This document shows, piece after piece, positions 1-59,059 of a DNA stretch of 59,059 nt (within the stretch, counting starts at the first letter, position 1; each line of letters opens with the position of its first letter). A model generated the notes under the pieces. That model was given only the letters and a program-made list of their open reading frames with translations. It searched no databases and was not told where the DNA came from. The position numbers were made by a program, and so were the translations under genes. The DNA comes from a virus. Location: positions 1 through 59,059 of IMG/VR virus record IMGVR_UViG_3300036651_001467. One strand, 5' to 3'.

Positions 1-128
1 AGACCAACGGCATGGAGAACTACTGGAGCCTTGTGAAGCGCGGTTTGAACGGCACCTACGTTGCGGTCGAGCCGTTCCACCTGTTCCGCTACCTGGATGA
101 GCAGGCATTCCGCTACAACAATCGCAAG
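1..128. repeat. Window-end overlap (copy at 58932-59059)
   Basis: Positions 3-128 are identical to 58934-59059. Position 2 differs (G here, C at 58933), which changes a His codon to Gln in the transposase. The overlap marks the point where the circle was opened. Because it lies inside an insertion sequence, the mismatch may reflect a second IS copy or an assembly edge error. Confidence 0.9.
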
Positions 129-251
129 GCGGGTGATAGGAAGCTGACCGATTCCGAGCGGTTTGAACTCGGAATGAGCCAAGTATCCGGTAAGCGGCTC
201 ACGTTCGACACGCTTACGGGAAAGGGGGATAATCAGCGCGAGGTTTTTTGA
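1..251 (+). CDS. IS1595-family transposase, C-terminal part
   Basis: This completes the transposase that starts at 58205. Joined across the ends the protein is 325 residues. This part carries the last catalytic region: the HTNGMENYWSLVKR stretch (joint plus first codons here), with the Asn that replaces Glu in the ISXO2-type DDE/N nuclease, then the conserved block VEPFHLFRYLDEQAFRYNNR. The gene is incomplete here only because the window opens inside it. The first two bases give Gln instead of His before TNGMEN. Confidence 0.93.
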   Translation, partial: TNGMENYWSLVKRGLNGTYVAVEPFHLFRYLDEQAFRYNNRKAGDRKLTDSERFELGMSQVSGKRLTFDTLTGKGDNQREVF

Positions 252-433
252 TCGGCCCCGGCAGGGACGCGGGAAGCGCGGCCACCTTTCGGCTTGGGTC
301 CGCGCCGCTTTGGATTCTGCGCAGAAGCGCGCTTGTGAGCCGCGTGCCGCTCGACCACTACCGAGCGTGGCACGGCAAATAGAGCTACCATTCCCTCGTT
401 GAAGGAAGCCGTGCACGCAGATTGGCGGTTCAT
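233..433 (-). CDS. Small basic protein opposite the end of the transposase gene (doubtful)
   Basis: A 66-codon frame that overlaps the last 19 bases of the transposase gene on the other strand. The C-terminal half is rich in Lys, Arg, Gly and Pro. I see no domain and no convincing ribosome site. It may be a genuine small gene of the IS, or only open by chance in GC-rich DNA. The remaining spacer between transposase and passenger (252-478) shows nothing else I can name. Confidence 0.25.
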   Translation of the reverse strand: MNRQSACTASFNEGMVALFAVPRSVVVERHAAHKRASAQNPKRRGPKPKGGRASRVPAGADQKTSR

Positions 434-478
434 AGTTCAAATCTATCCCCCTATTGCTGAAAGCGCAAGCCAAGTCAT

Positions 479-1384
479 ATGCCAACCAATCAGAATCAAA
501 AACACCCCTCCCGGAACGGAGGCGATATTAAATGCCCTGGACTTCCAGAGTCCGGGAGAACACGCCAGGAAGAATCCACCAATTCCGAGAAAACATCCAA
601 GAAGAAGGAAGAAAAGTGGCCCCACCGAATACAAGCTGGCGCGGCGGCGGCCCTGGTGGTCATCACCTTCTTTTACACTTTCTACGCCGGTCAGCAGGCT
701 GGTGCGGCTATTAATGCCTCCAAAGCCGCCCAAGACGCTGCCAATGCCGCCAAAGACGCCAATACCAAAACCCAGTCCGCGATAGACCAAGGCGGGAGGG
801 AATTTGAGAATACTCTCGGGCAGATGAAATTGCAGACGGCGCAGCAGAAACGAACCGCCGACGCCGCTGGGCAGCAACTGAACGAGTTCAGGTCCTCTTC
901 TGAAACTGACCAGCGCGCCTGGGTCGGGATTGACGGCGTGGTCGTACCTGCTCAACTGATTAGCAGTCCGGGGGGCGAGGAGGGGACGAAATTTGGCTGG
1001 GTGATAAAAAACAGCGGCAAGACGCCGGCACTGGACATCCGTTATTGGATGGGAGGGAAAACCTTCCCCGCGACGCTCCAATACTTTCCAGGAATCGCAG
1101 GGCAAGTTATTCACGATGCCGGGGTATTGAGCCCAGGCCAAGCGCCCATTTTTCCATTCCACACTATCGCGCTCCCGCCAGAGTTTGCCTCGCTGGTTCT
1201 CAGTGGGCATGATATTTACTCCCTCCAGATTTGCCTCACCTATAAGGACATTTTTAGAGCGCCTCACTGGCTGACTGGATGTCTTCAATACAGCCCCTGG
1301 GACCAGGGCTACACAACCTGTCCCCAGCACAATGAGACAGATACCCAGGCGCGAAAGCCAATCCCTAAGTACTGCGCGCAATAA
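479..1384 (+). CDS. IS passenger gene: membrane-anchored coiled-coil protein of unknown function
   Basis: A 301-residue protein inside the IS1595 element. The N-terminus (1-50) is polar and very basic just before one membrane helix (about 51-70). An Ala/Gln/Lys-rich coiled coil follows (about 72-138), then a beta-rich domain beginning with RAWVGIDG (about 146). A single-pass inner-membrane protein is likely, but the side of the membrane is not clear. No catalytic motif is visible. Its place between transposase and right inverted repeat shows it moves with the element; it is not a phage gene. I do not recognise the function. Confidence 0.75.
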   Translation: MPTNQNQKHPSRNGGDIKCPGLPESGRTRQEESTNSEKTSKKKEEKWPHRIQAGAAAALVVITFFYTFYAGQQAGAAINASKAAQDAANAAKDANTKTQSAIDQGGREFENTLGQMKLQTAQQKRTADAAGQQLNEFRSSSETDQRAWVGIDGVVVPAQLISSPGGEEGTKFGWVIKNSGKTPALDIRYWMGGKTFPATLQYFPGIAGQVIHDAGVLSPGQAPIFPFHTIALPPEFASLVLSGHDIYSLQICLTYKDIFRAPHWLTGCLQYSPWDQGYTTCPQHNETDTQARKPIPKYCAQ

Positions 1385-1394
1385 CGACCGCACG

Positions 1395-1433
1395 CTACCC
1401 CTTGGAGTGCAGTGCGTCAAGTAATTTATTACC
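1395..1433. repeat. IS right inverted repeat
   Basis: 39 bp that match the complement of the left repeat 58157-58195 at 31 of 39 positions. The outer bases (GGTAA) and the inner block CCAAGGGGTAG are the best conserved. The outer edge abuts the ATCACAAC duplication exactly. Confidence 0.9.
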
Positions 1434-1441
1434 ATCACAAC
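1434..1441. repeat. Target-site duplication, right copy
   Basis: ATCACAAC directly outside the right inverted repeat; an identical copy lies at 58149-58156 outside the left repeat. Removing the IS plus one copy restores an open frame on the minus strand (GDGVVMDIACPFGV), which shows that the flanks were once one gene. Confidence 0.93.
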
Positions 1442-1597
1442 GCCATCGCCGAACCGGAACATGTTGTCGTATTGGTAGTAACCAAGGGGACGTTCATCGT
1501 CCGTCCTTCGCTTGATCGGACGGCGGGCCTGCGTTTTCCGCCCGGCCAGAATCGCCCGCACCATGGGGCCATTAAAGAGGATGGGTCGGCTAGCCAT
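1434..1597 (-). pseudogene. ASCH-type phage protein, N-terminal part, split by IS1595
   Basis: Codes for the first 54 residues, beginning MASRPILFNGPMVRAILAGRKTQ, the usual start of phage proteins with an ASCH-like (RNA-binding beta-barrel) fold. The rest is at 57698-58156. Before insertion the protein was 204 residues. The ATG at 1597 overlaps the end of rusA by 8 bases, so it belonged to the early operon. Ribosomes now read into the IS and the domain is cut in two, so the gene is probably dead. Confidence 0.88.
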
Positions 1598-1952
1598 TGG
1601 CACGCACCTCCAGCTCCGTCCTCGGATTCGCCGCGTCACGGCTCTTTCGCATGAGCAGTTCCGTGATCTTGGCGTCGGAATCAATCACCTTTGCCCGCAC
1701 AATTGAATCCAAAAGACACTTCCAAAAATTGTCACAATCGCCACGCTGGCCCTTGGCAAGATAGACAGTCGCCGTGACCATGTACGAGTCCGCTCGCACT
1801 CGCTGGCCACGACAGTAAATCGCCACGGCCTCATCCCATGCCCTCGCCTCGGCTGTGCGGTAGTGCGTTCCGGCGCGAGTGTGGCGCACGTAGTTGTTGG
1901 CACTCGGTGGCACCAGCGGCACGGTGAAGCGGACTGCGGCGGCGGTGGTCAT
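1590..1952 (-). CDS. rusA: RusA-like Holliday junction endonuclease
   Basis: A 120-residue protein of usual RusA length. Visible family features are the early PPSANNY motif and the acidic cluster GDCDNFWKCLLD, which holds the metal-binding Asp residues, followed by a late VIDSDAKI stretch. RusA is a dimer that resolves four-way junctions during recombination. The start overlaps the upstream gene by 4 bases (ATGA). It forms a recombination set with the exonuclease and the Sak4-like ATPase. Confidence 0.9.
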   Translation of the reverse strand: MTTAAAVRFTVPLVPPSANNYVRHTRAGTHYRTAEARAWDEAVAIYCRGQRVRADSYMVTATVYLAKGQRGDCDNFWKCLLDSIVRAKVIDSDAKITELLMRKSRDAANPRTELEVRANG

Positions 1953-2254
1953 TCGGGCTTAACCGCCCCGCAGAAAAGACACTCGGTCGTTTCGCCGTGA
2001 AAGTCGCCCCATGAGTGCTGGCATGCGATGGGCGGAGCCATCGTCGTCGCTCTCCCCTTCCGCGCCCTCACCGCATCGCCGATGGCCTTCCTTCCCTTAG
2101 GCGTCTGGCGAGCATCGAGAGCCTTGAGTGACGCCTGTAGCCGCGATATGTCGGCCTCCAGTTCGGGGACGGCCAGAGCAGCTTGCTTGGCTTCGGCAAG
2201 CTTCCCAGTCCGGTCCTTAATTTCCGCAGTGATTGCTTCGATTAGGTGTTGCAT
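1949..2254 (-). CDS. Coiled-coil protein with C-terminal zinc-knuckle-like motif
   Basis: 101 residues. The first 50 are a charged amphipathic helix. The tail has CQHSW...CLFC, which may bind zinc. A good ribosome site (AGGAG) lies 6 bases before the ATG. It sits between the Sak4-like ATPase and RusA, so a supporting role in recombination is possible but unproved. Confidence 0.65.
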   Translation of the reverse strand: MQHLIEAITAEIKDRTGKLAEAKQAALAVPELEADISRLQASLKALDARQTPKGRKAIGDAVRARKGRATTMAPPIACQHSWGDFHGETTECLFCGAVKPE

Positions 2255-2263
2255 GATTGGCTC

Positions 2264-3247
2264 CTAGAAATCGAGATGAATGCCCTTCGGTGCTGTGACC
2301 GTCTGGTTAATCGCCGCGATGGTTTCCGGTTCTTCGCCTATCTCACGCTGGCGGTCGTACTCGGCGGCGCTGGCGTGGAGCTGCGACCAGAACGATTCCC
2401 CGCCCAGCGCGGCCTGAATTGCCGATGGCGTCTTGGCCCATGCCGCCTCGACCGAGCGGACGCCCTGCTCGCAGACGGTCAGTAGGCGGTTGCGATACTT
2501 CTCGGCGTTCGGGTCAACCTGGCCACCGCCGTCTACCCATTGCCGGATCGCGTAGCCGGTGTCGGCGGTGATATACTTGTCGCCCGGGAAGTGGGGAAGC
2601 AGGTCGGCGGGAACCTTGGTGCGGGAATATGCTCGCCCTTCGTCGCCCAGCATCACGCTCAGCGTGGCCTCAAAGAGCAGGTTTTTTTCGGATACTGGCT
2701 GGAGTCCGAGCGGCGTTACCGCGCCGTTTGCGGCGATCTTCACCTTCTCGCGCGCCCTCACGCATAGAACAACGTGCATGGGGGACTGGAGCATGTAATT
2801 GACCATCCTGCGGTTTTCGCGCTTGGCAAGGTTCCAGCGTGGCATCCGAGGTTCTTTGCCATCGGCCCCAGGCGCGGTAGCTATGTCCTCGCAGCCGCCT
2901 ACGCCCTCCCAAGAGTGGGTAATCGAGTCCACAACAAGAACCTCGACGCCTACCTTCTCAAACTCCTTCATCGCATCTGTGTAGCGCGAAGGCGAGAATG
3001 GGGCGGCCAGGTCGCCAATAAGGAATCGCTCCTTAGTTGGCCTGGTGGCGTTCTCTAGGCACGCAAAATACAGGCTGCCCCTTCGATTCTCTGTGTCCAG
3101 CAGGCCGACCTTTCTTGCGTCGTATCCTGCGAGCCCGTAGGCGTACTGGAGCGCGGTGTATGTTTTCCCGCTCCCGGACACTCCGGCGAATGCGCTCACG
3201 GTTCTCGCGCCGGCGCGCCGCGCTTCGTGAATGTTAATTACCGACAT
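2264..3247 (-). CDS. Sak4-like RecA-fold ATPase (single-strand annealing protein)
   Basis: 327 residues. Walker A is GVSGSGKT (22-29) and Walker B is VLVVDS (103-108), in a RecA/Rad51-type core typical of phage Sak4 proteins. Such proteins coat single-stranded DNA and promote annealing, usually with a phage exonuclease. Here the RecE-like exonuclease is two genes upstream and RusA two genes downstream. The start overlaps the end of the HNH gene by 10 bases. A generic phage AAA ATPase is the alternative. Confidence 0.8.
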   Translation of the reverse strand: MSVINIHEARRAGARTVSAFAGVSGSGKTYTALQYAYGLAGYDARKVGLLDTENRRGSLYFACLENATRPTKERFLIGDLAAPFSPSRYTDAMKEFEKVGVEVLVVDSITHSWEGVGGCEDIATAPGADGKEPRMPRWNLAKRENRRMVNYMLQSPMHVVLCVRAREKVKIAANGAVTPLGLQPVSEKNLLFEATLSVMLGDEGRAYSRTKVPADLLPHFPGDKYITADTGYAIRQWVDGGGQVDPNAEKYRNRLLTVCEQGVRSVEAAWAKTPSAIQAALGGESFWSQLHASAAEYDRQREIGEEPETIAAINQTVTAPKGIHLDF

Positions 3248-3792
3248 GCGTTTCCAACCCTCCCGTGATAGAAGTCAGTCGAATAGGCGCGGGCACATTG
3301 TCTGCACCGACGCCCATGCCGGTCTCTGTAGGTGTTTTCTTCGCTGAACGCGTGCCCACGCTTGCAGTGAGTTTTCCTGGCGTTTATGGCGCATACAGAC
3401 GCGGTGCGCATGATGTTCTCGCGCGGAGTGACCGCTTCCAAGTGCGCAGGGTTGATGCATTTCCGGTTCCGGCACAGATGGTCAATCTGAAACCCTTGCG
3501 GAATGTCTCCCACCAGAGCCTCGTACACCACGCGATGGCAAAGTGAGCGGCTCATGTTTCGGTCTAGGGACAACATGCCGTACCCCGTTGTGGTGCAAAG
3601 CATTTTTGTTAGCTCCCAGCAGCCCGTTTCTTCGCTTCGCTGAACGCATCGGAAGATGCGCACAAGCGGGTCGGCTACGGTATTGTGGCCAAGGGCGAAT
3701 CGTCGGTTGCTGCCTCCGTCCTTGCCGCGTCCACTGCTTCCCGCAGCCCTGCCGCATCCGCAAGCGCATAATTTTATGGTCGTTAGATTCAT
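3238..3792 (-). CDS. HNH homing-type endonuclease
   Basis: 184 residues. The core has the IDHLCRNRKCINPAHL pattern (about 103-118), the Asp-His and Asn-Pro-x-His of the HNH metal site. Cys pairs before it (CACGCG, 9-14) and after it (CKRGH, CRQC) suggest zinc structure. Free-standing enzymes of this type cut DNA and spread themselves. It sits between exonuclease and annealing protein and overlaps the latter, so it probably invaded the recombination operon. Confidence 0.85.
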   Translation of the reverse strand: MNLTTIKLCACGCGRAAGSSGRGKDGGSNRRFALGHNTVADPLVRIFRCVQRSEETGCWELTKMLCTTTGYGMLSLDRNMSRSLCHRVVYEALVGDIPQGFQIDHLCRNRKCINPAHLEAVTPRENIMRTASVCAINARKTHCKRGHAFSEENTYRDRHGRRCRQCARAYSTDFYHGRVGNACR

Positions 3793-3798
3793 TTCGAT

Positions 3799-4728
3799 TT
3801 ACCCTTTGTCCATCGCCCACGGAGGGCAGAAAAGCGGTTGCAGTTCATCGGGATAACCCGGCCACTCATCGGCGGCCAGGCACTTCGCGTAAATCTTCAA
3901 CAGTCGCCGGTACTCCACCCGTCCGGCTTCCAGCAGTTCATCGTCGGCGTAGAACCACGCGCAGGCGTGCGGCTCCTCCTTCTCGAAAGCTGCGAAAATG
4001 TAGTCGCGCTTCTCGCCGGTCGCAGCTCGCCAGCCATCCACGTACCAAGCTGCCGAGACGTGGTAGCCGAAGTCCCACGCGGAGTTTCGGAATTTCGTAT
4101 CGTCGGCGTTGGAGCAGCTTTTCAGGTCAATGAGAAATAGCTGCTTTGCTGGCACAGCGTCGGGCCGCATGCGGCAACGAACGCCGGTCGCCTTGTCCGT
4201 CCAGTAGGCCGACACCTCCGTTTGGTAGCCGTCGGAACTGAACAGGTGCCAGAGCTTCGATGAGCGCACCCGTTCGGCGATTCGCAGCGCGGTCTCCTGA
4301 TCGGCCACCGTGATCTCTTGCCGGTCGCCGAGCATCTCCATGAACTCGGCGTAAATCGCTTTGCCTTCCTTCGTTCGGCGGTCGCAGTCCGGGCGCACCA
4401 TGAAGTCGGTGGCGAATCGCTCCGGCTCCAGTACGGCGGCATGAATGGCCGTGCCGAGGCGCTGTGATGGCGTCGGTTCTGCCTGCTCACGGCCAGGTCG
4501 GCGATGCGCCCACCAATGGTGCAGCGGGCTTCTCGCCACGTCGCGGAGAGCGCCGCACCCAACGCTGTCAATGTCGGCGTGATATTCGGCGCCGGGACGG
4601 CCAGTGACCACTTCGGGCGGCACAATCACATGCGCGACTTTGGGAGTGGCGGCCACCGGCGCGTCAAACAGCATCGCCGCCGCATTGTCTACAATGTCTG
4701 CCTGAGAGATGTAAAGCGAATCGTTCAC
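3799..4728 (-). CDS. RecE-like PD-(D/E)XK exonuclease
   Basis: About 309 residues from a GTG at 4728 that overlaps the upstream stop (GTGA). Family signs are GTAIHAAVLEPERF, then the nuclease core RCRMRPDAVP...LFLIDLKSC (Asp and the D-x-K pair), and later YHVSAAWYVDGW. Such enzymes digest duplex ends to leave 3' single strands for the annealing protein. A longer in-frame start at 4848 is possible but overlaps the upstream gene over 120 bases. Confidence 0.85.
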   Translation of the reverse strand: MNDSLYISQADIVDNAAAMLFDAPVAATPKVAHVIVPPEVVTGRPGAEYHADIDSVGCGALRDVARSPLHHWWAHRRPGREQAEPTPSQRLGTAIHAAVLEPERFATDFMVRPDCDRRTKEGKAIYAEFMEMLGDRQEITVADQETALRIAERVRSSKLWHLFSSDGYQTEVSAYWTDKATGVRCRMRPDAVPAKQLFLIDLKSCSNADDTKFRNSAWDFGYHVSAAWYVDGWRAATGEKRDYIFAAFEKEEPHACAWFYADDELLEAGRVEYRRLLKIYAKCLAADEWPGYPDELQPLFCPPWAMDKG

Positions 4729-5048
4729 TGGGTTATACCCGTTTGGGCGGCAAGGTTGGTTTGGGCCGCAACGGATGGTGCCGCGCATTGAGGACCGAGC
4801 CCGAGGAAGCGCAGCCAGACGCCTGCGCGCCGAGCGCAAACGCTGCACAGTGGATTGCGCGCCGTCGTGTCAGCATGGTCGGCGTACACGCGGTGCATCT
4901 CATTGGCCATCGCCCAAACGGCCTCCATGTCCAATTCGCAAGCGCCCCAATGACGCCTCCCGCAGAATCCGCACTGGCTAGCAAGGTGGTCGCCTGCGGC
5001 CTCGATCTCATCTACGGTCTGGCCGGTGGGGAAGGAGGGAGTGCTCAC
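4725..5048 (-). CDS. Small Cys-rich protein, probable zinc binder
   Basis: 107 residues with CGFCGRRHWGAC near residue 26 and a later CSVCARRAG, a possible zinc pair. GTG start overlapping the stop of the upstream gene. Function unknown; it is translated as part of the early operon just before the exonuclease. Confidence 0.6.
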   Translation of the reverse strand: MSTPSFPTGQTVDEIEAAGDHLASQCGFCGRRHWGACELDMEAVWAMANEMHRVYADHADTTARNPLCSVCARRAGVWLRFLGLGPQCAAPSVAAQTNLAAQTGITQ

Positions 5049-5554
5049 AGCGTCACCTCCATCGGCCTCGGTGCCGAGATCATGGGATTGGGGAAGTCCA
5101 TAATCGCGGGTGCGGCCAACACCGGCTCAGGGAATGCGGTCGGATGGAGCGAGCCGATGGCAATTAGGATAGGCAGCACGACCACTGCTGTTTGGAGCAC
5201 CAATCGGGAATAGCCGGGGTGCTGCAAGAACCCGACCGCGATGCTGGCCCCGACACCGCATAGCAGCGCGGCTGAAAGCAGCATCTCCTGTGGGGAGCAT
5301 CCGGTGGTCACCCGCTCAAGGAACAGCAGGCCGTAGATCAGCCAGCCAGCGATGAATGCGGGTACAACCATCGTGGCGAAGTTGGCCCGGAATGCCTCTG
5401 ACCCGATGCCGATGACGGTTGCTAGGCAGTACGTCGAGCAGAACGCTCCATAGATTGTCGGCAGGTAGAGTCGTTCACGGAGCGCGACGAACGCCAGCGC
5501 AGCGTGCGCCGCGAGGCATAATCCGTCGCACAATAGAAAGAGCATTAACTTCAA
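5045..5554 (-). CDS. Multi-pass membrane protein, unknown
   Basis: 169 residues with about four to five hydrophobic helices spread over residues 1-135 and a proline-rich tail. The frame opens with TTG overlapping the upstream stop (TTGA); an ATG lies three codons further in. No family recognised. An inner-membrane role during lysogeny or early infection is conceivable, but nothing in the sequence decides it. Confidence 0.6.
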   Translation of the reverse strand: MKLMLFLLCDGLCLAAHAALAFVALRERLYLPTIYGAFCSTYCLATVIGIGSEAFRANFATMVVPAFIAGWLIYGLLFLERVTTGCSPQEMLLSAALLCGVGASIAVGFLQHPGYSRLVLQTAVVVLPILIAIGSLHPTAFPEPVLAAPAIMDFPNPMISAPRPMEVTL

Positions 5555-5892
5555 GCGACACCTCGCCGAAAAAGGAGTGATTCGTATGCCGTGGTGGTGG
5601 TAGTCCGATAGCCAGAGGCGGCGCTCTGAACTGCTACGCCGCCCCCGTTTCCGCCACTGCCAGGCGACGGACTTTTTGCGGGACTGGTAGCCAGAGCTGG
5701 CCCAGCCCCGCGACGGTCAGCAGAAAAGTTCCCCCAGACTGCCGACCGAACTTGAACTTGATAGACGAGAGGTAGCGATGACCCGCAGTGGTGACACCGC
5801 TGACCGGGCAACGTCGTGAATTGGCCATCGCCCAGTAGAATTTGGGCGACGTGCTGACGACCGCACCAGTGGCAGGTGACTAGGGAGGTCAC
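5551..5892 (-). CDS. Zinc-ribbon-like small protein
   Basis: 113 residues. Two Cys pairs (CHWC near 7 and CHHC near 33) look like a zinc ribbon in the first 40 residues; the tail is Gly/Ser-rich and probably disordered. GTG start overlaps the upstream stop. Function unknown. Confidence 0.55.
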   Translation of the reverse strand: MTSLVTCHWCGRQHVAQILLGDGQFTTLPGQRCHHCGSSLPLVYQVQVRSAVWGNFSADRRGAGPALATSPAKSPSPGSGGNGGGVAVQSAASGYRTTTTTAYESLLFRRGVA

Positions 5893-6149
5893 TTCCCGCC
5901 TCCAGTTGCCGAGGCGATGGCGGCCTTCAGCATCGCATTCGTATCCTCGTTTGCCTTGGACATAGGCAAGCGCTCGAACGCTTTCTGGCAGGCCTCAAGA
6001 AGCTTAGGCGCGGCGCAGATCAACGTCTTGTTCGCCTGCACATCAAACGTGCCGCCATCCTGAGGAAGCGGACACTGGGCGATGATCCCGTTTGGGGAAA
6101 CGACCGACATCCCCTTGATTGACCACTCTGACTGTGTGTGTTTGTTCAT
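5889..6149 (-). CDS. Conserved small phage protein (AAPKLLEAC motif)
   Basis: 86 residues. The phrase ANKTLICAAPKLLEACQKA is typical of a widespread family of small early phage proteins whose function is not known. ATG overlaps the upstream stop (ATGA). Probably made in small amounts with the rest of the early operon. Confidence 0.65.
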   Translation of the reverse strand: MNKHTQSEWSIKGMSVVSPNGIIAQCPLPQDGGTFDVQANKTLICAAPKLLEACQKAFERLPMSKANEDTNAMLKAAIASATGGGK

Positions 6150-6292
6150 CGCACCCTCACCGGAACGCCATCACGGCGCACCCATCGTTGGCCATTCTGA
6201 AAAGTGGTGATTACGCCTTCCTCAAGGCTGTCGAGCACCGCTTGGGGCGGAAGGTCTGCGGATAGCGATGGCGGCGGGAGGGGCATCGTCAT
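6146..6292 (-). CDS. Small protein, unknown
   Basis: 48 residues from the ATG at 6292, which overlaps the stop of the upstream membrane protein (ATGA). A longer frame from 6391 would run through that gene and is less likely. Last part FQNGQRWVRRDGVPVRVR; no known domain. Confidence 0.5.
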   Translation of the reverse strand: MTMPLPPPSLSADLPPQAVLDSLEEGVITTFQNGQRWVRRDGVPVRVR

Positions 6293-6564
6293 GCGGCACC
6301 GCCAGTTGACTTGCCAGCGTCTTTCCATCGCCACGGTGCCAGCCAGCCATGCGTGGCGAGCCCGGTAATCAGACAAAGAACCGGAAGACAAAGCGGCCAG
6401 AAGGCTGCCGTCAATAGGCCAATGACGACGGAGAAGCCAGCATCGCTGCGCGCCCGCTCGTCCGCAATGCTAGGGAACTCGCGCTGAAAATCAGCGAACG
6501 TCCAGCCAGCGGCGAGGAAAAACGAAATCAGCGCGCCGAGGATATAGATGACTGGCCAGGTCAT
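6289..6564 (-). CDS. Small membrane protein with two helices
   Basis: 91 residues with hydrophobic segments at about 2-22 and 43-72 and a short basic tail. ATG overlaps the stop of the deoxyribosyltransferase-like gene. Unknown function. Confidence 0.6.
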   Translation of the reverse strand: MTWPVIYILGALISFFLAAGWTFADFQREFPSIADERARSDAGFSVVIGLLTAAFWPLCLPVLCLITGLATHGWLAPWRWKDAGKSTGGAA

Positions 6565-6986
6565 GCCGCACCGCCTGCCACTGACGTACCTGGCTGCCTG
6601 TCCAACTCCAGCCAGCGAACGAGCTTGCCCAATAACCGAGCGTACGCAATCTCGCTCGCCGTGCTCTCGCCAACGTAACCGCCGACGTTCAGCACCAGGA
6701 TTTCATCGGCCAGATCAATTTTTCGTTTATGCAGTTCGTCGAGCGCCACCTTCTGCTCCGGCGTGCAGCCGACTCCCTCGCCATGGATTTCGCCGGCGCG
6801 GTGGCCGACAAAGCCGACGCTCAGCACAATGCGTCCGGCCATCGTCTCGCGGTAATTGGCATCTTGGAAGGCTTCATAAAACCGCGTAGAACCACAAAGG
6901 CACACGATCAACGGCCGCTCACCCTTGAAGTCCCGCACCAAGCCATGGTGTTCGGCGCAATCGTATCCGTAGTGCGGATAGCTCAC
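6561..6986 (-). CDS. Nucleoside 2-deoxyribosyltransferase-like protein
   Basis: About 141 residues from a GTG at 6986 (GTGA overlap). The family marks are IVCLCGSTRF (28-36), LDELHKRKIDLADEILVLNVGGYVGESTASEIAYA and the closing VRWLE. This fold binds nucleosides or nucleotides; phage members are found near replication and nucleotide genes, but the substrate is not known. A longer frame from 7025 would overlap the preceding gene by 43 bases. Confidence 0.8.
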   Translation of the reverse strand: MSYPHYGYDCAEHHGLVRDFKGERPLIVCLCGSTRFYEAFQDANYRETMAGRIVLSVGFVGHRAGEIHGEGVGCTPEQKVALDELHKRKIDLADEILVLNVGGYVGESTASEIAYARLLGKLVRWLELDRQPGTSVAGGAA

Positions 6987-7201
6987 AGCGCACCTCCCAG
7001 TCCACCGTGTAGACCCGGTAGACATTGACCGGAGCCAGTGAGCAAATCACGATTGCTCATGGCCCAACTCACAATCGCCTGCACGGCGCGACTCACGACC
7101 AGCCCGCTATCGGTCGGCAGGCTCAGCCGTGACGCGACGGATTCGAGGAACGATCTTTGGTCCTCGGTGATCCTCGCTGAAACTAGGGAGAGCTTTTTCA
7201 T
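6983..7201 (-). CDS. Small protein, possible ribbon-helix-helix-like
   Basis: 72 residues starting MKKLSLVSARITEDQRSF at 7201, with a clear ribosome site (GGAGG) 11 bases upstream. A short beta strand followed by two helices is predicted by eye, as in ribbon-helix-helix DNA binders, but the match is weak. The Gly-rich tail overlaps the next gene start. Confidence 0.55.
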   Translation of the reverse strand: MKKLSLVSARITEDQRSFLESVASRLSLPTDSGLVVSRAVQAIVSWAMSNRDLLTGSGQCLPGLHGGLGGAL

Positions 7202-7202
7202 G

Positions 7203-7580
7203 CTATCGGCCCTCCTTGGCGGCTTCCCGGCGCTCGACGGCATCAAGCAGGCCTTCCGCGATTTCCGCGCACGTATCGGGACCGACCGTTCCCGTCTCGT
7301 CACTTGGGTCGTCGGCCTCGGCACCGATCCGGAGCCACACAATCGCAGCCGCTTGGAGCAACGCGTGCCGCCGACGCTCGGCCTTCGCATCGTCGTACTG
7401 GCCGACCATCTGGAGGTAGTTGAGGGTGTTGGGTGCGGGCGCGGCGCTGGGCTCCGGCCGGGCGACAGCCTCGAAGCCCATGCAGCAGCAAAACCGATGG
7501 GTGCAGGTGCCAAGGTCGCCGAGCCGATTGCGGTGCCAGGGACCCCTGTGGCCGCATATGCAAAAGTCCGAGAGGATCAT
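7203..7580 (-). CDS. Cys/His-rich small protein, unknown
   Basis: 125 residues. The first 35 hold CICGHRGPWH and CTHRFCCC, likely a metal-binding knuckle of a type common in actinophage and soil phage proteins. The rest is helical with an Ala/Glu-rich tail. ATG overlaps the stop of the ribbon-helix-helix gene. Confidence 0.6.
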   Translation of the reverse strand: MILSDFCICGHRGPWHRNRLGDLGTCTHRFCCCMGFEAVARPEPSAAPAPNTLNYLQMVGQYDDAKAERRRHALLQAAAIVWLRIGAEADDPSDETGTVGPDTCAEIAEGLLDAVERREAAKEGR

Positions 7581-7768
7581 GCTGCCGCCACTTCCTTCGT
7601 CCGCTGGAGCTTCTCGCGGATGGCGGCGCGTATCCAGGAGGCGATGGAAATGTCGAAGCCCTCCGCTTCGGCCTGTTGCTTGATAGCGCGGTATGTTTCC
7701 TGTTCGACGGTCAGGGTGACCGCGCGCTTGCTCCGCGTGAGTCGCTTGCGCTTTTGCTCATTGACCAT
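7577..7768 (-). CDS. Ribbon-helix-helix DNA-binding protein, first gene of the early operon
   Basis: 63 residues from the ATG at 7768; upstream in-frame codons run into the promoter region. The order basic arm, strand AVTLTVEQETYRAIKQQAEAEG and helix ASWIRAAIREKL is that of MetJ/Arc-type repressors, which bind DNA as dimers through the strand. It lies first in a 17.7-kb minus-strand series and faces another ribbon-helix-helix gene on the plus strand, so control of this divergent promoter is likely. Confidence 0.75.
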   Translation of the reverse strand: MVNEQKRKRLTRSKRAVTLTVEQETYRAIKQQAEAEGFDISIASWIRAAIREKLQRTKEVAAA

Positions 7769-7876
7769 GGAGAGACTGTAAATGCATAGATAATGCATTG
7801 TCAAGTAAAAAAGTGCAATATCTACAATAAAAATGCAACTTGCCTATTTTCATGGGCTTGCGTAAGGTCAGCACAG
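7769..7876. promoter_or_regulatory. Divergent early promoter region with ATGCAT repeats
   Basis: AT-rich, unlike its surroundings. Minus strand: TTGACA at 7798-7803 (complement), pointing to the early operon. Plus strand: TTGTCA at 7797-7802 with TACAAT 19 bases on. An imperfect palindrome ATGCATAGATAATGCAT (7782-7798) overlaps both and could be the operator for one of the flanking ribbon-helix-helix proteins. The promoter assignments are by eye. Confidence 0.55.
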
Positions 7877-8239
7877 GTGCCAAAGAAAAAGAACAAGCCA
7901 ATCAAGGTCCTGAATGCAAGACTTCACGCCGACGTTTATGCAGCCGCAGAGGCAGCGGCGGAGGAGCGCGGCCTCAGCCTCACGTCCCTGACGGAGCGCC
8001 TGCTCAGGAAGCATGTGAAGATGACTCTCGCCTCGACTCGGCCAGAGGAATCGTGGGCCCTCTTGGCATTGCGCGCAATCAAGGAGAAGCGGGGCGATGC
8101 CGCTTGGGCGAGCACGCTGCTCAGCATCGAGGCAAGCGCCAAAAAGGCAAATCATTCGATGGGACAGGAGATGCGGGATGACCTTGAAACTCTTAAAAAA
8201 GGCACGGAAAGTGTCGCCCGAACCGGAACAGATCGCTGA
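7877..8239 (+). CDS. Ribbon-helix-helix-like regulator, plus strand
   Basis: About 120 residues from a GTG at 7877 with AAGG 9 bases before it. The start KPIKVLNARLHADVYAAAEA followed by SLTSLTERLLRKHV fits a strand-helix-helix DNA-binding fold. The remaining 75 residues are helical and charged. It faces the 7577-7768 gene across a shared promoter region, a typical arrangement for opposing regulators. An ATG at 7793 is in frame but lies in the promoter. Confidence 0.6.
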   Translation: MPKKKNKPIKVLNARLHADVYAAAEAAAEERGLSLTSLTERLLRKHVKMTLASTRPEESWALLALRAIKEKRGDAAWASTLLSIEASAKKANHSMGQEMRDDLETLKKGTESVARTGTDR

Positions 8240-8372
8240 AATGTACGCTCGCCTCCGTGAGACATCGAACCGCCGCCACGTCATGCATGTGATAGAGGAT
8301 CACTTGGCAGAGGAGGCGCAGGATGCGGTGGACGGAGCGCGGAAGGGGCCGCAGGGGGAGAGTGGCAGATGA
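8178..8372 (+). CDS. Small helical protein, unknown
   Basis: 64 residues; AGGAG lies 7 bases before the ATG at 8178. It overlaps the end of the upstream gene by 62 bases. Highly charged and probably helical. No family recognised. Confidence 0.5.
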   Translation: MTLKLLKKARKVSPEPEQIAEMYARLRETSNRRHVMHVIEDHLAEEAQDAVDGARKGPQGESGR

Positions 8373-8391
8373 AGCGCCTCGCCCGCAACGC

Positions 8392-8829
8392 ATGAGCGCG
8401 AGAACGCAGTACGAAAACAGGTCCGGCGAACCACTGATTGCGTGGGTTGTCGGCGCGGTGGCGCTCGGGTTTGCGTCCAGAGCGGTGGCGATGCCAGACT
8501 GGCTGATATTTGGCGTGGGGCCGGTGTTCATCGCAATCGGCTGGGCCGTGGCGCGCTGGGCCGACAATGAGTACGAAGTTGTTGAGCGCGCAGGTCGGCG
8601 CCTCGGGCTGATTCAGAGTGACGCACGCGCCCCTGCTCAGTATTGCGACAGCGCGGCCGCCACAGGCGTTCCATGCATAAAATGCGAGCGCGAATGGGAG
8701 TGCATGACGCTTCGGCAGCGACGCCGATGGAGAGCGTGGGCTTGCCACGCGACTGAACTTTTAAGTTCCGGCCCCACGGTCGGCCAACTTAAAAGGCTGC
8801 GCGACAAACTCAACGGGATGGGTTTGTGA
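8392..8829 (+). CDS. Membrane protein with Cys-rich tail, unknown
   Basis: About 145 residues from ATG 8392, or 155 from GTG 8362. Two hydrophobic helices (roughly residues 14-30 and 34-52) and then a soluble part with CIKCEREWEC. A nine-codon frame (8369-8395) ends on the ATG, so start by coupling is possible. Unknown role. Confidence 0.55.
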   Translation: MSARTQYENRSGEPLIAWVVGAVALGFASRAVAMPDWLIFGVGPVFIAIGWAVARWADNEYEVVERAGRRLGLIQSDARAPAQYCDSAAATGVPCIKCEREWECMTLRQRRRWRAWACHATELLSSGPTVGQLKRLRDKLNGMGL

Positions 8830-8867
8830 GCGCAGCCATCGCCTGGGTCAGAGGGGGAGGGATTCAC

Positions 8868-8969
8868 ATGAGCGAGAATCGCCGGTCGGCTTCAGCGGCT
8901 CGGTGCGGGATACTCGTCGCTATCGGCGAGGCGGAACTAGCCGAGGCTTGTATGGCTACGGAAGGATAG
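8868..8969 (+). CDS. Mini-protein of 33 residues
   Basis: MSENRRSASAARCGILVAIG and 13 more residues. The evidence is a very strong ribosome site (GAGGGGGAGGG) 7 bases before the ATG and tight spacing to the next gene. Without the ribosome site I would not call it. Confidence 0.4.
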   Translation: MSENRRSASAARCGILVAIGEAELAEACMATEG

Positions 8970-8973
8970 CGGA

Positions 8974-9387
8974 ATGGCAAAATCCATCAACTGGAGGCGC
9001 GGTTTGGCGCGGGCATGGTGCGTCGCCGCGACATGTTGGTACGTGTTGGCAGCGGCTCTCTTGTGGCAGCCCTGGGGAGCTTCGCTTTCCGCGCGCCGGT
9101 CTCCCATGGCCATAAAGTCCGATGGAGTGCGGGACGCATCAACAATGGGCGCCGGCATTGATTGGGCTGCGGTGGCGAATGGTACCGATCCGACTGGAGG
9201 AGCGCGGCGAAACGACCATCGAGAATATCCCATCAGCAACGTTCCTGCGCACGCATTTCCAATTGCGGAAACGGTGTGCGCTGTGGCTATACCGTGGGGG
9301 GTTCTCGCGTTCGGGATTGCCACGCTTTGGGCTCTCCGTGGATTCGCTTCGTCTTCCGCTGCCGACACTGACCAACGCGCTCTTTAG
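8974..9387 (+). CDS. Membrane protein carrying a GIDW...NPTG-like motif
   Basis: 137 residues, with a helix at about 12-31 and another at about 96-122. Between them is MGAGIDWAAVANGTDPTGG, which closely matches two repeats near the N-terminus of the virion protein at 15875-17518 (GIDWSGVANGSNPTGA and GIDWHAVAAGGDG). Ribosome site AAGGA 8 bases upstream. The shared motif suggests a common binding partner, but this is inference. Confidence 0.6.
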   Translation: MAKSINWRRGLARAWCVAATCWYVLAAALLWQPWGASLSARRSPMAIKSDGVRDASTMGAGIDWAAVANGTDPTGGARRNDHREYPISNVPAHAFPIAETVCAVAIPWGVLAFGIATLWALRGFASSSAADTDQRAL

Positions 9388-9390
9388 TTT

Positions 9391-9567
9391 ATGAACGTCG
9401 CGTGGACCCAATCCGAGATCGCCCGCGCCTGCCATCTTCGCGCCTTGGAATGGCGCGCGCTTCCGGCGGTTGGCGCTATTGAGTTCGAATTCGCCAAACA
9501 GGCGGGCTTGATCGAAAAGGAAGAGAGATGCGAGGCGCATAGGGATAATCCAGGAGGAACAACATGA
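9391..9567 (+). CDS. Small protein, unknown
   Basis: 58 residues beginning MNVAWTQSEIARACHLRALE. It lies 3 bases after the previous stop and its stop overlaps the next ATG (ATGA), so it fills a coupled slot. No family recognised; the first part could be a short helix-turn-helix-like pair. Confidence 0.5.
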   Translation: MNVAWTQSEIARACHLRALEWRALPAVGAIEFEFAKQAGLIEKEERCEAHRDNPGGTT

Positions 9568-9801
9568 AAGATGAGGGCTGCGGGCCAACGCCCAAGACGC
9601 TAACGCTGAGATGCGAGCATGGCGACTGCGGGCACGCATTTGCGGCCCCCCTTTGCCGCATTGGAGGAGCGCCCTGGAATATACGCGCAAGTGGCTCGAT
9701 GCCCGCTTTGCAATCGCATATCGAGGTACGCCATCGGTCCAAACGGCGTTGTCAGATGGATTGGAGGGGCGACGTTCTCCGAGCCCAAGCCGGCCGGTTA
9801 G
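9564..9801 (+). pseudogene. Zinc-ribbon protein with frame change at a run of six C
   Basis: The frame starts with a strong ribosome site (AGGAGG) and gives TLRCEHGDCGHAFAAP. At the C6 run 9646-9651 the sensible sequence moves to the next frame, PFAALEERPGIYAQVARCPLCNRISRY, ending at 9801. Together the two halves make one four-Cys protein of about 78 residues. One C fewer would join them. A sequencing slip, a real mutation or programmed slippage are all possible. The unshifted frame would run to 9872 with no Cys pair. Confidence 0.55.
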
Positions 9802-10124
9802 TCCCAGACTCCAGCCTTGACCGCGTCAGGAGAAAGCCGGTCCGGACTCGGCATCTCGTACTCAGGAATTAGTGAGCTGACGAAATAGACGTTGGTTTTG
9901 CAACTTGGGCAGGTGAATTTACCCTCAAGCCCCTCCGTCCAACCGTAGAGAAGACCAGACGGCGACTTCACATGGATTGGAGGTACGTCCACATGATAAA
10001 TAACGCCGCCGCATCTACAGCGAACCGTAACCTCCTTCGGCCTCGGTGTGACCATTGGGACTTGGCTAGGATCATATGGGAATGGTTCGGTGACGGTTGG
10101 GATTGTTGTTTTCTCGATCGCCAT
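9798..10124 (-). CDS. Zinc-ribbon protein, unknown
   Basis: 108 residues from ATG 10124 with GGAGG 6 bases upstream. CRCGG and CPSC pairs frame a central beta-rich region (about 36-80), which looks like a zinc ribbon. It is alone on the minus strand between plus-strand genes and converges with the 9564-9801 gene, overlapping it by 4 bases. Confidence 0.65.
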   Translation of the reverse strand: MAIEKTTIPTVTEPFPYDPSQVPMVTPRPKEVTVRCRCGGVIYHVDVPPIHVKSPSGLLYGWTEGLEGKFTCPSCKTNVYFVSSLIPEYEMPSPDRLSPDAVKAGVWD

Positions 10125-10221
10125 GACGTTCCTCCGGGGCGTCGGCTGGCCATGAGGGCGCGCCAACGACTGGCAGATATTATAATGCACAACGCCATAT
10201 TTATGCATATATACTGGTGGC
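10125..10221. promoter_or_regulatory. AT-rich divergent promoter region
   Basis: This stretch separates the minus-strand zinc-ribbon gene from the plus-strand Ntn hydrolase gene. It contains TATAAT and TATACT boxes (about 10178-10212) in otherwise GC-rich DNA. No clear -35 partner at ideal distance, so the exact start points are uncertain. Confidence 0.4.
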
Positions 10222-10929
10222 ATGACCACGCAGCTTCAGGACAATGAATTACCGATGACAATGCAAATCGCCATGGTTGGCACTGACGGCATCGTCCTTG
10301 CCAGCGATACAAAATGGGCTTACGGAGGTGACATCAGGCACACTTCCGGCAGCTCAAAAATCCACGTTAATGACGCGGGTACGCTTGCCGTCTCGTTCGC
10401 GCGAAGCATGGAATACGCGGAGGCGGTAGCGCTCCAAATCATCCGCGAAATGACCACGGCGCAGGATTGGGAGCGGCCAATTCTGCGTCTGGAAGAGATT
10501 GCGCAAGCGCTCATTGACAAAGACGATGATCCGGCCCGCTTGCGGCGAGACGCGCAGTGCCTAGTAATTTCGAGACTGCCAGAGCCATGCCTCCACTTTA
10601 TTTTTGTCGGCACAATCAACAGCGCCCCTTGGCGTGCATGTTGCCGGCGCGTTGATGATAAGGCCGTGGCCGGAGACCAAGTCAATGCGGCGGTCTACTG
10701 GTCCGAGCGCTTTTATTCAAAGTACGCCGTTGCGGTCCTCTCGGAGCTGGCTGCCCAGGTGGTCGTATCGGCTGCATCGCTGAACCCGGCGGGGATTGGC
10801 GGCCTAGAGATGGTTGTTTGCCGCAATGACGGCATTGCGCGGCTGCCCGAGACGGAGTGCGCGGCAATGGAGCAACGAGCTCGCGACCGCGAGGCGGCAT
10901 TTTCCGGAGGCATTGCGGTTGGCAGGTAA
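10222..10929 (+). CDS. Proteasome-beta-like Ntn hydrolase
   Basis: 235 residues. Residues 13-49 follow the opening of proteasome beta and HslV subunits: T13 at the nucleophile place, VGTDGIVLASD with D29 (Asp17), and SSKIHV with K46 (Lys33), then a hydrophobic strand and helix as in AGSVGDAQ. If translation began at ATG 10255, Met removal would expose Thr directly. A start at 10222 would need self-cleavage, as in precursor subunits. These enzymes cleave peptide or amide bonds. No ATPase partner is visible nearby. The substrate is unknown, and the fold call rests on pattern, not on a search. Confidence 0.6.
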   Translation: MTTQLQDNELPMTMQIAMVGTDGIVLASDTKWAYGGDIRHTSGSSKIHVNDAGTLAVSFARSMEYAEAVALQIIREMTTAQDWERPILRLEEIAQALIDKDDDPARLRRDAQCLVISRLPEPCLHFIFVGTINSAPWRACCRRVDDKAVAGDQVNAAVYWSERFYSKYAVAVLSELAAQVVVSAASLNPAGIGGLEMVVCRNDGIARLPETECAAMEQRARDREAAFSGGIAVGR

Positions 10930-10934
10930 AATCC

Positions 10935-11228
10935 ATGGCTCTCGGACTTTCCGATGGGCCGTACTTTGCGAAAGATGGCTCGGTCTATTTATGGCCAGCC
11001 AACAGTTTACTGCCCGAACTCACGGCAGCATTCGTCATTTGCCCCGTTGCCCATACCGCTCCCATTTCCCACATTGACAGGGCTAATGAAAGATCCACCC
11101 GACTTACCCATGGATACGTGGCAAGTAGCCGTTGGATGTCCTGCATGCGGCCTTGTGTCCGTTCACGAGTCTGGGGAGGTAGCTTGGTTGCCCCTGGGCA
11201 AGGCCACAGAAGGAAGCTACGCGAGTGA
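10935..11228 (+). CDS. Possible small protein overlapping the next gene (doubtful)
   Basis: 97 codons from ATG 10935, 6 bases after the Ntn hydrolase stop. The first 55 residues (MALGLSDGPYFAKDGSVYLW onward) look protein-like. The later part overlaps the better-supported gene at 11086 in another frame and turns Arg-rich. It could be a broken gene whose original end was lost. Confidence 0.35.
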   Translation: MALGLSDGPYFAKDGSVYLWPANSLLPELTAAFVICPVAHTAPISHIDRANERSTRLTHGYVASSRWMSCMRPCVRSRVWGGSLVAPGQGHRRKLRE

Positions 11229-11448
11229 GGGCAGGATGGTGAGAGTAGAAGCCGAAGGCGCCCGAAGAGACTGCCGAATTCCCGTCGTATTTCATACGCC
11301 CGTTGATGTGGATGGGCAAAAAGATGAAAGCGAAGTGATCGCCAGACTTCGAGCCTGCTTTTTCGAGTTCGCGTGCGGTAATGGTCACCAGATCCAGCAG
11401 ATTCCCCAGGAACGCTATCGGTTGACGCGAATCGCTCGGGTGTGGTAG
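11086..11448 (+). CDS. Zinc-knuckle protein, unknown
   Basis: 120 residues from ATG 11086. CPACGLVSV near residue 18 and ACGNGHQI near residue 98 may form a metal site. The rest is beta-rich. It is last of the plus-strand series and ends just before a strong hairpin. No known family. Confidence 0.55.
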   Translation: MKDPPDLPMDTWQVAVGCPACGLVSVHESGEVAWLPLGKATEGSYASEGRMVRVEAEGARRDCRIPVVFHTPVDVDGQKDESEVIARLRACFFEFACGNGHQIQQIPQERYRLTRIARVW

Positions 11449-11484
11449 CCATATAACCCCCAATTCTACTCTAAAACGTAACAA

Positions 11485-11508
11485 CGCCCCCAGCGCGGGC
11501 CGGGGGCG
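11485..11508. terminator. Hairpin between converging operons
   Basis: CGCCCCC (11485-11491) pairs with GGGGGCG (11502-11508) around a 10-base loop. It separates the plus-strand genes from the end of the late operon. No long T-run on either side, so termination efficiency is uncertain. Confidence 0.55.
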
Positions 11509-11533
11509 AAGTGAACGAACGAACTGTTGACGT

Positions 11534-11857
11534 TTACGCGGTCTTGGTCGCCGGCGTCTTGCCGAACAGACCGCCGACGGTACCAACAAGGCGCTCGATC
11601 GCCGCGATTGCGGCCTCATCAAACACGATGTTGAGCCCGGATGCGCCGACCGCCGCTCCCGTTGCAGTAGCAGCGGCGAGCACGCTGCCCGCGACTGCTT
11701 CGATGTCGGCCTGCACCTGGGCACCCTTGCTTCCGATCAGGCCGGCGAGTGCGGTGCCCAGCGGCGATTCGATGATCGCCTGAGCCTCCTTGGCGACGGG
11801 GACGATGTGGGACAGAACCCATGCGAACGCATGGCCGATTGAGTTAAAAATCTTCAT
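11534..11857 (-). CDS. Small hydrophobic protein, last gene of the late operon
   Basis: 107 residues, rich in Ala and Gly, with a helical stretch around residues 30-80 that is weakly amphipathic. Ribosome site GAGGTCAC upstream. It follows the large terminase gene. A virion or membrane role is possible; I do not recognise a family. Confidence 0.5.
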   Translation of the reverse strand: MKIFNSIGHAFAWVLSHIVPVAKEAQAIIESPLGTALAGLIGSKGAQVQADIEAVAGSVLAAATATGAAVGASGLNIVFDEAAIAAIERLVGTVGGLFGKTPATKTA

Positions 11858-11939
11858 AGTGACCTCGATTTTGCCGGCGTGACCGGCTGTTAGGGTTGAC
11901 GAATTGCCGGCTGCCCGGCGGGGAAGGGAACTCTGCCGG

Positions 11940-14900
11940 CTACCAGCCGGTCGTACGCGGCCGCTGCTTGCCGCGATTCAAATACTCGGAGAAACTGCGC
12001 GGCGCGGAACCGTCGCCCAATAGCGCCCGCGTCCGGGCCTGCTGGAGCATGGCGATCGTGGGGTCCGAGCTGCGCTGCGCTTCCGCCAGCAACTGCTCGG
12101 CGCTGCGCTTCGCCGGGCCAACGTGCGACATGACGGTGTAGCGGCAGTTGTGAACCAGAACGCCATTTGCGAAGTATTCCGGCTCGCCTTCAACTTCCAG
12201 GTTGTATACGTCCGCGCGGCCCCCGGCGCGCTTTCCCAGCACACGCACGGGAACAGTTTGTGGAATCGCTGTACCGATTGGAGCCGCGCCGGAAGGTGAT
12301 GCCGTTGAATTGCACGGACTCAGACTCAACCCTTGGTCTCCGCACATTACCTCCATTAGCGGCGCAAAGCCGCGACCCTCCACCCATAGCGGATGCTCTT
12401 CCGTTCCGCGCAGGAGCGCACCGTTTGCGAACGCGACAGTTACGGTGGGCGCATTGACGCGCGTGCGCCACGCACGCAATACGCGGCGCGGCCCTTTGCG
12501 GGTAAGCACCATGTCCCCACGGCAAACCATCTCAATCGGAACGTCCCGTCCGTCGCCCATGCGGATCAACGTGCCAGCGGTCAAACAGGAGTCAATTACG
12601 TCATCTAGAGGGTCGCCCTTGACCTTCAGCACGTCATCGTTTCGGTTCGGGTCGTGAATGCGCGTCTGCAGGGCTTCGGCCAACTGCGGGCACTTGTCCG
12701 ACAGCATCAGTTCGCCGCTGTTCAGCATCGTGTAGATCAGCATGGCCCCGGCCACGCGATCATCGGTCGCGCTCTGGAAGGCTATCCCGGATCCCTGATA
12801 CATCTGATCGGCGAGCGTGTTGCCGTCACCACGATTGCTGAACGAATCCGGCGAGAGATACCACGCCTGAATTCTCTGCGGCTCGGTCATCGTGCCGCGT
12901 TTCACGGCGAAGTTGCGCCACAATGACCGCGCGAAATCGGGCGCTGGCTCGTGCTTCGATGTGTATTCGTCAACCACGTACACCCGCCCGCGCGGGAAGC
13001 CGTCGCACGGCTCGCTGCGGCAGAGCAGGTGTGCGGATGCTTGGCTGATACTGAAACCGTAGTCCGCCCCCGCCCAATGCGGCCACCATGGCTGCACCGG
13101 GATCTCGTTGGCCGGGATCACCATGCGCGACTGGTTCCAGCACTCGAAGTACTGACCCTCGAATGCGCCCCAGCATCCCGCCAGCAACGCTTCGCGGAAC
13201 TTGGCGGAGAGGCCCTCTAGCTGTTTGGCGTACTCCGGCCCCAGTAGGTTGTGGTCAGTCAGGCGACCGGGAATGTAGCACGTCGAGAACCCGATCAGCC
13301 GCCCGTCCGATGGCCACCGTGCATCGTCGTAGATTCTGAATGGCTGCCGCGCCCCGGCCAGCGATTCGCCCTCCTGCTCCAAGCAGTGCAGGCACTTCGG
13401 CCCCTGAAATATCGAGCGGTGAAAGACGTGCCCAACGTTACCGGGGTTCGTCGCCAGCCGGATGCGGAGGAACAGCGACGGGTCGGTGGAGCGCAGCCGA
13501 CTAGTGAGGTAGCGGATTGGTTCCTCGGCGAAATGGGTTGATTCATCGAAACCGATGAATGTGTACTGCGCGCCCTGGTACTTGAAGATGTCTTTGTCGC
13601 GTTCGCAGTAACCGAACTCCACGATGCCACCCGAAGGGAATCGCCATGCGTGCTTCTGGTCGTTGTACTTCGCCCCCATCGCGGCATACAACTCATGGCT
13701 GCGCCGGATCAGGCTCTTGTCCAGCTCGGGGAAGGTTTTGCGAAACAGAATCGCGCGCAGATTGGGGTTGTCGCGCTCGAGGATCGCGTCCACCAGCATT
13801 GTCTCGGAATTGTGGGTGGGGATGAAGGCGCGTCCGGCGAGGTAGAGCCGCGACGGCGATGACACGCTGATGCAGCGCACCTCGCCACCCTCGACCAACT
13901 CGGCCGCGACGATGTACCGGCGCGTTGTAGTTGGGCGTGTCGCCAGCCGCAACCGGGACGCCTTGCGCGGCAGGCGGAAGACCTGCATGGGCGGCGTGAA
14001 ATGCAGCGCGAACGATGCGCCATGGTCCACGCCGTTCAGCACGGCGCGCCCCGTGCTCACCGCTGCCTTGATGCCGAGCGAGCACAGCATCTCCCGCATT
14101 CCCCATGCGAGCTCCGGCGCGCAGGTCGAGAAGTAACAAGCGCCGCTCTTCTGGGCGCATCCGTCGGTGTCCATCAACCCCTGAATCAATGCCAGCCGTT
14201 GCGCGATGCTGGCGCGGAAATAGGGCGCGGGAATCGCCTTCAGGCCCAGCAGGCCGCAGCGCCGCAGCATCGGGAGTAGCCCAAGAATGCCGTGCGACCA
14301 CGCCCCGGCGTGATTCGTGACCGTGAATCCATCCTTGCGGATTTCGTCGAACAGTTCGGCGTCAGGCTTGATGATGGTCGCTTGGCGGGAGTTGCCGTCC
14401 CCAAGCCATGCTCCCAGCGTGTAGGGCGGGATTGGGAGCGCCGCCTCCGGCAACTCGATCGGCTGCGCCATGGCGACGGAGTGATTGTTTGTCGCCCCGG
14501 CCTTGAGTGTTGCCGCTATTTCCGCCGTGGTCCGAACGGTGCCCGTTGGCGGCTGTAGGCATGTGGCGGGTCGCCAGCCTGCGGCCTTGGGGCGCTTGCC
14601 CCGCCCCGGCCGCTTCGCGCGCCGCCGAGCCTTCCATGCCTCATCCCGCCGCAGCGCGACGGTGCGCTCTAGCCGGGTCATCGTTTTCCAGTAATGACCC
14701 GCATCGGCGATGATTTCCTCGCCATCGTCAAATCGCAGACGGTACGCCACCGCCGGTTGGGTTATCGGCCCAACCGCCGTGACGGTGCATTGGTGGCCGC
14801 AATCGTCGAATACGATGTCGCCTACCGCTATATCGCGCATCGGCGTGAATCCACCGGGCGTCGGAATCGGTGTCTCCACGTCCAGTGCTTTGAGCGAACC

Positions 14901-15215
14901 GGCCGCGCCGCCCGCAAGCACAAGCTGCGCTGGACACTTCAGCAGCATTTCCTGCGGCTTTGACCTCGGCTCCCAGTTCGGAATGCCGACGCCCGCCGGT
15001 ATGACCAACGACCCCGGATCGCTGCGCTCGCTCGGCGGAGCCGCAGCATTCACGGCAACCCGTTCGCGCTCCAACTCATCCCGCAACTCTGGATCGCGGG
15101 CGAGGTATTCGGCGGGGCCGGGGAGGCCGGGGGCGAGCGGCTTACTTGCAATACTTTTAAGTTTCGCCAGCTTCTCCGCTGGTGTGTGGCGCCATTTCTC
15201 GCCGAACTTGCTCAT
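11940..15215 (-). CDS. terL: Terminase large subunit with two inteins
   Basis: The frame is 1091 residues; after removal of two inteins (110-469 and 877-1023) the enzyme is 584 residues, a normal size. Terminase cuts phage concatemers and drives DNA into the prohead. Walker A is GGAAGSLK (102-109), continuing with SET after intein 1. Walker B is FIGFDE (553-558). The nuclease domain has GADYG (716-720) and the acidic DPLDDVIDS (868-876), continuing with CRYTVMS after intein 2. The ATG overlaps the stop of the gene before it. Both inteins sit exactly in active-site motifs, so unspliced protein would be inactive. Confidence 0.95.
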   Translation of the reverse strand: MSKFGEKWRHTPAEKLAKLKSIASKPLAPGLPGPAEYLARDPELRDELERERVAVNAAAPPSERSDPGSLVIPAGVGIPNWEPRSKPQEMLLKCPAQLVLAGGAAGSLKALDVETPIPTPGGFTPMRDIAVGDIVFDDCGHQCTVTAVGPITQPAVAYRLRFDDGEEIIADAGHYWKTMTRLERTVALRRDEAWKARRRAKRPGRGKRPKAAGWRPATCLQPPTGTVRTTAEIAATLKAGATNNHSVAMAQPIELPEAALPIPPYTLGAWLGDGNSRQATIIKPDAELFDEIRKDGFTVTNHAGAWSHGILGLLPMLRRCGLLGLKAIPAPYFRASIAQRLALIQGLMDTDGCAQKSGACYFSTCAPELAWGMREMLCSLGIKAAVSTGRAVLNGVDHGASFALHFTPPMQVFRLPRKASRLRLATRPTTTRRYIVAAELVEGGEVRCISVSSPSRLYLAGRAFIPTHNSETMLVDAILERDNPNLRAILFRKTFPELDKSLIRRSHELYAAMGAKYNDQKHAWRFPSGGIVEFGYCERDKDIFKYQGAQYTFIGFDESTHFAEEPIRYLTSRLRSTDPSLFLRIRLATNPGNVGHVFHRSIFQGPKCLHCLEQEGESLAGARQPFRIYDDARWPSDGRLIGFSTCYIPGRLTDHNLLGPEYAKQLEGLSAKFREALLAGCWGAFEGQYFECWNQSRMVIPANEIPVQPWWPHWAGADYGFSISQASAHLLCRSEPCDGFPRGRVYVVDEYTSKHEPAPDFARSLWRNFAVKRGTMTEPQRIQAWYLSPDSFSNRGDGNTLADQMYQGSGIAFQSATDDRVAGAMLIYTMLNSGELMLSDKCPQLAEALQTRIHDPNRNDDVLKVKGDPLDDVIDSCLTAGTLIRMGDGRDVPIEMVCRGDMVLTRKGPRRVLRAWRTRVNAPTVTVAFANGALLRGTEEHPLWVEGRGFAPLMEVMCGDQGLSLSPCNSTASPSGAAPIGTAIPQTVPVRVLGKRAGGRADVYNLEVEGEPEYFANGVLVHNCRYTVMSHVGPAKRSAEQLLAEAQRSSDPTIAMLQQARTRALLGDGSAPRSFSEYLNRGKQRPRTTGW
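12147..12587 (-). other. Intein 2 of TerL: class 1 mini-intein
   Basis: 147 residues, C877 to N1023, with C1024 as the +1 residue. Block A is CLTAGTLIRMGDG, block B has RGTEEHPLWV with the conserved His, and the end is EYFANGVLVHN. The segment between the splicing blocks is too short for a homing nuclease, so this is a mini-intein. It interrupts the terminase nuclease site after DDVIDS. Confidence 0.9.
13809..14888 (-). other. Intein 1 of TerL: probable class 3 intein with LAGLIDADG nuclease
   Basis: 360 residues, A110 to N469, with S470 as the +1 residue. The first residue is Ala, not Cys or Ser. The marks of class 3 inteins are seen instead: Trp in block B (AGHYWKT, W176), Cys in block F (VRCISV, C448) and Thr in block G (IPTHN, T467). 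Two LAGLIDADG-type motifs, LGAWLGDG (267-274) and IQGLMDTDG (344-352), mark a homing nuclease. It splits the Walker A site directly after Lys109. Confidence 0.85.
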
Positions 15216-15850
15216 GTCGTCCCGCCTGTGCCCAGCGCCGCCCGCCTCACCTCGCTATCCCAACTGGCGCGCGTAGCCCGCTCCGGCGCGATCACGTTGA
15301 GCTGCTGGCGATTATCCACATTGATGTTCGCCGGCTCGTTCCCCTTGACGTTGCGCAGGAAGCGCGACTTCATGTCGAGAATGCGGTGCTTGTCGGTGTA
15401 GCTCAGCTCGGCGAATTCGCTATCGTCCACCTGGGCTTGCAGGTTCAGCAGCGACTCGACCTGCCGCATGGCGATCAGGCTGAGGGCTTCCTTCTGCGTT
15501 TTCTCGAATTCCTCTTTGCCGCCGTGCTTCTCGAATTCCCGCAGCAAAATGGCTCGGATGTAGTGCGGGGTGGCCTGATGGCGGTCGGCGATCTCGGCAA
15601 CGCTCATGCCGGTGGCGTACTCGACCGTCGCCTGCTGCTTTTCCTTGGGGCCGAAGGGGCGGCGATGGCCACCCTTGGTCAACTTGCCGCGCGGCGAAAA
15701 GCGGTTCTTGCGCTTTTCCTCCTTCTCGGCGAAGCGGCGGGCGCGTTCCAGGTCGGTTACGGTGCGTGGCCGTCCGCGCCCGCGTTTAGGCGGGGCGGGG
15801 CTCTCCGGTCCTCCGGTTGGCGCCGGGACGGCAATGTGATCTTCTGGCAT
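15212..15850 (-). CDS. terS: Terminase small subunit
   Basis: 212 residues. Basic, disordered N-terminus with GRGRPRT; a helix-turn-helix at about 81-104 (GMSVAEIADRHQATPHYIRAIL) for DNA recognition; then long helices that would form the oligomer. It directly precedes terL (ATGA overlap), as usual for this subunit, which recognises phage DNA and stimulates TerL. Confidence 0.85.
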   Translation of the reverse strand: MPEDHIAVPAPTGGPESPAPPKRGRGRPRTVTDLERARRFAEKEEKRKNRFSPRGKLTKGGHRRPFGPKEKQQATVEYATGMSVAEIADRHQATPHYIRAILLREFEKHGGKEEFEKTQKEALSLIAMRQVESLLNLQAQVDDSEFAELSYTDKHRILDMKSRFLRNVKGNEPANINVDNRQQLNVIAPERATRASWDSEVRRAALGTGGTT

Positions 15851-15874
15851 AGATTACTGGCTTGTCGCTGGTGC

Positions 15875-17518
15875 TTATTGGTTGCGCGCGCCCTTCTGGC
15901 CAAACGTTCCGATTCCAGCCGCTCCCAAGCGCCCTAGCGATCGGAGCAGCTTGCCGCTATTGTTGGACGCCAACGCCTCGGCAATCTCGTTCTTGGTCAC
16001 TGCGGAAGCCGTGCGCCACAAAGGGGACTGAACAGCTTCGGCGAGAGCCATGACGGCTGCGCCTTCTCCAGCTCCGCGCGCTCCGCCGACAGCCAGTCCG
16101 GCGCCGGCCGTGAGCGGGTAGCCCAAGACCCTCTGTAATCCATTCTGGCCAATCCGGCGCGCATTAGTTGCTCGGATTACATCCTGAACCTGGCTCCAAA
16201 GGTGATACTCGGCGTTCAGTTTGGCGATGTCAGGCTGGTCGTTCGCAAGAACGCGGCGCATTGCATTGGCGGCAGCCCGCTGCGCGTCGAGAACGGAGCC
16301 CTCCGCAATCGAGGCCCCTTGGTACCCTTTAGCCGCCGACACGGATTTGTCAAGTATCTGCCTCGCCTTATTAAGGCTCTCGTACGACACGTCGGGGCCG
16401 ATCGCCTTTACGGTATCCTGCAAGTCCGTCGCCGCGTTCACGGCTTGCTGGTTCACCGGCACGCCATTCACGATGAATTCGTTCTTGTAGTTATCCAGCT
16501 CTTTGAGGATTGGCGATGTCGAAATGGTCGCGCTTGGCGGAATGGCACCCACGGCCTTCCCGATCTGTTCTCCGGTCGCGTCGGCCCTGTTGGCGGCCAT
16601 ATCTTCGAGAGACTGCCCGCTTGTGGTGACGACGCCACGGTCCAAAAGCTCAGGTATGACCTTCGCGGCCATGTATTTGTTCGCGTTCGTCGTTGGGTTC
16701 AGAAAGCGAGAATATTGCGTCTGTGCCGCTTGGCGGAGACGGTTGGCAACACTCGGCGCCACCTCCGCGAGCGCGGCACCACCAGCCCCTAACGCTGCGG
16801 CGGTTCGCGGATTCTGCCCATGCATGGCCGCATCGCCGCCAGCAATCGCGGCGTTGCCGGCAACGCGCCCGGAGATTCTCGCCGCGCCTTCCGCGAGAGC
16901 GTCTGCGCCGAGCTGTTCCGGTCCAACTGCTGCCAATTCCCCTGCCTGCTCCAAGCCAGCGCCCATTTGCGCCACCGCGCTGCCCGGATCTGGAGGTGCA
17001 GCTACATCGCGGACTCGGCGGTAGAGCGGCCCGACCAGATGCGCAGTCGGGTCATGCGCGTTGATTTGCTTTAACCCAGGCAGCGCCGCGAGATGGGCAG
17101 GAATATCGAGCGCGCTCGTGGCCGCGCCGCCAACCAGGTTGTTCGCCGCCCGCGCCGTAGAATTGTAGCCGGCCTTGATGGCGTTTCCAGCCGCCGCCGC
17201 ATCTCCATAGGCAGTTCCGAGCGCAGAGGTCTGCATATCAACCTTCGGTGCCGGCGCGGCAGGAGGCACGTAAAACGGGGAGGCGGGGTCTTTGGACGGA
17301 TCGGGGGCGGCGGTCGAAGCCTTACCGTCCCCACCCGCAGCCACGGCGTGCCAATCAATGCCTGCCCCGGTGGCTTTCTGCGCGCCGGTCGGGTTGCTGC
17401 CGTTCGCCACCCCCGACCAGTCAATGCCGGTAGCGGCTGGCGCGGCTGGCTTGACAGGCGCTGGCGCGCCGGGACCAGGCGCTTGTGGATCGTCGGGTTG
17501 GTTCGGGTCTCCGTTCAT
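15875..17518 (-). CDS. Internal virion or ejection protein
   Basis: 547 residues, Ala/Gly-rich and mostly helical after a Pro-rich start. Two short GIDW repeats lie at about 32 and 51. Position between tail hub and terminase genes in a podovirus-like order is that of the internal core proteins injected with DNA. No lysozyme motif seen. ATG overlaps the upstream stop. Function inferred from place and composition only. Confidence 0.6.
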   Translation of the reverse strand: MNGDPNQPDDPQAPGPGAPAPVKPAAPAATGIDWSGVANGSNPTGAQKATGAGIDWHAVAAGGDGKASTAAPDPSKDPASPFYVPPAAPAPKVDMQTSALGTAYGDAAAAGNAIKAGYNSTARAANNLVGGAATSALDIPAHLAALPGLKQINAHDPTAHLVGPLYRRVRDVAAPPDPGSAVAQMGAGLEQAGELAAVGPEQLGADALAEGAARISGRVAGNAAIAGGDAAMHGQNPRTAAALGAGGAALAEVAPSVANRLRQAAQTQYSRFLNPTTNANKYMAAKVIPELLDRGVVTTSGQSLEDMAANRADATGEQIGKAVGAIPPSATISTSPILKELDNYKNEFIVNGVPVNQQAVNAATDLQDTVKAIGPDVSYESLNKARQILDKSVSAAKGYQGASIAEGSVLDAQRAAANAMRRVLANDQPDIAKLNAEYHLWSQVQDVIRATNARRIGQNGLQRVLGYPLTAGAGLAVGGARGAGEGAAVMALAEAVQSPLWRTASAVTKNEIAEALASNNSGKLLRSLGRLGAAGIGTFGQKGARNQ

Positions 17519-19854
17519 TTCTTCACCTTGAAGCCGTGCTCAAGCGCATCGGCCAGGGCATCGCCATGGCTGATCCCATGCGCGTCGGCCGCCTTGTAGA
17601 TTTGGTCCAGTGTCAACTCCCCACCGCCGGTTGGGCCGCCCACCGGCCGCTTGTCCGGATTCCCCTCGCCGATCGCCTTGTAACGTTTGAGCACGTCTTG
17701 CGCCGGCCCAAGTGCGGCGAGCAGGTTTGGCCCTGTGGATTTGGCGCCGCCCAGTGCGTTCTCGAACTCGGCGATGCCCTTTTCTGTGTTGAGATGGGCC
17801 TTGGCAAGTCCGGTCACGAAAGTGGCGAAGTTGGAGCGGAATGCCGCAACGTCGGGATCGTTTCCGCCGACCTGTCCGGTCAGGAATTCGTTCCATCGCC
17901 CCGCAATCGGCCCCAGCTTCCCGGCGGCGTCGAGCTGCGAGATTTGGGATTGCAGGCTCGGCAACTGCTCGAGCAACGCCTGTGCCTGCTGACCGCGCGT
18001 CCGGGTCGTCGCGGTCGGCGCGAGGACCGAATGCATGCCCACCGGTGCACCCGTTTCCGGGTTTCGGGGAAGTCCGGCCTCAAGATCGGAGATCTCATGA
18101 GGCGAGAGTCCCAGTCCCGGCAGTTCCATAATGGCCGGGTTGATTTCGGAGGCGCTGATGATGCCCCGGATCTGGGCGTAGGTGAGACCCTGGAGTTTGG
18201 ATTGGGCGTTTTTCGCTGCGGTCTGAGCCTGCTGCAGCTTTAGCTGAAATTGGGGAGAATTCGGGTTGGCCACGGCTTGCTGCTGGGCGTCCATGAGCGC
18301 GGAATGCGCCTGCTGCGCTTCGGTCTGCGCGGCCATAAGCGCGGCATGGCCCTCGGTTACCTTTCGAGTGGCTAGTTCCTGCGGGGTGAGTTGTTCGTCC
18401 GGCAGCGGGTTCCCCTCCGCATCAAGTCCCTGCTTGCGGTAGGCGGCCGCAATCTTGGCCGCGTCGTTTTTCTGCGTTTCGCTCAGTTTGTCCTGGGCAT
18501 CCTGGGCGCGCTGATCCGCATTCTGGCCGGATTGTTCAAGTGTCGCCGGTCCCTTCTCCGCTTCCACAGCGTTCTTGAGCGCGTCGGCATTCTCCGCATA
18601 CTGCTGATTCGCCTGCCGGTACTTCTGGCCGGCGAGCGCCTTGTACGTGTCCACGCCCACCAGCGGATTCATACTCAGCGCGCCAGTCCCGATGCCCGCC
18701 AACACGTCGAGCGCCTTCTGCCAGCCATGCGCCTTCAGGTTCGGATCGTTCTGGTCAGGCGGCGTTAGTCCCGCCAGCTTCGCCACGTCCGCGTTGTAGC
18801 GATCGCGGGCGGGCTGGGGCGGTGGAGTGAGCGACGTGAGATCGGGCGTCGGCTTGAGCGCCCCCAGCACATCCTTGTTGTAGGTCTGGCTGCCGGGCGG
18901 CGTCAGCGTCGTGGGCGGCGCGGCTGGTGTCGCCGGCAGTCCCGCCAGCGCGTCCATCGGGTTCGGCTTCGCCGGGGCCGGGGCTTGTGCATTCGGCGGC
19001 GCTATGGTTGCATCCGCCAATGATGGGGATGGCGCGGCGACAGTCTGCGGCGTTGCAGCGGCCGAGGCGTCTGGCGGCGCTCCCGCCGGGTCCAGCTCGC
19101 CACCTTGATTGAAGTGCCGCATTTTGGTGGTGCGAATCGCCTGCTTCGCCGCCTTACCATGCAGCGGCGTCACCTGCACCCCGCCTCCGGGCAGCGCCAA
19201 CAGTTCCTCGGGCCCCTTCTCGCCGACAATGCCCATGCCCGCGTTCAGCCGGCCACCGCGCGCGAAATGCGGCAACTGCGCGAGGCCCGTCAGGATGTCG
19301 TTGTCGGCGGGCGCTCCGGCATTGGCTCCTGCTGCTGCCTCTGGCACAAAGCCCGTAGGCGCGCCTGCCGGCGATCCGTTGGGCGATGCGCCGGGGTTCG
19401 CGCTCGACATCTGGAGTTCCTTGGCCGCTGCGCCCAGCCCTTTGCCGCCGCGCTGGCGACTGGCCTGCAATTGCCCCGGCGGCTGGTTACCGGCGCTCAC
19501 CACGCCGGAGTTCGGCGGCTGCGCGGGGGAGTGAAACTCGGGGTTGCCCTCGCCCACTTCGCCGGTGGATGCCATCTCGCCCGACATCCGCTGCAGCACG
19601 TTGGGCACGCGCACGTCGCCCAGCGCATCCTTCACCTCCGGGGCGGTTGACAGGCCGCCCGGAGTGAGCTGCGAGGTGCGGATTTTCCGCAGTGCGAGCG
19701 ACATCCAGCCCTTCGCCGCGCCCCCTCCCGGCGTCGGCGTAGCTTTCGCGCCCAGCAGGTAGGGGTGGCGGTCGCTGGTCATGTCGGCGGGGTCTTGGCC
19801 CAATCCAGCCAGCCCGACGTTGCCCTTGGGTTGATTTGTGCGTTTGCCGATCAT
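17515..19854 (-). CDS. Large internal virion protein with tape-measure-like motif
   Basis: 779 residues. Low-complexity Pro/Ala region in the first half, long Gln/Ala coiled coils in the second (about 430-620). GGRLNAGMGIVGEKGPEELL in the first third resembles the segment near the C-terminus of many tail tape-measure proteins. In a podovirus-like set it is more likely an injected internal protein than a true tape measure. ATG follows the upstream stop directly. Confidence 0.6.
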   Translation of the reverse strand: MIGKRTNQPKGNVGLAGLGQDPADMTSDRHPYLLGAKATPTPGGGAAKGWMSLALRKIRTSQLTPGGLSTAPEVKDALGDVRVPNVLQRMSGEMASTGEVGEGNPEFHSPAQPPNSGVVSAGNQPPGQLQASRQRGGKGLGAAAKELQMSSANPGASPNGSPAGAPTGFVPEAAAGANAGAPADNDILTGLAQLPHFARGGRLNAGMGIVGEKGPEELLALPGGGVQVTPLHGKAAKQAIRTTKMRHFNQGGELDPAGAPPDASAAATPQTVAAPSPSLADATIAPPNAQAPAPAKPNPMDALAGLPATPAAPPTTLTPPGSQTYNKDVLGALKPTPDLTSLTPPPQPARDRYNADVAKLAGLTPPDQNDPNLKAHGWQKALDVLAGIGTGALSMNPLVGVDTYKALAGQKYRQANQQYAENADALKNAVEAEKGPATLEQSGQNADQRAQDAQDKLSETQKNDAAKIAAAYRKQGLDAEGNPLPDEQLTPQELATRKVTEGHAALMAAQTEAQQAHSALMDAQQQAVANPNSPQFQLKLQQAQTAAKNAQSKLQGLTYAQIRGIISASEINPAIMELPGLGLSPHEISDLEAGLPRNPETGAPVGMHSVLAPTATTRTRGQQAQALLEQLPSLQSQISQLDAAGKLGPIAGRWNEFLTGQVGGNDPDVAAFRSNFATFVTGLAKAHLNTEKGIAEFENALGGAKSTGPNLLAALGPAQDVLKRYKAIGEGNPDKRPVGGPTGGGELTLDQIYKAADAHGISHGDALADALEHGFKVKK

Positions 19855-20400
19855 TTAGCCTCCCGCCCCGGATTGCCCGCTCTTACCTTTATTCGACAGG
19901 TAGTTGCCCGCCGCTTGTGCGCCAACCAGCGCCAGCTTCTGCCAGAACGTCGGTTGCGTTGAAATCTGCCCCGCCGTCGCGTTCTCCGCATTGGCCGCGT
20001 TGTTACCCTCGCCGTACAGCCCCGCCTCTCCCGCCGCCGCATTCTGCCGACCCGCGATGGCCTTGTTGGCGAAGGCTTCCTGCAAGCCGCCCAGCGCCTG
20101 CGACTCATCTTGTCCCTCGGTACGCGAAATCGTTTTGGCCGTGTCATTCGCCCCCGCGCCGTTCCCGGTGGCCGCCGCCCGGTTGCGCAGCGACGTAATC
20201 GCGGAGTTGGCCGCACCCGCAAGGCCGCCCACCGTCGCCTGTGTAATGGCGGTCTTGTCGGCGTTGCTGTAGCCGGGATTCAGCGCCTCATCGCCGTACA
20301 GGCCCGAGGCGGTGCCATAGCTCCCTTGGGCGTTATTCTCGTTCTGGTTGGCGTTGGCCGCCGATTGTTTGTAGATACTCGATGCGTTTCCGTTCGACAT
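19855..20400 (-). CDS. Small internal virion protein
   Basis: 181 residues, rich in Ala, Asn and Gly, with no Cys. The composition and its place before the large internal proteins resemble the smallest ejection protein of podoviruses. TAATG coupling to the upstream gene. Inference only. Confidence 0.5.
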   Translation of the reverse strand: MSNGNASSIYKQSAANANQNENNAQGSYGTASGLYGDEALNPGYSNADKTAITQATVGGLAGAANSAITSLRNRAAATGNGAGANDTAKTISRTEGQDESQALGGLQEAFANKAIAGRQNAAAGEAGLYGEGNNAANAENATAGQISTQPTFWQKLALVGAQAAGNYLSNKGKSGQSGAGG

Positions 20401-20819
20401 TAATCGCCTCCATCCTTCGCCCGTGACTCAGTAGACGCGCACAGAAGCCGATACCGCGGATCAGCCGCATGGAATCCGAGCCGCCGCAACAGCGGCTCTA
20501 GCTTGCTGAGCGTTGATTCCAGTTCGAACAGCCGCACCTCGTCAATTCCCGCCGCCGCCAGTTCCGCCCGGATGACGTCATGCTCCCGCCACGCTGCCCG
20601 GAGCGCCATGGCGTCCGCCGCTATGTAGTACAACTCGATGGCGGCGTGCGCAACCACCGCTCCCACCACGCGCCCATTCTCTTCGAAAACGGCCATGGCG
20701 AAGGTCTGGGTATCGTTCGCCGGATATGGCGTCTGCGCCCCTATCGCCTCGCACTGCCGCGCATGAATCGCCCGCAGCGCCGCTTCATCCGACGACTGGT
20801 ATGCGCGCCGGGTTATCAA
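20400..20819 (-). CDS. GNAT-like acetyltransferase fold protein
   Basis: About 139 residues from a TTG at 20819 that overlaps the tail hub stop (TTGA). ITRRAYQSSDEAALRAIHARQ, the strand FAMAVFEENGRVVGAVVAH and the late KLEPLLRRLGFHAADPRYR follow GNAT enzymes, but a clear acetyl-CoA loop is not visible. Such proteins occur within podovirus morphogenesis clusters; the substrate is unknown. Confidence 0.6.
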   Translation of the reverse strand: MITRRAYQSSDEAALRAIHARQCEAIGAQTPYPANDTQTFAMAVFEENGRVVGAVVAHAAIELYYIAADAMALRAAWREHDVIRAELAAAGIDEVRLFELESTLSKLEPLLRRLGFHAADPRYRLLCASTESRAKDGGD

Positions 20820-23176
20820 CCGATCCCCGGACGCATCGCCCAGAAAGGCTTGGCGAACAAGTACAGCGCCGACAAGTCCATCGTCGCGGGGCCGACGTTG
20901 CTGATGCGCAGCCCGCTGGCCTCGCTCGTCACCAGCGCCAGGCCCGTCAGGTCGCCGCGCGTGGGCGTGGTCAACGCGAAATTGGCGATGTTCACGGGTG
21001 CGCTGGCGTTGGGCAGGGCGTCCACCGCGATATTGCCAGTGCCGCTCGCCCTGATCTGCACGATCCCCAAAGTCTCCATCCCTTGCCGCATCTGCTTTGC
21101 CACCTCCGCCGCCGATACCGCGCCGGTGGACAATGCCCAATTGAACGGCTGGCCAAAGTCGGTGACCGCGCTCGGGTCAACGTAGCCGACATAGCCCGCG
21201 CCCTGAGCCGCCAGCAGAAGCTGCGACTGCCCCAACCGCCGATCCGGTGGCACCGCCGAAAGCGGCAGCGGGCGGTACACGCGAACCGCCTGCGCCGCCG
21301 GGATCTCGTCGAGCGACCACCTGCGCCCCGGCGCGTAATGGTAGCGCCCGGAAATGGCGCTGAACCGAAGGCTTGAATCCCAACCGTCTTTGTAGTCCAC
21401 CTTGAGGATGTGGCTGCACGCGGTCGCGCCATCCAGCGGCACGCCAATCCGCACCACTTTCTGCTCCTCATCAAGCTGCACCCAAATCAGATGGTCGTAG
21501 GCCCAGTTGATCCGCTCCCACAGGCCGGGCTTGTCGGGTGCGGATGCGATCAATTCATTGCTGATCCAGGTCGGCGATCCTCCGTCGAATATGTACGCGC
21601 CGGTGCGATGAACGATGATTGCCACGTCGCGCCCCACCGCAATGCTCCGCGCCCCCGGCGTCCCAACGGTCGGAGCTACGCACTGGATATTCCAACTGTC
21701 CGGGTCGCCCTGCGTCGGCGTCACCAGGTACAGGCCGTTCTCCTTGACCACGAACAACTGGTTGCGATACTCGAAGCAGTTCGTGCATCGCTGGCCGTCG
21801 TTGACGTTGACCTGAAAGAAGCCGGTATCGCCGTAGTAATTGCCGGGCAGCGCCGTGTCCGATACCCGGAAGATGCTCTGACCCTCGCCCCACCATATCA
21901 ATCGGTCAGTGGTGACCGAGTATGCTACCCCCACCTCGTTCGGTAACTGAATGCAGCGAAATTGGTTCTCGACGTTGGTGGCGACTTGTGAGCCGAGAAA
22001 GGCGTCGTCGAAGTTGAACGACGCGGTGGTGGTCACGTTGTCGTTGATGATCGTCGCCGTTTCGTTGACGCCATTGACCGTCTGCGAGGCGCCGATGTAG
22101 AAATAGGGGCCGTTCTGGCCGGCTCCCGCCACGGTGAATGCAAGGATGCGCTTCGCCACCTGGGCCGGCCCGGTGGGCACGCTCGATACGGTCAACTCCA
22201 GACCGCCCGTGCCAGTGCCCGGCGGCGCTGCGCCCGAAGTTGTGATCGGGGTGGAGAGGAATACGCCGCTCGATCCAACCGCGAAATACGACTGTAGCTT
22301 TTCCGCGCCGCTCGCCAATGAAACATATACGCCCCAGTCGGTGACACCTGGCGGGGCGACGTTGGGCCAGATGACGCCCAGCATGTAGGCATCGCCCGTC
22401 GGGGCGGGAGGAACCACGATCTGCGCTTCCGGCGATGCCACAGTCTCCCCGGCGGCGCTCTTGTATGTCAGCACGGCATAGTAGGTTCCAGCGGGCAGCG
22501 TCGAGGAACCGCTGCCGGTCAGTTCTGTGGTGAGTTGCGGGGCCGGCGGCGGCGTACTGAGGCCGGCACCGTTGAAGCTGAAGGGCTGTGACGGGGCCGT
22601 GATCGTTCCCGCCGTATCCTGAAACAGCACCACGCCCCAGCGCACGCCGGCGGCGATGTTTCCCGGCGTCACCGCGTTGGCCATGGTCGTGCCGGCGGGT
22701 GGCGCGGCAATCGTGATCGCCTGAAAGGTACGAGTGCCGCCGTCATACAATCCCGGCTGCCCCGATGGAGTCTTGCCGTCGCTGAAGCCGAGATAGGCGC
22801 GCCCGTAGACGGCCGCGCCGTTCATTTGCGCTCCGACGGTTGCGACAAGTGGCGCGGTCGGCACAACCGTTTTCAGGTTTCCGCTTCCCGCCGGCGTTTC
22901 CACCATCAGGTTGCCAGCGATGTCGAACAGCAGCGGGGCTTGCGTGCCGGAGAGCGAGAGGTAGTCGAGAATGCCGGTGAAGCCATACGGCACTTGGTTC
23001 AGCGCGTTCGGGTTGGCAAAGGCCCGCGTAATGCCTTCGCGCTGCGATACCGACGCCAGGTTGAACCGGATGTTCAATGCCTGCGTCATCAGTGACGCAT
23101 CCAGCATCTCCGGCGGCCACATTGTGATGAGGCCGCCGAAGTGCTCGATGGGAATAGGGGTGTAGCCTTCCAGCAT
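20816..23176 (-). CDS. Tail hub / tubular protein B-like (stabilisation protein)
   Basis: 786 residues, beta-rich throughout, beginning with the conserved HFGGLITMWPPEMLDASLM and carrying repeated QLFVVKENGLYLV and AYIFDGGSP blade-like strands in the second half. This is the pattern of podovirus tail-tube proteins (T7 gp12 or P22 gp10 role). An Ig-like module at about 245-310 (TLPAGTYYAVLTYKSAAG) is shared with the secreted protein at 39352. Confidence 0.75.
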   Translation of the reverse strand: MLEGYTPIPIEHFGGLITMWPPEMLDASLMTQALNIRFNLASVSQREGITRAFANPNALNQVPYGFTGILDYLSLSGTQAPLLFDIAGNLMVETPAGSGNLKTVVPTAPLVATVGAQMNGAAVYGRAYLGFSDGKTPSGQPGLYDGGTRTFQAITIAAPPAGTTMANAVTPGNIAAGVRWGVVLFQDTAGTITAPSQPFSFNGAGLSTPPPAPQLTTELTGSGSSTLPAGTYYAVLTYKSAAGETVASPEAQIVVPPAPTGDAYMLGVIWPNVAPPGVTDWGVYVSLASGAEKLQSYFAVGSSGVFLSTPITTSGAAPPGTGTGGLELTVSSVPTGPAQVAKRILAFTVAGAGQNGPYFYIGASQTVNGVNETATIINDNVTTTASFNFDDAFLGSQVATNVENQFRCIQLPNEVGVAYSVTTDRLIWWGEGQSIFRVSDTALPGNYYGDTGFFQVNVNDGQRCTNCFEYRNQLFVVKENGLYLVTPTQGDPDSWNIQCVAPTVGTPGARSIAVGRDVAIIVHRTGAYIFDGGSPTWISNELIASAPDKPGLWERINWAYDHLIWVQLDEEQKVVRIGVPLDGATACSHILKVDYKDGWDSSLRFSAISGRYHYAPGRRWSLDEIPAAQAVRVYRPLPLSAVPPDRRLGQSQLLLAAQGAGYVGYVDPSAVTDFGQPFNWALSTGAVSAAEVAKQMRQGMETLGIVQIRASGTGNIAVDALPNASAPVNIANFALTTPTRGDLTGLALVTSEASGLRISNVGPATMDLSALYLFAKPFWAMRPGIG

Positions 23177-23181
23177 GGCGC

Positions 23182-23565
23182 TTAGATTGACTTGTTGGTC
23201 TTAACCGAAACCTCGATCAGCAGGTCGGTCGCGCCACTCACCGCCGCCGGGATCGCACTGCCGTTGGCCAGCTCCGATCCGGCGGTCGAAATCTTCAGGC
23301 CCCAGTTGTTCAAGGCGCTGCCCTTGATGAGTTCGAATTCGTAGATCACCGGGCCGTTCTTCACGGAGTAATCGGTGACCGCGCCCGGCTGCCACGCCAG
23401 CGCCGCCGGCAGGAAACTCGGATTCAGGGTCGTGGTGAAGTCGAGCGTCAGCGGCGACTGGTAAGTGGCCGGCGATGCCGACACCGCCAGACTGAAGCTC
23501 CGGGTTTGTTCGTTGCGCCCCGCCTTGACGGCGAGAAGCGTGGGGGTAATAGTGGCTTGCGCCAT
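23182..23565 (-). CDS. Small virion protein, unknown
   Basis: 127 residues of beta character, Ala/Ser/Thr-rich and without Cys; good ribosome site AGGAGA. Lies between tail hub and phosphatase-like genes. Could be a minor tail or decoration protein. Confidence 0.5.
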   Translation of the reverse strand: MAQATITPTLLAVKAGRNEQTRSFSLAVSASPATYQSPLTLDFTTTLNPSFLPAALAWQPGAVTDYSVKNGPVIYEFELIKGSALNNWGLKISTAGSELANGSAIPAAVSGATDLLIEVSVKTNKSI

Positions 23566-23577
23566 AGTAGGTTCTCC

Positions 23578-24186
23578 TTAGTGATTGATCGGAAACATGA
23601 TTCGCTTGGGCGTAGCCGCCTTGGGCGGATGCGCCATGGCCGAACGCGCGTCGTGCCTGTCCTTATCGCCCGCGCCATTCGCCACGGCAAGAATCGAGCC
23701 GATGACGTTGGAGTGGCTTACCACCGCCGGCGTTCTGCCGCCAGTTGCCTTGGCCGCCACACGCGCCATGAAGCCCAAGTGCCGCTTCTGCCAATCGGCG
23801 ACTCGCTCACCGCCCGGAATTGCGCGGTTGGGGTTGTCGAAATATGGCTTGAGCTGCTCTGCGACTTCTTTCTCCTTGCCCCCCGCGAAGCGTCCAATGG
23901 CCAGCGGCGCAAGCGCCGCCTCGACCTTGACGGGTATTCCCGCGATTCGGCCCGCGATGGTCGCAGTTTCAACCGCTCGCTGGCGCGGGCTGGTAAACAG
24001 TCGAAATGGGGGTCGCGCCATGGCCTTGAGCCGTTTGCCGAGCGTTGCCGCCTCCGACCTCCCGGCTTCCGTCAGCGGCACGTCTTTGTCGCCGTGGACC
24101 CGATGGGCGCGGTCCATCGCGGTCTGGCCGTGCTCGATGAGCAGGACGGCTGCCTGCCCGCTGGACGCTCCGCGTGGCGCGGCCAT
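23578..24186 (-). CDS. Histidine phosphatase (phosphoglycerate mutase-like) with altered RHG motif
   Basis: 202 residues. The catalytic block reads LLIEHGQT (15-22), so the usual Arg of RHG is Glu, while His19 stays. Other family marks are present: RLFTSPRQRAVET (62-73), the GGE motif (125-127) and VSHSN with His158. The superfamily removes phosphate from small molecules or proteins; with Arg lost, phosphate binding may be weaker. It lies in the tail/lysis gene set, coupled to the next gene by TAATG. Confidence 0.75.
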   Translation of the reverse strand: MAAPRGASSGQAAVLLIEHGQTAMDRAHRVHGDKDVPLTEAGRSEAATLGKRLKAMARPPFRLFTSPRQRAVETATIAGRIAGIPVKVEAALAPLAIGRFAGGKEKEVAEQLKPYFDNPNRAIPGGERVADWQKRHLGFMARVAAKATGGRTPAVVSHSNVIGSILAVANGAGDKDRHDARSAMAHPPKAATPKRIMFPINH

Positions 24187-24377
24187 TACGAGATGGTCTT
24201 GCTGCGCGAGCCGATATATTGCGAAAGGTCACCCACGAGCGCATGGGAGAAGTGATAAAACCATGCGTAACCAGCGCGGCTGGCGGAAGTCGGTTCTGAC
24301 ATCGAACTTACTGCGGCGCTGAGCACGTAGTAGGCGGCCAGCAGCTCGAAGCCATGGGAGTTGATGAAGTTCAGCAT
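24186..24377 (-). CDS. Small membrane protein, possible holin
   Basis: 63 residues from ATG 24377, preceded by AGGAGAC. One hydrophobic segment at about 8-25, a polar middle and a second weak one around 33-48. It lies right after the endolysin gene, where a holin or spanin partner would be expected, but size and topology are not decisive. Confidence 0.45.
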   Translation of the reverse strand: MLNFINSHGFELLAAYYVLSAAVSSMSEPTSASRAGYAWFYHFSHALVGDLSQYIGSRSKTIS

Positions 24378-24410
24378 GGAGTCTCCTTTCGTTGTTGCCA
24401 CGGGGCGGAG

Positions 24411-24929
24411 TCAGGAACGAGCGCGGGCCAGCCAGCCATCGAGGTACTGCGCATCCTCGGGCTTGCGTGCGGCCAAGTCGCGGTAGAACTGGCAAGCGAG
24501 CGAGCGGAGGGCGTTGAGCACCAGAACGCCCGATGCCGCGTTGGCTGCTTCGATGGTCAGCGGTCCGATCTTCCCATCCACGGTCAACTTGCCACCACTG
24601 GCATTGATCGCACGCTGGAAAAGGAACGGCGCCTCGCCGGTGCCCATGTTGACCGCAATGTCGAGCACCTTCCCCGCTACGCCTTGGTCCTGTACCTGGT
24701 CGAGCAGCAGCGGCGTCCAGTAGTTCGCCTCGTAGCAGGCTTTGGCGGCGGCGAGCGCGGCATCGTTCGGCAACGTGCCATCGTAGAAACCATCCGGCAT
24801 GTTCGGATTGGAGGCCCGGTTGACGCCGTAGCGAACCGCCGCTCCATTGCTGTCCGTCTCGACCGTGCCGGTTAGGCCGGGATCTTCATGCTGGAGGACT
24901 GGTCCGATTGCTTTATCGAAGTCAGCCAT
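24411..24929 (-). CDS. Endolysin, GH108-type muramidase with C-terminal binding domain
   Basis: 172 residues from ATG 24929. The catalytic part has VLQHEDPG (11-18) with the expected His-Glu pair and RYGVN (33-37), a variant of the EGG...YGI pattern of this phage muramidase family. The C-terminal region FQRAINASGG...VDGKIGPLTIEAAN is the typical family peptidoglycan-binding segment. Cleaves the glycan chains of the cell wall at lysis. No signal peptide, so it needs a holin. Confidence 0.8.
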   Translation of the reverse strand: MADFDKAIGPVLQHEDPGLTGTVETDSNGAAVRYGVNRASNPNMPDGFYDGTLPNDAALAAAKACYEANYWTPLLLDQVQDQGVAGKVLDIAVNMGTGEAPFLFQRAINASGGKLTVDGKIGPLTIEAANAASGVLVLNALRSLACQFYRDLAARKPEDAQYLDGWLARARS

Positions 24930-25132
24930 CACCGGCCTCCAAGAAAGGTGTGCTTGATTACCGCTCCCAACGCGGTAGCCGATGCCGCCACGGCACCGAA
25001 GTTGACCCACTGCCGCCGCTCCAGCGATCGCATGCGGCGTTCGTGGTCGTCGGTGATTTTGTAGAGTCCGGCTTCCATGCGGGCAAGCCGTTCGTCAATT
25101 CGGATTAGACGGTCATGGTCCTGCTCTGGCAT
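24929..25132 (-). CDS. Small tail-anchored protein, XhlA/holin-accessory-like
   Basis: 67 residues: a charged helix with heptads (RIDERLARMEAGLYKI) and a C-terminal membrane helix at about 44-60. This order is that of haemolysin XhlA-like and similar lysis helpers. Its stop overlaps the endolysin ATG (TGATG). Confidence 0.6.
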   Translation of the reverse strand: MPEQDHDRLIRIDERLARMEAGLYKITDDHERRMRSLERRQWVNFGAVAASATALGAVIKHTFLGGR

Positions 25133-25142
25133 CAGTTCATCC

Positions 25143-27029
25143 TCATTGGATAACCCGGATATTCCACGCGACCGCGCTGGGCGTCAGCGGCCCGGTGGTG
25201 ACGTTGCAAACGCGCCAATTGACGTTGCCCGCCGTAGGCCACGGAGTGCCGATGGAAAGCCCGGTGCCGATATCCGAAACCGGTGCAACGCTTGGAACCA
25301 TCGCCGTGGTCACGCCGGACACAGCGACCGTGATCGTGGCCGAACACGCATTAGCCGCGACAGCCCCAATGGTTTCCGTACCACTCGTCGCACTTAGTGG
25401 CAGTTGCGACGTGAGCGCCACCGTGCCCCCGGCGTCCGGCAGGTTCCACGCTCTGTTGCCACTCAGCCCAACACCACCCATGGAAAGGACGCCAGTGAAT
25501 CCATTGTTGGCCCAGTGAATGCCGTGCGATGTGTCGGGGAATGCAACGCTACCATTGCAGCCGAACCCCGAATCCACCATGCCGCCGACAACGGAGTCGG
25601 CAAAGAGACAATCGAAAGTTGGCGGCGTCCCTTCGACCATGCCGACGTGTCCGCTTACGTCTGGCAACCCCCATGTTCGGTTCGCGGTTAATGATCCACT
25701 CAAAAGGCCAAGAGCCCCGCTGTTAGCGCCGTTCACGAACGACACGAATTTCGTGTTTGTTTTCAGCGTGAGGTTTCCAGAAGCGCCGCCGACGCCGGAG
25801 TCTGTTGCCACCCCCCATTCATCGGATGACTCTATCAGGTCGCCGCTTATCAGTGCGCCACCCTTAGCCCCCAAGAGCCAACCAGCCGTATTCGTAGTTG
25901 TCTGCTGCGCCAAATCCGGCAAAGTAAAAACGCTTTGCGCCAGCCGCTTGAAAGGGTTTGTGCCAAATGTTCCGCACGTCACCTGTCCGGTCCCGCCACA
26001 AGGGCCGCCGCCTCCCTGCACAAATACTGGCTGGGTGTTATCTACCCACTGAATGTAGCCGCCGTCGCTATTCAGAACTTCAGATGACTGAAATCCATTT
26101 CCGGCGAACGCCCCTAACGCTGGATACGCTCCTACCGAACCCAGCGAAAAGCCCCCATTGCTAATGTTGATTCCGTTTCGCAGGTCTATGTATACGTGTG
26201 TAAGACTGCCTGTTGCTGGCAAGCCTGCCGCCATTGCTGCCGAGACAATCAAGATGCAATTTACCGAGCAACTGCTGTCGGTATCAGCAGCGATCAATTT
26301 TGCACCCGTACTCGCGCCCGCAAACTGCGCAGCAAAGGTGAGGCCTTGCAACGATACAGGGCTTACCGCTCCGCCCATAACGGTGCCGGTATTGGTCGTG
26401 GTGCCAGCGAGAGTGGTGCCAGTGAGCGTGACGCCGCTCAATCCCGGCGGTGGATTATTGATCGAGAAGGCGGACTGGTAAACACTCCCGGTCCATCCGT
26501 ACCACGTCGTCTGGCCAAGCCGCTGGTCAATGATCTCCACCTTCGTCGAACCAGACGCCCCGGTAATCATCGAAGTCTGGCCGGTCCACGATGCGTCAAC
26601 CACCACCGCGCCGCCCTGCGATGCGATGAAGTTCATGGCCTCCTGCAGCCCAGCGGTGCCGCTCTGCACGTTGTACAGGTAGTTGTGCGCCTTGGCCAGC
26701 GTGATCGTGATGGTGCAGAAGCCCTGCCCGAAGGAACACGATACCGCGCTCGGTGTCGCCGTCTCCTGATTTGCGCCGGAGTCAATGACCAAGGGCGCAT
26801 TCGTGGCGAACGGCTGAAACTGCTGGCCACCAGGCAGGATCGGCGGCGCGGCGGTCGAGAGTTTGAGCGTGTACGTTCCCGCCGATGGTATCGGGGTCAG
26901 GCTCTGCACCGACCACTGCGAGAAGGCCGACGCCCACACCTGCCCCCACAGACTCCACGGCTTAGCGGGGCCGCTCTGTGCCGAAGCGGAGACGGTCAGC
27001 AGCGCCGCCAGTAAAACCAGCTTCTTCAT
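25143..27029 (-). CDS. Secreted fibre-like protein with Sec signal
   Basis: 628 residues. The first 18 (MKKLVLLAALLTVSASAQ) form a clear signal peptide, odd for a virion protein. The rest is Gly/Thr/Ser-rich with beta repeats such as LTGTTLAGTTTNTGT and NRAWNLPDAGGTVAL, which resembles the trimeric shafts of tail fibres. Good ribosome site GGAGG; ATG overlaps the upstream stop. Four such proteins are in this operon. It might be a receptor-binding fibre or a product shown on the host surface. Confidence 0.65.
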   Translation of the reverse strand: MKKLVLLAALLTVSASAQSGPAKPWSLWGQVWASAFSQWSVQSLTPIPSAGTYTLKLSTAAPPILPGGQQFQPFATNAPLVIDSGANQETATPSAVSCSFGQGFCTITITLAKAHNYLYNVQSGTAGLQEAMNFIASQGGAVVVDASWTGQTSMITGASGSTKVEIIDQRLGQTTWYGWTGSVYQSAFSINNPPPGLSGVTLTGTTLAGTTTNTGTVMGGAVSPVSLQGLTFAAQFAGASTGAKLIAADTDSSCSVNCILIVSAAMAAGLPATGSLTHVYIDLRNGINISNGGFSLGSVGAYPALGAFAGNGFQSSEVLNSDGGYIQWVDNTQPVFVQGGGGPCGGTGQVTCGTFGTNPFKRLAQSVFTLPDLAQQTTTNTAGWLLGAKGGALISGDLIESSDEWGVATDSGVGGASGNLTLKTNTKFVSFVNGANSGALGLLSGSLTANRTWGLPDVSGHVGMVEGTPPTFDCLFADSVVGGMVDSGFGCNGSVAFPDTSHGIHWANNGFTGVLSMGGVGLSGNRAWNLPDAGGTVALTSQLPLSATSGTETIGAVAANACSATITVAVSGVTTAMVPSVAPVSDIGTGLSIGTPWPTAGNVNWRVCNVTTGPLTPSAVAWNIRVIQ

Positions 27030-27736
27030 TACAGCGTTCCTCCGTCTCCCGCCCCGTTGAGTCCGTTGCCGCTTAGTGCGCCAGAAGGGCGGAACCGTTG
27101 CGGCCTGCGTGTGATCGCCTGCGAATCGAGCACCTGCCGAACCTTCCAGAGGAAGATCAGGTGCTTTGCTTCAGCGATGTAACCAGCCGAAAGCGTCTGC
27201 TCGCGCATCGCCGCGCACATCAATCCAGCCGTCCAGTAACCTAGAATGTTGGCGATGCCCACCGCACTCAGCGCCTGATCCGGCGTGGCAATGGACGGCC
27301 ACAACTGCTCATAGCGAATCTGCAGGTCGAGGTTTTGCGTGGCACCAATGAAAAAGATGTTGCCCCCGCGCCATTCATAGGTCAGGTTGTACGACTCCTG
27401 AATCCTCGGGATTAACTCGGTGACCCGCGCGACTTCCTGATAGTTGTCGTCGTCCGTCCCCGCAGGCTTTTCCATGATGGCGATGGGATTGGCCAGATTC
27501 TGAAGCGTGCCACCCGGCTTGACGTACTGCCCAAGGTCAGTGGTGCCCGCCGCCACATTGGCCAGCACCAGCACGGCCTCAGCGGCCGTGATCTCGCGCT
27601 GGCTGATTCCTTCATCCCGCATCGAGGAATAGGCGATGTTCAGATACGGCATCAACCGCGCGGTTGAGAACAAGCCATTGCCGGTTGGGTCCAGCAATGC
27701 CTGAGCGCGCCCGAGGGCGGTTGATGCCGCTTCCAT
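27029..27736 (-). CDS. Head-to-tail adaptor-like protein
   Basis: 235 residues. The opening RAQALLDPTGNGLFSTARLMPYLNIAYSSM is similar to podovirus adaptor proteins that bind the portal ring. Mostly helical. Place between capsid-side genes and fibre agrees. Ribosome site GGGAGAT. Confidence 0.65.
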   Translation of the reverse strand: MEAASTALGRAQALLDPTGNGLFSTARLMPYLNIAYSSMRDEGISQREITAAEAVLVLANVAAGTTDLGQYVKPGGTLQNLANPIAIMEKPAGTDDDNYQEVARVTELIPRIQESYNLTYEWRGGNIFFIGATQNLDLQIRYEQLWPSIATPDQALSAVGIANILGYWTAGLMCAAMREQTLSAGYIAEAKHLIFLWKVRQVLDSQAITRRPQRFRPSGALSGNGLNGAGDGGTL

Positions 27737-27739
27737 TGG

Positions 27740-28597
27740 TTATCTCCCCTGCTGCCGCAACGGCTGGCCGGGTACCGGGCCGCGTCCCTGCCCCTGATTG
27801 CTTGCGGACGATTGGGTGGTCGCAGCGGCCTCCTGCACTTCCGGTTTCGCGGCCTGCACCTCGGGCTTCGAGTTCTGCGCCGGAGCCGACTTTCCATCCG
27901 CCCAGCCCTCATGCAGCGGCGAACGGCATTCCTTGCATACCTTGGCCGCGCGCTTGATTGACTCGCCGCACATCGGGCACTCGGAACGGTCCGACATGGC
28001 GCGGGTCAACGTCACCCACTCCGGCAATTGCGCAATCTCGCCGGTCGCGTGGAGGATGGTCGCCGCATCGCGCTGGCGATCGGTGATCATCTTATGCTGG
28101 TGGTACCGTGACCAGGCATCAACCGCTTTCCCGAATTCACGCTTGTACCAGGCGAGTTGTTTTGCCCGAGCTTCGGCCAGCATCTCGGCCGATGGCTCGC
28201 CCGCGCCCCGGTACCAGAACACGCCGCCAGTCTCGGCGTACTCGCGCTCGAACTCGGCCGCAATCTGCACCGGCAGTACCGCTTCCGGCACAAACCGGGC
28301 ATCGCCCAGGTCGCGCATGGTGCGGAAGTGCTGGTTCAACACGTGCTTGATAACCGGCTCGGCGACGGTCGCCGCCGGCACCGCAAAGGGGGTCGGCAGG
28401 TCGGCGATGGCAACCGCCAGCGGGAACCGATTCAGGTTCACGACGGTGGCGCATTCGTAGCCCTGCCGCGATAGGTTGGTTTCGAACTCCTGCACCATCA
28501 AGGTGCGGCGACGGTCGGAATCACCGCCGTTCTTCTGGTTGGTGCCGAACGTGTCGGCATACTGCGCACCTGCTGGGCTTGCAACATGAGTAGACAT
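27740..28597 (-). CDS. Virion-region protein with zinc ribbon
   Basis: 285 residues. Helical and charged in the first 200, a four-Cys ribbon near residue 210-226 (CPMCGESI...CKECRSPL), then a Gln/Pro-rich tail. Strong ribosome site AAAGGAGA. Likely structural or an assembly factor; no family recognised. Confidence 0.55.
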   Translation of the reverse strand: MSTHVASPAGAQYADTFGTNQKNGGDSDRRRTLMVQEFETNLSRQGYECATVVNLNRFPLAVAIADLPTPFAVPAATVAEPVIKHVLNQHFRTMRDLGDARFVPEAVLPVQIAAEFEREYAETGGVFWYRGAGEPSAEMLAEARAKQLAWYKREFGKAVDAWSRYHQHKMITDRQRDAATILHATGEIAQLPEWVTLTRAMSDRSECPMCGESIKRAAKVCKECRSPLHEGWADGKSAPAQNSKPEVQAAKPEVQEAAATTQSSASNQGQGRGPVPGQPLRQQGR

Positions 28598-28630
28598 GGA
28601 TTCTCCTTTGAACAGACACTGTGGACTGAA

Positions 28631-29338
28631 CTAGTACGGATGGCTGCTAATGCCGATGCGTTCGGCCAGAGACACCAGCGATCCGCGAGTCTTGGGGCCG
28701 TAACCCGACATGGGCGCGCCCCCGAAGGCAACGTCGTTTTCACTGAGCAGATCGAGCGCCGCCGCCTCGAATTTCGCCTCGCGGGCATCCTGCTCCCGCT
28801 TGGCCGTCCAAATGCGCCGTCGCGTGCGCGCCGCTTCGCTCGTCGGCAGCTTGTCGCGCAGCATTCGAAGCGCATCTATCGCCTTGGTAACATGGCGCTC
28901 GGTCGGAAGCCAGTGCATCTCCGCGCCGATGTCCTCGTAATCGCCTTCGGTCGGATAGGCTCCGAGCGCTGGGATCAGCCCGCTCTCGGTGAAGGTCATC
29001 GTCCCGCCCTCGGTGATGGGCCTGTACCATGCCTCCGGCGTCCCGTAGGCCGCCGACGCCGGCATCCAGCGCTCAATGATCCAGCACTGTAACGCCGGGT
29101 ACTTCGGCACCCACCGCACCTCGGCCACGCGCCGGATAATGGCCGCGCTGCCGGAGCGCCGCGACTCGATGGTCGAGCCCTGCCGCCAATCGTTGAACGT
29201 GCCGCCGCTGCGCTCCATGCGCGCCGGTGCCCATACCAGGCGAAACAGCGGCTCCCCAAAAGGGCTTGAGCCGTAGCGGTCATGAATCAGGCTTTGCAGC
29301 CAACCTGGGGCTTCGCGCCCCTGAATGTCATCACGCAT
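28631..29338 (-). CDS. Conserved structural-region protein, unknown
   Basis: 235 residues with many Trp and Arg in the first half (FRLVWAPARMERSGG, EVRWVPKYPALQCWIIERW) and a helical charged second half. It sits between the capsid gene and the adaptor, where small head-completion proteins are usual. Function not clear. Confidence 0.55.
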   Translation of the reverse strand: MRDDIQGREAPGWLQSLIHDRYGSSPFGEPLFRLVWAPARMERSGGTFNDWRQGSTIESRRSGSAAIIRRVAEVRWVPKYPALQCWIIERWMPASAAYGTPEAWYRPITEGGTMTFTESGLIPALGAYPTEGDYEDIGAEMHWLPTERHVTKAIDALRMLRDKLPTSEAARTRRRIWTAKREQDAREAKFEAAALDLLSENDVAFGGAPMSGYGPKTRGSLVSLAERIGISSHPY

Positions 29339-29358
29339 GGGCGGAACCTTTCTGTGAA

Positions 29359-29670
29359 CTATTCCGCGCTTTCCGGCGCGTCGGGGGCGGATGTTTCAGC
29401 GTCGGGGGCAGAGGCCTCGGCGACGGGGGCTTCAATCGCGGGAGCGGCGGGCGGCGCTACCTCGGCGACGGGAGCGGCAATCACAGTGGCGACGGGCGCA
29501 GACGCCTCGCCGACCGGATGCGCAAACCGCACATGTCCGTCATAGTGGCCGGAGCAAAGCGGCACCCTGCACTGATCGCATTCGGCGAACACAGGCTCGG
29601 GACATGGCGCGGGCGCACTGGCCTTGGGATGAGATCCAATTTCGTGGTTGAGGCACTTGAGGACTGGCAT
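29359..29670 (-). CDS. Short zinc-finger protein with Pro/Ala tail
   Basis: 103 residues. CLNH...CDQCRVPLCSGHYDGH in the first 47 is like a B-box or similar knuckle. From residue 53 the protein is a low-complexity Ala/Pro/Val chain. Ribosome site AAGGAG. First gene after the capsid terminator. Confidence 0.5.
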   Translation of the reverse strand: MPVLKCLNHEIGSHPKASAPAPCPEPVFAECDQCRVPLCSGHYDGHVRFAHPVGEASAPVATVIAAPVAEVAPPAAPAIEAPVAEASAPDAETSAPDAPESAE

Positions 29671-29688
29671 GATGACTCCTTATCTCGA

Positions 29689-29726
29689 TAAAAACGGGGG
29701 CTGCGGCCGTTGCCGGTACAGCCCCC
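29689..29726 (-). terminator. Rho-independent terminator after the capsid gene
   Basis: On the minus strand GGGGGCT pairs with AGCCCCC around a loop that has its own small hairpin, and is followed by GTTTTTA. It would reduce transcription beyond the capsid gene, giving more capsid than tail messenger. Confidence 0.75.
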
Positions 29727-29752
29727 GGCTCTCACTCAGTGAATCCCGCCGA

Positions 29753-30991
29753 CTAGTAGCCGGCAGGGATGGCGAGGCTGGAAACAGTGCTCAGTGCTCG
29801 AGGATTGTCCACGAAGAACTGCACGCCGGTGACCAGGTAGAACAGGTAGCTGGCCGCGATACCGCCAGACGCCCCGTACACCGGGAACACCGTGTTGCCG
29901 CCGACTTCGTAGTAGTCCATCGGCAGCCACTCCACCCGGCCCCAAGTTTCGAGGTTGATCAGATCCAGCCGCGTGGTGTCGGCGTGGATGTTCTCCTTGA
30001 TCTTGACGCCGCCCACCGTCTTGTTCTTGAACAGCAGGTCCAGGTCTTGATCGCCGCCGGTTTTCTCGATTTCGCTGATGACGAAGCCGAGTTCCTCGTA
30101 GGCCGCGACCTGCGAGGGGTGACCGTGCCACATCACGTTGCCCAAACCGTCCGCGCCAACCGCCTGCCGCACCTGGTTGTAAGCCAGTCGCAGCGGGGGC
30201 AGCGTCAACGCCGCGCTGGCGGCATTCACGCCGTTGGCCACGGCATAGGGATTGGTCCGGCTGATCCCCATCCAGGTACCTGCGGTCGAGGTGTTCTGGT
30301 GATAAGGGATGCCGTAGATAAAGGTCGGCGAGGCGCCGGATACGCCATCAACCACAACCAGGTCGGTGGCGACGGTGCCTCCGGGAAGCGCACTCAGCGT
30401 GATGGTCTGGGTAGTGCCCAGGCCCTTGCTGATGGCGCTGATCGTCGCCCCGCCACGGTTCGTGGTCAGGGTGGCGTCGTAAATCTGCACCGGCTGGTTC
30501 TGCATCAGCAACCGCGCCCCGAAGGGAGTGTTGCTGAGCGTCAAGGTGGTCCCGGTGACGACGGTTACCGTGCCGAACACGCCGTTGCCGGCGGTTTGCA
30601 GCGAGGCGTCCATCATCACACGGAACTGCTTCATGGCGTTCACGACTTCGCGCTTGGCCGCGTCCTCGATCGCCTTGTCGCTGGCGTCGGTGGCGTACTC
30701 GACCAACTTGGTGATTTCCACCGCGAAGCGAATGCCGATCGGAGTGATCTGCGCGAAGTCGTACAAGGTGCCAGAGCCGCGACCCAGGTCGCCGCCGTCG
30801 AAACTGGCGGCACCGAACGCGCCTCCCGGTTCGACTTGGAGGGGAATGCGGGCGGTGCGGGTCGAAACCCGTTCCACGTCGCGTTTCTGAATCAGACTGA
30901 AAAAGGTGTCGTCGCGCTCGTAAAGGATCGGGAGTTTGTCCCGTACCTTTTCGAGCTGCAGGGCGACCACCTGAGAATTTTGCAATGCCAT
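29753..30991 (-). CDS. Major capsid protein
   Basis: 412 residues from ATG 30991 (AGGAGG upstream). Begins MALQNSQVVALQLEKVRDKL; later YGIPYHQN and VKIKENIHADTTRLDLINLETWG resemble HK97-fold capsid proteins of podoviruses. It follows the scaffold and is followed by a terminator, as for a highly expressed coat protein. Residues about 110-145 (AIEDAAKREVVNAMKQFR...) reappear in the protein at 43904-44908. Confidence 0.85.
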   Translation of the reverse strand: MALQNSQVVALQLEKVRDKLPILYERDDTFFSLIQKRDVERVSTRTARIPLQVEPGGAFGAASFDGGDLGRGSGTLYDFAQITPIGIRFAVEITKLVEYATDASDKAIEDAAKREVVNAMKQFRVMMDASLQTAGNGVFGTVTVVTGTTLTLSNTPFGARLLMQNQPVQIYDATLTTNRGGATISAISKGLGTTQTITLSALPGGTVATDLVVVDGVSGASPTFIYGIPYHQNTSTAGTWMGISRTNPYAVANGVNAASAALTLPPLRLAYNQVRQAVGADGLGNVMWHGHPSQVAAYEELGFVISEIEKTGGDQDLDLLFKNKTVGGVKIKENIHADTTRLDLINLETWGRVEWLPMDYYEVGGNTVFPVYGASGGIAASYLFYLVTGVQFFVDNPRALSTVSSLAIPAGY

Positions 30992-31043
30992 GTTCGCCTC
31001 CTGACGCATCCGCGCCAGCGTTCGAGCGTTGTTCGATAGACGA

Positions 31044-32402
31044 CTATGCCAGTTCGAGGATTTCGCGGTCGCTCAGTCGGCGTCCCAGCTTCTGCTGCGC
31101 CGCCTTCACTACCTCACGCGCATTCGGTAGAGCTGCGCGCGCCGGCGCTCCCGATGACTTGGGGTCGGAACGGTTGCGCGTGGCGAGCTTGTTATCGCGT
31201 TCCGCCTGGCGCTGCTTCATGCTGGCCCCGGCCTTGGTCAAGATCGGCTCCAGAATGTCGCGCCCGTTCAGCCGCGCCCACTGCATAACCTGCCGCACCA
31301 CCCGCTGCTGCGCCTCCTGGCTGTTATTGCCAGCCCGCAGCATTTCCGCGATGGCCGCCGAATGCACCTTGTCACGATCCGCGTGTTCCGCCACCGCGTC
31401 AATGAAGTCGCGGGCGATGTGCTCCTTGTCGTAGTCCGACAGCCGCGTATTGCTGAGCAGGCTATTTACAAACCCGCTCAACTCCGCCGCTGCCTTGCTG
31501 GCCGTATCGTCGTTGAATTGTTCGGTCGCGCGCGCCTCTTCCTGTGCCCGCCGGGTTCGGGATTGCTCTTGTTCGGCAAGCGCACGCTTGCCGGCTTCGA
31601 GCTGCTGCCGGAGTTGAGGTGGCAACGACTGTTCGTCGAAGTTCGTGCCGGCCGCTCCATCTTTCGCCGAGGATGACGGCGACGTACCAAGCGCATCCTT
31701 GATGGTGGCGACGGCTTCCGCAAGTTGTTCGTTGTTGCTGGTCTTTGCCGTATCCGCGATCCGGTCGAGGATCGTGTTTCGCAGCCAGCCAACATGGCGC
31801 TCGTATGCGCCGCTCGATGTCTTTTCCCCCGTAGCGGGGTCCGTTCTCGTCTGGCCGTCATAGATCATCTGCCAGAACGATTGCGAATCGTTGCCCCCGA
31901 GGATCGCCTCGACGTGGCCCAACGATTCGGCGAGGCCAACTACTTCCCGCGCCCTGGCCGTTGTCGGCAGAATCTCCTGAAACTCGGCCAACTCGCCCGA
32001 GCGCCGCGCCATCTGGTAGAGCTGCGCCTTGATGCGCGGGTTGGCCTCAAGCAACGCGCTCAACTCCGGCGTCTCTTTGATCGTGTTGGTCAAAGCTGCC
32101 GGGCCCACCTTGGCGGCTACACCGGTGCGGGCGTTGGCGGCTTCGTCCGGCGCTTTATCCGCGTCCGGCGCTGGCTCGACGGCTGCGGCCGGTTCTTCCG
32201 GCTCCTCGCCGTCCGGCCACTCGATCTCGTTGGTCGGCTCGGCTGCTGCCGGCTCGGAGGCTGCGGCGGATGCCGGGGTTGCTGCGTCCGGCGCTGCGCT
32301 GGTTTCGGGACTGGCAACCGGCTCGGCCGCTGGCGCGGCACCGGCATCGGGGGCTGGGGCGGAGGATGGCGAACCCTCCAGTACGGCCATATCGCTGTCC
32401 AT
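31044..32402 (-). CDS. Scaffolding protein
   Basis: 452 residues. The first 95 are Ala/Pro/Glu low-complexity; the rest is helical, charged and Gln/Ala-rich with a basic tail. Place between portal and capsid genes and the composition are those of podovirus scaffolds, which guide prohead assembly and leave or are cut. Ribosome site AAAGGAGA. Confidence 0.75.
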   Translation of the reverse strand: MDSDMAVLEGSPSSAPAPDAGAAPAAEPVASPETSAAPDAATPASAAASEPAAAEPTNEIEWPDGEEPEEPAAAVEPAPDADKAPDEAANARTGVAAKVGPAALTNTIKETPELSALLEANPRIKAQLYQMARRSGELAEFQEILPTTARAREVVGLAESLGHVEAILGGNDSQSFWQMIYDGQTRTDPATGEKTSSGAYERHVGWLRNTILDRIADTAKTSNNEQLAEAVATIKDALGTSPSSSAKDGAAGTNFDEQSLPPQLRQQLEAGKRALAEQEQSRTRRAQEEARATEQFNDDTASKAAAELSGFVNSLLSNTRLSDYDKEHIARDFIDAVAEHADRDKVHSAAIAEMLRAGNNSQEAQQRVVRQVMQWARLNGRDILEPILTKAGASMKQRQAERDNKLATRNRSDPKSSGAPARAALPNAREVVKAAQQKLGRRLSDREILELA

Positions 32403-32419
32403 GGACTGTCTCCTTTACG

Positions 32420-34921
32420 CTACGCAGTGGTCTGAGTCGGTGCCGACGCGTCGGCTGATGGTGCCGCGCCCGGTGCGTTGGGCGGTTGCGGGCCTTGATC
32501 CGGCTGCGCTGGCTGCTGGTTCGGTGGCGCTCCGGCGGCTGCTACCGCCGCCTGCTGCTGCGCCTGCTGCGCGGCCTGCGCCGTCCGGTTGGCCTCGTGC
32601 ATCAGCCGGTGCAGTTGCACATTCTGATAGCCGTCCGGGTTGCGCGCCTTGCAATCGAGTCCCGTCGAGCCCTTGCTCCACGTCCTGATCGTCTCGATGT
32701 GAATGTCGTCGTCGTCAATCCCAGCTTCCGGCTGGATGGACGGTTGCGGGTTACCATCCGGTCCGATGATCGGGGTCGAGCCAATCAAGGCCTCGATCTC
32801 GATGAATTGCTTCTGCACGTCCTCCTCGTCCGGGTTGGTCAGCCCGTCGAGGCCAATGTAGTGCGTGAGGATGGGGAAGTTTACCGGGTCCGCCACGCCC
32901 AACGCCTTGATGATGGCCGGGTCTTTCGTTTGCAGAATCTGTTGCAGTGCGCCCTGTATCTCGGCGAAGGTCTGCGGGAAGTCCTCATCCGCCGATGGCG
33001 CCGCGATGACGTTGCCCTGAATCTCGTTCAGCCGGATAAACTGGCTGCGGAATTGGCCGCTCTTGCCCTCGACCACCAGTTCTTCATCGTCCGTCCGGTT
33101 GCGCTGGTAGCAGACGATGGCCTTGGTCATCTCGTTGGCTTCGGCCTCCCGCATCTGCTTCCATACAAGCGTCAGCCGGCCCATGGCCTGATCCTTGGCC
33201 TGCTTGTAGGCGCTGGCCGTTTTAACATCAGGTATGCCGCCGCCGAACAGCGATGGCAGCGCACCGGTGAAGAATTGCCCGCACTCGGCGAGCCGCTGCT
33301 CCTCCTGCCAGATGTTCGCGTCCATCGTAAACTTCGGCTGCCAGATGGCCTGCTCGATGGGGTACTGCTGCCCCACGTTCTCCAGCAGGAACGGCACGAA
33401 CGATGCCGGCTCCATCTTCCGCTTCTGGAGCGCCTCGCCATTCACCACCCGCGCGTCATAGAAAACCGGCGGGCATGAGGCAAGGTTCCTGAACTCGTCC
33501 TTCAGGTTCGCCGTATCGTTGATTTCCTCTTGCACCGATACCGCGTCGAGTCCCAGCGGATCCCGGTAGATGCCGATGCCCGGAAGGCCCGTGCAAATCT
33601 CCCAGTAGTCGTCCAGCTTCTCCGGTACCGCCTGTAGAAATACGTCGCCGGCGAACTCCACCCGACAGCCATCCGGGTACAGCCCAAGCAGCTTCTTCCG
33701 CATCTCCGGTTCAGCGTGCGCCCAAAACGATTCCGGCCGCAGCCATGCCCGCTTGTAGGTCACAAGCGATGACATGGGCAGCGTATTCCACGATCCCTGC
33801 GCGTCGGCCAGACTCAGGCGCACGATGCGCTCGTAGGTGTCCTCGCCCCCCGAGCCCACGTCCTCGATCCTGTTTGCCTTCTGCGGATAAGCCGCCCGCA
33901 GAACCGCCTTGTGCTGCTCCTCGACCTGAATCAGGTAGTAGCAGTCGCGCTGCCCCTGAGCCTGCGGTGGCAGCTTGATGAACAGCGGGCCGTATGTGGT
34001 CAGCTTCTCGGCGCCATTCGGAACTCGCCGCGTGTCCACCGGCATTGTCGCGGTGATGTTTTCCGCCGGCGAGAAACTCTCCGGCCCCATCAACGCGCCG
34101 CAGGTGTTGCAGCCAACCGGGGCGCCCGGCATTCCGCTTGACTCATCGGAGTCCGCCGGCTGATAGCCGCCGCATTCCTGGCACTCGTAGCGATCGGGCA
34201 GCACTTGGAAAGTCTGCTCGCCCATCACGTCCTCGCTGTGATAGCCGAACTGGCCGCCATCCACCACGAATCGAATGAACGTGGCGAAGATGCCCTGCGT
34301 CCAGAGGTAGTAGCCCTTCTTCACCCGCAGCGTTTGCAGGTTGTTGTTGCGCGCGACCAGCTCCGCGATTTTCTGCGCCGCCTTGGCCGTCGCAATGTCC
34401 TCCTGCGATTCCGCGCTCACCGGCAGGTAATTCAGCTTCACCGGAGCCGACGTGAGCGCCGCAATGACGCTCAGCCCCCAAGGCCGGAAGTAGTTGTGAA
34501 CGCGCTCGCTCCGGCCGCCATCCGTATCGCCGCGCCCCGGCGACTCGAACGGCGTGTGCCATGCGCCATCGCGTTCCGAGTACCAGCCGTTTGGCGAGCC
34601 CTTCCAAAATTCCTCGGCCTTGCGCCAAATCCGCACCTTGTGGCGGCGCACTGAATCCGATTCCAGTTCATAGCCGCGCACCAGCGATCGCAGCGCCTCC
34701 TGCACTGCCTGTTCCGGGTCGGCGGCGATGTATGGCGCTTCGGCGTTCGGCTGCTCGCCCTTGTTCACCGAGCCCTGATTGGCGGCGGTGGCGTCCTGCA
34801 CGGCGCTGGCATCGCCGCCCTGCGCGGCGACCTGCTGCGCCTGGTCCGCGCCATTAGAGAGCGCGTCCAGGCCATCGTGTCCGTCGCTAAGTTGGGCGAG
34901 GCCCGACGCGAGTAATCCCAT
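32420..34921 (-). CDS. Portal protein with inserted zinc ribbon
   Basis: 833 residues. The portal core is seen in VRIWRKAEEFWKG, DAVSVQEEINDTANLKDEF and TASAYKQAKDQAMGRL. Twelve copies form the DNA channel of the head. An insert near residue 250-275 holds CQECGGYQ...CNTCGALM, a four-Cys zinc ribbon. The last 70 residues are Gln/Pro/Ala low-complexity. First of the portal-scaffold-capsid set. Confidence 0.85.
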   Translation of the reverse strand: MGLLASGLAQLSDGHDGLDALSNGADQAQQVAAQGGDASAVQDATAANQGSVNKGEQPNAEAPYIAADPEQAVQEALRSLVRGYELESDSVRRHKVRIWRKAEEFWKGSPNGWYSERDGAWHTPFESPGRGDTDGGRSERVHNYFRPWGLSVIAALTSAPVKLNYLPVSAESQEDIATAKAAQKIAELVARNNNLQTLRVKKGYYLWTQGIFATFIRFVVDGGQFGYHSEDVMGEQTFQVLPDRYECQECGGYQPADSDESSGMPGAPVGCNTCGALMGPESFSPAENITATMPVDTRRVPNGAEKLTTYGPLFIKLPPQAQGQRDCYYLIQVEEQHKAVLRAAYPQKANRIEDVGSGGEDTYERIVRLSLADAQGSWNTLPMSSLVTYKRAWLRPESFWAHAEPEMRKKLLGLYPDGCRVEFAGDVFLQAVPEKLDDYWEICTGLPGIGIYRDPLGLDAVSVQEEINDTANLKDEFRNLASCPPVFYDARVVNGEALQKRKMEPASFVPFLLENVGQQYPIEQAIWQPKFTMDANIWQEEQRLAECGQFFTGALPSLFGGGIPDVKTASAYKQAKDQAMGRLTLVWKQMREAEANEMTKAIVCYQRNRTDDEELVVEGKSGQFRSQFIRLNEIQGNVIAAPSADEDFPQTFAEIQGALQQILQTKDPAIIKALGVADPVNFPILTHYIGLDGLTNPDEEDVQKQFIEIEALIGSTPIIGPDGNPQPSIQPEAGIDDDDIHIETIRTWSKGSTGLDCKARNPDGYQNVQLHRLMHEANRTAQAAQQAQQQAAVAAAGAPPNQQPAQPDQGPQPPNAPGAAPSADASAPTQTTA

Positions 34922-34946
34922 GGTTAAGGTCTGTCTGCGATTGCTT

Positions 34947-35429
34947 CTACGATGTCTTTAGCGCGCCCGATGTGAACGCGCCGCTCAACGGTCCCGATAT
35001 CAGCGCCCAAGCGTTCCATGTGGAACCTTGCAATTGGCTCCGCAATGCCCAGTACTTCGTGACGCCGGGGTCAACCACGTCCAAGGTCAGTTGGCCGAAA
35101 CCGAGCGTGTAGATGGTCACGTTCTGACCAAACCCAGAATCGGTCGCGCTCCTGAGCTGGTGCTGCACCATCGGCGTGTTGCTGCCCGGAGCTGCGATCT
35201 GCACCAGAAAATGTCCGCTGCCAGCGGTCACCTTCGCGCTCGACGCCGGCGGCGCGGTTACCGCCGCATTGGCTGCCGTTGCCTTGCCGCCCACCTGAAT
35301 GGACAGCCCCGACGCCTTCTCTATTGCATCGCTCTGGTTGGCGAGCGTCTGAGCCGCTTGGCCGATGTTCCGCACCTCCGGGTCCGCCGAAGTGAGCAGC
35401 GGGGAGATGTAGGCGCGATCCACCGGCAT
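34947..35429 (-). CDS. Virion-region protein, unknown
   Basis: 160 residues: helical first third, beta-rich rest (VTIYTLGFGQLTLDVVDPGVTKYW). TAATG coupling to the upstream gene. The beta part may be an Ig-like module for surface or tail attachment. Unnamed. Confidence 0.5.
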   Translation of the reverse strand: MPVDRAYISPLLTSADPEVRNIGQAAQTLANQSDAIEKASGLSIQVGGKATAANAAVTAPPASSAKVTAGSGHFLVQIAAPGSNTPMVQHQLRSATDSGFGQNVTIYTLGFGQLTLDVVDPGVTKYWALRSQLQGSTWNAWALISGPLSGAFTSGALKTS

Positions 35430-35635
35430 TACTTGCCGCCGATTCTGATACTGGGGTAGAGGCGGTGTGCCTTTGCGTCAATCCGCTTCTCGTCCTTCGG
35501 CCCCGCATGTGAGGCCATCTGCACCGCTAGCCGAGCGTGTTTCAGGTCCTCCATCGGATATTGCCGCGTCTCGGGCAATCCGAATCTACCTTTAGGCAGC
35601 CGGTTGCGCTGCTTGGCCGTCAGGTTCGCCATTGC
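35429..35635 (-). CDS. Small conserved protein (RYP/H..AR type)
   Basis: 68 residues from ATG 35635. KQRNRLPKGRFGLPETRQYP then MEDLKHARLAVQMA follows a widespread small family of phage and mobile-element proteins whose function is not established. Its start overlaps the preceding gene by 44 bases. Confidence 0.65.
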   Translation of the reverse strand, partial: AMANLTAKQRNRLPKGRFGLPETRQYPMEDLKHARLAVQMASHAGPKDEKRIDAKAHRLYPSIRIGGK

Positions 35636-35987
35636 CCGCCTCCTGATTTTCGTCGCTCGCGCCGCCGCTGAAGTGCTCGCAGGTTCCGCAAGAGAACTGC
35701 TGCGCGCCTGATTGCGGCTCGAACAGGTTGCAGCAGCCCATCTCGCCCGACACGCCGCCGGGGGCCGCCACCAGGTCGCAATCGCCGTCCTTCTGCGCTC
35801 CGTCCAGTTCCATGTAGCCAGCCGCCTGCGGGCTGACACGTCCAGCGCCGGAGTCGGCGTCGAAACTGCCGAACGGTTGTGGCCGGCCAGTCATGGACGC
35901 TTCCACGTCGCGCGACATCCGACTCTTGGATTGCGGGTCGAGTGTGGCGAAGTCCGCCGCTCGATTACGCTTGGTTTGATCTGCCAT
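35592..35987 (-). CDS. Cys-rich protein, possible iron-sulfur or zinc site
   Basis: 131 residues. The second half has GDCDLV, EMGCCNLF and SCGTCEHF. The CxxCxxF plus GxC pattern recalls small phage proteins with four-Cys metal sites, in another order. The rest is polar. A metal centre is inference. Confidence 0.5.
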   Translation of the reverse strand: MADQTKRNRAADFATLDPQSKSRMSRDVEASMTGRPQPFGSFDADSGAGRVSPQAAGYMELDGAQKDGDCDLVAAPGGVSGEMGCCNLFEPQSGAQQFSCGTCEHFSGGASDENQEAGNGEPDGQAAQPAA

Positions 35988-36432
35988 CGGATGTCTCCTT
36001 TTTCTTCTTCTCTTTTTCCTGCTCGGCCAACACCTTCAGTTGCGCCGCCAGTACCGCCTTGCGGTCGCGCTCGGCGAACTCCATGTCGGCCTTCTCTTTG
36101 CTCCGCCGCATCTCCGCCGGGTTTTCCACCTTCGCCCGCTGCGCTGCTGAAACCGTGACTTCCTCCGCCGTCTTTCGCCGGAAGCGCTCATCGCCCGGAT
36201 CGAAAATAGGCCGCTGGCCGTTTGCCCACAGGATGTTATCCATGAGCGATTCGACCTTGCCCTGAAGCCGTCCGCATTCCGCACGCCATTGGCCCGCTTC
36301 CGCTTCCGCCGTGCGACACTGCTGCTCTCGCTCGGCCAATTTGAGCCGCTCTTGCGCCAGCGCCGTTTCCGCCTTCGCCGCCTGATGAATGGCCGACTGG
36401 TAGCGGAGCCGCGATACGAAGGGCAGCCGCAT
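35965..36432 (-). CDS. Coiled-coil protein, unknown
   Basis: 155 residues from ATG 36432 (TGATG overlap with the upstream stop). Almost all helical, with heptads from about 15 to 65 and a Lys/Glu-rich end. May be an assembly or scaffold helper. No family recognised. Confidence 0.5.
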   Translation of the reverse strand: MRLPFVSRLRYQSAIHQAAKAETALAQERLKLAEREQQCRTAEAEAGQWRAECGRLQGKVESLMDNILWANGQRPIFDPGDERFRRKTAEEVTVSAAQRAKVENPAEMRRSKEKADMEFAERDRKAVLAAQLKVLAEQEKEKKKKETSDGRSNQA

Positions 36433-36803
36433 CAGAGTGGGCTCGTTTCCTGTTCGACCACCCGCACCGTGGTTGCGGTGGCCGTGGCCGAGGTGACGCG
36501 GCAATAATTATCAGCCGCGCGATAGTTGAAGGCGTTCACGCCGTTGGCCGCGTTCTGTGCGGGGTAGCCAAGCACTCCATCGTGGCCGTGGCCAACCATT
36601 TCAATCGGCTGGTTGGCGAGGTAACTGCACGACGGCCCCCATGTCTGCGTGCCCCGATTCCAGAACTGGACGATCAATCCCTGCGCGCCGCCCGCAGCGC
36701 TGCCGTCCTCGACCATCTCGACGTTGTGCGCCGGGATGGTCGCTGGGATATTGGCCCATGTGCCACCTGATGCGGCCGCTGCGTAAAGCGTTTGTGCTGA
36801 CAT
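36432..36803 (-). CDS. Small beta-rich virion-region protein
   Basis: 123 residues starting MSAQTLYAAAASGGTWANIP, later NAFNYRAADNYCRVT. Beta-rich, without signal peptide. Lies between the coiled-coil gene and the secreted fibre-like genes. Could be a minor capsid or fibre tip. Confidence 0.45.
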   Translation of the reverse strand: MSAQTLYAAAASGGTWANIPATIPAHNVEMVEDGSAAGGAQGLIVQFWNRGTQTWGPSCSYLANQPIEMVGHGHDGVLGYPAQNAANGVNAFNYRAADNYCRVTSATATATTVRVVEQETSPL

Positions 36804-36816
36804 TTGTTTTGTCCTT

Positions 36817-37758
36817 CTAGTTCTTCTGGATGTTGATGAGCACGTTCGCCGTGCCGCTGGCTACGGTCGCAAGTGCGCGGCCAACGCTTTCGCCTGCCAG
36901 TACGGTTGCGCCGCCGTCCGCGCAGTCGCCAGCCGTGGTGGTCGAGATGATGACGTAATCGCCCGCCGTGACGCCGCCCGCGTCGAATATGCAAGAGGCG
37001 ATACCAGATACGGCAATAATCGCGTTCCCACTCTTGCCAGCACCGGAAACCACGATGCCGATTACGCCGGACGTGTCTCCGGTGCCGGTAATGATCGCGG
37101 TAGACGGTGCGCCAGTGAGCTTCGCCAGTGCGCCAACAGTGGTGCCGGTGCCGGTTTCGTTGGCAATTCCGACCGCAAAGTTGCCAGAGCTAAACGTCCC
37201 ACTCGGGCTGGCGATAGTGCCCATCGCCGCGTTACCAGATGCGTTCCATTCAATTACCGGCGTACACGCTGCACCGCCGTTCGTGGCGTACCCGACAGAA
37301 AACAAATTACTCCCCTGCGGAGTATAACAGCCAGCGTCAGTAGCGGAGTTTATATATACGCCGAAAGTGTTCGTTGTACCAAGCGTGATGGAATAGCTTG
37401 CGATATTTGCCTGTGCGAAGTTAAGCGTTCCACTTTTATTGCCCGCCGTCCCATTCCCAACATCCACAACGCCAGCGGAGTCGCGCAATAGGCCGGTGTC
37501 GCCATTCCACGACAACACCTTCCCGGTCGCCAGCGCAAGATTCTCCGTCGTGCTCACCGTCGTTCCGTTGTCGGTGACGGAACTGTCGCCGATTGTTCCC
37601 GCCCCGGTTGCCTTGGGGATGACACCGGTGGTCAACGTGCTGGACGTGGTGACCGTTTTCGGCGAAGGCGGCATGGGGCCGACGGTCTGGCCCCACGCGA
37701 TCAAGACGACGATGCAAGCAAGGATCGGAACGGCGGCAAGCCGCATTCTCATCGTCAT
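36817..37758 (-). CDS. Secreted fibre-like protein with N-terminal hydrophobic signal
   Basis: 313 residues. A hydrophobic segment (about 6-22) ending in WGQ looks like a Sec signal or an anchor. The rest is Gly/Thr-rich with beta repeats (GDTSGVIGIVVSGAGKSGNA). No catalytic motif. The start may be any of three close ATG codons (37758, 37752, 37746). See 25143, 37762 and 39352 for related genes. Confidence 0.6.
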   Translation of the reverse strand: MTMRMRLAAVPILACIVVLIAWGQTVGPMPPSPKTVTTSSTLTTGVIPKATGAGTIGDSSVTDNGTTVSTTENLALATGKVLSWNGDTGLLRDSAGVVDVGNGTAGNKSGTLNFAQANIASYSITLGTTNTFGVYINSATDAGCYTPQGSNLFSVGYATNGGAACTPVIEWNASGNAAMGTIASPSGTFSSGNFAVGIANETGTGTTVGALAKLTGAPSTAIITGTGDTSGVIGIVVSGAGKSGNAIIAVSGIASCIFDAGGVTAGDYVIISTTTAGDCADGGATVLAGESVGRALATVASGTANVLINIQKN

Positions 37759-37761
37759 GGC

Positions 37762-39309
37762 TTAGTTCCCATTCACCGGGACGATGGACAGCGCGTTGAT
37801 AATCGGCGCGGTGATGTTGTTCGCCGTGCCGCTCGCCAGATTCACCGATAGGTAAATGCCCTGCGTCAGGTCAATCGCCGAACTGGCGGCGGTCGTGACA
37901 TCCACCCCGTTGACAATGGTGGTCGCAGCCGCGTTGGCCACGTTGTACCAGGGCAGCGGAGTGACCGACCAGAACTTACCGCTGGTGCCGGTCACATTGG
38001 TCGTGATGCGGAAACAGCCGCCGAATGTGCCAGCCGCCGCCTGCGTCTGCGTCGGGAAGCTGATCGTCGATAGAGTGACCGGCGATTGGCCGTACTGATT
38101 CGCCACCTGCAACTTAACCACCAGCGTCGAACTCGCAACTTGCGTGGCCGTCGCGCCCTTTACGCACACATCCCACGTTTTGCCCAAGTAGTTGAAGTAC
38201 CCGGCAGGAACGTACATCTGCGCGCCGTCCGCGTTCGAACTGTTCAACGTGCCGGTGGCGACGAACGGCCCGAACTGCGTCTGGAAGGCCGGGGGCAGCG
38301 CACTGAACGCCTGCAACTGGATGATGGTATGCGCGGTGGACTCGGCCACCTCCTTCGCGGTGCTCGACGGATTGGCGGCGATGGTGGCCGTGGCGCCGAT
38401 CGCGCATACCGGCTTGCCAGTGGATACCAGAGCCGTGGCCAGCGTGCAAACCGAGGAGGTGACGGGAACCTCGATCTCTGTTCCGGCGCTCCCGGCGGAC
38501 GCGGTGATAAGCGGAATAAAGCCAACCGCTCCGGTCGTCGCGGCCACGGCGGACGTGGTTACCGTCTGCTGCGAGCCGCTCAGTGTAATTTGCGAACTGT
38601 CAGTCGCGGGCAGCGAGATTCCACCCAGCGCATCCACGTACTCGTAGCTAACGTAATAGGTGCCGGTCGAAGTCAGCGCGCCACCGTTCACGCCGGTCAG
38701 CGTCACCGCCGAACCCGCAGGAATCAGCGATAGGGTCGTCGGTCGCGGTGCCCAGAACAGCGGAGACAGGCCGCGCAAGTCCTCGACCATGATATTGCCG
38801 GTGACCAGGCTGAACGGAGTGTTGCTCGATCCGAACACCGGGCCAACCACCACGAATCCGGGCAGGCCGGATCCGCGCGCCAGCAGCCAGCTCGCCGCCT
38901 CCTGCACGCCGCCCGTGGCCGTCGAGATCAAAGTGCGGTTGCCGGGATGGGTATTGGCAAATGTCGCAGTGCCCGTGCATTGGCTGGGCGCGCCGTTGCT
39001 ACAGGTGACCGAGGTTACCTGCAACGTCTCGGCTGTGCTGCCCGTGTCGAAGGTGACGTAGCCGTTGTTGGTCAGAACCGGCACCGGCGTCTCGCCCCTC
39101 GAGCCCGAGAAGAATCCGGGGGTGACCGTGAAGCTCGCGCTGCCCGTCGCCGCAATCGGCGTGGTCATGTAGGCCGTGAACCCCGAGAAGTCGCTGGCGT
39201 TCACCGGCGGCGTCGTCTGGGCGTTGAGGAAGCACACCATGGCCAGGCAGGCCAAGGCGAGGGGTGCCGACTTGATGGCACGGCGGACGTATTGAATAAA
39301 GCGCTTCAT
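37762..39309 (-). CDS. Secreted beta-rich protein with Sec signal
   Basis: 515 residues. Basic start, hydrophobic core (about 14-29), probable cut after NAQ (31). The mature part is a chain of beta modules (SGTYYVSYEYVDALGG-like at about 220) with few Lys. Ribosome site AGGAGA. Fibre-like or a surface adhesin; it follows the next secreted gene in the same operon. Confidence 0.6.
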   Translation of the reverse strand: MKRFIQYVRRAIKSAPLALACLAMVCFLNAQTTPPVNASDFSGFTAYMTTPIAATGSASFTVTPGFFSGSRGETPVPVLTNNGYVTFDTGSTAETLQVTSVTCSNGAPSQCTGTATFANTHPGNRTLISTATGGVQEAASWLLARGSGLPGFVVVGPVFGSSNTPFSLVTGNIMVEDLRGLSPLFWAPRPTTLSLIPAGSAVTLTGVNGGALTSTGTYYVSYEYVDALGGISLPATDSSQITLSGSQQTVTTSAVAATTGAVGFIPLITASAGSAGTEIEVPVTSSVCTLATALVSTGKPVCAIGATATIAANPSSTAKEVAESTAHTIIQLQAFSALPPAFQTQFGPFVATGTLNSSNADGAQMYVPAGYFNYLGKTWDVCVKGATATQVASSTLVVKLQVANQYGQSPVTLSTISFPTQTQAAAGTFGGCFRITTNVTGTSGKFWSVTPLPWYNVANAAATTIVNGVDVTTAASSAIDLTQGIYLSVNLASGTANNITAPIINALSIVPVNGN

Positions 39310-39351
39310 GGAATCTCCTTGGCCGGGGCTGCCGGCGTGTACGCGGTTGGC

Positions 39352-40536
39352 CTAGCGGCCAGTAGTCTCGACCGTGAACTGGATGTTGCCGGGTCTGGAT
39401 GATGCGTGCGTATCCGCCGTGACTTGAAGGCTCAACTGCGTGCCGGCGTTGAAATTGCATGTGCCGGTCGGCGCGTTCGATGATCCGTAGATCGCCGTTC
39501 CGCTCAACATCGCGGGGAATGTGCAAACGCTTGTGCCGTCGGTCACCGCGAAGGTCGAAGCTCCCGCGCCCACGCCCGCCGATTGAACAAAGGCACTCAG
39601 CGCCCGCACCGTGATCGGGACATTCGGCGTCCACGCATACAGCGTGGCTGTCGGCGCAGTAATGGTGCCGGCGAAGAACCCGGAGGCATACCCCGGCCCC
39701 AGGTTCGACGTATTCGATACTGCGTACCCGTTCAGGTTGAGCGGGCTGGCGATGCTCTGCGGATAGGGCTGCGCGGGATTCGTGAGAACCGGGGCAGGGA
39801 AGCTCACGCTCGGCGGATAGCCCAACGGCAGAAGCGTAGAAACGTCGAGGGTCGCGCTGGTCAGATACCAGTTCTTCGGGAAGCCGGTGACAACATTCTG
39901 GTTTACATCGGTCAGCGTGGCCGAGTAGTAGGTGGCCGACGGGATCCCGGCGTCGTTTCCGAAGTAGACACAGGCGGTGTTATTGCTCGCAGGCAGCGCC
40001 GCGCCCGATGTCAGCGCCACTGACTGCGTGAAATTCACGTTGTTCAGCGCCGAGCCTTGCAGCGTCTCGGTGCCGGAGCTGGTCCCGATGTACACCCGGT
40101 AGCCGGTGACGCCGCTCGGAATCACGGTGGGCGCATTGATGACGATCTGGCCAGTGCTGTTCAGCGTGAACTGCGCTTCCGGGCCGGCCAGAGTTTCAGT
40201 GCTCGCTGTCGAATTGTAGTTCGTCAGTTTGACGAAATACACGCCGGCGGCGAGCGATCCGGTTCCCGTCTGCGCGGTGCCCGTGGGCGTCGTCAGCGGG
40301 TTAGCCGAGCCCACGACTGACCCATCGGTCGAGGTATAGCAGGTGACAAGCTGCGGGATGACTGCATAGTTTCCCGGCGACACCACCAACTGACTGAGCT
40401 GCAATTGCAGCGTGCCGTTGACCACCGGGCCGATCAGCGGCGTGACAAACTTGCCGGTCAGCGTTCCGGTGGTCGCGCCGAACATCGGCAGCGCCATGGC
40501 CAGCAACGCAGCGGCGAGAACGATGTGGCGTCTCAT
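39352..40536 (-). CDS. Secreted beta-rich protein with Sec signal and Ig-like module
   Basis: 394 residues from ATG 40536, which overlaps the GroES stop (ATGA). Signal peptide MRRHIVLAAALLAMALPMFG, cut near FGA. The module LAAGVYFVKLTNYNSTASTE...GPEAQ...PSGVTGYRVYIGTSSGTETL has a close counterpart in the tail hub at 20816-23176, so it is phage-related and not host cargo. Confidence 0.65.
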   Translation of the reverse strand: MRRHIVLAAALLAMALPMFGATTGTLTGKFVTPLIGPVVNGTLQLQLSQLVVSPGNYAVIPQLVTCYTSTDGSVVGSANPLTTPTGTAQTGTGSLAAGVYFVKLTNYNSTASTETLAGPEAQFTLNSTGQIVINAPTVIPSGVTGYRVYIGTSSGTETLQGSALNNVNFTQSVALTSGAALPASNNTACVYFGNDAGIPSATYYSATLTDVNQNVVTGFPKNWYLTSATLDVSTLLPLGYPPSVSFPAPVLTNPAQPYPQSIASPLNLNGYAVSNTSNLGPGYASGFFAGTITAPTATLYAWTPNVPITVRALSAFVQSAGVGAGASTFAVTDGTSVCTFPAMLSGTAIYGSSNAPTGTCNFNAGTQLSLQVTADTHASSRPGNIQFTVETTGR

Positions 40537-40826
40537 TGGGCTGGTTCCACCAACGTGCATTCGCACTCCCTGAGAATCACCACATCCTCGCCGTCCTGTG
40601 TAATGTCAATCCCCGCGTACTCGCCGAAATGCACGGTGTCGCCGGGCTTCACATCCAGCGGGACCAGCGCGCCGCTTGGCAGTCTGCGGCCCGCACCAAC
40701 CGCCAGCACCACGCCCGACGCCTTCTTCTTCTCGGCCAGGACGGGCGCAATCAGCCCGGCGGGCATTGGAGCGACGGAAGAGTCGCGGCGCACAACCAGC
40801 CTGTCGTGAACGGGGCGGATGCTCAT
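40533..40826 (-). CDS. groES: GroES-like co-chaperonin
   Basis: 97 residues, the same length as bacterial GroES. Full-length pattern: IRPVHDRLVVRRD, GLIAPVLAEKKKASGVVLAVGAG, LDVKPGDTVHFGEYAG and the last ILRECECTLVE. The mobile loop (about 17-34) is altered. It caps GroEL during folding; phage versions help fold large coat proteins. ATGA overlap with the RRM gene upstream. Confidence 0.92.
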   Translation of the reverse strand: MSIRPVHDRLVVRRDSSVAPMPAGLIAPVLAEKKKASGVVLAVGAGRRLPSGALVPLDVKPGDTVHFGEYAGIDITQDGEDVVILRECECTLVEPAQ

Positions 40827-41086
40827 GCCCGCTCCGCGCGCGACTTTCGCGGTCGCGCCTCATTCACGTTCAGCGCCCGGCCGCCCATGCGCTCCCCTTG
40901 GAGTCCGGCAATGGCCTCGTCGGCTTCGATATCAACGGGCATGTCCACGAAGCCGTAGCCACGCGAGCGCCCGCTCTCGTCCTTGATGACCGTGACGCGC
41001 TGGACTTCGCCGAACGCATCGAACAGGCCGCGAACTTCATCATCGGTCGCCGCGAACGGCAGGTTGCCCACAAATATGCTTTTCAC
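40823..41086 (-). CDS. RRM RNA-binding protein
   Basis: 87 residues from a GTG at 41086 preceded by GGAGGGTGG. RNP2 is IFVGNL (4-9) and RNP1 is RGYGFVDM (42-49 region), so this is a single, complete RRM like cyanobacterial and other bacterial Rbp proteins. Binds single-stranded RNA. It sits between GroES and small genes, about 700 bases from the tmRNA. Confidence 0.9.
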   Translation of the reverse strand: MKSIFVGNLPFAATDDEVRGLFDAFGEVQRVTVIKDESGRSRGYGFVDMPVDIEADEAIAGLQGERMGGRALNVNEARPRKSRAERA

Positions 41087-41253
41087 GCTTCCACCCTCCT
41101 GAACAAAGACTTCCACCGCTCCCGCGCCCGGTCGGCTTCGGTCGGCGGTCGCAAACCCAACTGCTCGGCGCAAAACGATGGCGTCCACAAGCGCGCCATC
41201 TGAAGGATCGCCCGCTGCTCGATGAACTTGAATTGGCGCGTGGGTCGCTTCAC
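41083..41253 (-). CDS. Small basic protein, unknown
   Basis: 56 residues starting MKRPTRQFKFIEQRAILQMA from a GTG at 41253. Both ends overlap the neighbours by 4 bases (GTGA), so it occupies a coupled position between two genes. Arg-rich helical; may bind nucleic acid. No family recognised. Confidence 0.55.
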   Translation of the reverse strand: MKRPTRQFKFIEQRAILQMARLWTPSFCAEQLGLRPPTEADRARERWKSLFRRVEA

Positions 41254-41519
41254 TGTTTCGGCATCCCCTCAATCACCTTCACCATGTCGCGTCGAATGTC
41301 GAGGCAGGGCAGCTTGCCGCATACTCCAGCCGGAGCAACATGCCCGACGCCCGCGTGAACCGTCTCAAGGTCGCGCTTGAGCGAGTGCAGCGCCGCCTCA
41401 TGACTGTCGAAATCTTCAAGCTCTGAAACCAGCGTGCCCCCAGGCACGGTGCGCACTCCGTCGCCAGAGATGACCTGCTGTTCGGCCAACGTAAAGCGGT
41501 AATGCCGCGCCTGGATCAT
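41250..41519 (-). CDS. Small protein with Cys pair, unknown
   Basis: 89 residues from ATG 41519 (ATGA overlap). Helical middle EAALHSLKRDLETVHAG, late GVCGKLPCLDIRR. No family recognised; forms part of the coupled series before the RRM gene. Confidence 0.5.
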   Translation of the reverse strand: MIQARHYRFTLAEQQVISGDGVRTVPGGTLVSELEDFDSHEAALHSLKRDLETVHAGVGHVAPAGVCGKLPCLDIRRDMVKVIEGMPKQ

Positions 41520-41743
41520 GCTGCTACCTTCGCTCCCCAAACGAAATTGAACTCCGACGGCCCAACCTGCACCAGCCGGTAGAGATGGCTGGGCAACTTG
41601 CGCTCCAGCTCTTCGCAGAACGAGGCGAGGTTGTCGTCAACGCCCTTGGGCGTGAACCTCTTGCCCTTGGGCGCGGCGATAACAATCCGCCGCACCACGC
41701 GCTTATTGGCCGAGTCGAAAACCTTGAGAATGATTCTGCGCAT
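41516..41743 (-). CDS. Small basic protein, unknown
   Basis: 75 residues from ATG 41743 (a TTG at 41758 is in frame). ILKVFDSANKRVVRRIVIAAPKGKRFT and NLASFCEELERKLPSHLYRLVQV suggest an alpha/beta fold. First gene after the tmRNA. Confidence 0.5.
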   Translation of the reverse strand: MRRIILKVFDSANKRVVRRIVIAAPKGKRFTPKGVDDNLASFCEELERKLPSHLYRLVQVGPSEFNFVWGAKVAA

Positions 41744-41814
41744 ATGCAAACAGGCCAAGGCGCTAATCCGCCCCGACCGCCTCCACCACCGGCTTTTACG
41801 AAGCCGGAAACGGG

Positions 41815-41988
41815 CGGGGGCCAGGACGCGATGCCTAGCCCCAAGCCGTTAGGCTGCCAGCGCCAGAGGCGCCGGAGCCGCAAACGCAATCACGTTGGAT
41901 TTGGCGTTTATGGTTTTGAACTGTTGCGGCCATGTCTCGCCGGCCTGCCGCGTCCTCTTTGGTGCCCCGTCGAAACCATTGCACGCCC
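41815..41988 (-). ncRNA. ssrA: Two-piece tmRNA: coding piece (permuted ssrA)
   Basis: Starts with GGGCGTG (41988-41982), which pairs fully with CACGTCC (42005-41999) of the acceptor piece, including the G3-U70 pair needed for alanine charging. The universal TGGTTTCGACGGGG follows (41978-41965). A tag frame from about 41905 reads AKSNVIAFAAPAPLALAA and stops with TAA at 41851-41849. The 3' end (CATCG, CTGGCC; 41833-41819) pairs with GGCCAGCGATG at the start of the acceptor piece. tmRNA frees stalled ribosomes and tags the protein for breakdown. Confidence 0.88.
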
Positions 41989-41994
41989 TCAAGT

Positions 41995-42080
41995 TGGTGG
42001 ACGTGGCCGGGATCGAACCGGCGTCCGAAGTACCGCCAAGCAACGCATCTACAGGCTTATTCGGCCATCGCTGGCCAAAC
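41995..42080 (-). ncRNA. ssrA: Two-piece tmRNA: acceptor piece (permuted ssrA)
   Basis: Lies upstream of the coding piece, so gene order is permuted. It contains GGTACTTC (42034-42027) that can pair with GGGGCACC of the coding piece (helix P2), the T arm GCCGG-TTCGATC-CCGGC (42022-42006), the 3' acceptor strand CACGTCC, discriminator A and encoded CCA (41997-41995). Only six bases (ACTTGA) part it from the coding piece. Permuted ssrA is known in alphaproteobacteria, cyanobacteria and some betaproteobacteria. The ends given are inferred from pairing. Confidence 0.88.
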
Positions 42081-42092
42081 TGTGAAAACGCA

Positions 42093-42155
42093 TTGGGGCG
42101 CGCCGGCCAACGGGCCGAGTGGCGGGCAACTCAACCGCCAAACGCTGCGCCCCAA
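42093..42155 (-). ncRNA. Structured element upstream of the tmRNA
   Basis: A perfect 9-bp stem (TTGGGGCGC at 42093-42101 with GCGCCCCAA at 42147-42155) closes two inner hairpins (GGCGG/CCGCC at 42121-42139 and a GGCC pair at about 42106-42116). It lies directly 5' of the acceptor piece. It may be the leader of the precursor RNA, a processing signal or a separate small RNA. The flanking part to 42257 shows nothing else. Confidence 0.45.
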
Positions 42156-42257
42156 ACTGATGGCACCTGTTTCATGACCCAACCCCGACAAGGGCGTGCG
42201 CACATCTCGTGCGCCACCATGGGTGCCGTAAACGAATAAATTCCGGCCACAGCTTCG

Positions 42258-42596
42258 TTACAGATTCAGGTCCGCCACCAGCGCGAGGTTGTCGCAATCA
42301 TCCTCGTAATCAATCTCCAGCGGAATGGCGGCCATGGTCTCGGCCGACGACGGCGGCGACGGAATATCGCAAGACATCGGCCCTGGCGCGTGCTCACACA
42401 CCACCCTGACGCAAGTTGCGTAATACCACTTTACGAATGCGCGAGACGCGAGCCATCGCCCGGAAGGAAGAGCCCCGCCGTTAGCCGCCGTTGCGGCGGC
42501 AGTTGCAGCTTTGATTGTCTCGACGGCCCAACGATCACGCGGAATGCTGATTACGAGGCGCAAGCGGCCTTCGGGCTGTTTGGTCTGGTCATCCAT
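42258..42596 (-). CDS. Hypothetical protein
   Basis: 112 residues from ATG 42596 with GGGAG 6 bases upstream. LVISIPRDRWAVETIKAATAAA in the first third, acidic end EIDYEDDCDNLALVADLNL. No family recognised. It lies between SprT-like gene and tmRNA. Confidence 0.5.
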   Translation of the reverse strand: MDDQTKQPEGRLRLVISIPRDRWAVETIKAATAAATAANGGALPSGRWLASRAFVKWYYATCVRVVCEHAPGPMSCDIPSPPSSAETMAAIPLEIDYEDDCDNLALVADLNL

Positions 42597-42628
42597 GGTC
42601 AACTCCCACTGATAAATCTCGGCCGCCG

Positions 42629-42991
42629 TTACCAGAGCCGCGCGAATGCGCCGGCCTTGGCCAGTCGCAGCATCTCACGCTGCCATCGCGGCCCGTGTTG
42701 GGCTCCCAATCCGGTCGAGATGTGCGCCATTTCGTGTAGCAGTACCCGCACCACCAACCGCGAGGAAAACCGGATCCGATTCGAAACCGAAATCTTGAAG
42801 TTCGTAATTGGCCGATGCTGCTTTCTCGTGCCCCACACCTCCGCCAGGTGTCCCGACCTGTTCGCCATCCGCGCCGGCATCCAATACAACCGCGTATCCG
42901 CCGGCAACCGCCCGCCAAACCACTCACGGTTAAACTCGCGGTAGAACTCAGCCAACTGCGGGCTTGGCTCCAGGCGAGCCCTCAACCTCAT
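42629..42991 (-). CDS. SprT-like zinc metalloprotease
   Basis: 120 residues. HEMAH (86-90) with a third ligand at H99 (QHGPRW) make the zincin site; FYREFNREWFGGRLP and IRFSSR are further SprT-family marks. Shorter than most SprT proteins, without the zinc ribbon. SprT/Spartan proteins cut proteins cross-linked to DNA. The start overlaps the upstream stop (ATGA). Confidence 0.85.
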   Translation of the reverse strand: MRLRARLEPSPQLAEFYREFNREWFGGRLPADTRLYWMPARMANRSGHLAEVWGTRKQHRPITNFKISVSNRIRFSSRLVVRVLLHEMAHISTGLGAQHGPRWQREMLRLAKAGAFARLW

Positions 42992-43200
42992 ACGTCCTTG
43001 CGGCTGCGTGCCTTACGCCCGACCCGCTGCATCATGCTCTCGTGCTTCCGCTCCATCTCGCGGCCCTTGGCGGTTTCCTTGTTGCCCTTCACGGCACCGA
43101 CGCTGTTCATGACTTCGAACACGCGGGCATCCAGTTCTTTGCCGCGCAGCCCCTTCTTCCCGTACTCATGGCGCAATGCGGATTCGAGGAATGCAGGCAT
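42988..43200 (-). CDS. Small basic helical protein
   Basis: 70 residues from ATG 43200 (GGAAAA upstream). MPAFLESALRHEYGKKGLRG and a Lys/Arg-rich end. This type, short and strongly basic, is frequent in phages without known role. Confidence 0.55.
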   Translation of the reverse strand: MPAFLESALRHEYGKKGLRGKELDARVFEVMNSVGAVKGNKETAKGREMERKHESMMQRVGRKARSRKDV

Positions 43201-43216
43201 GGTGTCGTTTTCCTTC

Positions 43217-43411
43217 CTACCTCGCTGCCAGCCGCTCCTGCGTGCAGGGCAGGCAGTGGCAGTCGTGGCGATGCGGACTGATCCCAAGCCCATAGGCTCT
43301 CTGTTCAGCCATCCTGCGCCGGTCTGCCGCTATCTGGGCCTGCATGCGGGCGGCATCCTGCCTACGCAGGTCAGCAAAGGCGCACCAATCAACTTCATTG
43401 AGGCATGACAT
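43217..43411 (-). CDS. Small Cys/His-containing protein
   Basis: 64 residues, helical, with HRHDCHCLPC near the end, possibly metal-binding. AAAGGG ribosome site. Start overlaps the end of the upstream gene by 17 bases. Unknown function. Confidence 0.5.
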   Translation of the reverse strand: MSCLNEVDWCAFADLRRQDAARMQAQIAADRRRMAEQRAYGLGISPHRHDCHCLPCTQERLAAR

Positions 43412-43613
43412 TGTTGGCCCTTTCGAAGTTCACCCTCGCCAATCCCTTGATCCGGTAGACGCGCTTCACTCCATCCACGTCCACGGACAAGACCAGCTCG
43501 CAATTGCTCAGCCTGCGCATCTCGACGCGCCCTGCGACCAGCGGGAAATCTCCAATCGCGTCCGCTCCGTCCGGCGTTGGTTCAGGGCTCCAGGAGATTG
43601 ACTCGATGCTCAT
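43395..43613 (-). CDS. Small beta-rich protein, unknown
   Basis: 72 residues from ATG 43613. MSIESISWSPEPTPDGADAI then GRVEMRRLSNCELVLSVDVDG, a likely beta-sandwich fragment. No family recognised. Confidence 0.5.
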   Translation of the reverse strand: MSIESISWSPEPTPDGADAIGDFPLVAGRVEMRRLSNCELVLSVDVDGVKRVYRIKGLARVNFERANNVMPQ

Positions 43614-43623
43614 GGTTCGCCTG

Positions 43624-43920
43624 TTATGCCCACGCATTGACCAGCGACCGCGCATAGGCATCGCCCGCCGCGAACGCGATCATGACGCCTTTCGAAATCT
43701 TGCAGGACGCATCCCGCAGGCCGATCGGCCGCTTGAACGTGAGCCGCATCTGGTTGATCGGCAGTCCCTTGTCGTCCGCGAAGCCCTCGCGCAGCATCGC
43801 CGTCGCCTCGGACTCACGCAGGAAGAAGCGTGGAGAAGTGCCGTGGTCATCGTTCGGGTAAATCACCCCGATCATCACCCGGCCCGCATGTCGAATTCGC
43901 CCGCTACGTTTTCGCGCCAT
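43624..43920 (-). CDS. Hypothetical protein
   Basis: 98 residues from ATG 43920 that overlaps the end of the upstream gene by 17 bases. Begins MARKRSGRIRHAGRVMIGVI; later MRLTFKRPIGLRDASCKIS. No family recognised. Confidence 0.5.
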   Translation of the reverse strand: MARKRSGRIRHAGRVMIGVIYPNDDHGTSPRFFLRESEATAMLREGFADDKGLPINQMRLTFKRPIGLRDASCKISKGVMIAFAAGDAYARSLVNAWA

Positions 43921-44908
43921 GGCTATCCTCCCCGTGAAAAGACTGGCCTTCTGGCCATAACCCCATGCCATCCGTGTTGATGGCGGCATCCAGATCGCGT
44001 CTGAACTGCTTCATGGCCTCGGCCACGTTGCGCTTGGCGGCGTTCTCGATCGCTGCCACCTGAGCCTTGCGCGCCTCGGCCACGCGCTCGGCGCGCACCT
44101 TCCGCCAGTGCCGCTGAGCGCTCAGCACGGCCGGCGGCAATTCCCATCCCTCGATTCGCGCCATCAGAACAGCGGCGAACACCTGCCGTTCTCCGATGAC
44201 AGTCCACGCGGCCGCAGTACTCGCAATTGCGGCGTCCGTGCGATCCCATCTATCTCCGAGCCACACCGAAGAGCCTGGCGCACACAGCGCGCTGACGTGC
44301 ATTGCTTCTTCCCGCATCCAGCGCCGAAACGCCGCCCGCGCCTTGTCCTCGTGGTGCCCGTCCGGCCTTAACGGCTGCACCATGCCAAACCCTTGCGCCA
44401 CCAGGTCGGCGGCAATTTGAGCCGGCGTGACTCCAGCGAAACCATCGCCGCAAGCCTCCACGCGCAGGCCCTCAATCGTCAGCCGCCCAAATCCAGCCTT
44501 CGAGTACGGCGGAATCTCGAAGTAGCCAACCGTCGTATGCACCGACACTGGAAATGGCGAGGCGTTGATCAGATCCGCCGACGGGGGCTCTCCATAGGCC
44601 GCGCGAAATCTGGCTACCTGCCGATCCCGCAGCACCCCGGAGGCCCACGCGTTGCCAATTAGCTCGTCGAACATTGCGCCCGGCCGCTTCTTGGCGGGCT
44701 CAAGGCGATCAGGCGGCTTGGAAGCCGCAGGAGCTACAGAAGTCTCTTGCTTCCCTCCAAGCGCCATGAACGCGCCCGTTGTTGAAGTGCGCGCCGGGTA
44801 CTTGAAGCCTTCTCCCGCTGCCGCTTGGTCAGCGCCAGCATGATCAGCCTGCGCCGGCACGCGCCGCCCCAACAATCGCTTGGCGAATTCAACAATACGC
44901 ATAGACAC
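43904..44908 (-). CDS. First gene of the late operon; C-terminal segment resembles the capsid protein
   Basis: 334 residues from GTG 44908 (or ATG 44902). Basic start, Pro/Ala linker, then a folded part with SADLINASPFPVSVHTTVGYFEIPPYS. Near the end AIENAAKRNVAEAMKQFRRDLDAA matches AIEDAAKREVVNAMKQFRVMMDAS of the capsid protein at 17 of 24 positions, and the DNA is similar too. Function unknown; a capsid-binding or decoration role could be guessed from this. Confidence 0.6.
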   Translation of the reverse strand: MSMRIVEFAKRLLGRRVPAQADHAGADQAAAGEGFKYPARTSTTGAFMALGGKQETSVAPAASKPPDRLEPAKKRPGAMFDELIGNAWASGVLRDRQVARFRAAYGEPPSADLINASPFPVSVHTTVGYFEIPPYSKAGFGRLTIEGLRVEACGDGFAGVTPAQIAADLVAQGFGMVQPLRPDGHHEDKARAAFRRWMREEAMHVSALCAPGSSVWLGDRWDRTDAAIASTAAAWTVIGERQVFAAVLMARIEGWELPPAVLSAQRHWRKVRAERVAEARKAQVAAIENAAKRNVAEAMKQFRRDLDAAINTDGMGLWPEGQSFHGEDSHGAKT

Positions 44909-46140
44909 CTGTGACTTTGGAAACGTGCCGTCTAACGGGCAGCAATGCGGTCAAGCCGCACCCGATGGCAGTCCTTACCGAGTCACGCGCCAAGCCCGGG
45001 GCATCACCGCCCCCGGCCTCAGCTCACTCATCTGTGATCCAACCCAACCTGCCATGTATGGAGTCTCTCAAAACTAAAATAGGTTTTCGCGCGAAAACCC
45101 CTTGTTTTTTTTTGCAGTCGGCGTAACGTTGATCTTGACCCGCTTCCAGCAGGCCCACTGAGGACAACGAATGGTAACAACCATCGCGGCATCGGGACGC
45201 ATCGGATCAAGCAATACCCGGCGCCTGACTCGACTACGGACCCACTGACCTGCTGAGATGAACCGTTGATCGCAGCGACCGGCGAGACAGTTTTCGCAAA
45301 GAGAGTGCTGCTAAAGATTTTTCAACGGCGCGAACCGGATACCACTTTAGCGAAGCTGCGTCCAAAAACACCTGCGCCCAATAATTCTCGGGCGTAGGCA
45401 CTTTTCAGCGGGAGGGCCTATACGGAGGCCGATCACCGGCGAGGATGGTATGCCCCCCCCTGACGGCCGGCAGCAGTGGCAGTCACCCACGAGCACCTGG
45501 CGGGCCCCATCACCACACCGATCGCGGCGTAACCGGCACAATAACCGGCACAGGGCGATGGACGAATCGAGCCAACCCATTGATAACATTGAGCCGAGAG
45601 CGTGTAGCGACACTGCTGGGCCAGCAGGCAGGCAGTGATGGCGGCGGCGGCGCGGGCTCAATGATGGATGACGGCTCAACAGCGCGGCCAGCCGGCTCCG
45701 ACTCGCGGCAGCGCGCGGCATCCTTGGGTCAGGTCGGGACTGTAGACTAGCCAATCACCGGCAGAGAGCCCCATAGATAAAGTCATCCGACTGACCACTG
45801 CCCCAGTCGCACCGGCGCCCGTTCAGCCCGGCTTTGACCGCCGATCCCTCCCGCCGCGCCGACGCCGCTCGACCTTACTACAGTCAATCTATAGGAGTGC
45901 GGAGCCATCCTGTAGGTTATGGGGTTGCTGCGAATTGCGCGAGTCCCGGCCCTGCGAAAGAATCGCACCGCGATTGATTCTCCCGGCCCCCGCGTGACGT
46001 TTGCGCGGTTGCGGTGCCGTAGCGCGAATATCGCCGCATTTTGCGATTTTGCCGAGTTTCCGCGAAATAAACCGCGCTAGGATGCGATGTGCGGAGTCGC
46101 GGAGCCTGCCGGCAGGTCCTAGCATGGGGGATTTTGGGCC
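44909..46140. promoter_or_regulatory. 1.2-kb non-coding control region between divergent operons
   Basis: No frame here looks like a protein; the open frames at 45347-45754 and 45445-45750 are Arg/Pro/Gly-rich with poor ribosome sites. The stretch holds a perfect palindrome (45082-45099), a direct repeat of TAACCGGCACA (about 45529-45553), and repeated CACCGGC. It must include the late promoter (minus strand) and could hold a replication origin or small RNAs. I cannot place any of these. Confidence 0.5.
45082..45113. promoter_or_regulatory. Perfect 18-bp palindrome followed by T9
   Basis: GGTTTTCGCGCGAAAACC (45082-45099), then CCTTG and nine T. Read on the plus strand it looks like a terminator; read on the minus strand it is an operator-like site about 180 bases before the late operon. 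TTTTCGC half-sites recur nearby (45292). Confidence 0.6.
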
Positions 46141-46160
46141 GTGGCGACCGAATATGCTAT

Positions 46161-46174
46161 CCTTGCCCGCATGG
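46161..46174. promoter_or_regulatory. Operator-like inverted repeat, first copy
   Basis: CCTTGC-CC-GCATGG, with TATGCT 2 bases before it as a likely -10 box. It overlaps the ATG at 46171, so a bound protein would block both transcription and start. A perfect version lies at 46391-46404. Confidence 0.5.
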
Positions 46175-46362
46175 GTAGAAAACTGACCATTGAAGAAATG
46201 AACAGGCTGTTTGCCTCACGCGGCGGCAAGGCGCGAGCTGCGAAGCTCAACCCGGCGCGGCGCTTGGAAATTGCGACAAAGGCGAGCGCGGCCGCGAAGG
46301 CGAAGCGGGAGACGCTGGAAGGCGGCGAATTGCCCGTAGAACCTGATCTTGACACCCCCTAA
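46171..46362 (+). CDS. Small basic protein with GGKARAAKL motif
   Basis: 63 residues from ATG 46171; GTG 46141 is in frame but lies in the promoter. RGGKARAAKLNPARRLEIATKASAAAKAK is a well-known motif of small bacterial and phage proteins thought to bind nucleic acid. First gene of the plus-strand operon. With the predicted start point at about 46165 the messenger would have almost no leader. Confidence 0.6.
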   Translation: MGRKLTIEEMNRLFASRGGKARAAKLNPARRLEIATKASAAAKAKRETLEGGELPVEPDLDTP

Positions 46363-46382
46363 AAATAAATCTTGCAAACCCC

Positions 46383-46411
46383 TTGACACACCTTGCCCGC
46401 AAGGATAGTAT
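46383..46411 (+). promoter_or_regulatory. Strong sigma70-type promoter with operator in spacer
   Basis: TTGACA (46383-46388), 17 bases, TAGTAT (46406-46411). The spacer holds the perfect inverted repeat CCTTGC-CC-GCAAGG (46391-46404). This would drive the genes from 46460. The stretch is strikingly similar to the left end of the IS (58170-58200). Confidence 0.8.
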
Positions 46412-46459
46412 GTAGACATGGCCGGGGAAACCGGCAATGCCGCTGGGAGGCGGCACAAC

Positions 46460-46792
46460 ATGCAAACACTCGAAATCGACAACGCGCTGATCGCGGAACT
46501 TAAAGATAAAACGTACACGGCCATGGCCCAAGGCTGGGGCCAAGAGTACGCTCAACCCCATGAGGGGCTAGGTGGCGGAGCCATCCTCTATCGTGGCACC
46601 GACCTCGCCGCCGCGTATGATGCCCTGCGACGACACGAGAAGGAGGTTGATGTCCTGCGGCGACAGGCGTCGATGCGAGACGCCTCCTACGGGAGCACTG
46701 TCATCGTGCAGGGCACGGCTATCGACGAGCATGGGCGCGAGAGCTATTGCGGTTACCGCCTCACGCTACCGCCCAAGCTAAATCGCCGCTAG
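46460..46792 (+). CDS. Early protein, unknown
   Basis: 110 residues from ATG 46460, with GGGAGG 11 bases before; the in-frame ATG at 46418 sits on the predicted transcription start. MQTLEIDNALIAELKDKTYT, later LYRGTDLAAAYDALRRHEKEVDVL and a beta end. No family recognised. Confidence 0.6.
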   Translation: MQTLEIDNALIAELKDKTYTAMAQGWGQEYAQPHEGLGGGAILYRGTDLAAAYDALRRHEKEVDVLRRQASMRDASYGSTVIVQGTAIDEHGRESYCGYRLTLPPKLNRR

Positions 46793-46804
46793 GAGGGAAA
46801 TGAA

Positions 46805-47032
46805 ATGCAATACACGCACAAGGGTTTGGGTGTCAAGTTTGGCGGCCGCTGCCTGATTTGCGGTAAGGATACCGGCTCCCGTGACTGGGAGAGGGCTCTA
46901 ACCGCCCTGTACAAATCGGAGGCCGGGAAGTTCGCCCCCGTGCATCCTGAGTGCGCTGGAGGCCGAACCAAGAACGCAGTGGGTGGCGGCGCAAAATACA
47001 GCACGGAGCCAGCGGAAACGCTGGACATCTAA
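46805..47032 (+). CDS. Small zinc-binding protein
   Basis: 75 residues. GGRCLICGKDTGSRDW and VHPEC form a likely Cys3His zinc site; the frame is preceded by GGAGG. Starts 12 bases after the previous stop. Unknown partner. Confidence 0.6.
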   Translation: MQYTHKGLGVKFGGRCLICGKDTGSRDWERALTALYKSEAGKFAPVHPECAGGRTKNAVGGGAKYSTEPAETLDI

Positions 47033-47198
47033 CCAGCCCCCTCGTCGCCTCCCGCGATCCCGGCCTAGGCCGAGGCCAGCGGCGGCGGGGCGCAAGGCCG
47101 GCGCGATAGACCGGCCACCTAATGCAGCCACGCGACAACGCGCGCCCGTCCAAAGCCGGGGCAAATGCAGATGGGGAGGGCTGGGAGGCCCCGCGACA

Positions 47199-48425
47199 AT
47201 GGAAGATACCGAAACCATCACCGAACCGCAAACCGCCGCCGACCTGATCGGCACGGCAACCTACGATCCAGCCGACAATAAGCTGCGGCTGTATCCATTC
47301 CGCCGCCTCGACGCCGAGGTATACGCCAAGATCAAGGCCGCCGGCTTTAGCTGGGCACCAAAGCAAGAGCTTTTCGTCGCTCCGTCATGGTCCCCCGGTA
47401 GAGAGGATTTACTTGTGGCCCTCTGCGGCGAGATCGGAGACGAGGACAGTAGCCTGGTTGACCGTGCCGAACAGCGCGCGGACCGATTCACCGACTACAG
47501 CGCCAACCGCCAAGCGGACGGCGACAGCGCCGACGCTACCGCGAAAGGGATCATGGAGCATATCCCGATGGGGCAGCCGATCCTTGTCGGGCACCACTCC
47601 GAACGGCATGCGCGCCGCGACCAGGAGCGCATTCGGCAGAATATCGGCAAAGCAGTGCAGATGTGGAAGCAGTCCGATTATTGGACCCGCCGCGCCGACG
47701 CCGCTCGCTCACATGCCCGCTACAAAGAACTTCCCGCCGTGCGGGCGCGCCGGATTAAAACGCTCGAAGCAGAGCAGCGCAAAATGCAGAAGAACTCCGA
47801 CGTTAACGCAGTGGAGTTGGCCGCATGGGGCCGCGTTCAAGCCATCCCAAACGTAGCCGATCAACTCGCGGCGGCCCTCGCCCTGGCGAACACGGGCGGC
47901 TATAGGAGCTATTCTTTCCCGCTGGCGAAATACCCGCGCAACCCGCCAGCCAGCCAGTACGAGGGGCCCATGGGCATCTGGAGCGCGCTGGATGGTGGGG
48001 TTATTACCGCCGCGCAAGCGGCCGCGCTGGTTACCGCTTCCGCCCAGGAATACGCTCCCCGCTGCGCCCGCTGGCTCGAGCACCTGAATAACCGCCTTGC
48101 CTACGAGCGGGCAATGCTTGCCGCATCCGGGGGAACTGATGCCGACAAGACGAAGCCGGAGAAGGGCGGGGCCTGCAAGTGCTGGGCGTTCCGTGACGGC
48201 TACTCCTATATTCAGAAAGTGAACAAGGTTTCCGTAACCGTGCTCGACAACTGGGGGAACGGCGGCGCCAACTTCACCCGCACGATCCCATTCGACAAAC
48301 TGACTCGCCTCATGACGCGCGCCCAGGTCGAGGAACTGCGGGCCGCAGGACGCCTAGCGGATAATCCGACCAAGACGGGATTTTATGTCTCGGCCGAGCT
48401 CGCGGGCCAGGCGATCGCAGTATAG
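47199..48425 (+). CDS. DUF3560-type protein
   Basis: 408 residues from ATG 47199 (GAGG upstream). LYPFRRLDAEVYAKIKAAGFSWAPKQELFVAPSW then LVDRAEQRADRFTDYSANR and GQPILVGHHSERHARRDQER are the marks of DUF3560 proteins, common on plasmids and phages with unknown activity. A longer frame from 46983 starts with 70 Arg/Pro-rich residues and is unlikely. Ends just before a strong terminator. Confidence 0.8.
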   Translation: MEDTETITEPQTAADLIGTATYDPADNKLRLYPFRRLDAEVYAKIKAAGFSWAPKQELFVAPSWSPGREDLLVALCGEIGDEDSSLVDRAEQRADRFTDYSANRQADGDSADATAKGIMEHIPMGQPILVGHHSERHARRDQERIRQNIGKAVQMWKQSDYWTRRADAARSHARYKELPAVRARRIKTLEAEQRKMQKNSDVNAVELAAWGRVQAIPNVADQLAAALALANTGGYRSYSFPLAKYPRNPPASQYEGPMGIWSALDGGVITAAQAAALVTASAQEYAPRCARWLEHLNNRLAYERAMLAASGGTDADKTKPEKGGACKCWAFRDGYSYIQKVNKVSVTVLDNWGNGGANFTRTIPFDKLTRLMTRAQVEELRAAGRLADNPTKTGFYVSAELAGQAIAV

Positions 48426-48496
48426 CGGGCGCGCTGGCGATGCCGCCCACGCCAACGCGGCGTGCATCGCCAGCCAGCGACAGGACGGCAAAAATA

Positions 48497-48530
48497 GCGA
48501 CGGCCCCGAGACACGCTCCGGGGCCGTCGC
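48497..48530. terminator. Strong hairpin terminator between converging genes
   Basis: A perfect 12-bp stem (GCGACGGCCCCG with CGGGGCCGTCGC) around a 10-base loop, followed by TGCATTTTGC on the plus strand. It ends the DUF3560 operon and probably also shields it from the converging methyltransferase gene. Nothing else seen in 48426-48629. Confidence 0.75.
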
Positions 48531-48629
48531 TGCATTTTGCGCCATTCAGGCCTGTTCCGGGCCGCTTTTTTCACCGACTGGAACCCTCCCGGCGCTTCCG
48601 CGTCCGCCGGTGCCATGAGAACGGCTGCG

Positions 48630-51206
48630 TCACGCTCCCACTCCTAGCGCGCTCTCCTCCTCCACGAAGTCGAACAGCGCCGGTGCCTTCCGCTTCGCCT
48701 CCGCCTGGTCGAGGTAATAGACGGCGTCGGCATGGTAGCGCGCGCTCAACTCAATTCCCATCCCTCGCCGGCCCAGCAGCACAGCACGGTAGGCCACTGT
48801 GCCGATGCCAGAGAACGGATCCAGTACCATCTCCCCCGGCATGGTGTACTGCGTGATCGCCCGGTCCGCCAAGTCGAACTGTAGCGGGCACAGGTGCATC
48901 TCCCGCCCCTTCGCCGCCTGCGCCCCGTTCAATGTCAACATCCGCGTAATATCCGTCCAAACATCCGGGTGCCACGATTGCGGCTGTAACAGCATGAACG
49001 TCACCGGCAGCCTGCCGCCCGATCGCGGGCAGTCACATTTCCCGCACTGCCGGTCGCCGACGTGGATATGCCCACAGCCGTCGCAGCGCTCCAACGATTC
49101 GCAGAGCGAAACGTGATGCTCGAAGTCGTAGGCGCTGAGCAGCGAGTGGCGCCGGTAAGCGCGGAAGATGTCGGCGTGGGTCATCCCCACCAGGTCGCGC
49201 GCGTCCAGTAGCCGGTTGCCGCTCGACCGCGCGAACCCATGCGCGTCCAACTGCCAGCGCGATCGCGTGTAATCGGCCTTGCTCTTGACCACTGGCACAT
49301 CGGCGTAGCCGCGTGTGGGGTCAGTCACCGGCTTGCGGAACAGTAGCAAGTACTCCGGCATTCCCACGCCCATCCGCGAGCCGTCCTTGCATTGCTCCGT
49401 CCAGCCCAGCCGATAAGTCTGGTTATTCTCGCGCACCACATCCGTCACGATGGTTTTCATGCCGAGGTAGGCGAACCCGTGCCGGGTGAAATGGGTAATG
49501 CAGTCGGCGTGGAACGGGTACACCGTCTGGAAGCCGAGGCCTGTCATGCCGCCCGGCGTGATCCGGTCCTTGACGTGGATGGCCGCGACCCGCCCCGGCG
49601 CGAGAGCCCGCAGCAGCTCCGGAGTCAGGTAGTCCATCTGCTCAAAAAAATGGGCGTTCGAGTCCGAGTGCCCGAAGTCGTTATAGCTGGGCGAGTACTC
49701 GTATTGGGTCGAGAACGGTATCGAAGTCAGGATCAGGTGGACGCTATCACTCTCCAGCCGCCGCGCCTCGACCACGCTGTCGTTATGCACGAGTACTCCA
49801 TGCTCGCTCCGGTACTCGCTGCGCTCGACCCCGATCGCTCGCCCCATCTCCCGCTGGACGCTGGTCGCCAGCCCATACTCACGGATTACCTCTGACATAC
49901 GCGCCACCAACTCCTTGTGCTGTTCCCATTTGCGCTCCAAAATCGCTCGAATCGGCCGCTCCGACTCGGCGTAGATCAAGTCAATCCGGACCCGGCGCCG
50001 CTGCAAAAAGCGCTGAATGCGGTGGATCGCCTGAATGAAATCGTTGAACTTGAACCCAATGCCCAGAAAAATCGCCCACGAGCAATGCCGCTGAAAGTTG
50101 CACCCCGAGCCGGCAATCACCGGCTTGCCCGCCAGCTCGGCGATTTCGCCATCGCTGAACGCCATCACCGCCCGCTCTCGTGCCTCCATGTCCAGCGACC
50201 CGTAGAGCGTGGTGCAGCCAGGAAGCGCGCGCTCGATCGCGTGCCGCTCGGCCTCGAGATCGTGCCAGATGATGCGGTGCGCGGTCGGGTCCAGCGATCG
50301 CAGCTCCAACAGCTTGGCCATGCGCGCCGGCAGGCTGTCGCGCTTTGCCGCTGCCGCCGCTTGCACTCCGATCGCCGCCTGCGACAACAGCCGCCGCTGC
50401 CCGCTGGGGTCGCTGCCGCAGTCCTCGCTCTCGCTCGAAACTTCGTGCCAGTAGATGTCAGCCTCGGGCAGGGCATAGCCCTCATCGCTATATCCCAGGT
50501 CGCTCGGCCGCTGCAGAAACACGGCCCAGGTTTGCAGCCACAGCCAGAACTCGCGCTCCTTGTGGGGATGCAGTGTCAGCGTGTCGGCCTTGGTCGAGTC
50601 GCGCTTGAAGAACCGCGTTTTCATCAGGCCGACATCGCCCGCGTCGAGAAACGCGCTGTACGCCAGCAGCTCGATGTAATCATTGGGCGAAGGCGTGGCC
50701 GTGGCCACGAATTTGTACCGGCCCCAGCCCTCGAACTGGGCCATGAAGGCGCGAAATGTCTTGGTCCCGCCCAGGCCGCGCAGAATCGAGGCCTCGTCCA
50801 GACTGACGCCGGCGAAAGCTCGTGGATTCAGCTTGCCGTCGCGGATGGTCTCGTAATTCGTGAGATAGATCCCGTCGGCAGCGCACTCCTCGATCCGCCG
50901 GCAGTAGCGCACCTCGAGTCCGAGCAGCGCGCCGTCGCGCTTAAACTCCTGCCGCACCCCCAGTGGCGCGACGATGAGGAAACGGCCACCCTCGCGGGCT
51001 AGAATGAGCCGGGCGATCTCGAGCTGGATCAGAGTCTTTCCCAGCCCGAAGGCGGCGAAGATGGCGGCGCGGCCCTTGGCCACCGCCCAGCGCACGATGT
51101 CCGCCTGATGCGGTTTGAGCACCGCGCTGACGTCACCTGGTTCGACGACAAACCCATGGCTACCTGCTCCTACCACCTTTGCCGCCAGAAATTCCTCGTA
51201 GGTCAT
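48630..51206 (-). CDS. Helicase and DNA methyltransferase in one protein
   Basis: 858 residues from ATG 51206. First half: SNF2-like helicase with AFGLGKT (52-58), DEAS (137-140), ATATPSPNDY (168-177) and the late AIHRIQRFLQRRRV (393-406). Second half: amino-methyltransferase with motif IV TSIPF (494-498) in place of the usual SPPY, a zinc knuckle CDGCGH...CGKCDC and motif I DPFSGIGT near the C-terminus (beta-type order). Phage proteins of this build are thought to methylate and move on DNA, perhaps to resist restriction. No partner nuclease is visible. Confidence 0.85.
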   Translation of the reverse strand: MTYEEFLAAKVVGAGSHGFVVEPGDVSAVLKPHQADIVRWAVAKGRAAIFAAFGLGKTLIQLEIARLILAREGGRFLIVAPLGVRQEFKRDGALLGLEVRYCRRIEECAADGIYLTNYETIRDGKLNPRAFAGVSLDEASILRGLGGTKTFRAFMAQFEGWGRYKFVATATPSPNDYIELLAYSAFLDAGDVGLMKTRFFKRDSTKADTLTLHPHKEREFWLWLQTWAVFLQRPSDLGYSDEGYALPEADIYWHEVSSESEDCGSDPSGQRRLLSQAAIGVQAAAAAKRDSLPARMAKLLELRSLDPTAHRIIWHDLEAERHAIERALPGCTTLYGSLDMEARERAVMAFSDGEIAELAGKPVIAGSGCNFQRHCSWAIFLGIGFKFNDFIQAIHRIQRFLQRRRVRIDLIYAESERPIRAILERKWEQHKELVARMSEVIREYGLATSVQREMGRAIGVERSEYRSEHGVLVHNDSVVEARRLESDSVHLILTSIPFSTQYEYSPSYNDFGHSDSNAHFFEQMDYLTPELLRALAPGRVAAIHVKDRITPGGMTGLGFQTVYPFHADCITHFTRHGFAYLGMKTIVTDVVRENNQTYRLGWTEQCKDGSRMGVGMPEYLLLFRKPVTDPTRGYADVPVVKSKADYTRSRWQLDAHGFARSSGNRLLDARDLVGMTHADIFRAYRRHSLLSAYDFEHHVSLCESLERCDGCGHIHVGDRQCGKCDCPRSGGRLPVTFMLLQPQSWHPDVWTDITRMLTLNGAQAAKGREMHLCPLQFDLADRAITQYTMPGEMVLDPFSGIGTVAYRAVLLGRRGMGIELSARYHADAVYYLDQAEAKRKAPALFDFVEEESALGVGA

Positions 51207-51532
51207 ATCCCTCCCTCTAGCCGGCAATGCCGGCGCGTACCAAACAAGCGGCTGACGGTCGAATGGTGCAGTTCGAGCGCCCGCGCTATTTCCTTCACGG
51301 ACGCGCCGGCCTCGCGCGCCGCTGTCGCCGCCACCCTCCGAATCTGCACCCGTCGCGGCTCGTTGCCCGTCCGCCACCAGATCCCAACGGGTTCGCCGCG
51401 CCTGGTGCATTCATCGGCCGCCGCCTGCTCGATGATCGCGGCTACGCGCAGCTCGTCCGCCAGCGCCGGCCTTGGATCCATACCCTCGATCGTGTCCGCC
51501 GCCGCCCGGAGTAATCGCACCAGGTCGGTCAT
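51203..51532 (-). CDS. HTH protein, unknown
   Basis: 109 residues from ATG 51532 (ATGA overlap). C-terminal helix-turn-helix GASVKEIARALELHHSTVSRL (about 78-98); the first part is helical. It is coupled to the methyltransferase gene, so it may control it. Could be a small resolvase-like DNA-binding protein without catalytic part. Confidence 0.65.
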   Translation of the reverse strand: MTDLVRLLRAAADTIEGMDPRPALADELRVAAIIEQAAADECTRRGEPVGIWWRTGNEPRRVQIRRVAATAAREAGASVKEIARALELHHSTVSRLFGTRRHCRLEGGI

Positions 51533-51948
51533 CGTTCGCTCTCCGTGTGGGTAGCCAGCGCCAGCCGTCCGCGATTCGTGAGTTTGATCACGATGCCAAC
51601 GTGGCAGCGCCAAGTCGTGATCCAGCGGTATTTGCGCAACTTGGCTTGCATCGGCGTTCCTCGCCAAGAGATGACCCGGCCACTTGCCACCGCCTCCAGC
51701 ACGCGCCGCTCGTCGGGGCTCGGCGGGACCCGCACCATGGTTTCTTCCATGTTGCGTGGTCGCCCGCCACGCTTGACGGCCGTGGGCGGCACCAGCGAAG
51801 ATAGTTCATGGCGCTGAATCCGCCGGTATGCCGACGACACCGTAAGGCCAAGCATCTCCGCCATCGTGGCGACGTTGCCCGAGGCGGCGGTGATAGCGTT
51901 GCGTGTTGTCTCCAGATCATCCGGTGCCTTCCCGGCGTGAATGCTCAC
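51529..51948 (-). CDS. HTH protein with Fis-like N-terminus
   Basis: 139 residues from GTG 51948 with GAGG upstream (a TTG at 51969 is in frame). ETTRNAITAASGNVATMAEMLG is typical of Fis-type or AT-hook-linked HTH domains; the rest has a basic hinge KRGGRPR and a beta part. A regulator is likely. First gene after attP in the direction of transcription. Confidence 0.65.
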   Translation of the reverse strand: MSIHAGKAPDDLETTRNAITAASGNVATMAEMLGLTVSSAYRRIQRHELSSLVPPTAVKRGGRPRNMEETMVRVPPSPDERRVLEAVASGRVISWRGTPMQAKLRKYRWITTWRCHVGIVIKLTNRGRLALATHTESER

Positions 51949-52123
51949 CGGCCGGCCTCGCGCCCACAATGTTTACGCGCGCCGTTTGTGCCGGATTTTG
52001 TACCAAGAGCGAACCCAGCGGAACCAAAAAGAACCGACGGCGCTCCGGGCGTTGATACCTCTTTCGACCGCGTATTTCGCGGCCTTTTGTCGGCTTCGTG
52101 AGGTTCTCTGCCAACCGGGGCTA

Positions 52124-52172
52124 CTGCTTCCCAAGCTGGATGTCGCCGGTTCGATCCCGGTCTCCCGCTCCA
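52124..52172 (+). other. attP: 3' half of a tRNA-Gly(CCC) gene
   Basis: From the anticodon loop (TTCCCAA) to the end: GCTGG, variable bases, T arm GCCGG-TTCGATC-CCGGT, acceptor strand CTCCCGC and TCCA. The 5' half of the tRNA is absent and the left strand of the anticodon stem is mismatched, so identity to the host gene begins around 52125. It lies 16 bases beyond the integrase stop. Integration would replace the 3' end of the host tRNA without harming it. Confidence 0.85.
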
Positions 52173-52187
52173 ATTAGAATCAAGCAC

Positions 52188-53327
52188 TTAGGCTTTCCTC
52201 CCCTTTGCGGTTTTGGCTGACTGTGCCGTCTTTTGTGCCGACTCCGTTCCTCCAGTCGGCTTGCGCCGCTCGACGGCCGCGATCGCATCGCGCTTGGCCT
52301 CGCTCCGAATGTGGCCGTAACGTTCAAGCATCCGCTGCGAGACGTGGCCGGCCAGTGCTTTTACCGTCGCCTCGCTCACCTCGGCGTTTTCGAGCAGCCG
52401 CGACACGAACGTATGGCGCAGGTCGTGCCATCGGCAGTTCACCTTCGCCTTGCGGCGCGCCGCTCCCCAGGCCTTCGCAAACGACCCCATGGGCCGGCTC
52501 AGGTCGAGATCCCATAGCCGCGTGACCTCGTCGCCGGCCCCGAGCCGGTAGGCTGGAAAAACGAAACTCTCCGGCTTGCGACCAGGGAAGTACGGCAGCC
52601 AAGCGGTAAGCGCCACACACGCTGCCTGCGATAGCGGAACAGTGCGACCCTCGCCGGCCTCGGTCTTGGCTTGCGCTACGGTCAGTTCGCCGCTGACGAT
52701 GGCGCCCGCGCACCACTCCAGCCGCAGATCGCGCCCGCGTAATCGCCGCAGCTCACCGCGCCGCAAGCCGGAATGGAGAGAGAGCACGAAAGCCGGATAG
52801 AGCGACGGGGATTTGGACGCACGGCAAGCCGCAAGTAGCGCCTCCTCCTCCGCGTCGGAGATGGCCCGTCCCACGTCCGCGCGCTCCCGGAGCTGGCTAA
52901 CGTGATCGGCTAGTTGCGCCCAGATTCCCAGCGGCTTCAATGCCCCGCGCAGAACGCCAATCTCCATGTTGACCGTGCGCGCGGCAAGTCCGCTGGCGGC
53001 GCGCCGGCGCTGGTATACCGCAATGTCGGCGGCGGATACGTCAACAACCAGGCGCGCGCCGAACGCGGCCAGCAGGGGCTTCGACCGCCCAGCCTGCTCC
53101 GTGCCCCATCGCCCACCTTGCCCCGCCAGGTAGTTTTCTACCGCCTGCCGCACCAGCATCGGTTTTGCGGCGGCGCGGATGCCGTTGACGCCGCGCTCGA
53201 GCTGGGCGCGCAGTTCGCGCTCCGCAGCTTCCGCGATCTTACGGTTTGAAGTCCGCGCGGATTTGCGAATTTCCGAGCCGCAGAATTGAAATCGAATCCA
53301 CCAGATTTTTCCACGCGGATACACCAT
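52188..53327 (-). CDS. int: Tyrosine integrase
   Basis: 379 residues from ATG 53327, overlapping the excisionase stop (TGATG). Arm-binding N-terminus MVYPRGKIWWIRFQF, core domain, and the catalytic set R189 (SGLRRGEL), K221, H301/R304 (HDLRH), H328 (GHVS) and Y337 (ERYGH). Recombines attP (52124-52172) with the host tRNA-Gly gene. A longer frame upstream overlaps the excisionase gene. Confidence 0.93.
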   Translation of the reverse strand: MVYPRGKIWWIRFQFCGSEIRKSARTSNRKIAEAAERELRAQLERGVNGIRAAAKPMLVRQAVENYLAGQGGRWGTEQAGRSKPLLAAFGARLVVDVSAADIAVYQRRRAASGLAARTVNMEIGVLRGALKPLGIWAQLADHVSQLRERADVGRAISDAEEEALLAACRASKSPSLYPAFVLSLHSGLRRGELRRLRGRDLRLEWCAGAIVSGELTVAQAKTEAGEGRTVPLSQAACVALTAWLPYFPGRKPESFVFPAYRLGAGDEVTRLWDLDLSRPMGSFAKAWGAARRKAKVNCRWHDLRHTFVSRLLENAEVSEATVKALAGHVSQRMLERYGHIRSEAKRDAIAAVERRKPTGGTESAQKTAQSAKTAKGRKA

Positions 53328-53599
53328 CACGCCCTCCTTGCCGGCAGCGCCGGTATTTTCGTTTCGTCCTTCAATCGCTGGATCTCCGATCGCGGCACCA
53401 GTATCTTGCCGAAAGGCTTCGACACCTCCAGCCTTCGGCGGTTGATCTGCTCGCGCATGGTCGCCACGCTGCAACGCATTTCGGCGGCGGCCTCCTTGAT
53501 GGTTAGGCTCTCGCCCGGTTCGCCCAACGGCTTGGCATCGCCAGGCTGGCGGCGGTGAACACGCTTCGGCATTTTAAGCACTCGTTCGTCGGTTGTCAT
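53327..53599 (-). CDS. Excisionase-like winged HTH protein
   Basis: 90 residues from ATG 53599. ESLTIKEAAAEMRCSVATMRE then INRRRLEVSKPFGKILVPRSEI is a MerR/Xis-type winged helix, with a basic N-terminus. Coupled directly to the integrase, as excisionases and integration directors often are. It could also act as a regulator of int. Confidence 0.8.
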   Translation of the reverse strand: MTTDERVLKMPKRVHRRQPGDAKPLGEPGESLTIKEAAAEMRCSVATMREQINRRRLEVSKPFGKILVPRSEIQRLKDETKIPALPARRA

Positions 53600-53826
53600 G
53601 CGCGTCCCACCTCCGCAGCGATCGCCAGCTTGGTACTCAGCGGCATCAAGTCCCAATTGGTCGCCTTGAGCATTGCCGTCACCACCCGGTCAAGCTCCTC
53701 CGGTGTGGCCGCGCAGCTAACGCACCGTTTGTTTCGCGCGTCGAAGTTTCGTCTAGCGAGGAGAGTTGGAACGCGCACCTGTTCGCCGCAAGTGGCGCAT
53801 GGTTCGATGGGTGATTGGTCGGTCAT
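53596..53826 (-). CDS. Small zinc-finger protein
   Basis: 76 residues. CATCGEQV and CVSCAATPEEL give a four-Cys zinc ribbon in the first half; helical end. Ribosome site GGAGA. Overlaps the excisionase start (ATGA). Confidence 0.6.
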   Translation of the reverse strand: MTDQSPIEPCATCGEQVRVPTLLARRNFDARNKRCVSCAATPEELDRVVTAMLKATNWDLMPLSTKLAIAAEVGRA

Positions 53827-53836
53827 CGCGTTTCTC

Positions 53837-54043
53837 CTATTGCCACAGCCAGCCCGTTTGAATTAAAAGTTGCCGCGCTCGCACCGCAACATAAGGACGC
53901 ACCTTATTTCCGTCGCGCCCCGTTCCGAAGTGAAGCCCCCACTCGGGCCTTTCGTTTATCCCAATCGAGAGCACCGTGAAGCGCAGCGAAAGACCAGCGG
54001 CAACTTCGGAGACATCTTCACCGTCATTAAATTTCTGCTGCAT
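53837..54043 (-). CDS. Small protein, unknown
   Basis: 68 residues from ATG 54043 with GGAGG close upstream. GLSLRFTVLSIGINERPEWG and a basic strand-rich end. No family recognised. Overlaps the upstream gene by 17 bases. Confidence 0.5.
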   Translation of the reverse strand: MQQKFNDGEDVSEVAAGLSLRFTVLSIGINERPEWGLHFGTGRDGNKVRPYVAVRARQLLIQTGWLWQ

Positions 54044-54686
54044 TGCCCTCCACCTTCCCGCCCTTCGCTTCCAGCGCGGCGAATGCGGCGCGGATGTATC
54101 TAATGATTGGTCCGGGCTTGAACTCCCCAGGGCAGTCATCGACAGCCTTACACGCCCGCTCCAAGTCCTCCGCCCGCTGCCGCTTCAGCGCGTCGGCGTG
54201 CTCGGCCTTGAGACGCTCGGTAGTCTGCGCCGTTGCGTCAGCGTAGGTCGTGCAAACCGGAACCATCGGCGCCTCGGCCACGGCTGCCGCCAGTCTCAAT
54301 ACGGCTACCTCCGCTCGCAGCGCGTCAATCTCGGCCTTCAGTTCGGCGTTATCGTTGGCGAATGCCGTTATGTCACTCTTGCAAAAGCAGTACCGAAAGT
54401 GAGTGCCGCCATGGGCAAAGGTCCAGCCTTCAGCCGTGCAATGCAGCCCCGGATGACACGCTGTGCGGTCGCACTTGGGGCTATCCGGGTCCGCGTCGTT
54501 GTAAGCCGTGCCGCATCTTTGCCGTGAGTTAACCTCGGCCTTGAGCCGCTCGATCTCGGCATGTGCCCCAATGAGCAATCGCCCATAGGCGTCACCACGC
54601 GCACGCTCGCTCATCTTGTCCTTTGCGAGCCGATCAAACTCCATCAGAATCTCAGCCGCACGTTCAGTCGTTGTTTTACTTTCCAT
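54027..54686 (-). CDS. Coiled-coil protein with Cys-rich insert
   Basis: 219 residues. Long charged helices (about 1-50 and 108-190) around a part with seven Cys (CGTAYN, CDRTACHPGLHC, YCFC). May be a DNA-linked structural or anti-host factor. No family recognised. Confidence 0.5.
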   Translation of the reverse strand: MESKTTTERAAEILMEFDRLAKDKMSERARGDAYGRLLIGAHAEIERLKAEVNSRQRCGTAYNDADPDSPKCDRTACHPGLHCTAEGWTFAHGGTHFRYCFCKSDITAFANDNAELKAEIDALRAEVAVLRLAAAVAEAPMVPVCTTYADATAQTTERLKAEHADALKRQRAEDLERACKAVDDCPGEFKPGPIIRYIRAAFAALEAKGGKVEGNAAEI

Positions 54687-55086
54687 CACTCACCCCCTCC
54701 GCGTGGGCATTGTTTACCTCGGGCAACGGCGGCAGTTCGCGCCAGTGGGTGACCGCCATCGTTTCGTTGTCCCCATGCACGTCAAACCACGCCCACCCAT
54801 CCACGACTTCGCTCCGATGCAGCACCGCGTACGCTACCCCATTGGCATCCCGTTGGGCGCAGTTGACGGGCTGCAAAAATTCCGGCAGCCCATCCTCGAC
54901 CCGCGTCCAACCGTTCAGCGGGTCAACGCGTTTGGCTTCGGCGATGGCTTCCTCCACCAAATCAATCGCGGGCTGTGTGCCGCAAGAACAAACAGCGGCG
55001 GTGAACGGTTGGCAGTAAATCGAATGCTTTACAGAACTCCGCACCACGTACAGTTGCTCCAGCGTCAGTGTCGCCGTTCTGTTCAT
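54676..55086 (-). CDS. DUF551-type protein
   Basis: 136 residues. LNGWTRVEDGLPEFLQPVNC, then W-rich GWAWFDVHG and VTHWRELPPLPE are the marks of the DUF551 family, frequent in phages and with no known activity. N-terminal helix plus CSCG. ATG overlaps upstream stop by 4 bases. Confidence 0.75.
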   Translation of the reverse strand: MNRTATLTLEQLYVVRSSVKHSIYCQPFTAAVCSCGTQPAIDLVEEAIAEAKRVDPLNGWTRVEDGLPEFLQPVNCAQRDANGVAYAVLHRSEVVDGWAWFDVHGDNETMAVTHWRELPPLPEVNNAHAEGVSDGK

Positions 55087-55367
55087 ACAGCCTCCCCGCG
55101 CTCGATAGCCTTGGCGCGACGGTGGTGTAGTTTCGCCACCTCAACATCGCCCCGCAATATTGCAATCCCGCTTGGCGATGCCTTCAGGCGTTCAAATTCA
55201 GCCATACCGCGCGCGGTTAGGGAATAGCGAAACTTAGGGCTCTTTGTGTCGGTTTCGATCAGTCCGTGACGTATCAGGGCCTTCAGTGTCATCCCGTTCA
55301 CTGATAACCCCTCCCACTGCCGCCCCATCCCCCAGATTGCATTTTCTTCAGCGTTTGTCAGGTTCAT
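55083..55367 (-). CDS. Winged-helix-like small protein
   Basis: 94 residues. LTLKALIRHGLIETD-like and FRYSLTARGMAEFERL resemble the recognition helix and wing of MarR/PadR-type folds. No sensor part. Coupled to both neighbours. A transcription regulator of the early operon is possible. Confidence 0.55.
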   Translation of the reverse strand: MNLTNAEENAIWGMGRQWEGLSVNGMTLKALIRHGLIETDTKSPKFRYSLTARGMAEFERLKASPSGIAILRGDVEVAKLHHRRAKAIERGEAV

Positions 55368-56011
55368 CGCGCCTCCTTCAGCATTCGCTCCATGCCCATC
55401 CCCACCGCAAGTTCGCCCGTCATGTCACTCGCAGCACCCAGGGCAAGCTGGGCATCGCCAATCGCGTCCGAGAGCCGGTACGCCTCGCAGAAGCTCTTTT
55501 GCAGCCACGTCTCGCTGTCGGAGCCCCAAGCCGACTGGATCGCGTCAGGGCCACCCACGCGGCGCAAGGCGTCATTCGCTCGCGCTGGCAATGGCTCGAT
55601 ATGCTGCTCGGGCAACGGCCAGCCCAAGTGGCCCGTCTGGACACAGCGCAACTTGTCGCGGTGCCGCTTGACCCACCGTTGCACTTGCTCCCAGGCTGCC
55701 AGTTCTTCGGCGCGGTGGGCGTCCTCGGGCTTGACCGAAACAGCCCCCGAAAGCGCCCTTAACTCGGCCACCGTGGGGAAGAATTTACAGGTGTCGCGGG
55801 CCAGTCCGGCACCCCTCCGCAGGTCATCCGCAGGTAGGTTTACAAGCCCCTCAGCCATGAACTCCAGGGCCTCCGGGGACAGTGCTTGCGCCCCGTTTTG
55901 ACGTGGCAAACACTCACTCAGCGCCCCCAAGATTTGCAGCGCGAGCCTCATGCCGCTCAAGGGCGATGGCGGCATTACGGCGAGTTTGTTCGGCGATTGT
56001 TGGTTTTCCAT
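55364..56011 (-). CDS. Replication accessory protein, possible helicase loader
   Basis: 215 residues; the start at 56011 is backed by AGGAGA 9 bases upstream, although it overlaps the initiator gene by 98 bases. ARDTCKFFPTVAELRAL and ALRRVGGPDAIQSAWGSDSETWLQKSFCEAY are seen in phage proteins encoded next to replication initiators, taken to load the host helicase. No ATPase motif. Function by place and resemblance. Confidence 0.6.
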   Translation of the reverse strand: MENQQSPNKLAVMPPSPLSGMRLALQILGALSECLPRQNGAQALSPEALEFMAEGLVNLPADDLRRGAGLARDTCKFFPTVAELRALSGAVSVKPEDAHRAEELAAWEQVQRWVKRHRDKLRCVQTGHLGWPLPEQHIEPLPARANDALRRVGGPDAIQSAWGSDSETWLQKSFCEAYRLSDAIGDAQLALGAASDMTGELAVGMGMERMLKEAR

Positions 56012-57014
56012 TGGCGTTTTTCTCCTGTGAAACGGGGAATAATCCGGTCCATCCGTTTGCGATTGACTGCGCTAACACCTCGGCGGGATCGTGGCCTAAG
56101 TCGCGCAGTTTCTTTAGTTTGGCGATGCAATACTGCGCCTGAGATGGCGATTTTATCGGCGCTCGCTTTGCCAACCTGGCCAACACGTAGTCCAGCCATG
56201 GCTCCATCGGCACCCAGTCGGGAATCGAGAACTCCGGTTCCACTCTTCCTGATTTAATTTCTTTCTTTCTTTCTTCTTCTTCTTCCTCTTCCTCTTCTAC
56301 CGATTGGTTTGGTGACACCTTGTCATTCACCTTTACTGTCTCCTTGTAGTTCCCCTTAAGGGGAGCCGCAAGGCGACCCCATGCGCCTAAAAGGGCGTCA
56401 TTCCCTTCCACGTCCAAGCTGAACCACTCACCCTGCGCCCACCGGGAAAGCGCTTGATGAATTTCCGCCTCCCGCGATCCCATGTCGGGGACGTAGGCCG
56501 TCTCCGCTAAAGTGATCGTGTCGCATGGAAACTGCTGGCGCACCTTCCATAGCCGTTTTGACGGATTCGCGCTAATGCCGATTTTCACGGCACCATCACT
56601 CGACCTAAGCATTTTGTAGATGAAGCCAGGCTTGTTGTAGCCACTCTTCAGCTTCGGGCTTCCACCCAGGCTGCCAACCTCCGAGCGAATCGCCCGCAGG
56701 CGCTCATCGCGCACCATCCGCCGGCTGTAGATGGTTCCGTCCTCCGTCCGGCTGAATACCGTCGCTGACTCAAGCTCGACCAGTAGCCGCTTAACCTCGC
56801 CCAATTGCGCCGCCACCATCAGCGCCAGCCGGTCAACTGGAACCGGCTTGCCGCCGACGCGCAGGTGGCCGTAGGGCGTCATACCGTGCATGAGACAGCA
56901 CATTTCGTGCCAGAGCCCACGCGCCGCAAGGGAGCACGATTGCAGATCGGTGTCACCGCGCCAGTCGCTTGGATACCATTGCAAGCTCGGCCTCTTGGTC
57001 TTGGCTGTAATCAT
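55914..57014 (-). CDS. Replication initiator-like protein with inserted T5orf172/GIY-YIG-like domain
   Basis: 366 residues. The first 120 follow the DUF1376-like replisome-organiser pattern (LQWYPSDWRGDTDLQSCSLAARGLW). Residues 129-202 (GFIYKMLRSS...VKIGISANPSKRLW...REAEIHQALS...GEWFSL) are like T5orf172/GIY-YIG nuclease-like domains and look inserted before a disordered acid run (E240-E248). The C-terminus has LKKLRDLGHDPAEVLAQSIANGWTGLFP, typical of phage replication proteins. No splicing blocks, so it is not an intein. Confidence 0.75.
   Translation of the reverse strand: MITAKTKRPSLQWYPSDWRGDTDLQSCSLAARGLWHEMCCLMHGMTPYGHLRVGGKPVPVDRLALMVAAQLGEVKRLLVELESATVFSRTEDGTIYSRRMVRDERLRAIRSEVGSLGGSPKLKSGYNKPGFIYKMLRSSDGAVKIGISANPSKRLWKVRQQFPCDTITLAETAYVPDMGSREAEIHQALSRWAQGEWFSLDVEGNDALLGAWGRLAAPLKGNYKETVKVNDKVSPNQSVEEEEEEEEERKKEIKSGRVEPEFSIPDWVPMEPWLDYVLARLAKRAPIKSPSQAQYCIAKLKKLRDLGHDPAEVLAQSIANGWTGLFPVSQEKNANGKPTIAEQTRRNAAIALERHEARAANLGGAE
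56257..56297. repeat. Simple-sequence run (TTTC and TTC units)
   Basis: Several copies of TTTC followed by TTC and TTCCTC units on the plus strand. It encodes the Glu run of the initiator-like protein. Slippage here would shift its frame and change the C-terminus. Confidence 0.75.
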
Positions 57015-57343
57015 CGGTATTTGCCCCTAACCGCATCGCTGGCCCGCTCCCACTTCTCCCGGCTCTCCATGCGAGCCAGGCAATCACCGACGGATCGCGA
57101 TTCGGACAGTGCCTCGGCCTGCTGTCGCTCGATACCAGTTTTCAGCCGCTCCGTGGACCGTGGCGCGTCCGCTGGATTCGCCCACGGGTGCAACCTCTCC
57201 GCGCCACAATCCGGGCACCGTAGGCCCATTGCACCATTGATTCGATAGGCAACTTCGCGGGGGTGGCGGCAACGGAAGGCGACGGCCAGACCGTAGAGCA
57301 GTAGGCCGCCGGGGAGGATGAGAAGGATTAGGCGTGGCATGAT
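57011..57343 (-). CDS. Small membrane protein with zinc ribbon
   Basis: 110 residues from ATG 57343 with AGGAGG 5 bases upstream. Membrane helix at 3-22, then FRCRHP and LRCPDCGAERLHP, a possible zinc site, and a charged helical end. Overlaps the initiator start by 4 bases. Role unknown. Confidence 0.6.
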   Translation of the reverse strand: MMPRLILLILPGGLLLYGLAVAFRCRHPREVAYRINGAMGLRCPDCGAERLHPWANPADAPRSTERLKTGIERQQAEALSESRSVGDCLARMESREKWERASDAVRGKYR

Positions 57344-57383
57344 GCCTCCTGGTTTAGCGGGCGGTCCACGGCGCGGATGGTCC

Positions 57384-57701
57384 TCATGCCCCGCCCTCCG
57401 TCGTCGCGGCTGACTGCTCCAATGCTTCACGGCGTCCAGCGCGGTAACCCATCGCCAGCCCGCTAGATAACGCTCGGTCCACGGCTTCACGCGCATTGGC
57501 ACTTGTGGCGGCGATGCGGATCACGGTCACCCGTAAAACCGGGTGCAACATCGCGGCGGCAATCAAATCGACTTCTTCATTCGCGTTGTCATTGGCGATA
57601 TCGCGCATAGCTGCCTCAATGCCGCGTATCGCGTCTCGCACTAGTTGTGGCGCATCGGTGTGCAGCAGGGCGTTTATCTCAGCCTGTTGAGCCTCGGTCA
57701 T
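57384..57701 (-). CDS. Small helical protein, unknown
   Basis: 105 residues from ATG 57701, overlapping the stop of the ASCH-type gene (ATGA). Helical and acidic with LLHTDAPQLVRDAIRGIEAAMRDI. Because its translation was coupled to the gene now split by the IS, expression may have changed. Confidence 0.5.
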   Translation of the reverse strand: MTEAQQAEINALLHTDAPQLVRDAIRGIEAAMRDIANDNANEEVDLIAAAMLHPVLRVTVIRIAATSANAREAVDRALSSGLAMGYRAGRREALEQSAATTEGGA

Positions 57702-58156
57702 GCCTGCACCCGTTTGAACGCAATCACCCAAACCCACTGGTTGCTCCGCCAGGCGTTGGGACCGTGAATGGTGTTCCAGAGATTCATAAAAGCGTGTCGC
57801 AAACTATGCGTCGTCATATACCCAGGTCCAGGAGGGTCGGTCAGGCGACATCCTTCGGCAGCCGCATCCGCCTCGCTTATGTCCTGCAACTGCTCGACGC
57901 GCACCTGCTCGATCTCCAGCGTGATTCGACTGGCGTGGCGGGGCATCTGGACGGAAGGACGCCACTTAAACACGCCGCCCCCGGCGCTCGGGTCGGTGGC
58001 GCGGTAGAAATAGTGAGGCTTTGCCCCGAGCATAAATTCGGAATCTGTGCCGATGTATTTCTCGCGGGAGTCGGCCCCCTTGGAGAACATGAAAGTCTCG
58101 CGCACCCAAAGTCGATCTCCGGCCACGCCGAAGGGGCAAGCAATATCCATCACAAC
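57698..58156 (-). pseudogene. ASCH-type phage protein, C-terminal part, split by IS1595
   Basis: Carries MDIACPFGVAGDRLWVRETF, WRPSVQMPRHASRITLEIEQVRVEQL and the closing WVWVIAFKR, a well-known phage family with an ASCH-like fold. The N-terminal 54 residues are at 1434-1597 on the other side of the element. A start inside this part (the ATG near 58150) could still give a shortened protein, but it would lack the first strands. Confidence 0.88.
58149..58156. repeat. Target-site duplication, left copy
   Basis: ATCACAAC next to the left inverted repeat; identical to 1434-1441. Confidence 0.93.
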
Positions 58157-58195
58157 GGTAAAAATATACTTGACACACTGGCCCACAAGGGGTAG
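58157..58195. repeat. IS left inverted repeat
   Basis: 39 bp; pairs with 1395-1433 at 31 of 39 positions. It includes TTGACA (58170-58175), 17 bases, TAGTCT (58193-58198), so the repeat also serves as the transposase promoter. Confidence 0.9.
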
Positions 58196-58204
58196 TCTGG
58201 ATTC

Positions 58205-59059
58205 ATGGTGAACATGAAAGCCCCGAAAACCTTGCAGCAAGCGGTGGTCATGTTCTCGAATCCCGATGATGCCTTGGCTTACGCCATCAAGTTGCGGTGG
58301 CCGGAAGGCGTGACGTGTCCGCGTTGCGGCTCGAAAGAAAGCCGCTTCGTCAAGACGCGCCGTCTGTGGTTCTGCAAGGGCTGCCAGAAGCAATTCACCA
58401 TCAAGGTGGGTACGATCTTCGAGGATTCCGCCGTGGACATCGGCAAGTGGATGATCGCTTACTGGATGCTGCTGAACTGCAAGAATGGCGTCTCCAGCTA
58501 TGAGGTCGCCAAAGCGATTGGCGTTACCCAGAAGACGGCGTGGTTCATCCTGCATCGGCTCCGGCTGGCGATGCAGGACACCGCCCACGGCGGCGGCAAG
58601 CTCGGTGGCCCCGGCAGCCGCGTAGAAGTGGACGAAACCTTTATCGGCGGCAAGGCTCGCAACATGCACGTCCGCAAGCGCATGGCGTTGGGTAAGATGA
58701 CTGGCGGCGAAGGCAAAACTGTTGTGCTTGGGATGCTCGAACGTGGCGGCAAGGTTCGCACGCGGGTTGTTCCCAACCGCGAAGGCGTAACGCTTCAGCC
58801 CATCATCCGTGAGCACGTCAAGGGCGGCGCAAAGATCATGTCCGATGAGCACGCGGGCTACAACGGTTTGGAGGATGAGTTTTTGCGGGGCGTGGTCAAC
58901 CACGCCGTTACCTACGTAGACGGGCAGGTTCACACCAACGGCATGGAGAACTACTGGAGCCTTGTGAAGCGCGGTTTGAACGGCACCTACGTTGCGGTCG
59001 AGCCGTTCCACCTGTTCCGCTACCTGGATGAGCAGGCATTCCGCTACAACAATCGCAAG
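58205..59059 (+). CDS. IS1595-family transposase, N-terminal part
   Basis: Residues 1-285 of 325. Zinc ribbon CPRCGSKESRFVKTRRLWFC...C (about 38-60), helix-turn-helix GVSSYEVAKAIGVTQKTAWFIL (about 97-118), then the catalytic ISXO2-type core: VEVDETFIGGK (first Asp), SDEHAGY (second Asp) and HTNGMENYW with the Asn. ATG at 58205 or 58214. Catalyses cut-and-paste or copy-type movement with 8-bp duplications. Confidence 0.95.
   Translation, partial: MVNMKAPKTLQQAVVMFSNPDDALAYAIKLRWPEGVTCPRCGSKESRFVKTRRLWFCKGCQKQFTIKVGTIFEDSAVDIGKWMIAYWMLLNCKNGVSSYEVAKAIGVTQKTAWFILHRLRLAMQDTAHGGGKLGGPGSRVEVDETFIGGKARNMHVRKRMALGKMTGGEGKTVVLGMLERGGKVRTRVVPNREGVTLQPIIREHVKGGAKIMSDEHAGYNGLEDEFLRGVVNHAVTYVDGQVHTNGMENYWSLVKRGLNGTYVAVEPFHLFRYLDEQAFRYNNRK

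Follow-up and report, generated by a model that had tools for sequence, protein, structure and literature searches.

tmRNA is charged with alanine by virtue of its G3-U70 pair, is delivered by SmpB, and adds a tag whose C-terminal LAA is recognized by ClpXP. In the established model of permuted tmRNA, tRNA enzymes process the RNA into two pieces that are paired with each other (PMC11915505). Two-piece tmRNAs have been published in phages, for example in the OM43 phage Melnitz, and account for 53 of the 133 unique tmRNA structures of phages; 50 of these 53 come from marine or aquatic phages (PMC9004378). The tmRNA database of 2025 lists 79 bacteriophage sequences (PMC11915505). As at the locus described here, the tmRNA of Melnitz and its relatives is permuted and carried by a phage; that of Melnitz is related to alphaproteobacterial genes and was reported with a glutamine riboswitch (PMC9004378). 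The permuted tmRNA of betaproteobacteria (Rfam family RF01850) shares with our locus the order of its parts, the T arm, the GGTTTCGAC motif and the resume region.

Gene structure and pairing between the two pieces

The window, i.e. the whole stretch of DNA analysed, comes from IMG/VR and is a phage contig 59,059 bases long, with genes for a terminase, a structural protein, exonuclease VIII, a helicase and an integrase. Direct reading and model scans located a complete circularly permuted tmRNA gene within 42087-41758 on the minus strand. The original prediction of a phage-encoded, permuted two-piece tmRNA, which had proposed an Infernal search with the Rfam tmRNA models as a check, was well supported by this search (cmscan) and by gene calling. 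The model tmRNA_permuted (RF04321) matched over its full length (1-213) at 42056-41849 with 114.7 bits for a cut-off of 47 (E 1.1e-21), and beta_tmRNA (RF01850) matched at 42100-41863 with 84.7 bits, marginally above its cut-off of 84 (E 4.5e-24). All other Rfam families stayed below their gathering scores in the window. Independently, ARAGORN called a permuted tmRNA (tmRNA*) with the tag AKSNVIAFAAPAPLALAA. In agreement with membership of RF04321, the acceptor end is encoded 5' of the tag part, the 7-bp acceptor stem contains G3-U70, and an open tag frame with a stop codon follows the resume region. The T arm, acceptor strand, CCA, spacer, GGGCGTG, GGTTTCGAC signature and tag frame that had been read from the sequence at the outset were all present, and the coordinates given at the outset were correct. 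The features are as follows.

41995-42087, minus strand: acceptor (tRNA-like 3') piece (ARAGORN, cmscan with RF04321 and RF01850), with an uncertain 5' end (42087 for ARAGORN, 42056 for the start of the tmRNA_permuted model)
42063-42076, minus strand: hairpin GGCC-AGCGAT-GGCC in the 5' part of the acceptor piece (sequence, cofold)
42027-42034, minus strand: GGTACTTC, partner of 41968-41961 (sequence, model alignment)
42006-42022, minus strand: T stem-loop GCCGG-TTCGATC-CCGGC (sequence, model alignment)
41995-42005, minus strand: acceptor 3' strand CACGTCC (42005-41999), discriminator A and encoded CCA ending at 41995 (sequence, covariation over 19 distinct phage stems)
41989-41994, minus strand: 6-nt spacer ACTTGA, presumably lost on maturation (sequence)
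41815-41988, minus strand: coding (mRNA-like) piece, its 3' end probably lying past the terminal hairpin (ARAGORN, cmscan)
41982-41988, minus strand: acceptor 5' strand GGGCGTG, forming the G3-U70 wobble with CACGTCC (sequence)
41969-41977, minus strand: conserved GGTTTCGAC motif (sequence, cmscan)
41961-41968, minus strand: GGGGCACC, forming the junction helix between the pieces with GGTACTTC (sequence, model alignment)
41849-41905, minus strand: tag frame AKSNVIAFAAPAPLALAA with stop codon TAA (ARAGORN coding part 183-239; first eight codons common to the IMG/VR contig L069)
41817-41842, minus strand: hairpin GGGGCTAGG-CATCGCGT-CCTGGCCCC close to the 3' terminus of the coding piece (sequence, cofold)

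All seven acceptor pairs are formed between CACGTCC and GGGCGTG, the third being G-U. Two further pairings between the pieces had been proposed. The junction pairing of 42034-42027 with 41968-41961 was confirmed, including its single mismatch. The distal pairing of GGCCAGCGATG with CATCG...CTGGCC is doubtful, since each of its strands also folds into one of the local hairpins listed above, which compete with it and were preferred in the cofold predictions; at most, the loops GCGAT and ATCGC could pair. The joint folding energy of the two pieces was lower than that of all 200 composition shuffles, the interaction energy by itself being only modestly below background (cofold). Based on the full-length model match, the ARAGORN call and the seven acceptor pairs including the wobble, the two-piece tmRNA gene is intact and probably working (probability of about 0.8).

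Relatives in bacteria and phages

Within the tmRNA clan, the best match of the window was the beta model, rather than the alpha (RF01849) or cyano (RF01851) models. The sequence AAAACCATAAACGCCAA ahead of the resume codon also matches the beta consensus (cmscan). The tag is AKSNVIAFAAPAPLALAA and not one of the RF01850 host type, such as ANDERFALAA. The latter tag is found in the sole beta-type host gene compared, which carries CCACCC in contrast to the encoded CCACCA of the window. The alpha-type host genes examined have the T region GCGGTACC and mostly GATCGAC, whereas the window has TTCGATC and TTTCGAC. We infer from these sequence comparisons, made on a short RNA, that the window RNA derives from a beta-type gene. 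No host locus was matched by the regular expression for the acceptor stem, the alpha-type genes examined differing in the T region as described. Two scans of genome contigs with the acceptor pattern returned nothing, the second of which says little because its pattern was over-strict (AA fixed before TGGTTTCGAC).

Scanning IMG/VR for the permuted arrangement returned 87 stretches, mostly called as permuted tmRNA by ARAGORN, and two further pattern scans returned at least 120 and 23 stretches resembling permuted tmRNA (about 230 matching stretches for the scans together). These numbers and the published phage examples (PMC9004378) contradict the initial view that a permuted tmRNA is unusual in a phage. 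The phage two-piece tmRNA is a known, widespread kind, to which the window adds one member; a GC-rich, integrase-bearing phage thereby joins a group of carriers reported to be mostly marine or aquatic. The seven acceptor pairs were all present in 77 of 83 phage loci sharing one common pattern. Among 19 distinct phage stems, position 3 was G-U in every case and pairs 4-6 covaried; the pattern itself demanded at least five pairs, and the weight of this evidence therefore lies in the variation among standard pairs. The contig L069 shows conservation of the AAAACCATAAACGCCAA region and the first tag codons, which are identical at 41 of 47 positions.

Permuted tmRNAs scoring above the RF04321 cut-off, and lacking annotation in the corresponding records, were detected in the phages XacN1, Axy11, Tunturi_5 and Sf-FS3. 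The acceptor stem of XacN1, CACGTCC/GGGCGTG, is identical to that of the window. The spacers of XacN1 and Axy11 exceed 100 nt, as opposed to 6 nt in the window. The tags differ from AKSNVIAFAAPAPLALAA, being ANANTFDYALAA in XacN1 and, as read by eye, ANDDYIRVAA in Axy11, AKNSPVVRGTAKVLSFARKFVPAVSSTRAFAMAA in Tunturi_5 and ANNIVAFSRTRELATA in Sf-FS3. For the Synechococcus cyanophage Sf-FS3, NIVAF in the tag resembles NVIAF of the window, whereas its best model was cyano_tmRNA (RF01851, 143 bits) and that of the window was beta_tmRNA. In the Xanthomonas phage XacN1, the gene was found twice, at 37231-37530 and 356026-356325 of AP018399.1 (2943-3363 in our locus L089); the record has no tmRNA feature around the first copy, and a GOLLD RNA is located nearby (L089 4312-4725). 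The genes of two cultured phages, Tunturi_5 (L106 2400-2696, minus strand) and the Achromobacter phage Axy11 (L107 1629-1918, plus strand), have no tmRNA annotated at their place, and ARAGORN called none in L097 and L098, the loci covering these two genes.

The tag peptide

The tag of the window, whose atypical character had not been part of the original description, is devoid of the host-like AND start, which was present in 31 of the 32 unique tags of the sampled Pseudomonadota permuted tmRNAs. AND or DND opened 23 of the 48 unique tags of a first phage set. The motif [VIL][VIL][ASTP]F, defined after inspection of the tags of this first set, occurred in 10 of the 48, including that of the window (0.38 expected by residue shuffling), and in none of the 32 unique host tags from the sampled proteobacteria. 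It was absent from the 69 further unique tags of a second phage set, whose contigs are mainly AT-rich; the motif claim is thus limited to GC-rich phages, within which this second set provides no test. The Tunturi_5 tag, from a phage with Tunturiibacter psychrotolerans X4BP1 as its recorded host, is among the ten carriers. A pattern search found the first eight tag residues of the window in one other IMG/VR contig, L069. The substitutions do not firmly establish a coding constraint on the phage tags, since one pair displayed four synonymous and one non-synonymous change (p 0.012, uncorrected) and the other pairs were not significant.

The tag of the window is possibly a new variant, as one of a set of tags of GC-rich phages; searches of the open-licence literature yielded no publication dealing with classes of tags in the permuted tmRNAs of phages. 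The AND start overlaps the SspB-binding part of the E. coli tag, and its loss suggests altered adaptor use. A more far-reaching and rather unlikely proposal is that GC-rich phages have remade the tag, replacing the AND start by longer tags with V/I/L-V/I/L-x-F and often an MAA end, so that rescued proteins would escape adaptor control by the host or meet another fate than host-tagged proteins. If functional, such atypical tags would mean that phages alter the handling of rescued proteins by host quality control.

Genomic setting, alternative explanations and proposed mode of action

The gene, on the minus strand, occupies an intergenic gap among phage genes; a SprT-like gene lies upstream of it, and genes for an RRM-domain protein and a Cpn10/GroES protein lie downstream. 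From the gene order, a location in the late operon, as originally assigned, is plausible. No promoter-like site was found near the gene. The protein with the RNA recognition motif (PF00076, E 1.2e-18) is encoded directly downstream, at 40823-41272 (minus strand). The 97-residue Cpn10/GroES-like protein (PF00166, E 2.3e-18), encoded at 40533-40826 (minus strand), has relatives of less than 60% identity in 28 records of the phage collection.

Since ssrA frequently serves as a site of integration and prophages can carry fragments of it (PMC9004378), the gene might be a passenger or else a decaying copy of host ssrA, acquired by transduction or imprecise excision and no longer useful to the phage. 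The window has a lower bit score than most of the permuted genes sampled from proteobacteria, which is consistent with this explanation. We nevertheless consider it unlikely because the functional elements are all intact, with CCA encoded and the stop codon in place, and because the tag does not resemble the host ANDN or ANDERFALAA types and has its first eight residues in common with another viral contig. The integrase gene (52188-53474) is also about 10 kb away, making a remnant of an attachment site improbable. The tRNA-like-only RNA of mycobacteriophage DS6A has been proposed to act as an inhibitor or decoy (PMC4131195; PMC11915505), and an RNA titrating host SmpB or competing with host tmRNA would fit with the failure to detect SmpB in the contig of the window or in 10 other phage records. 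Such a role is very unlikely here because the window gene, unlike that of DS6A, retains a full tag frame, a beta-like resume region and a stop codon. Chance resemblance, or two unrelated RNAs that happen to be neighbours, is refuted by E values of 1e-21 to 1e-24 across both pieces together with the tmRNA* call; nothing was found in its favour, and its probability is negligible.

An intact two-piece tmRNA, if expressed by the phage, would operate as follows. The 3' half would be read first in the transcript, and host tRNA enzymes would excise the 6-nt spacer, RNase P acting at 41988 and 3' processing at 41995. This would yield separate acceptor and coding RNAs that stay joined through the seven base pairs of the acceptor stem and through the junction helix. 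The G3-U70 pair would be recognized by the alanyl-tRNA synthetase of the host, which would charge the acceptor RNA with alanine. As SmpB was not detected in the contig, host SmpB would be needed to deliver the tmRNA to ribosomes that have stalled on broken mRNAs, presumably during infection. Nascent chains would gain AKSNVIAFAAPAPLALAA, the final LAA of which should still act as a ClpXP-type degron.

The phage lineage is apparently an orphan. The head-protein-like, 547-residue and 404-residue proteins had no relatives in viral contigs or in the phage collection, and a 779-residue protein had two weak matches in 299 Pseudomonadota genomes. No match was obtained between positions 36000-59059 and plasmids, or between the window proteins and the first tmRNA-bearing viral loci. 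Weak matches of an 80-residue downstream protein to L043 and L058 were not trusted, the latter being out of frame inside a larger open reading frame. The terminase has distant relatives only. Its large subunit (1091 residues, 11940-15215, minus strand) apparently contains two inteins, the first (residues about 112-470) being of the LAGLIDADG type with tblastn matches in exonuclease, helicase and terminase genes of phages, and the second (residues about 877-1023) displaying weak matches to Hint/intein splicing domains.
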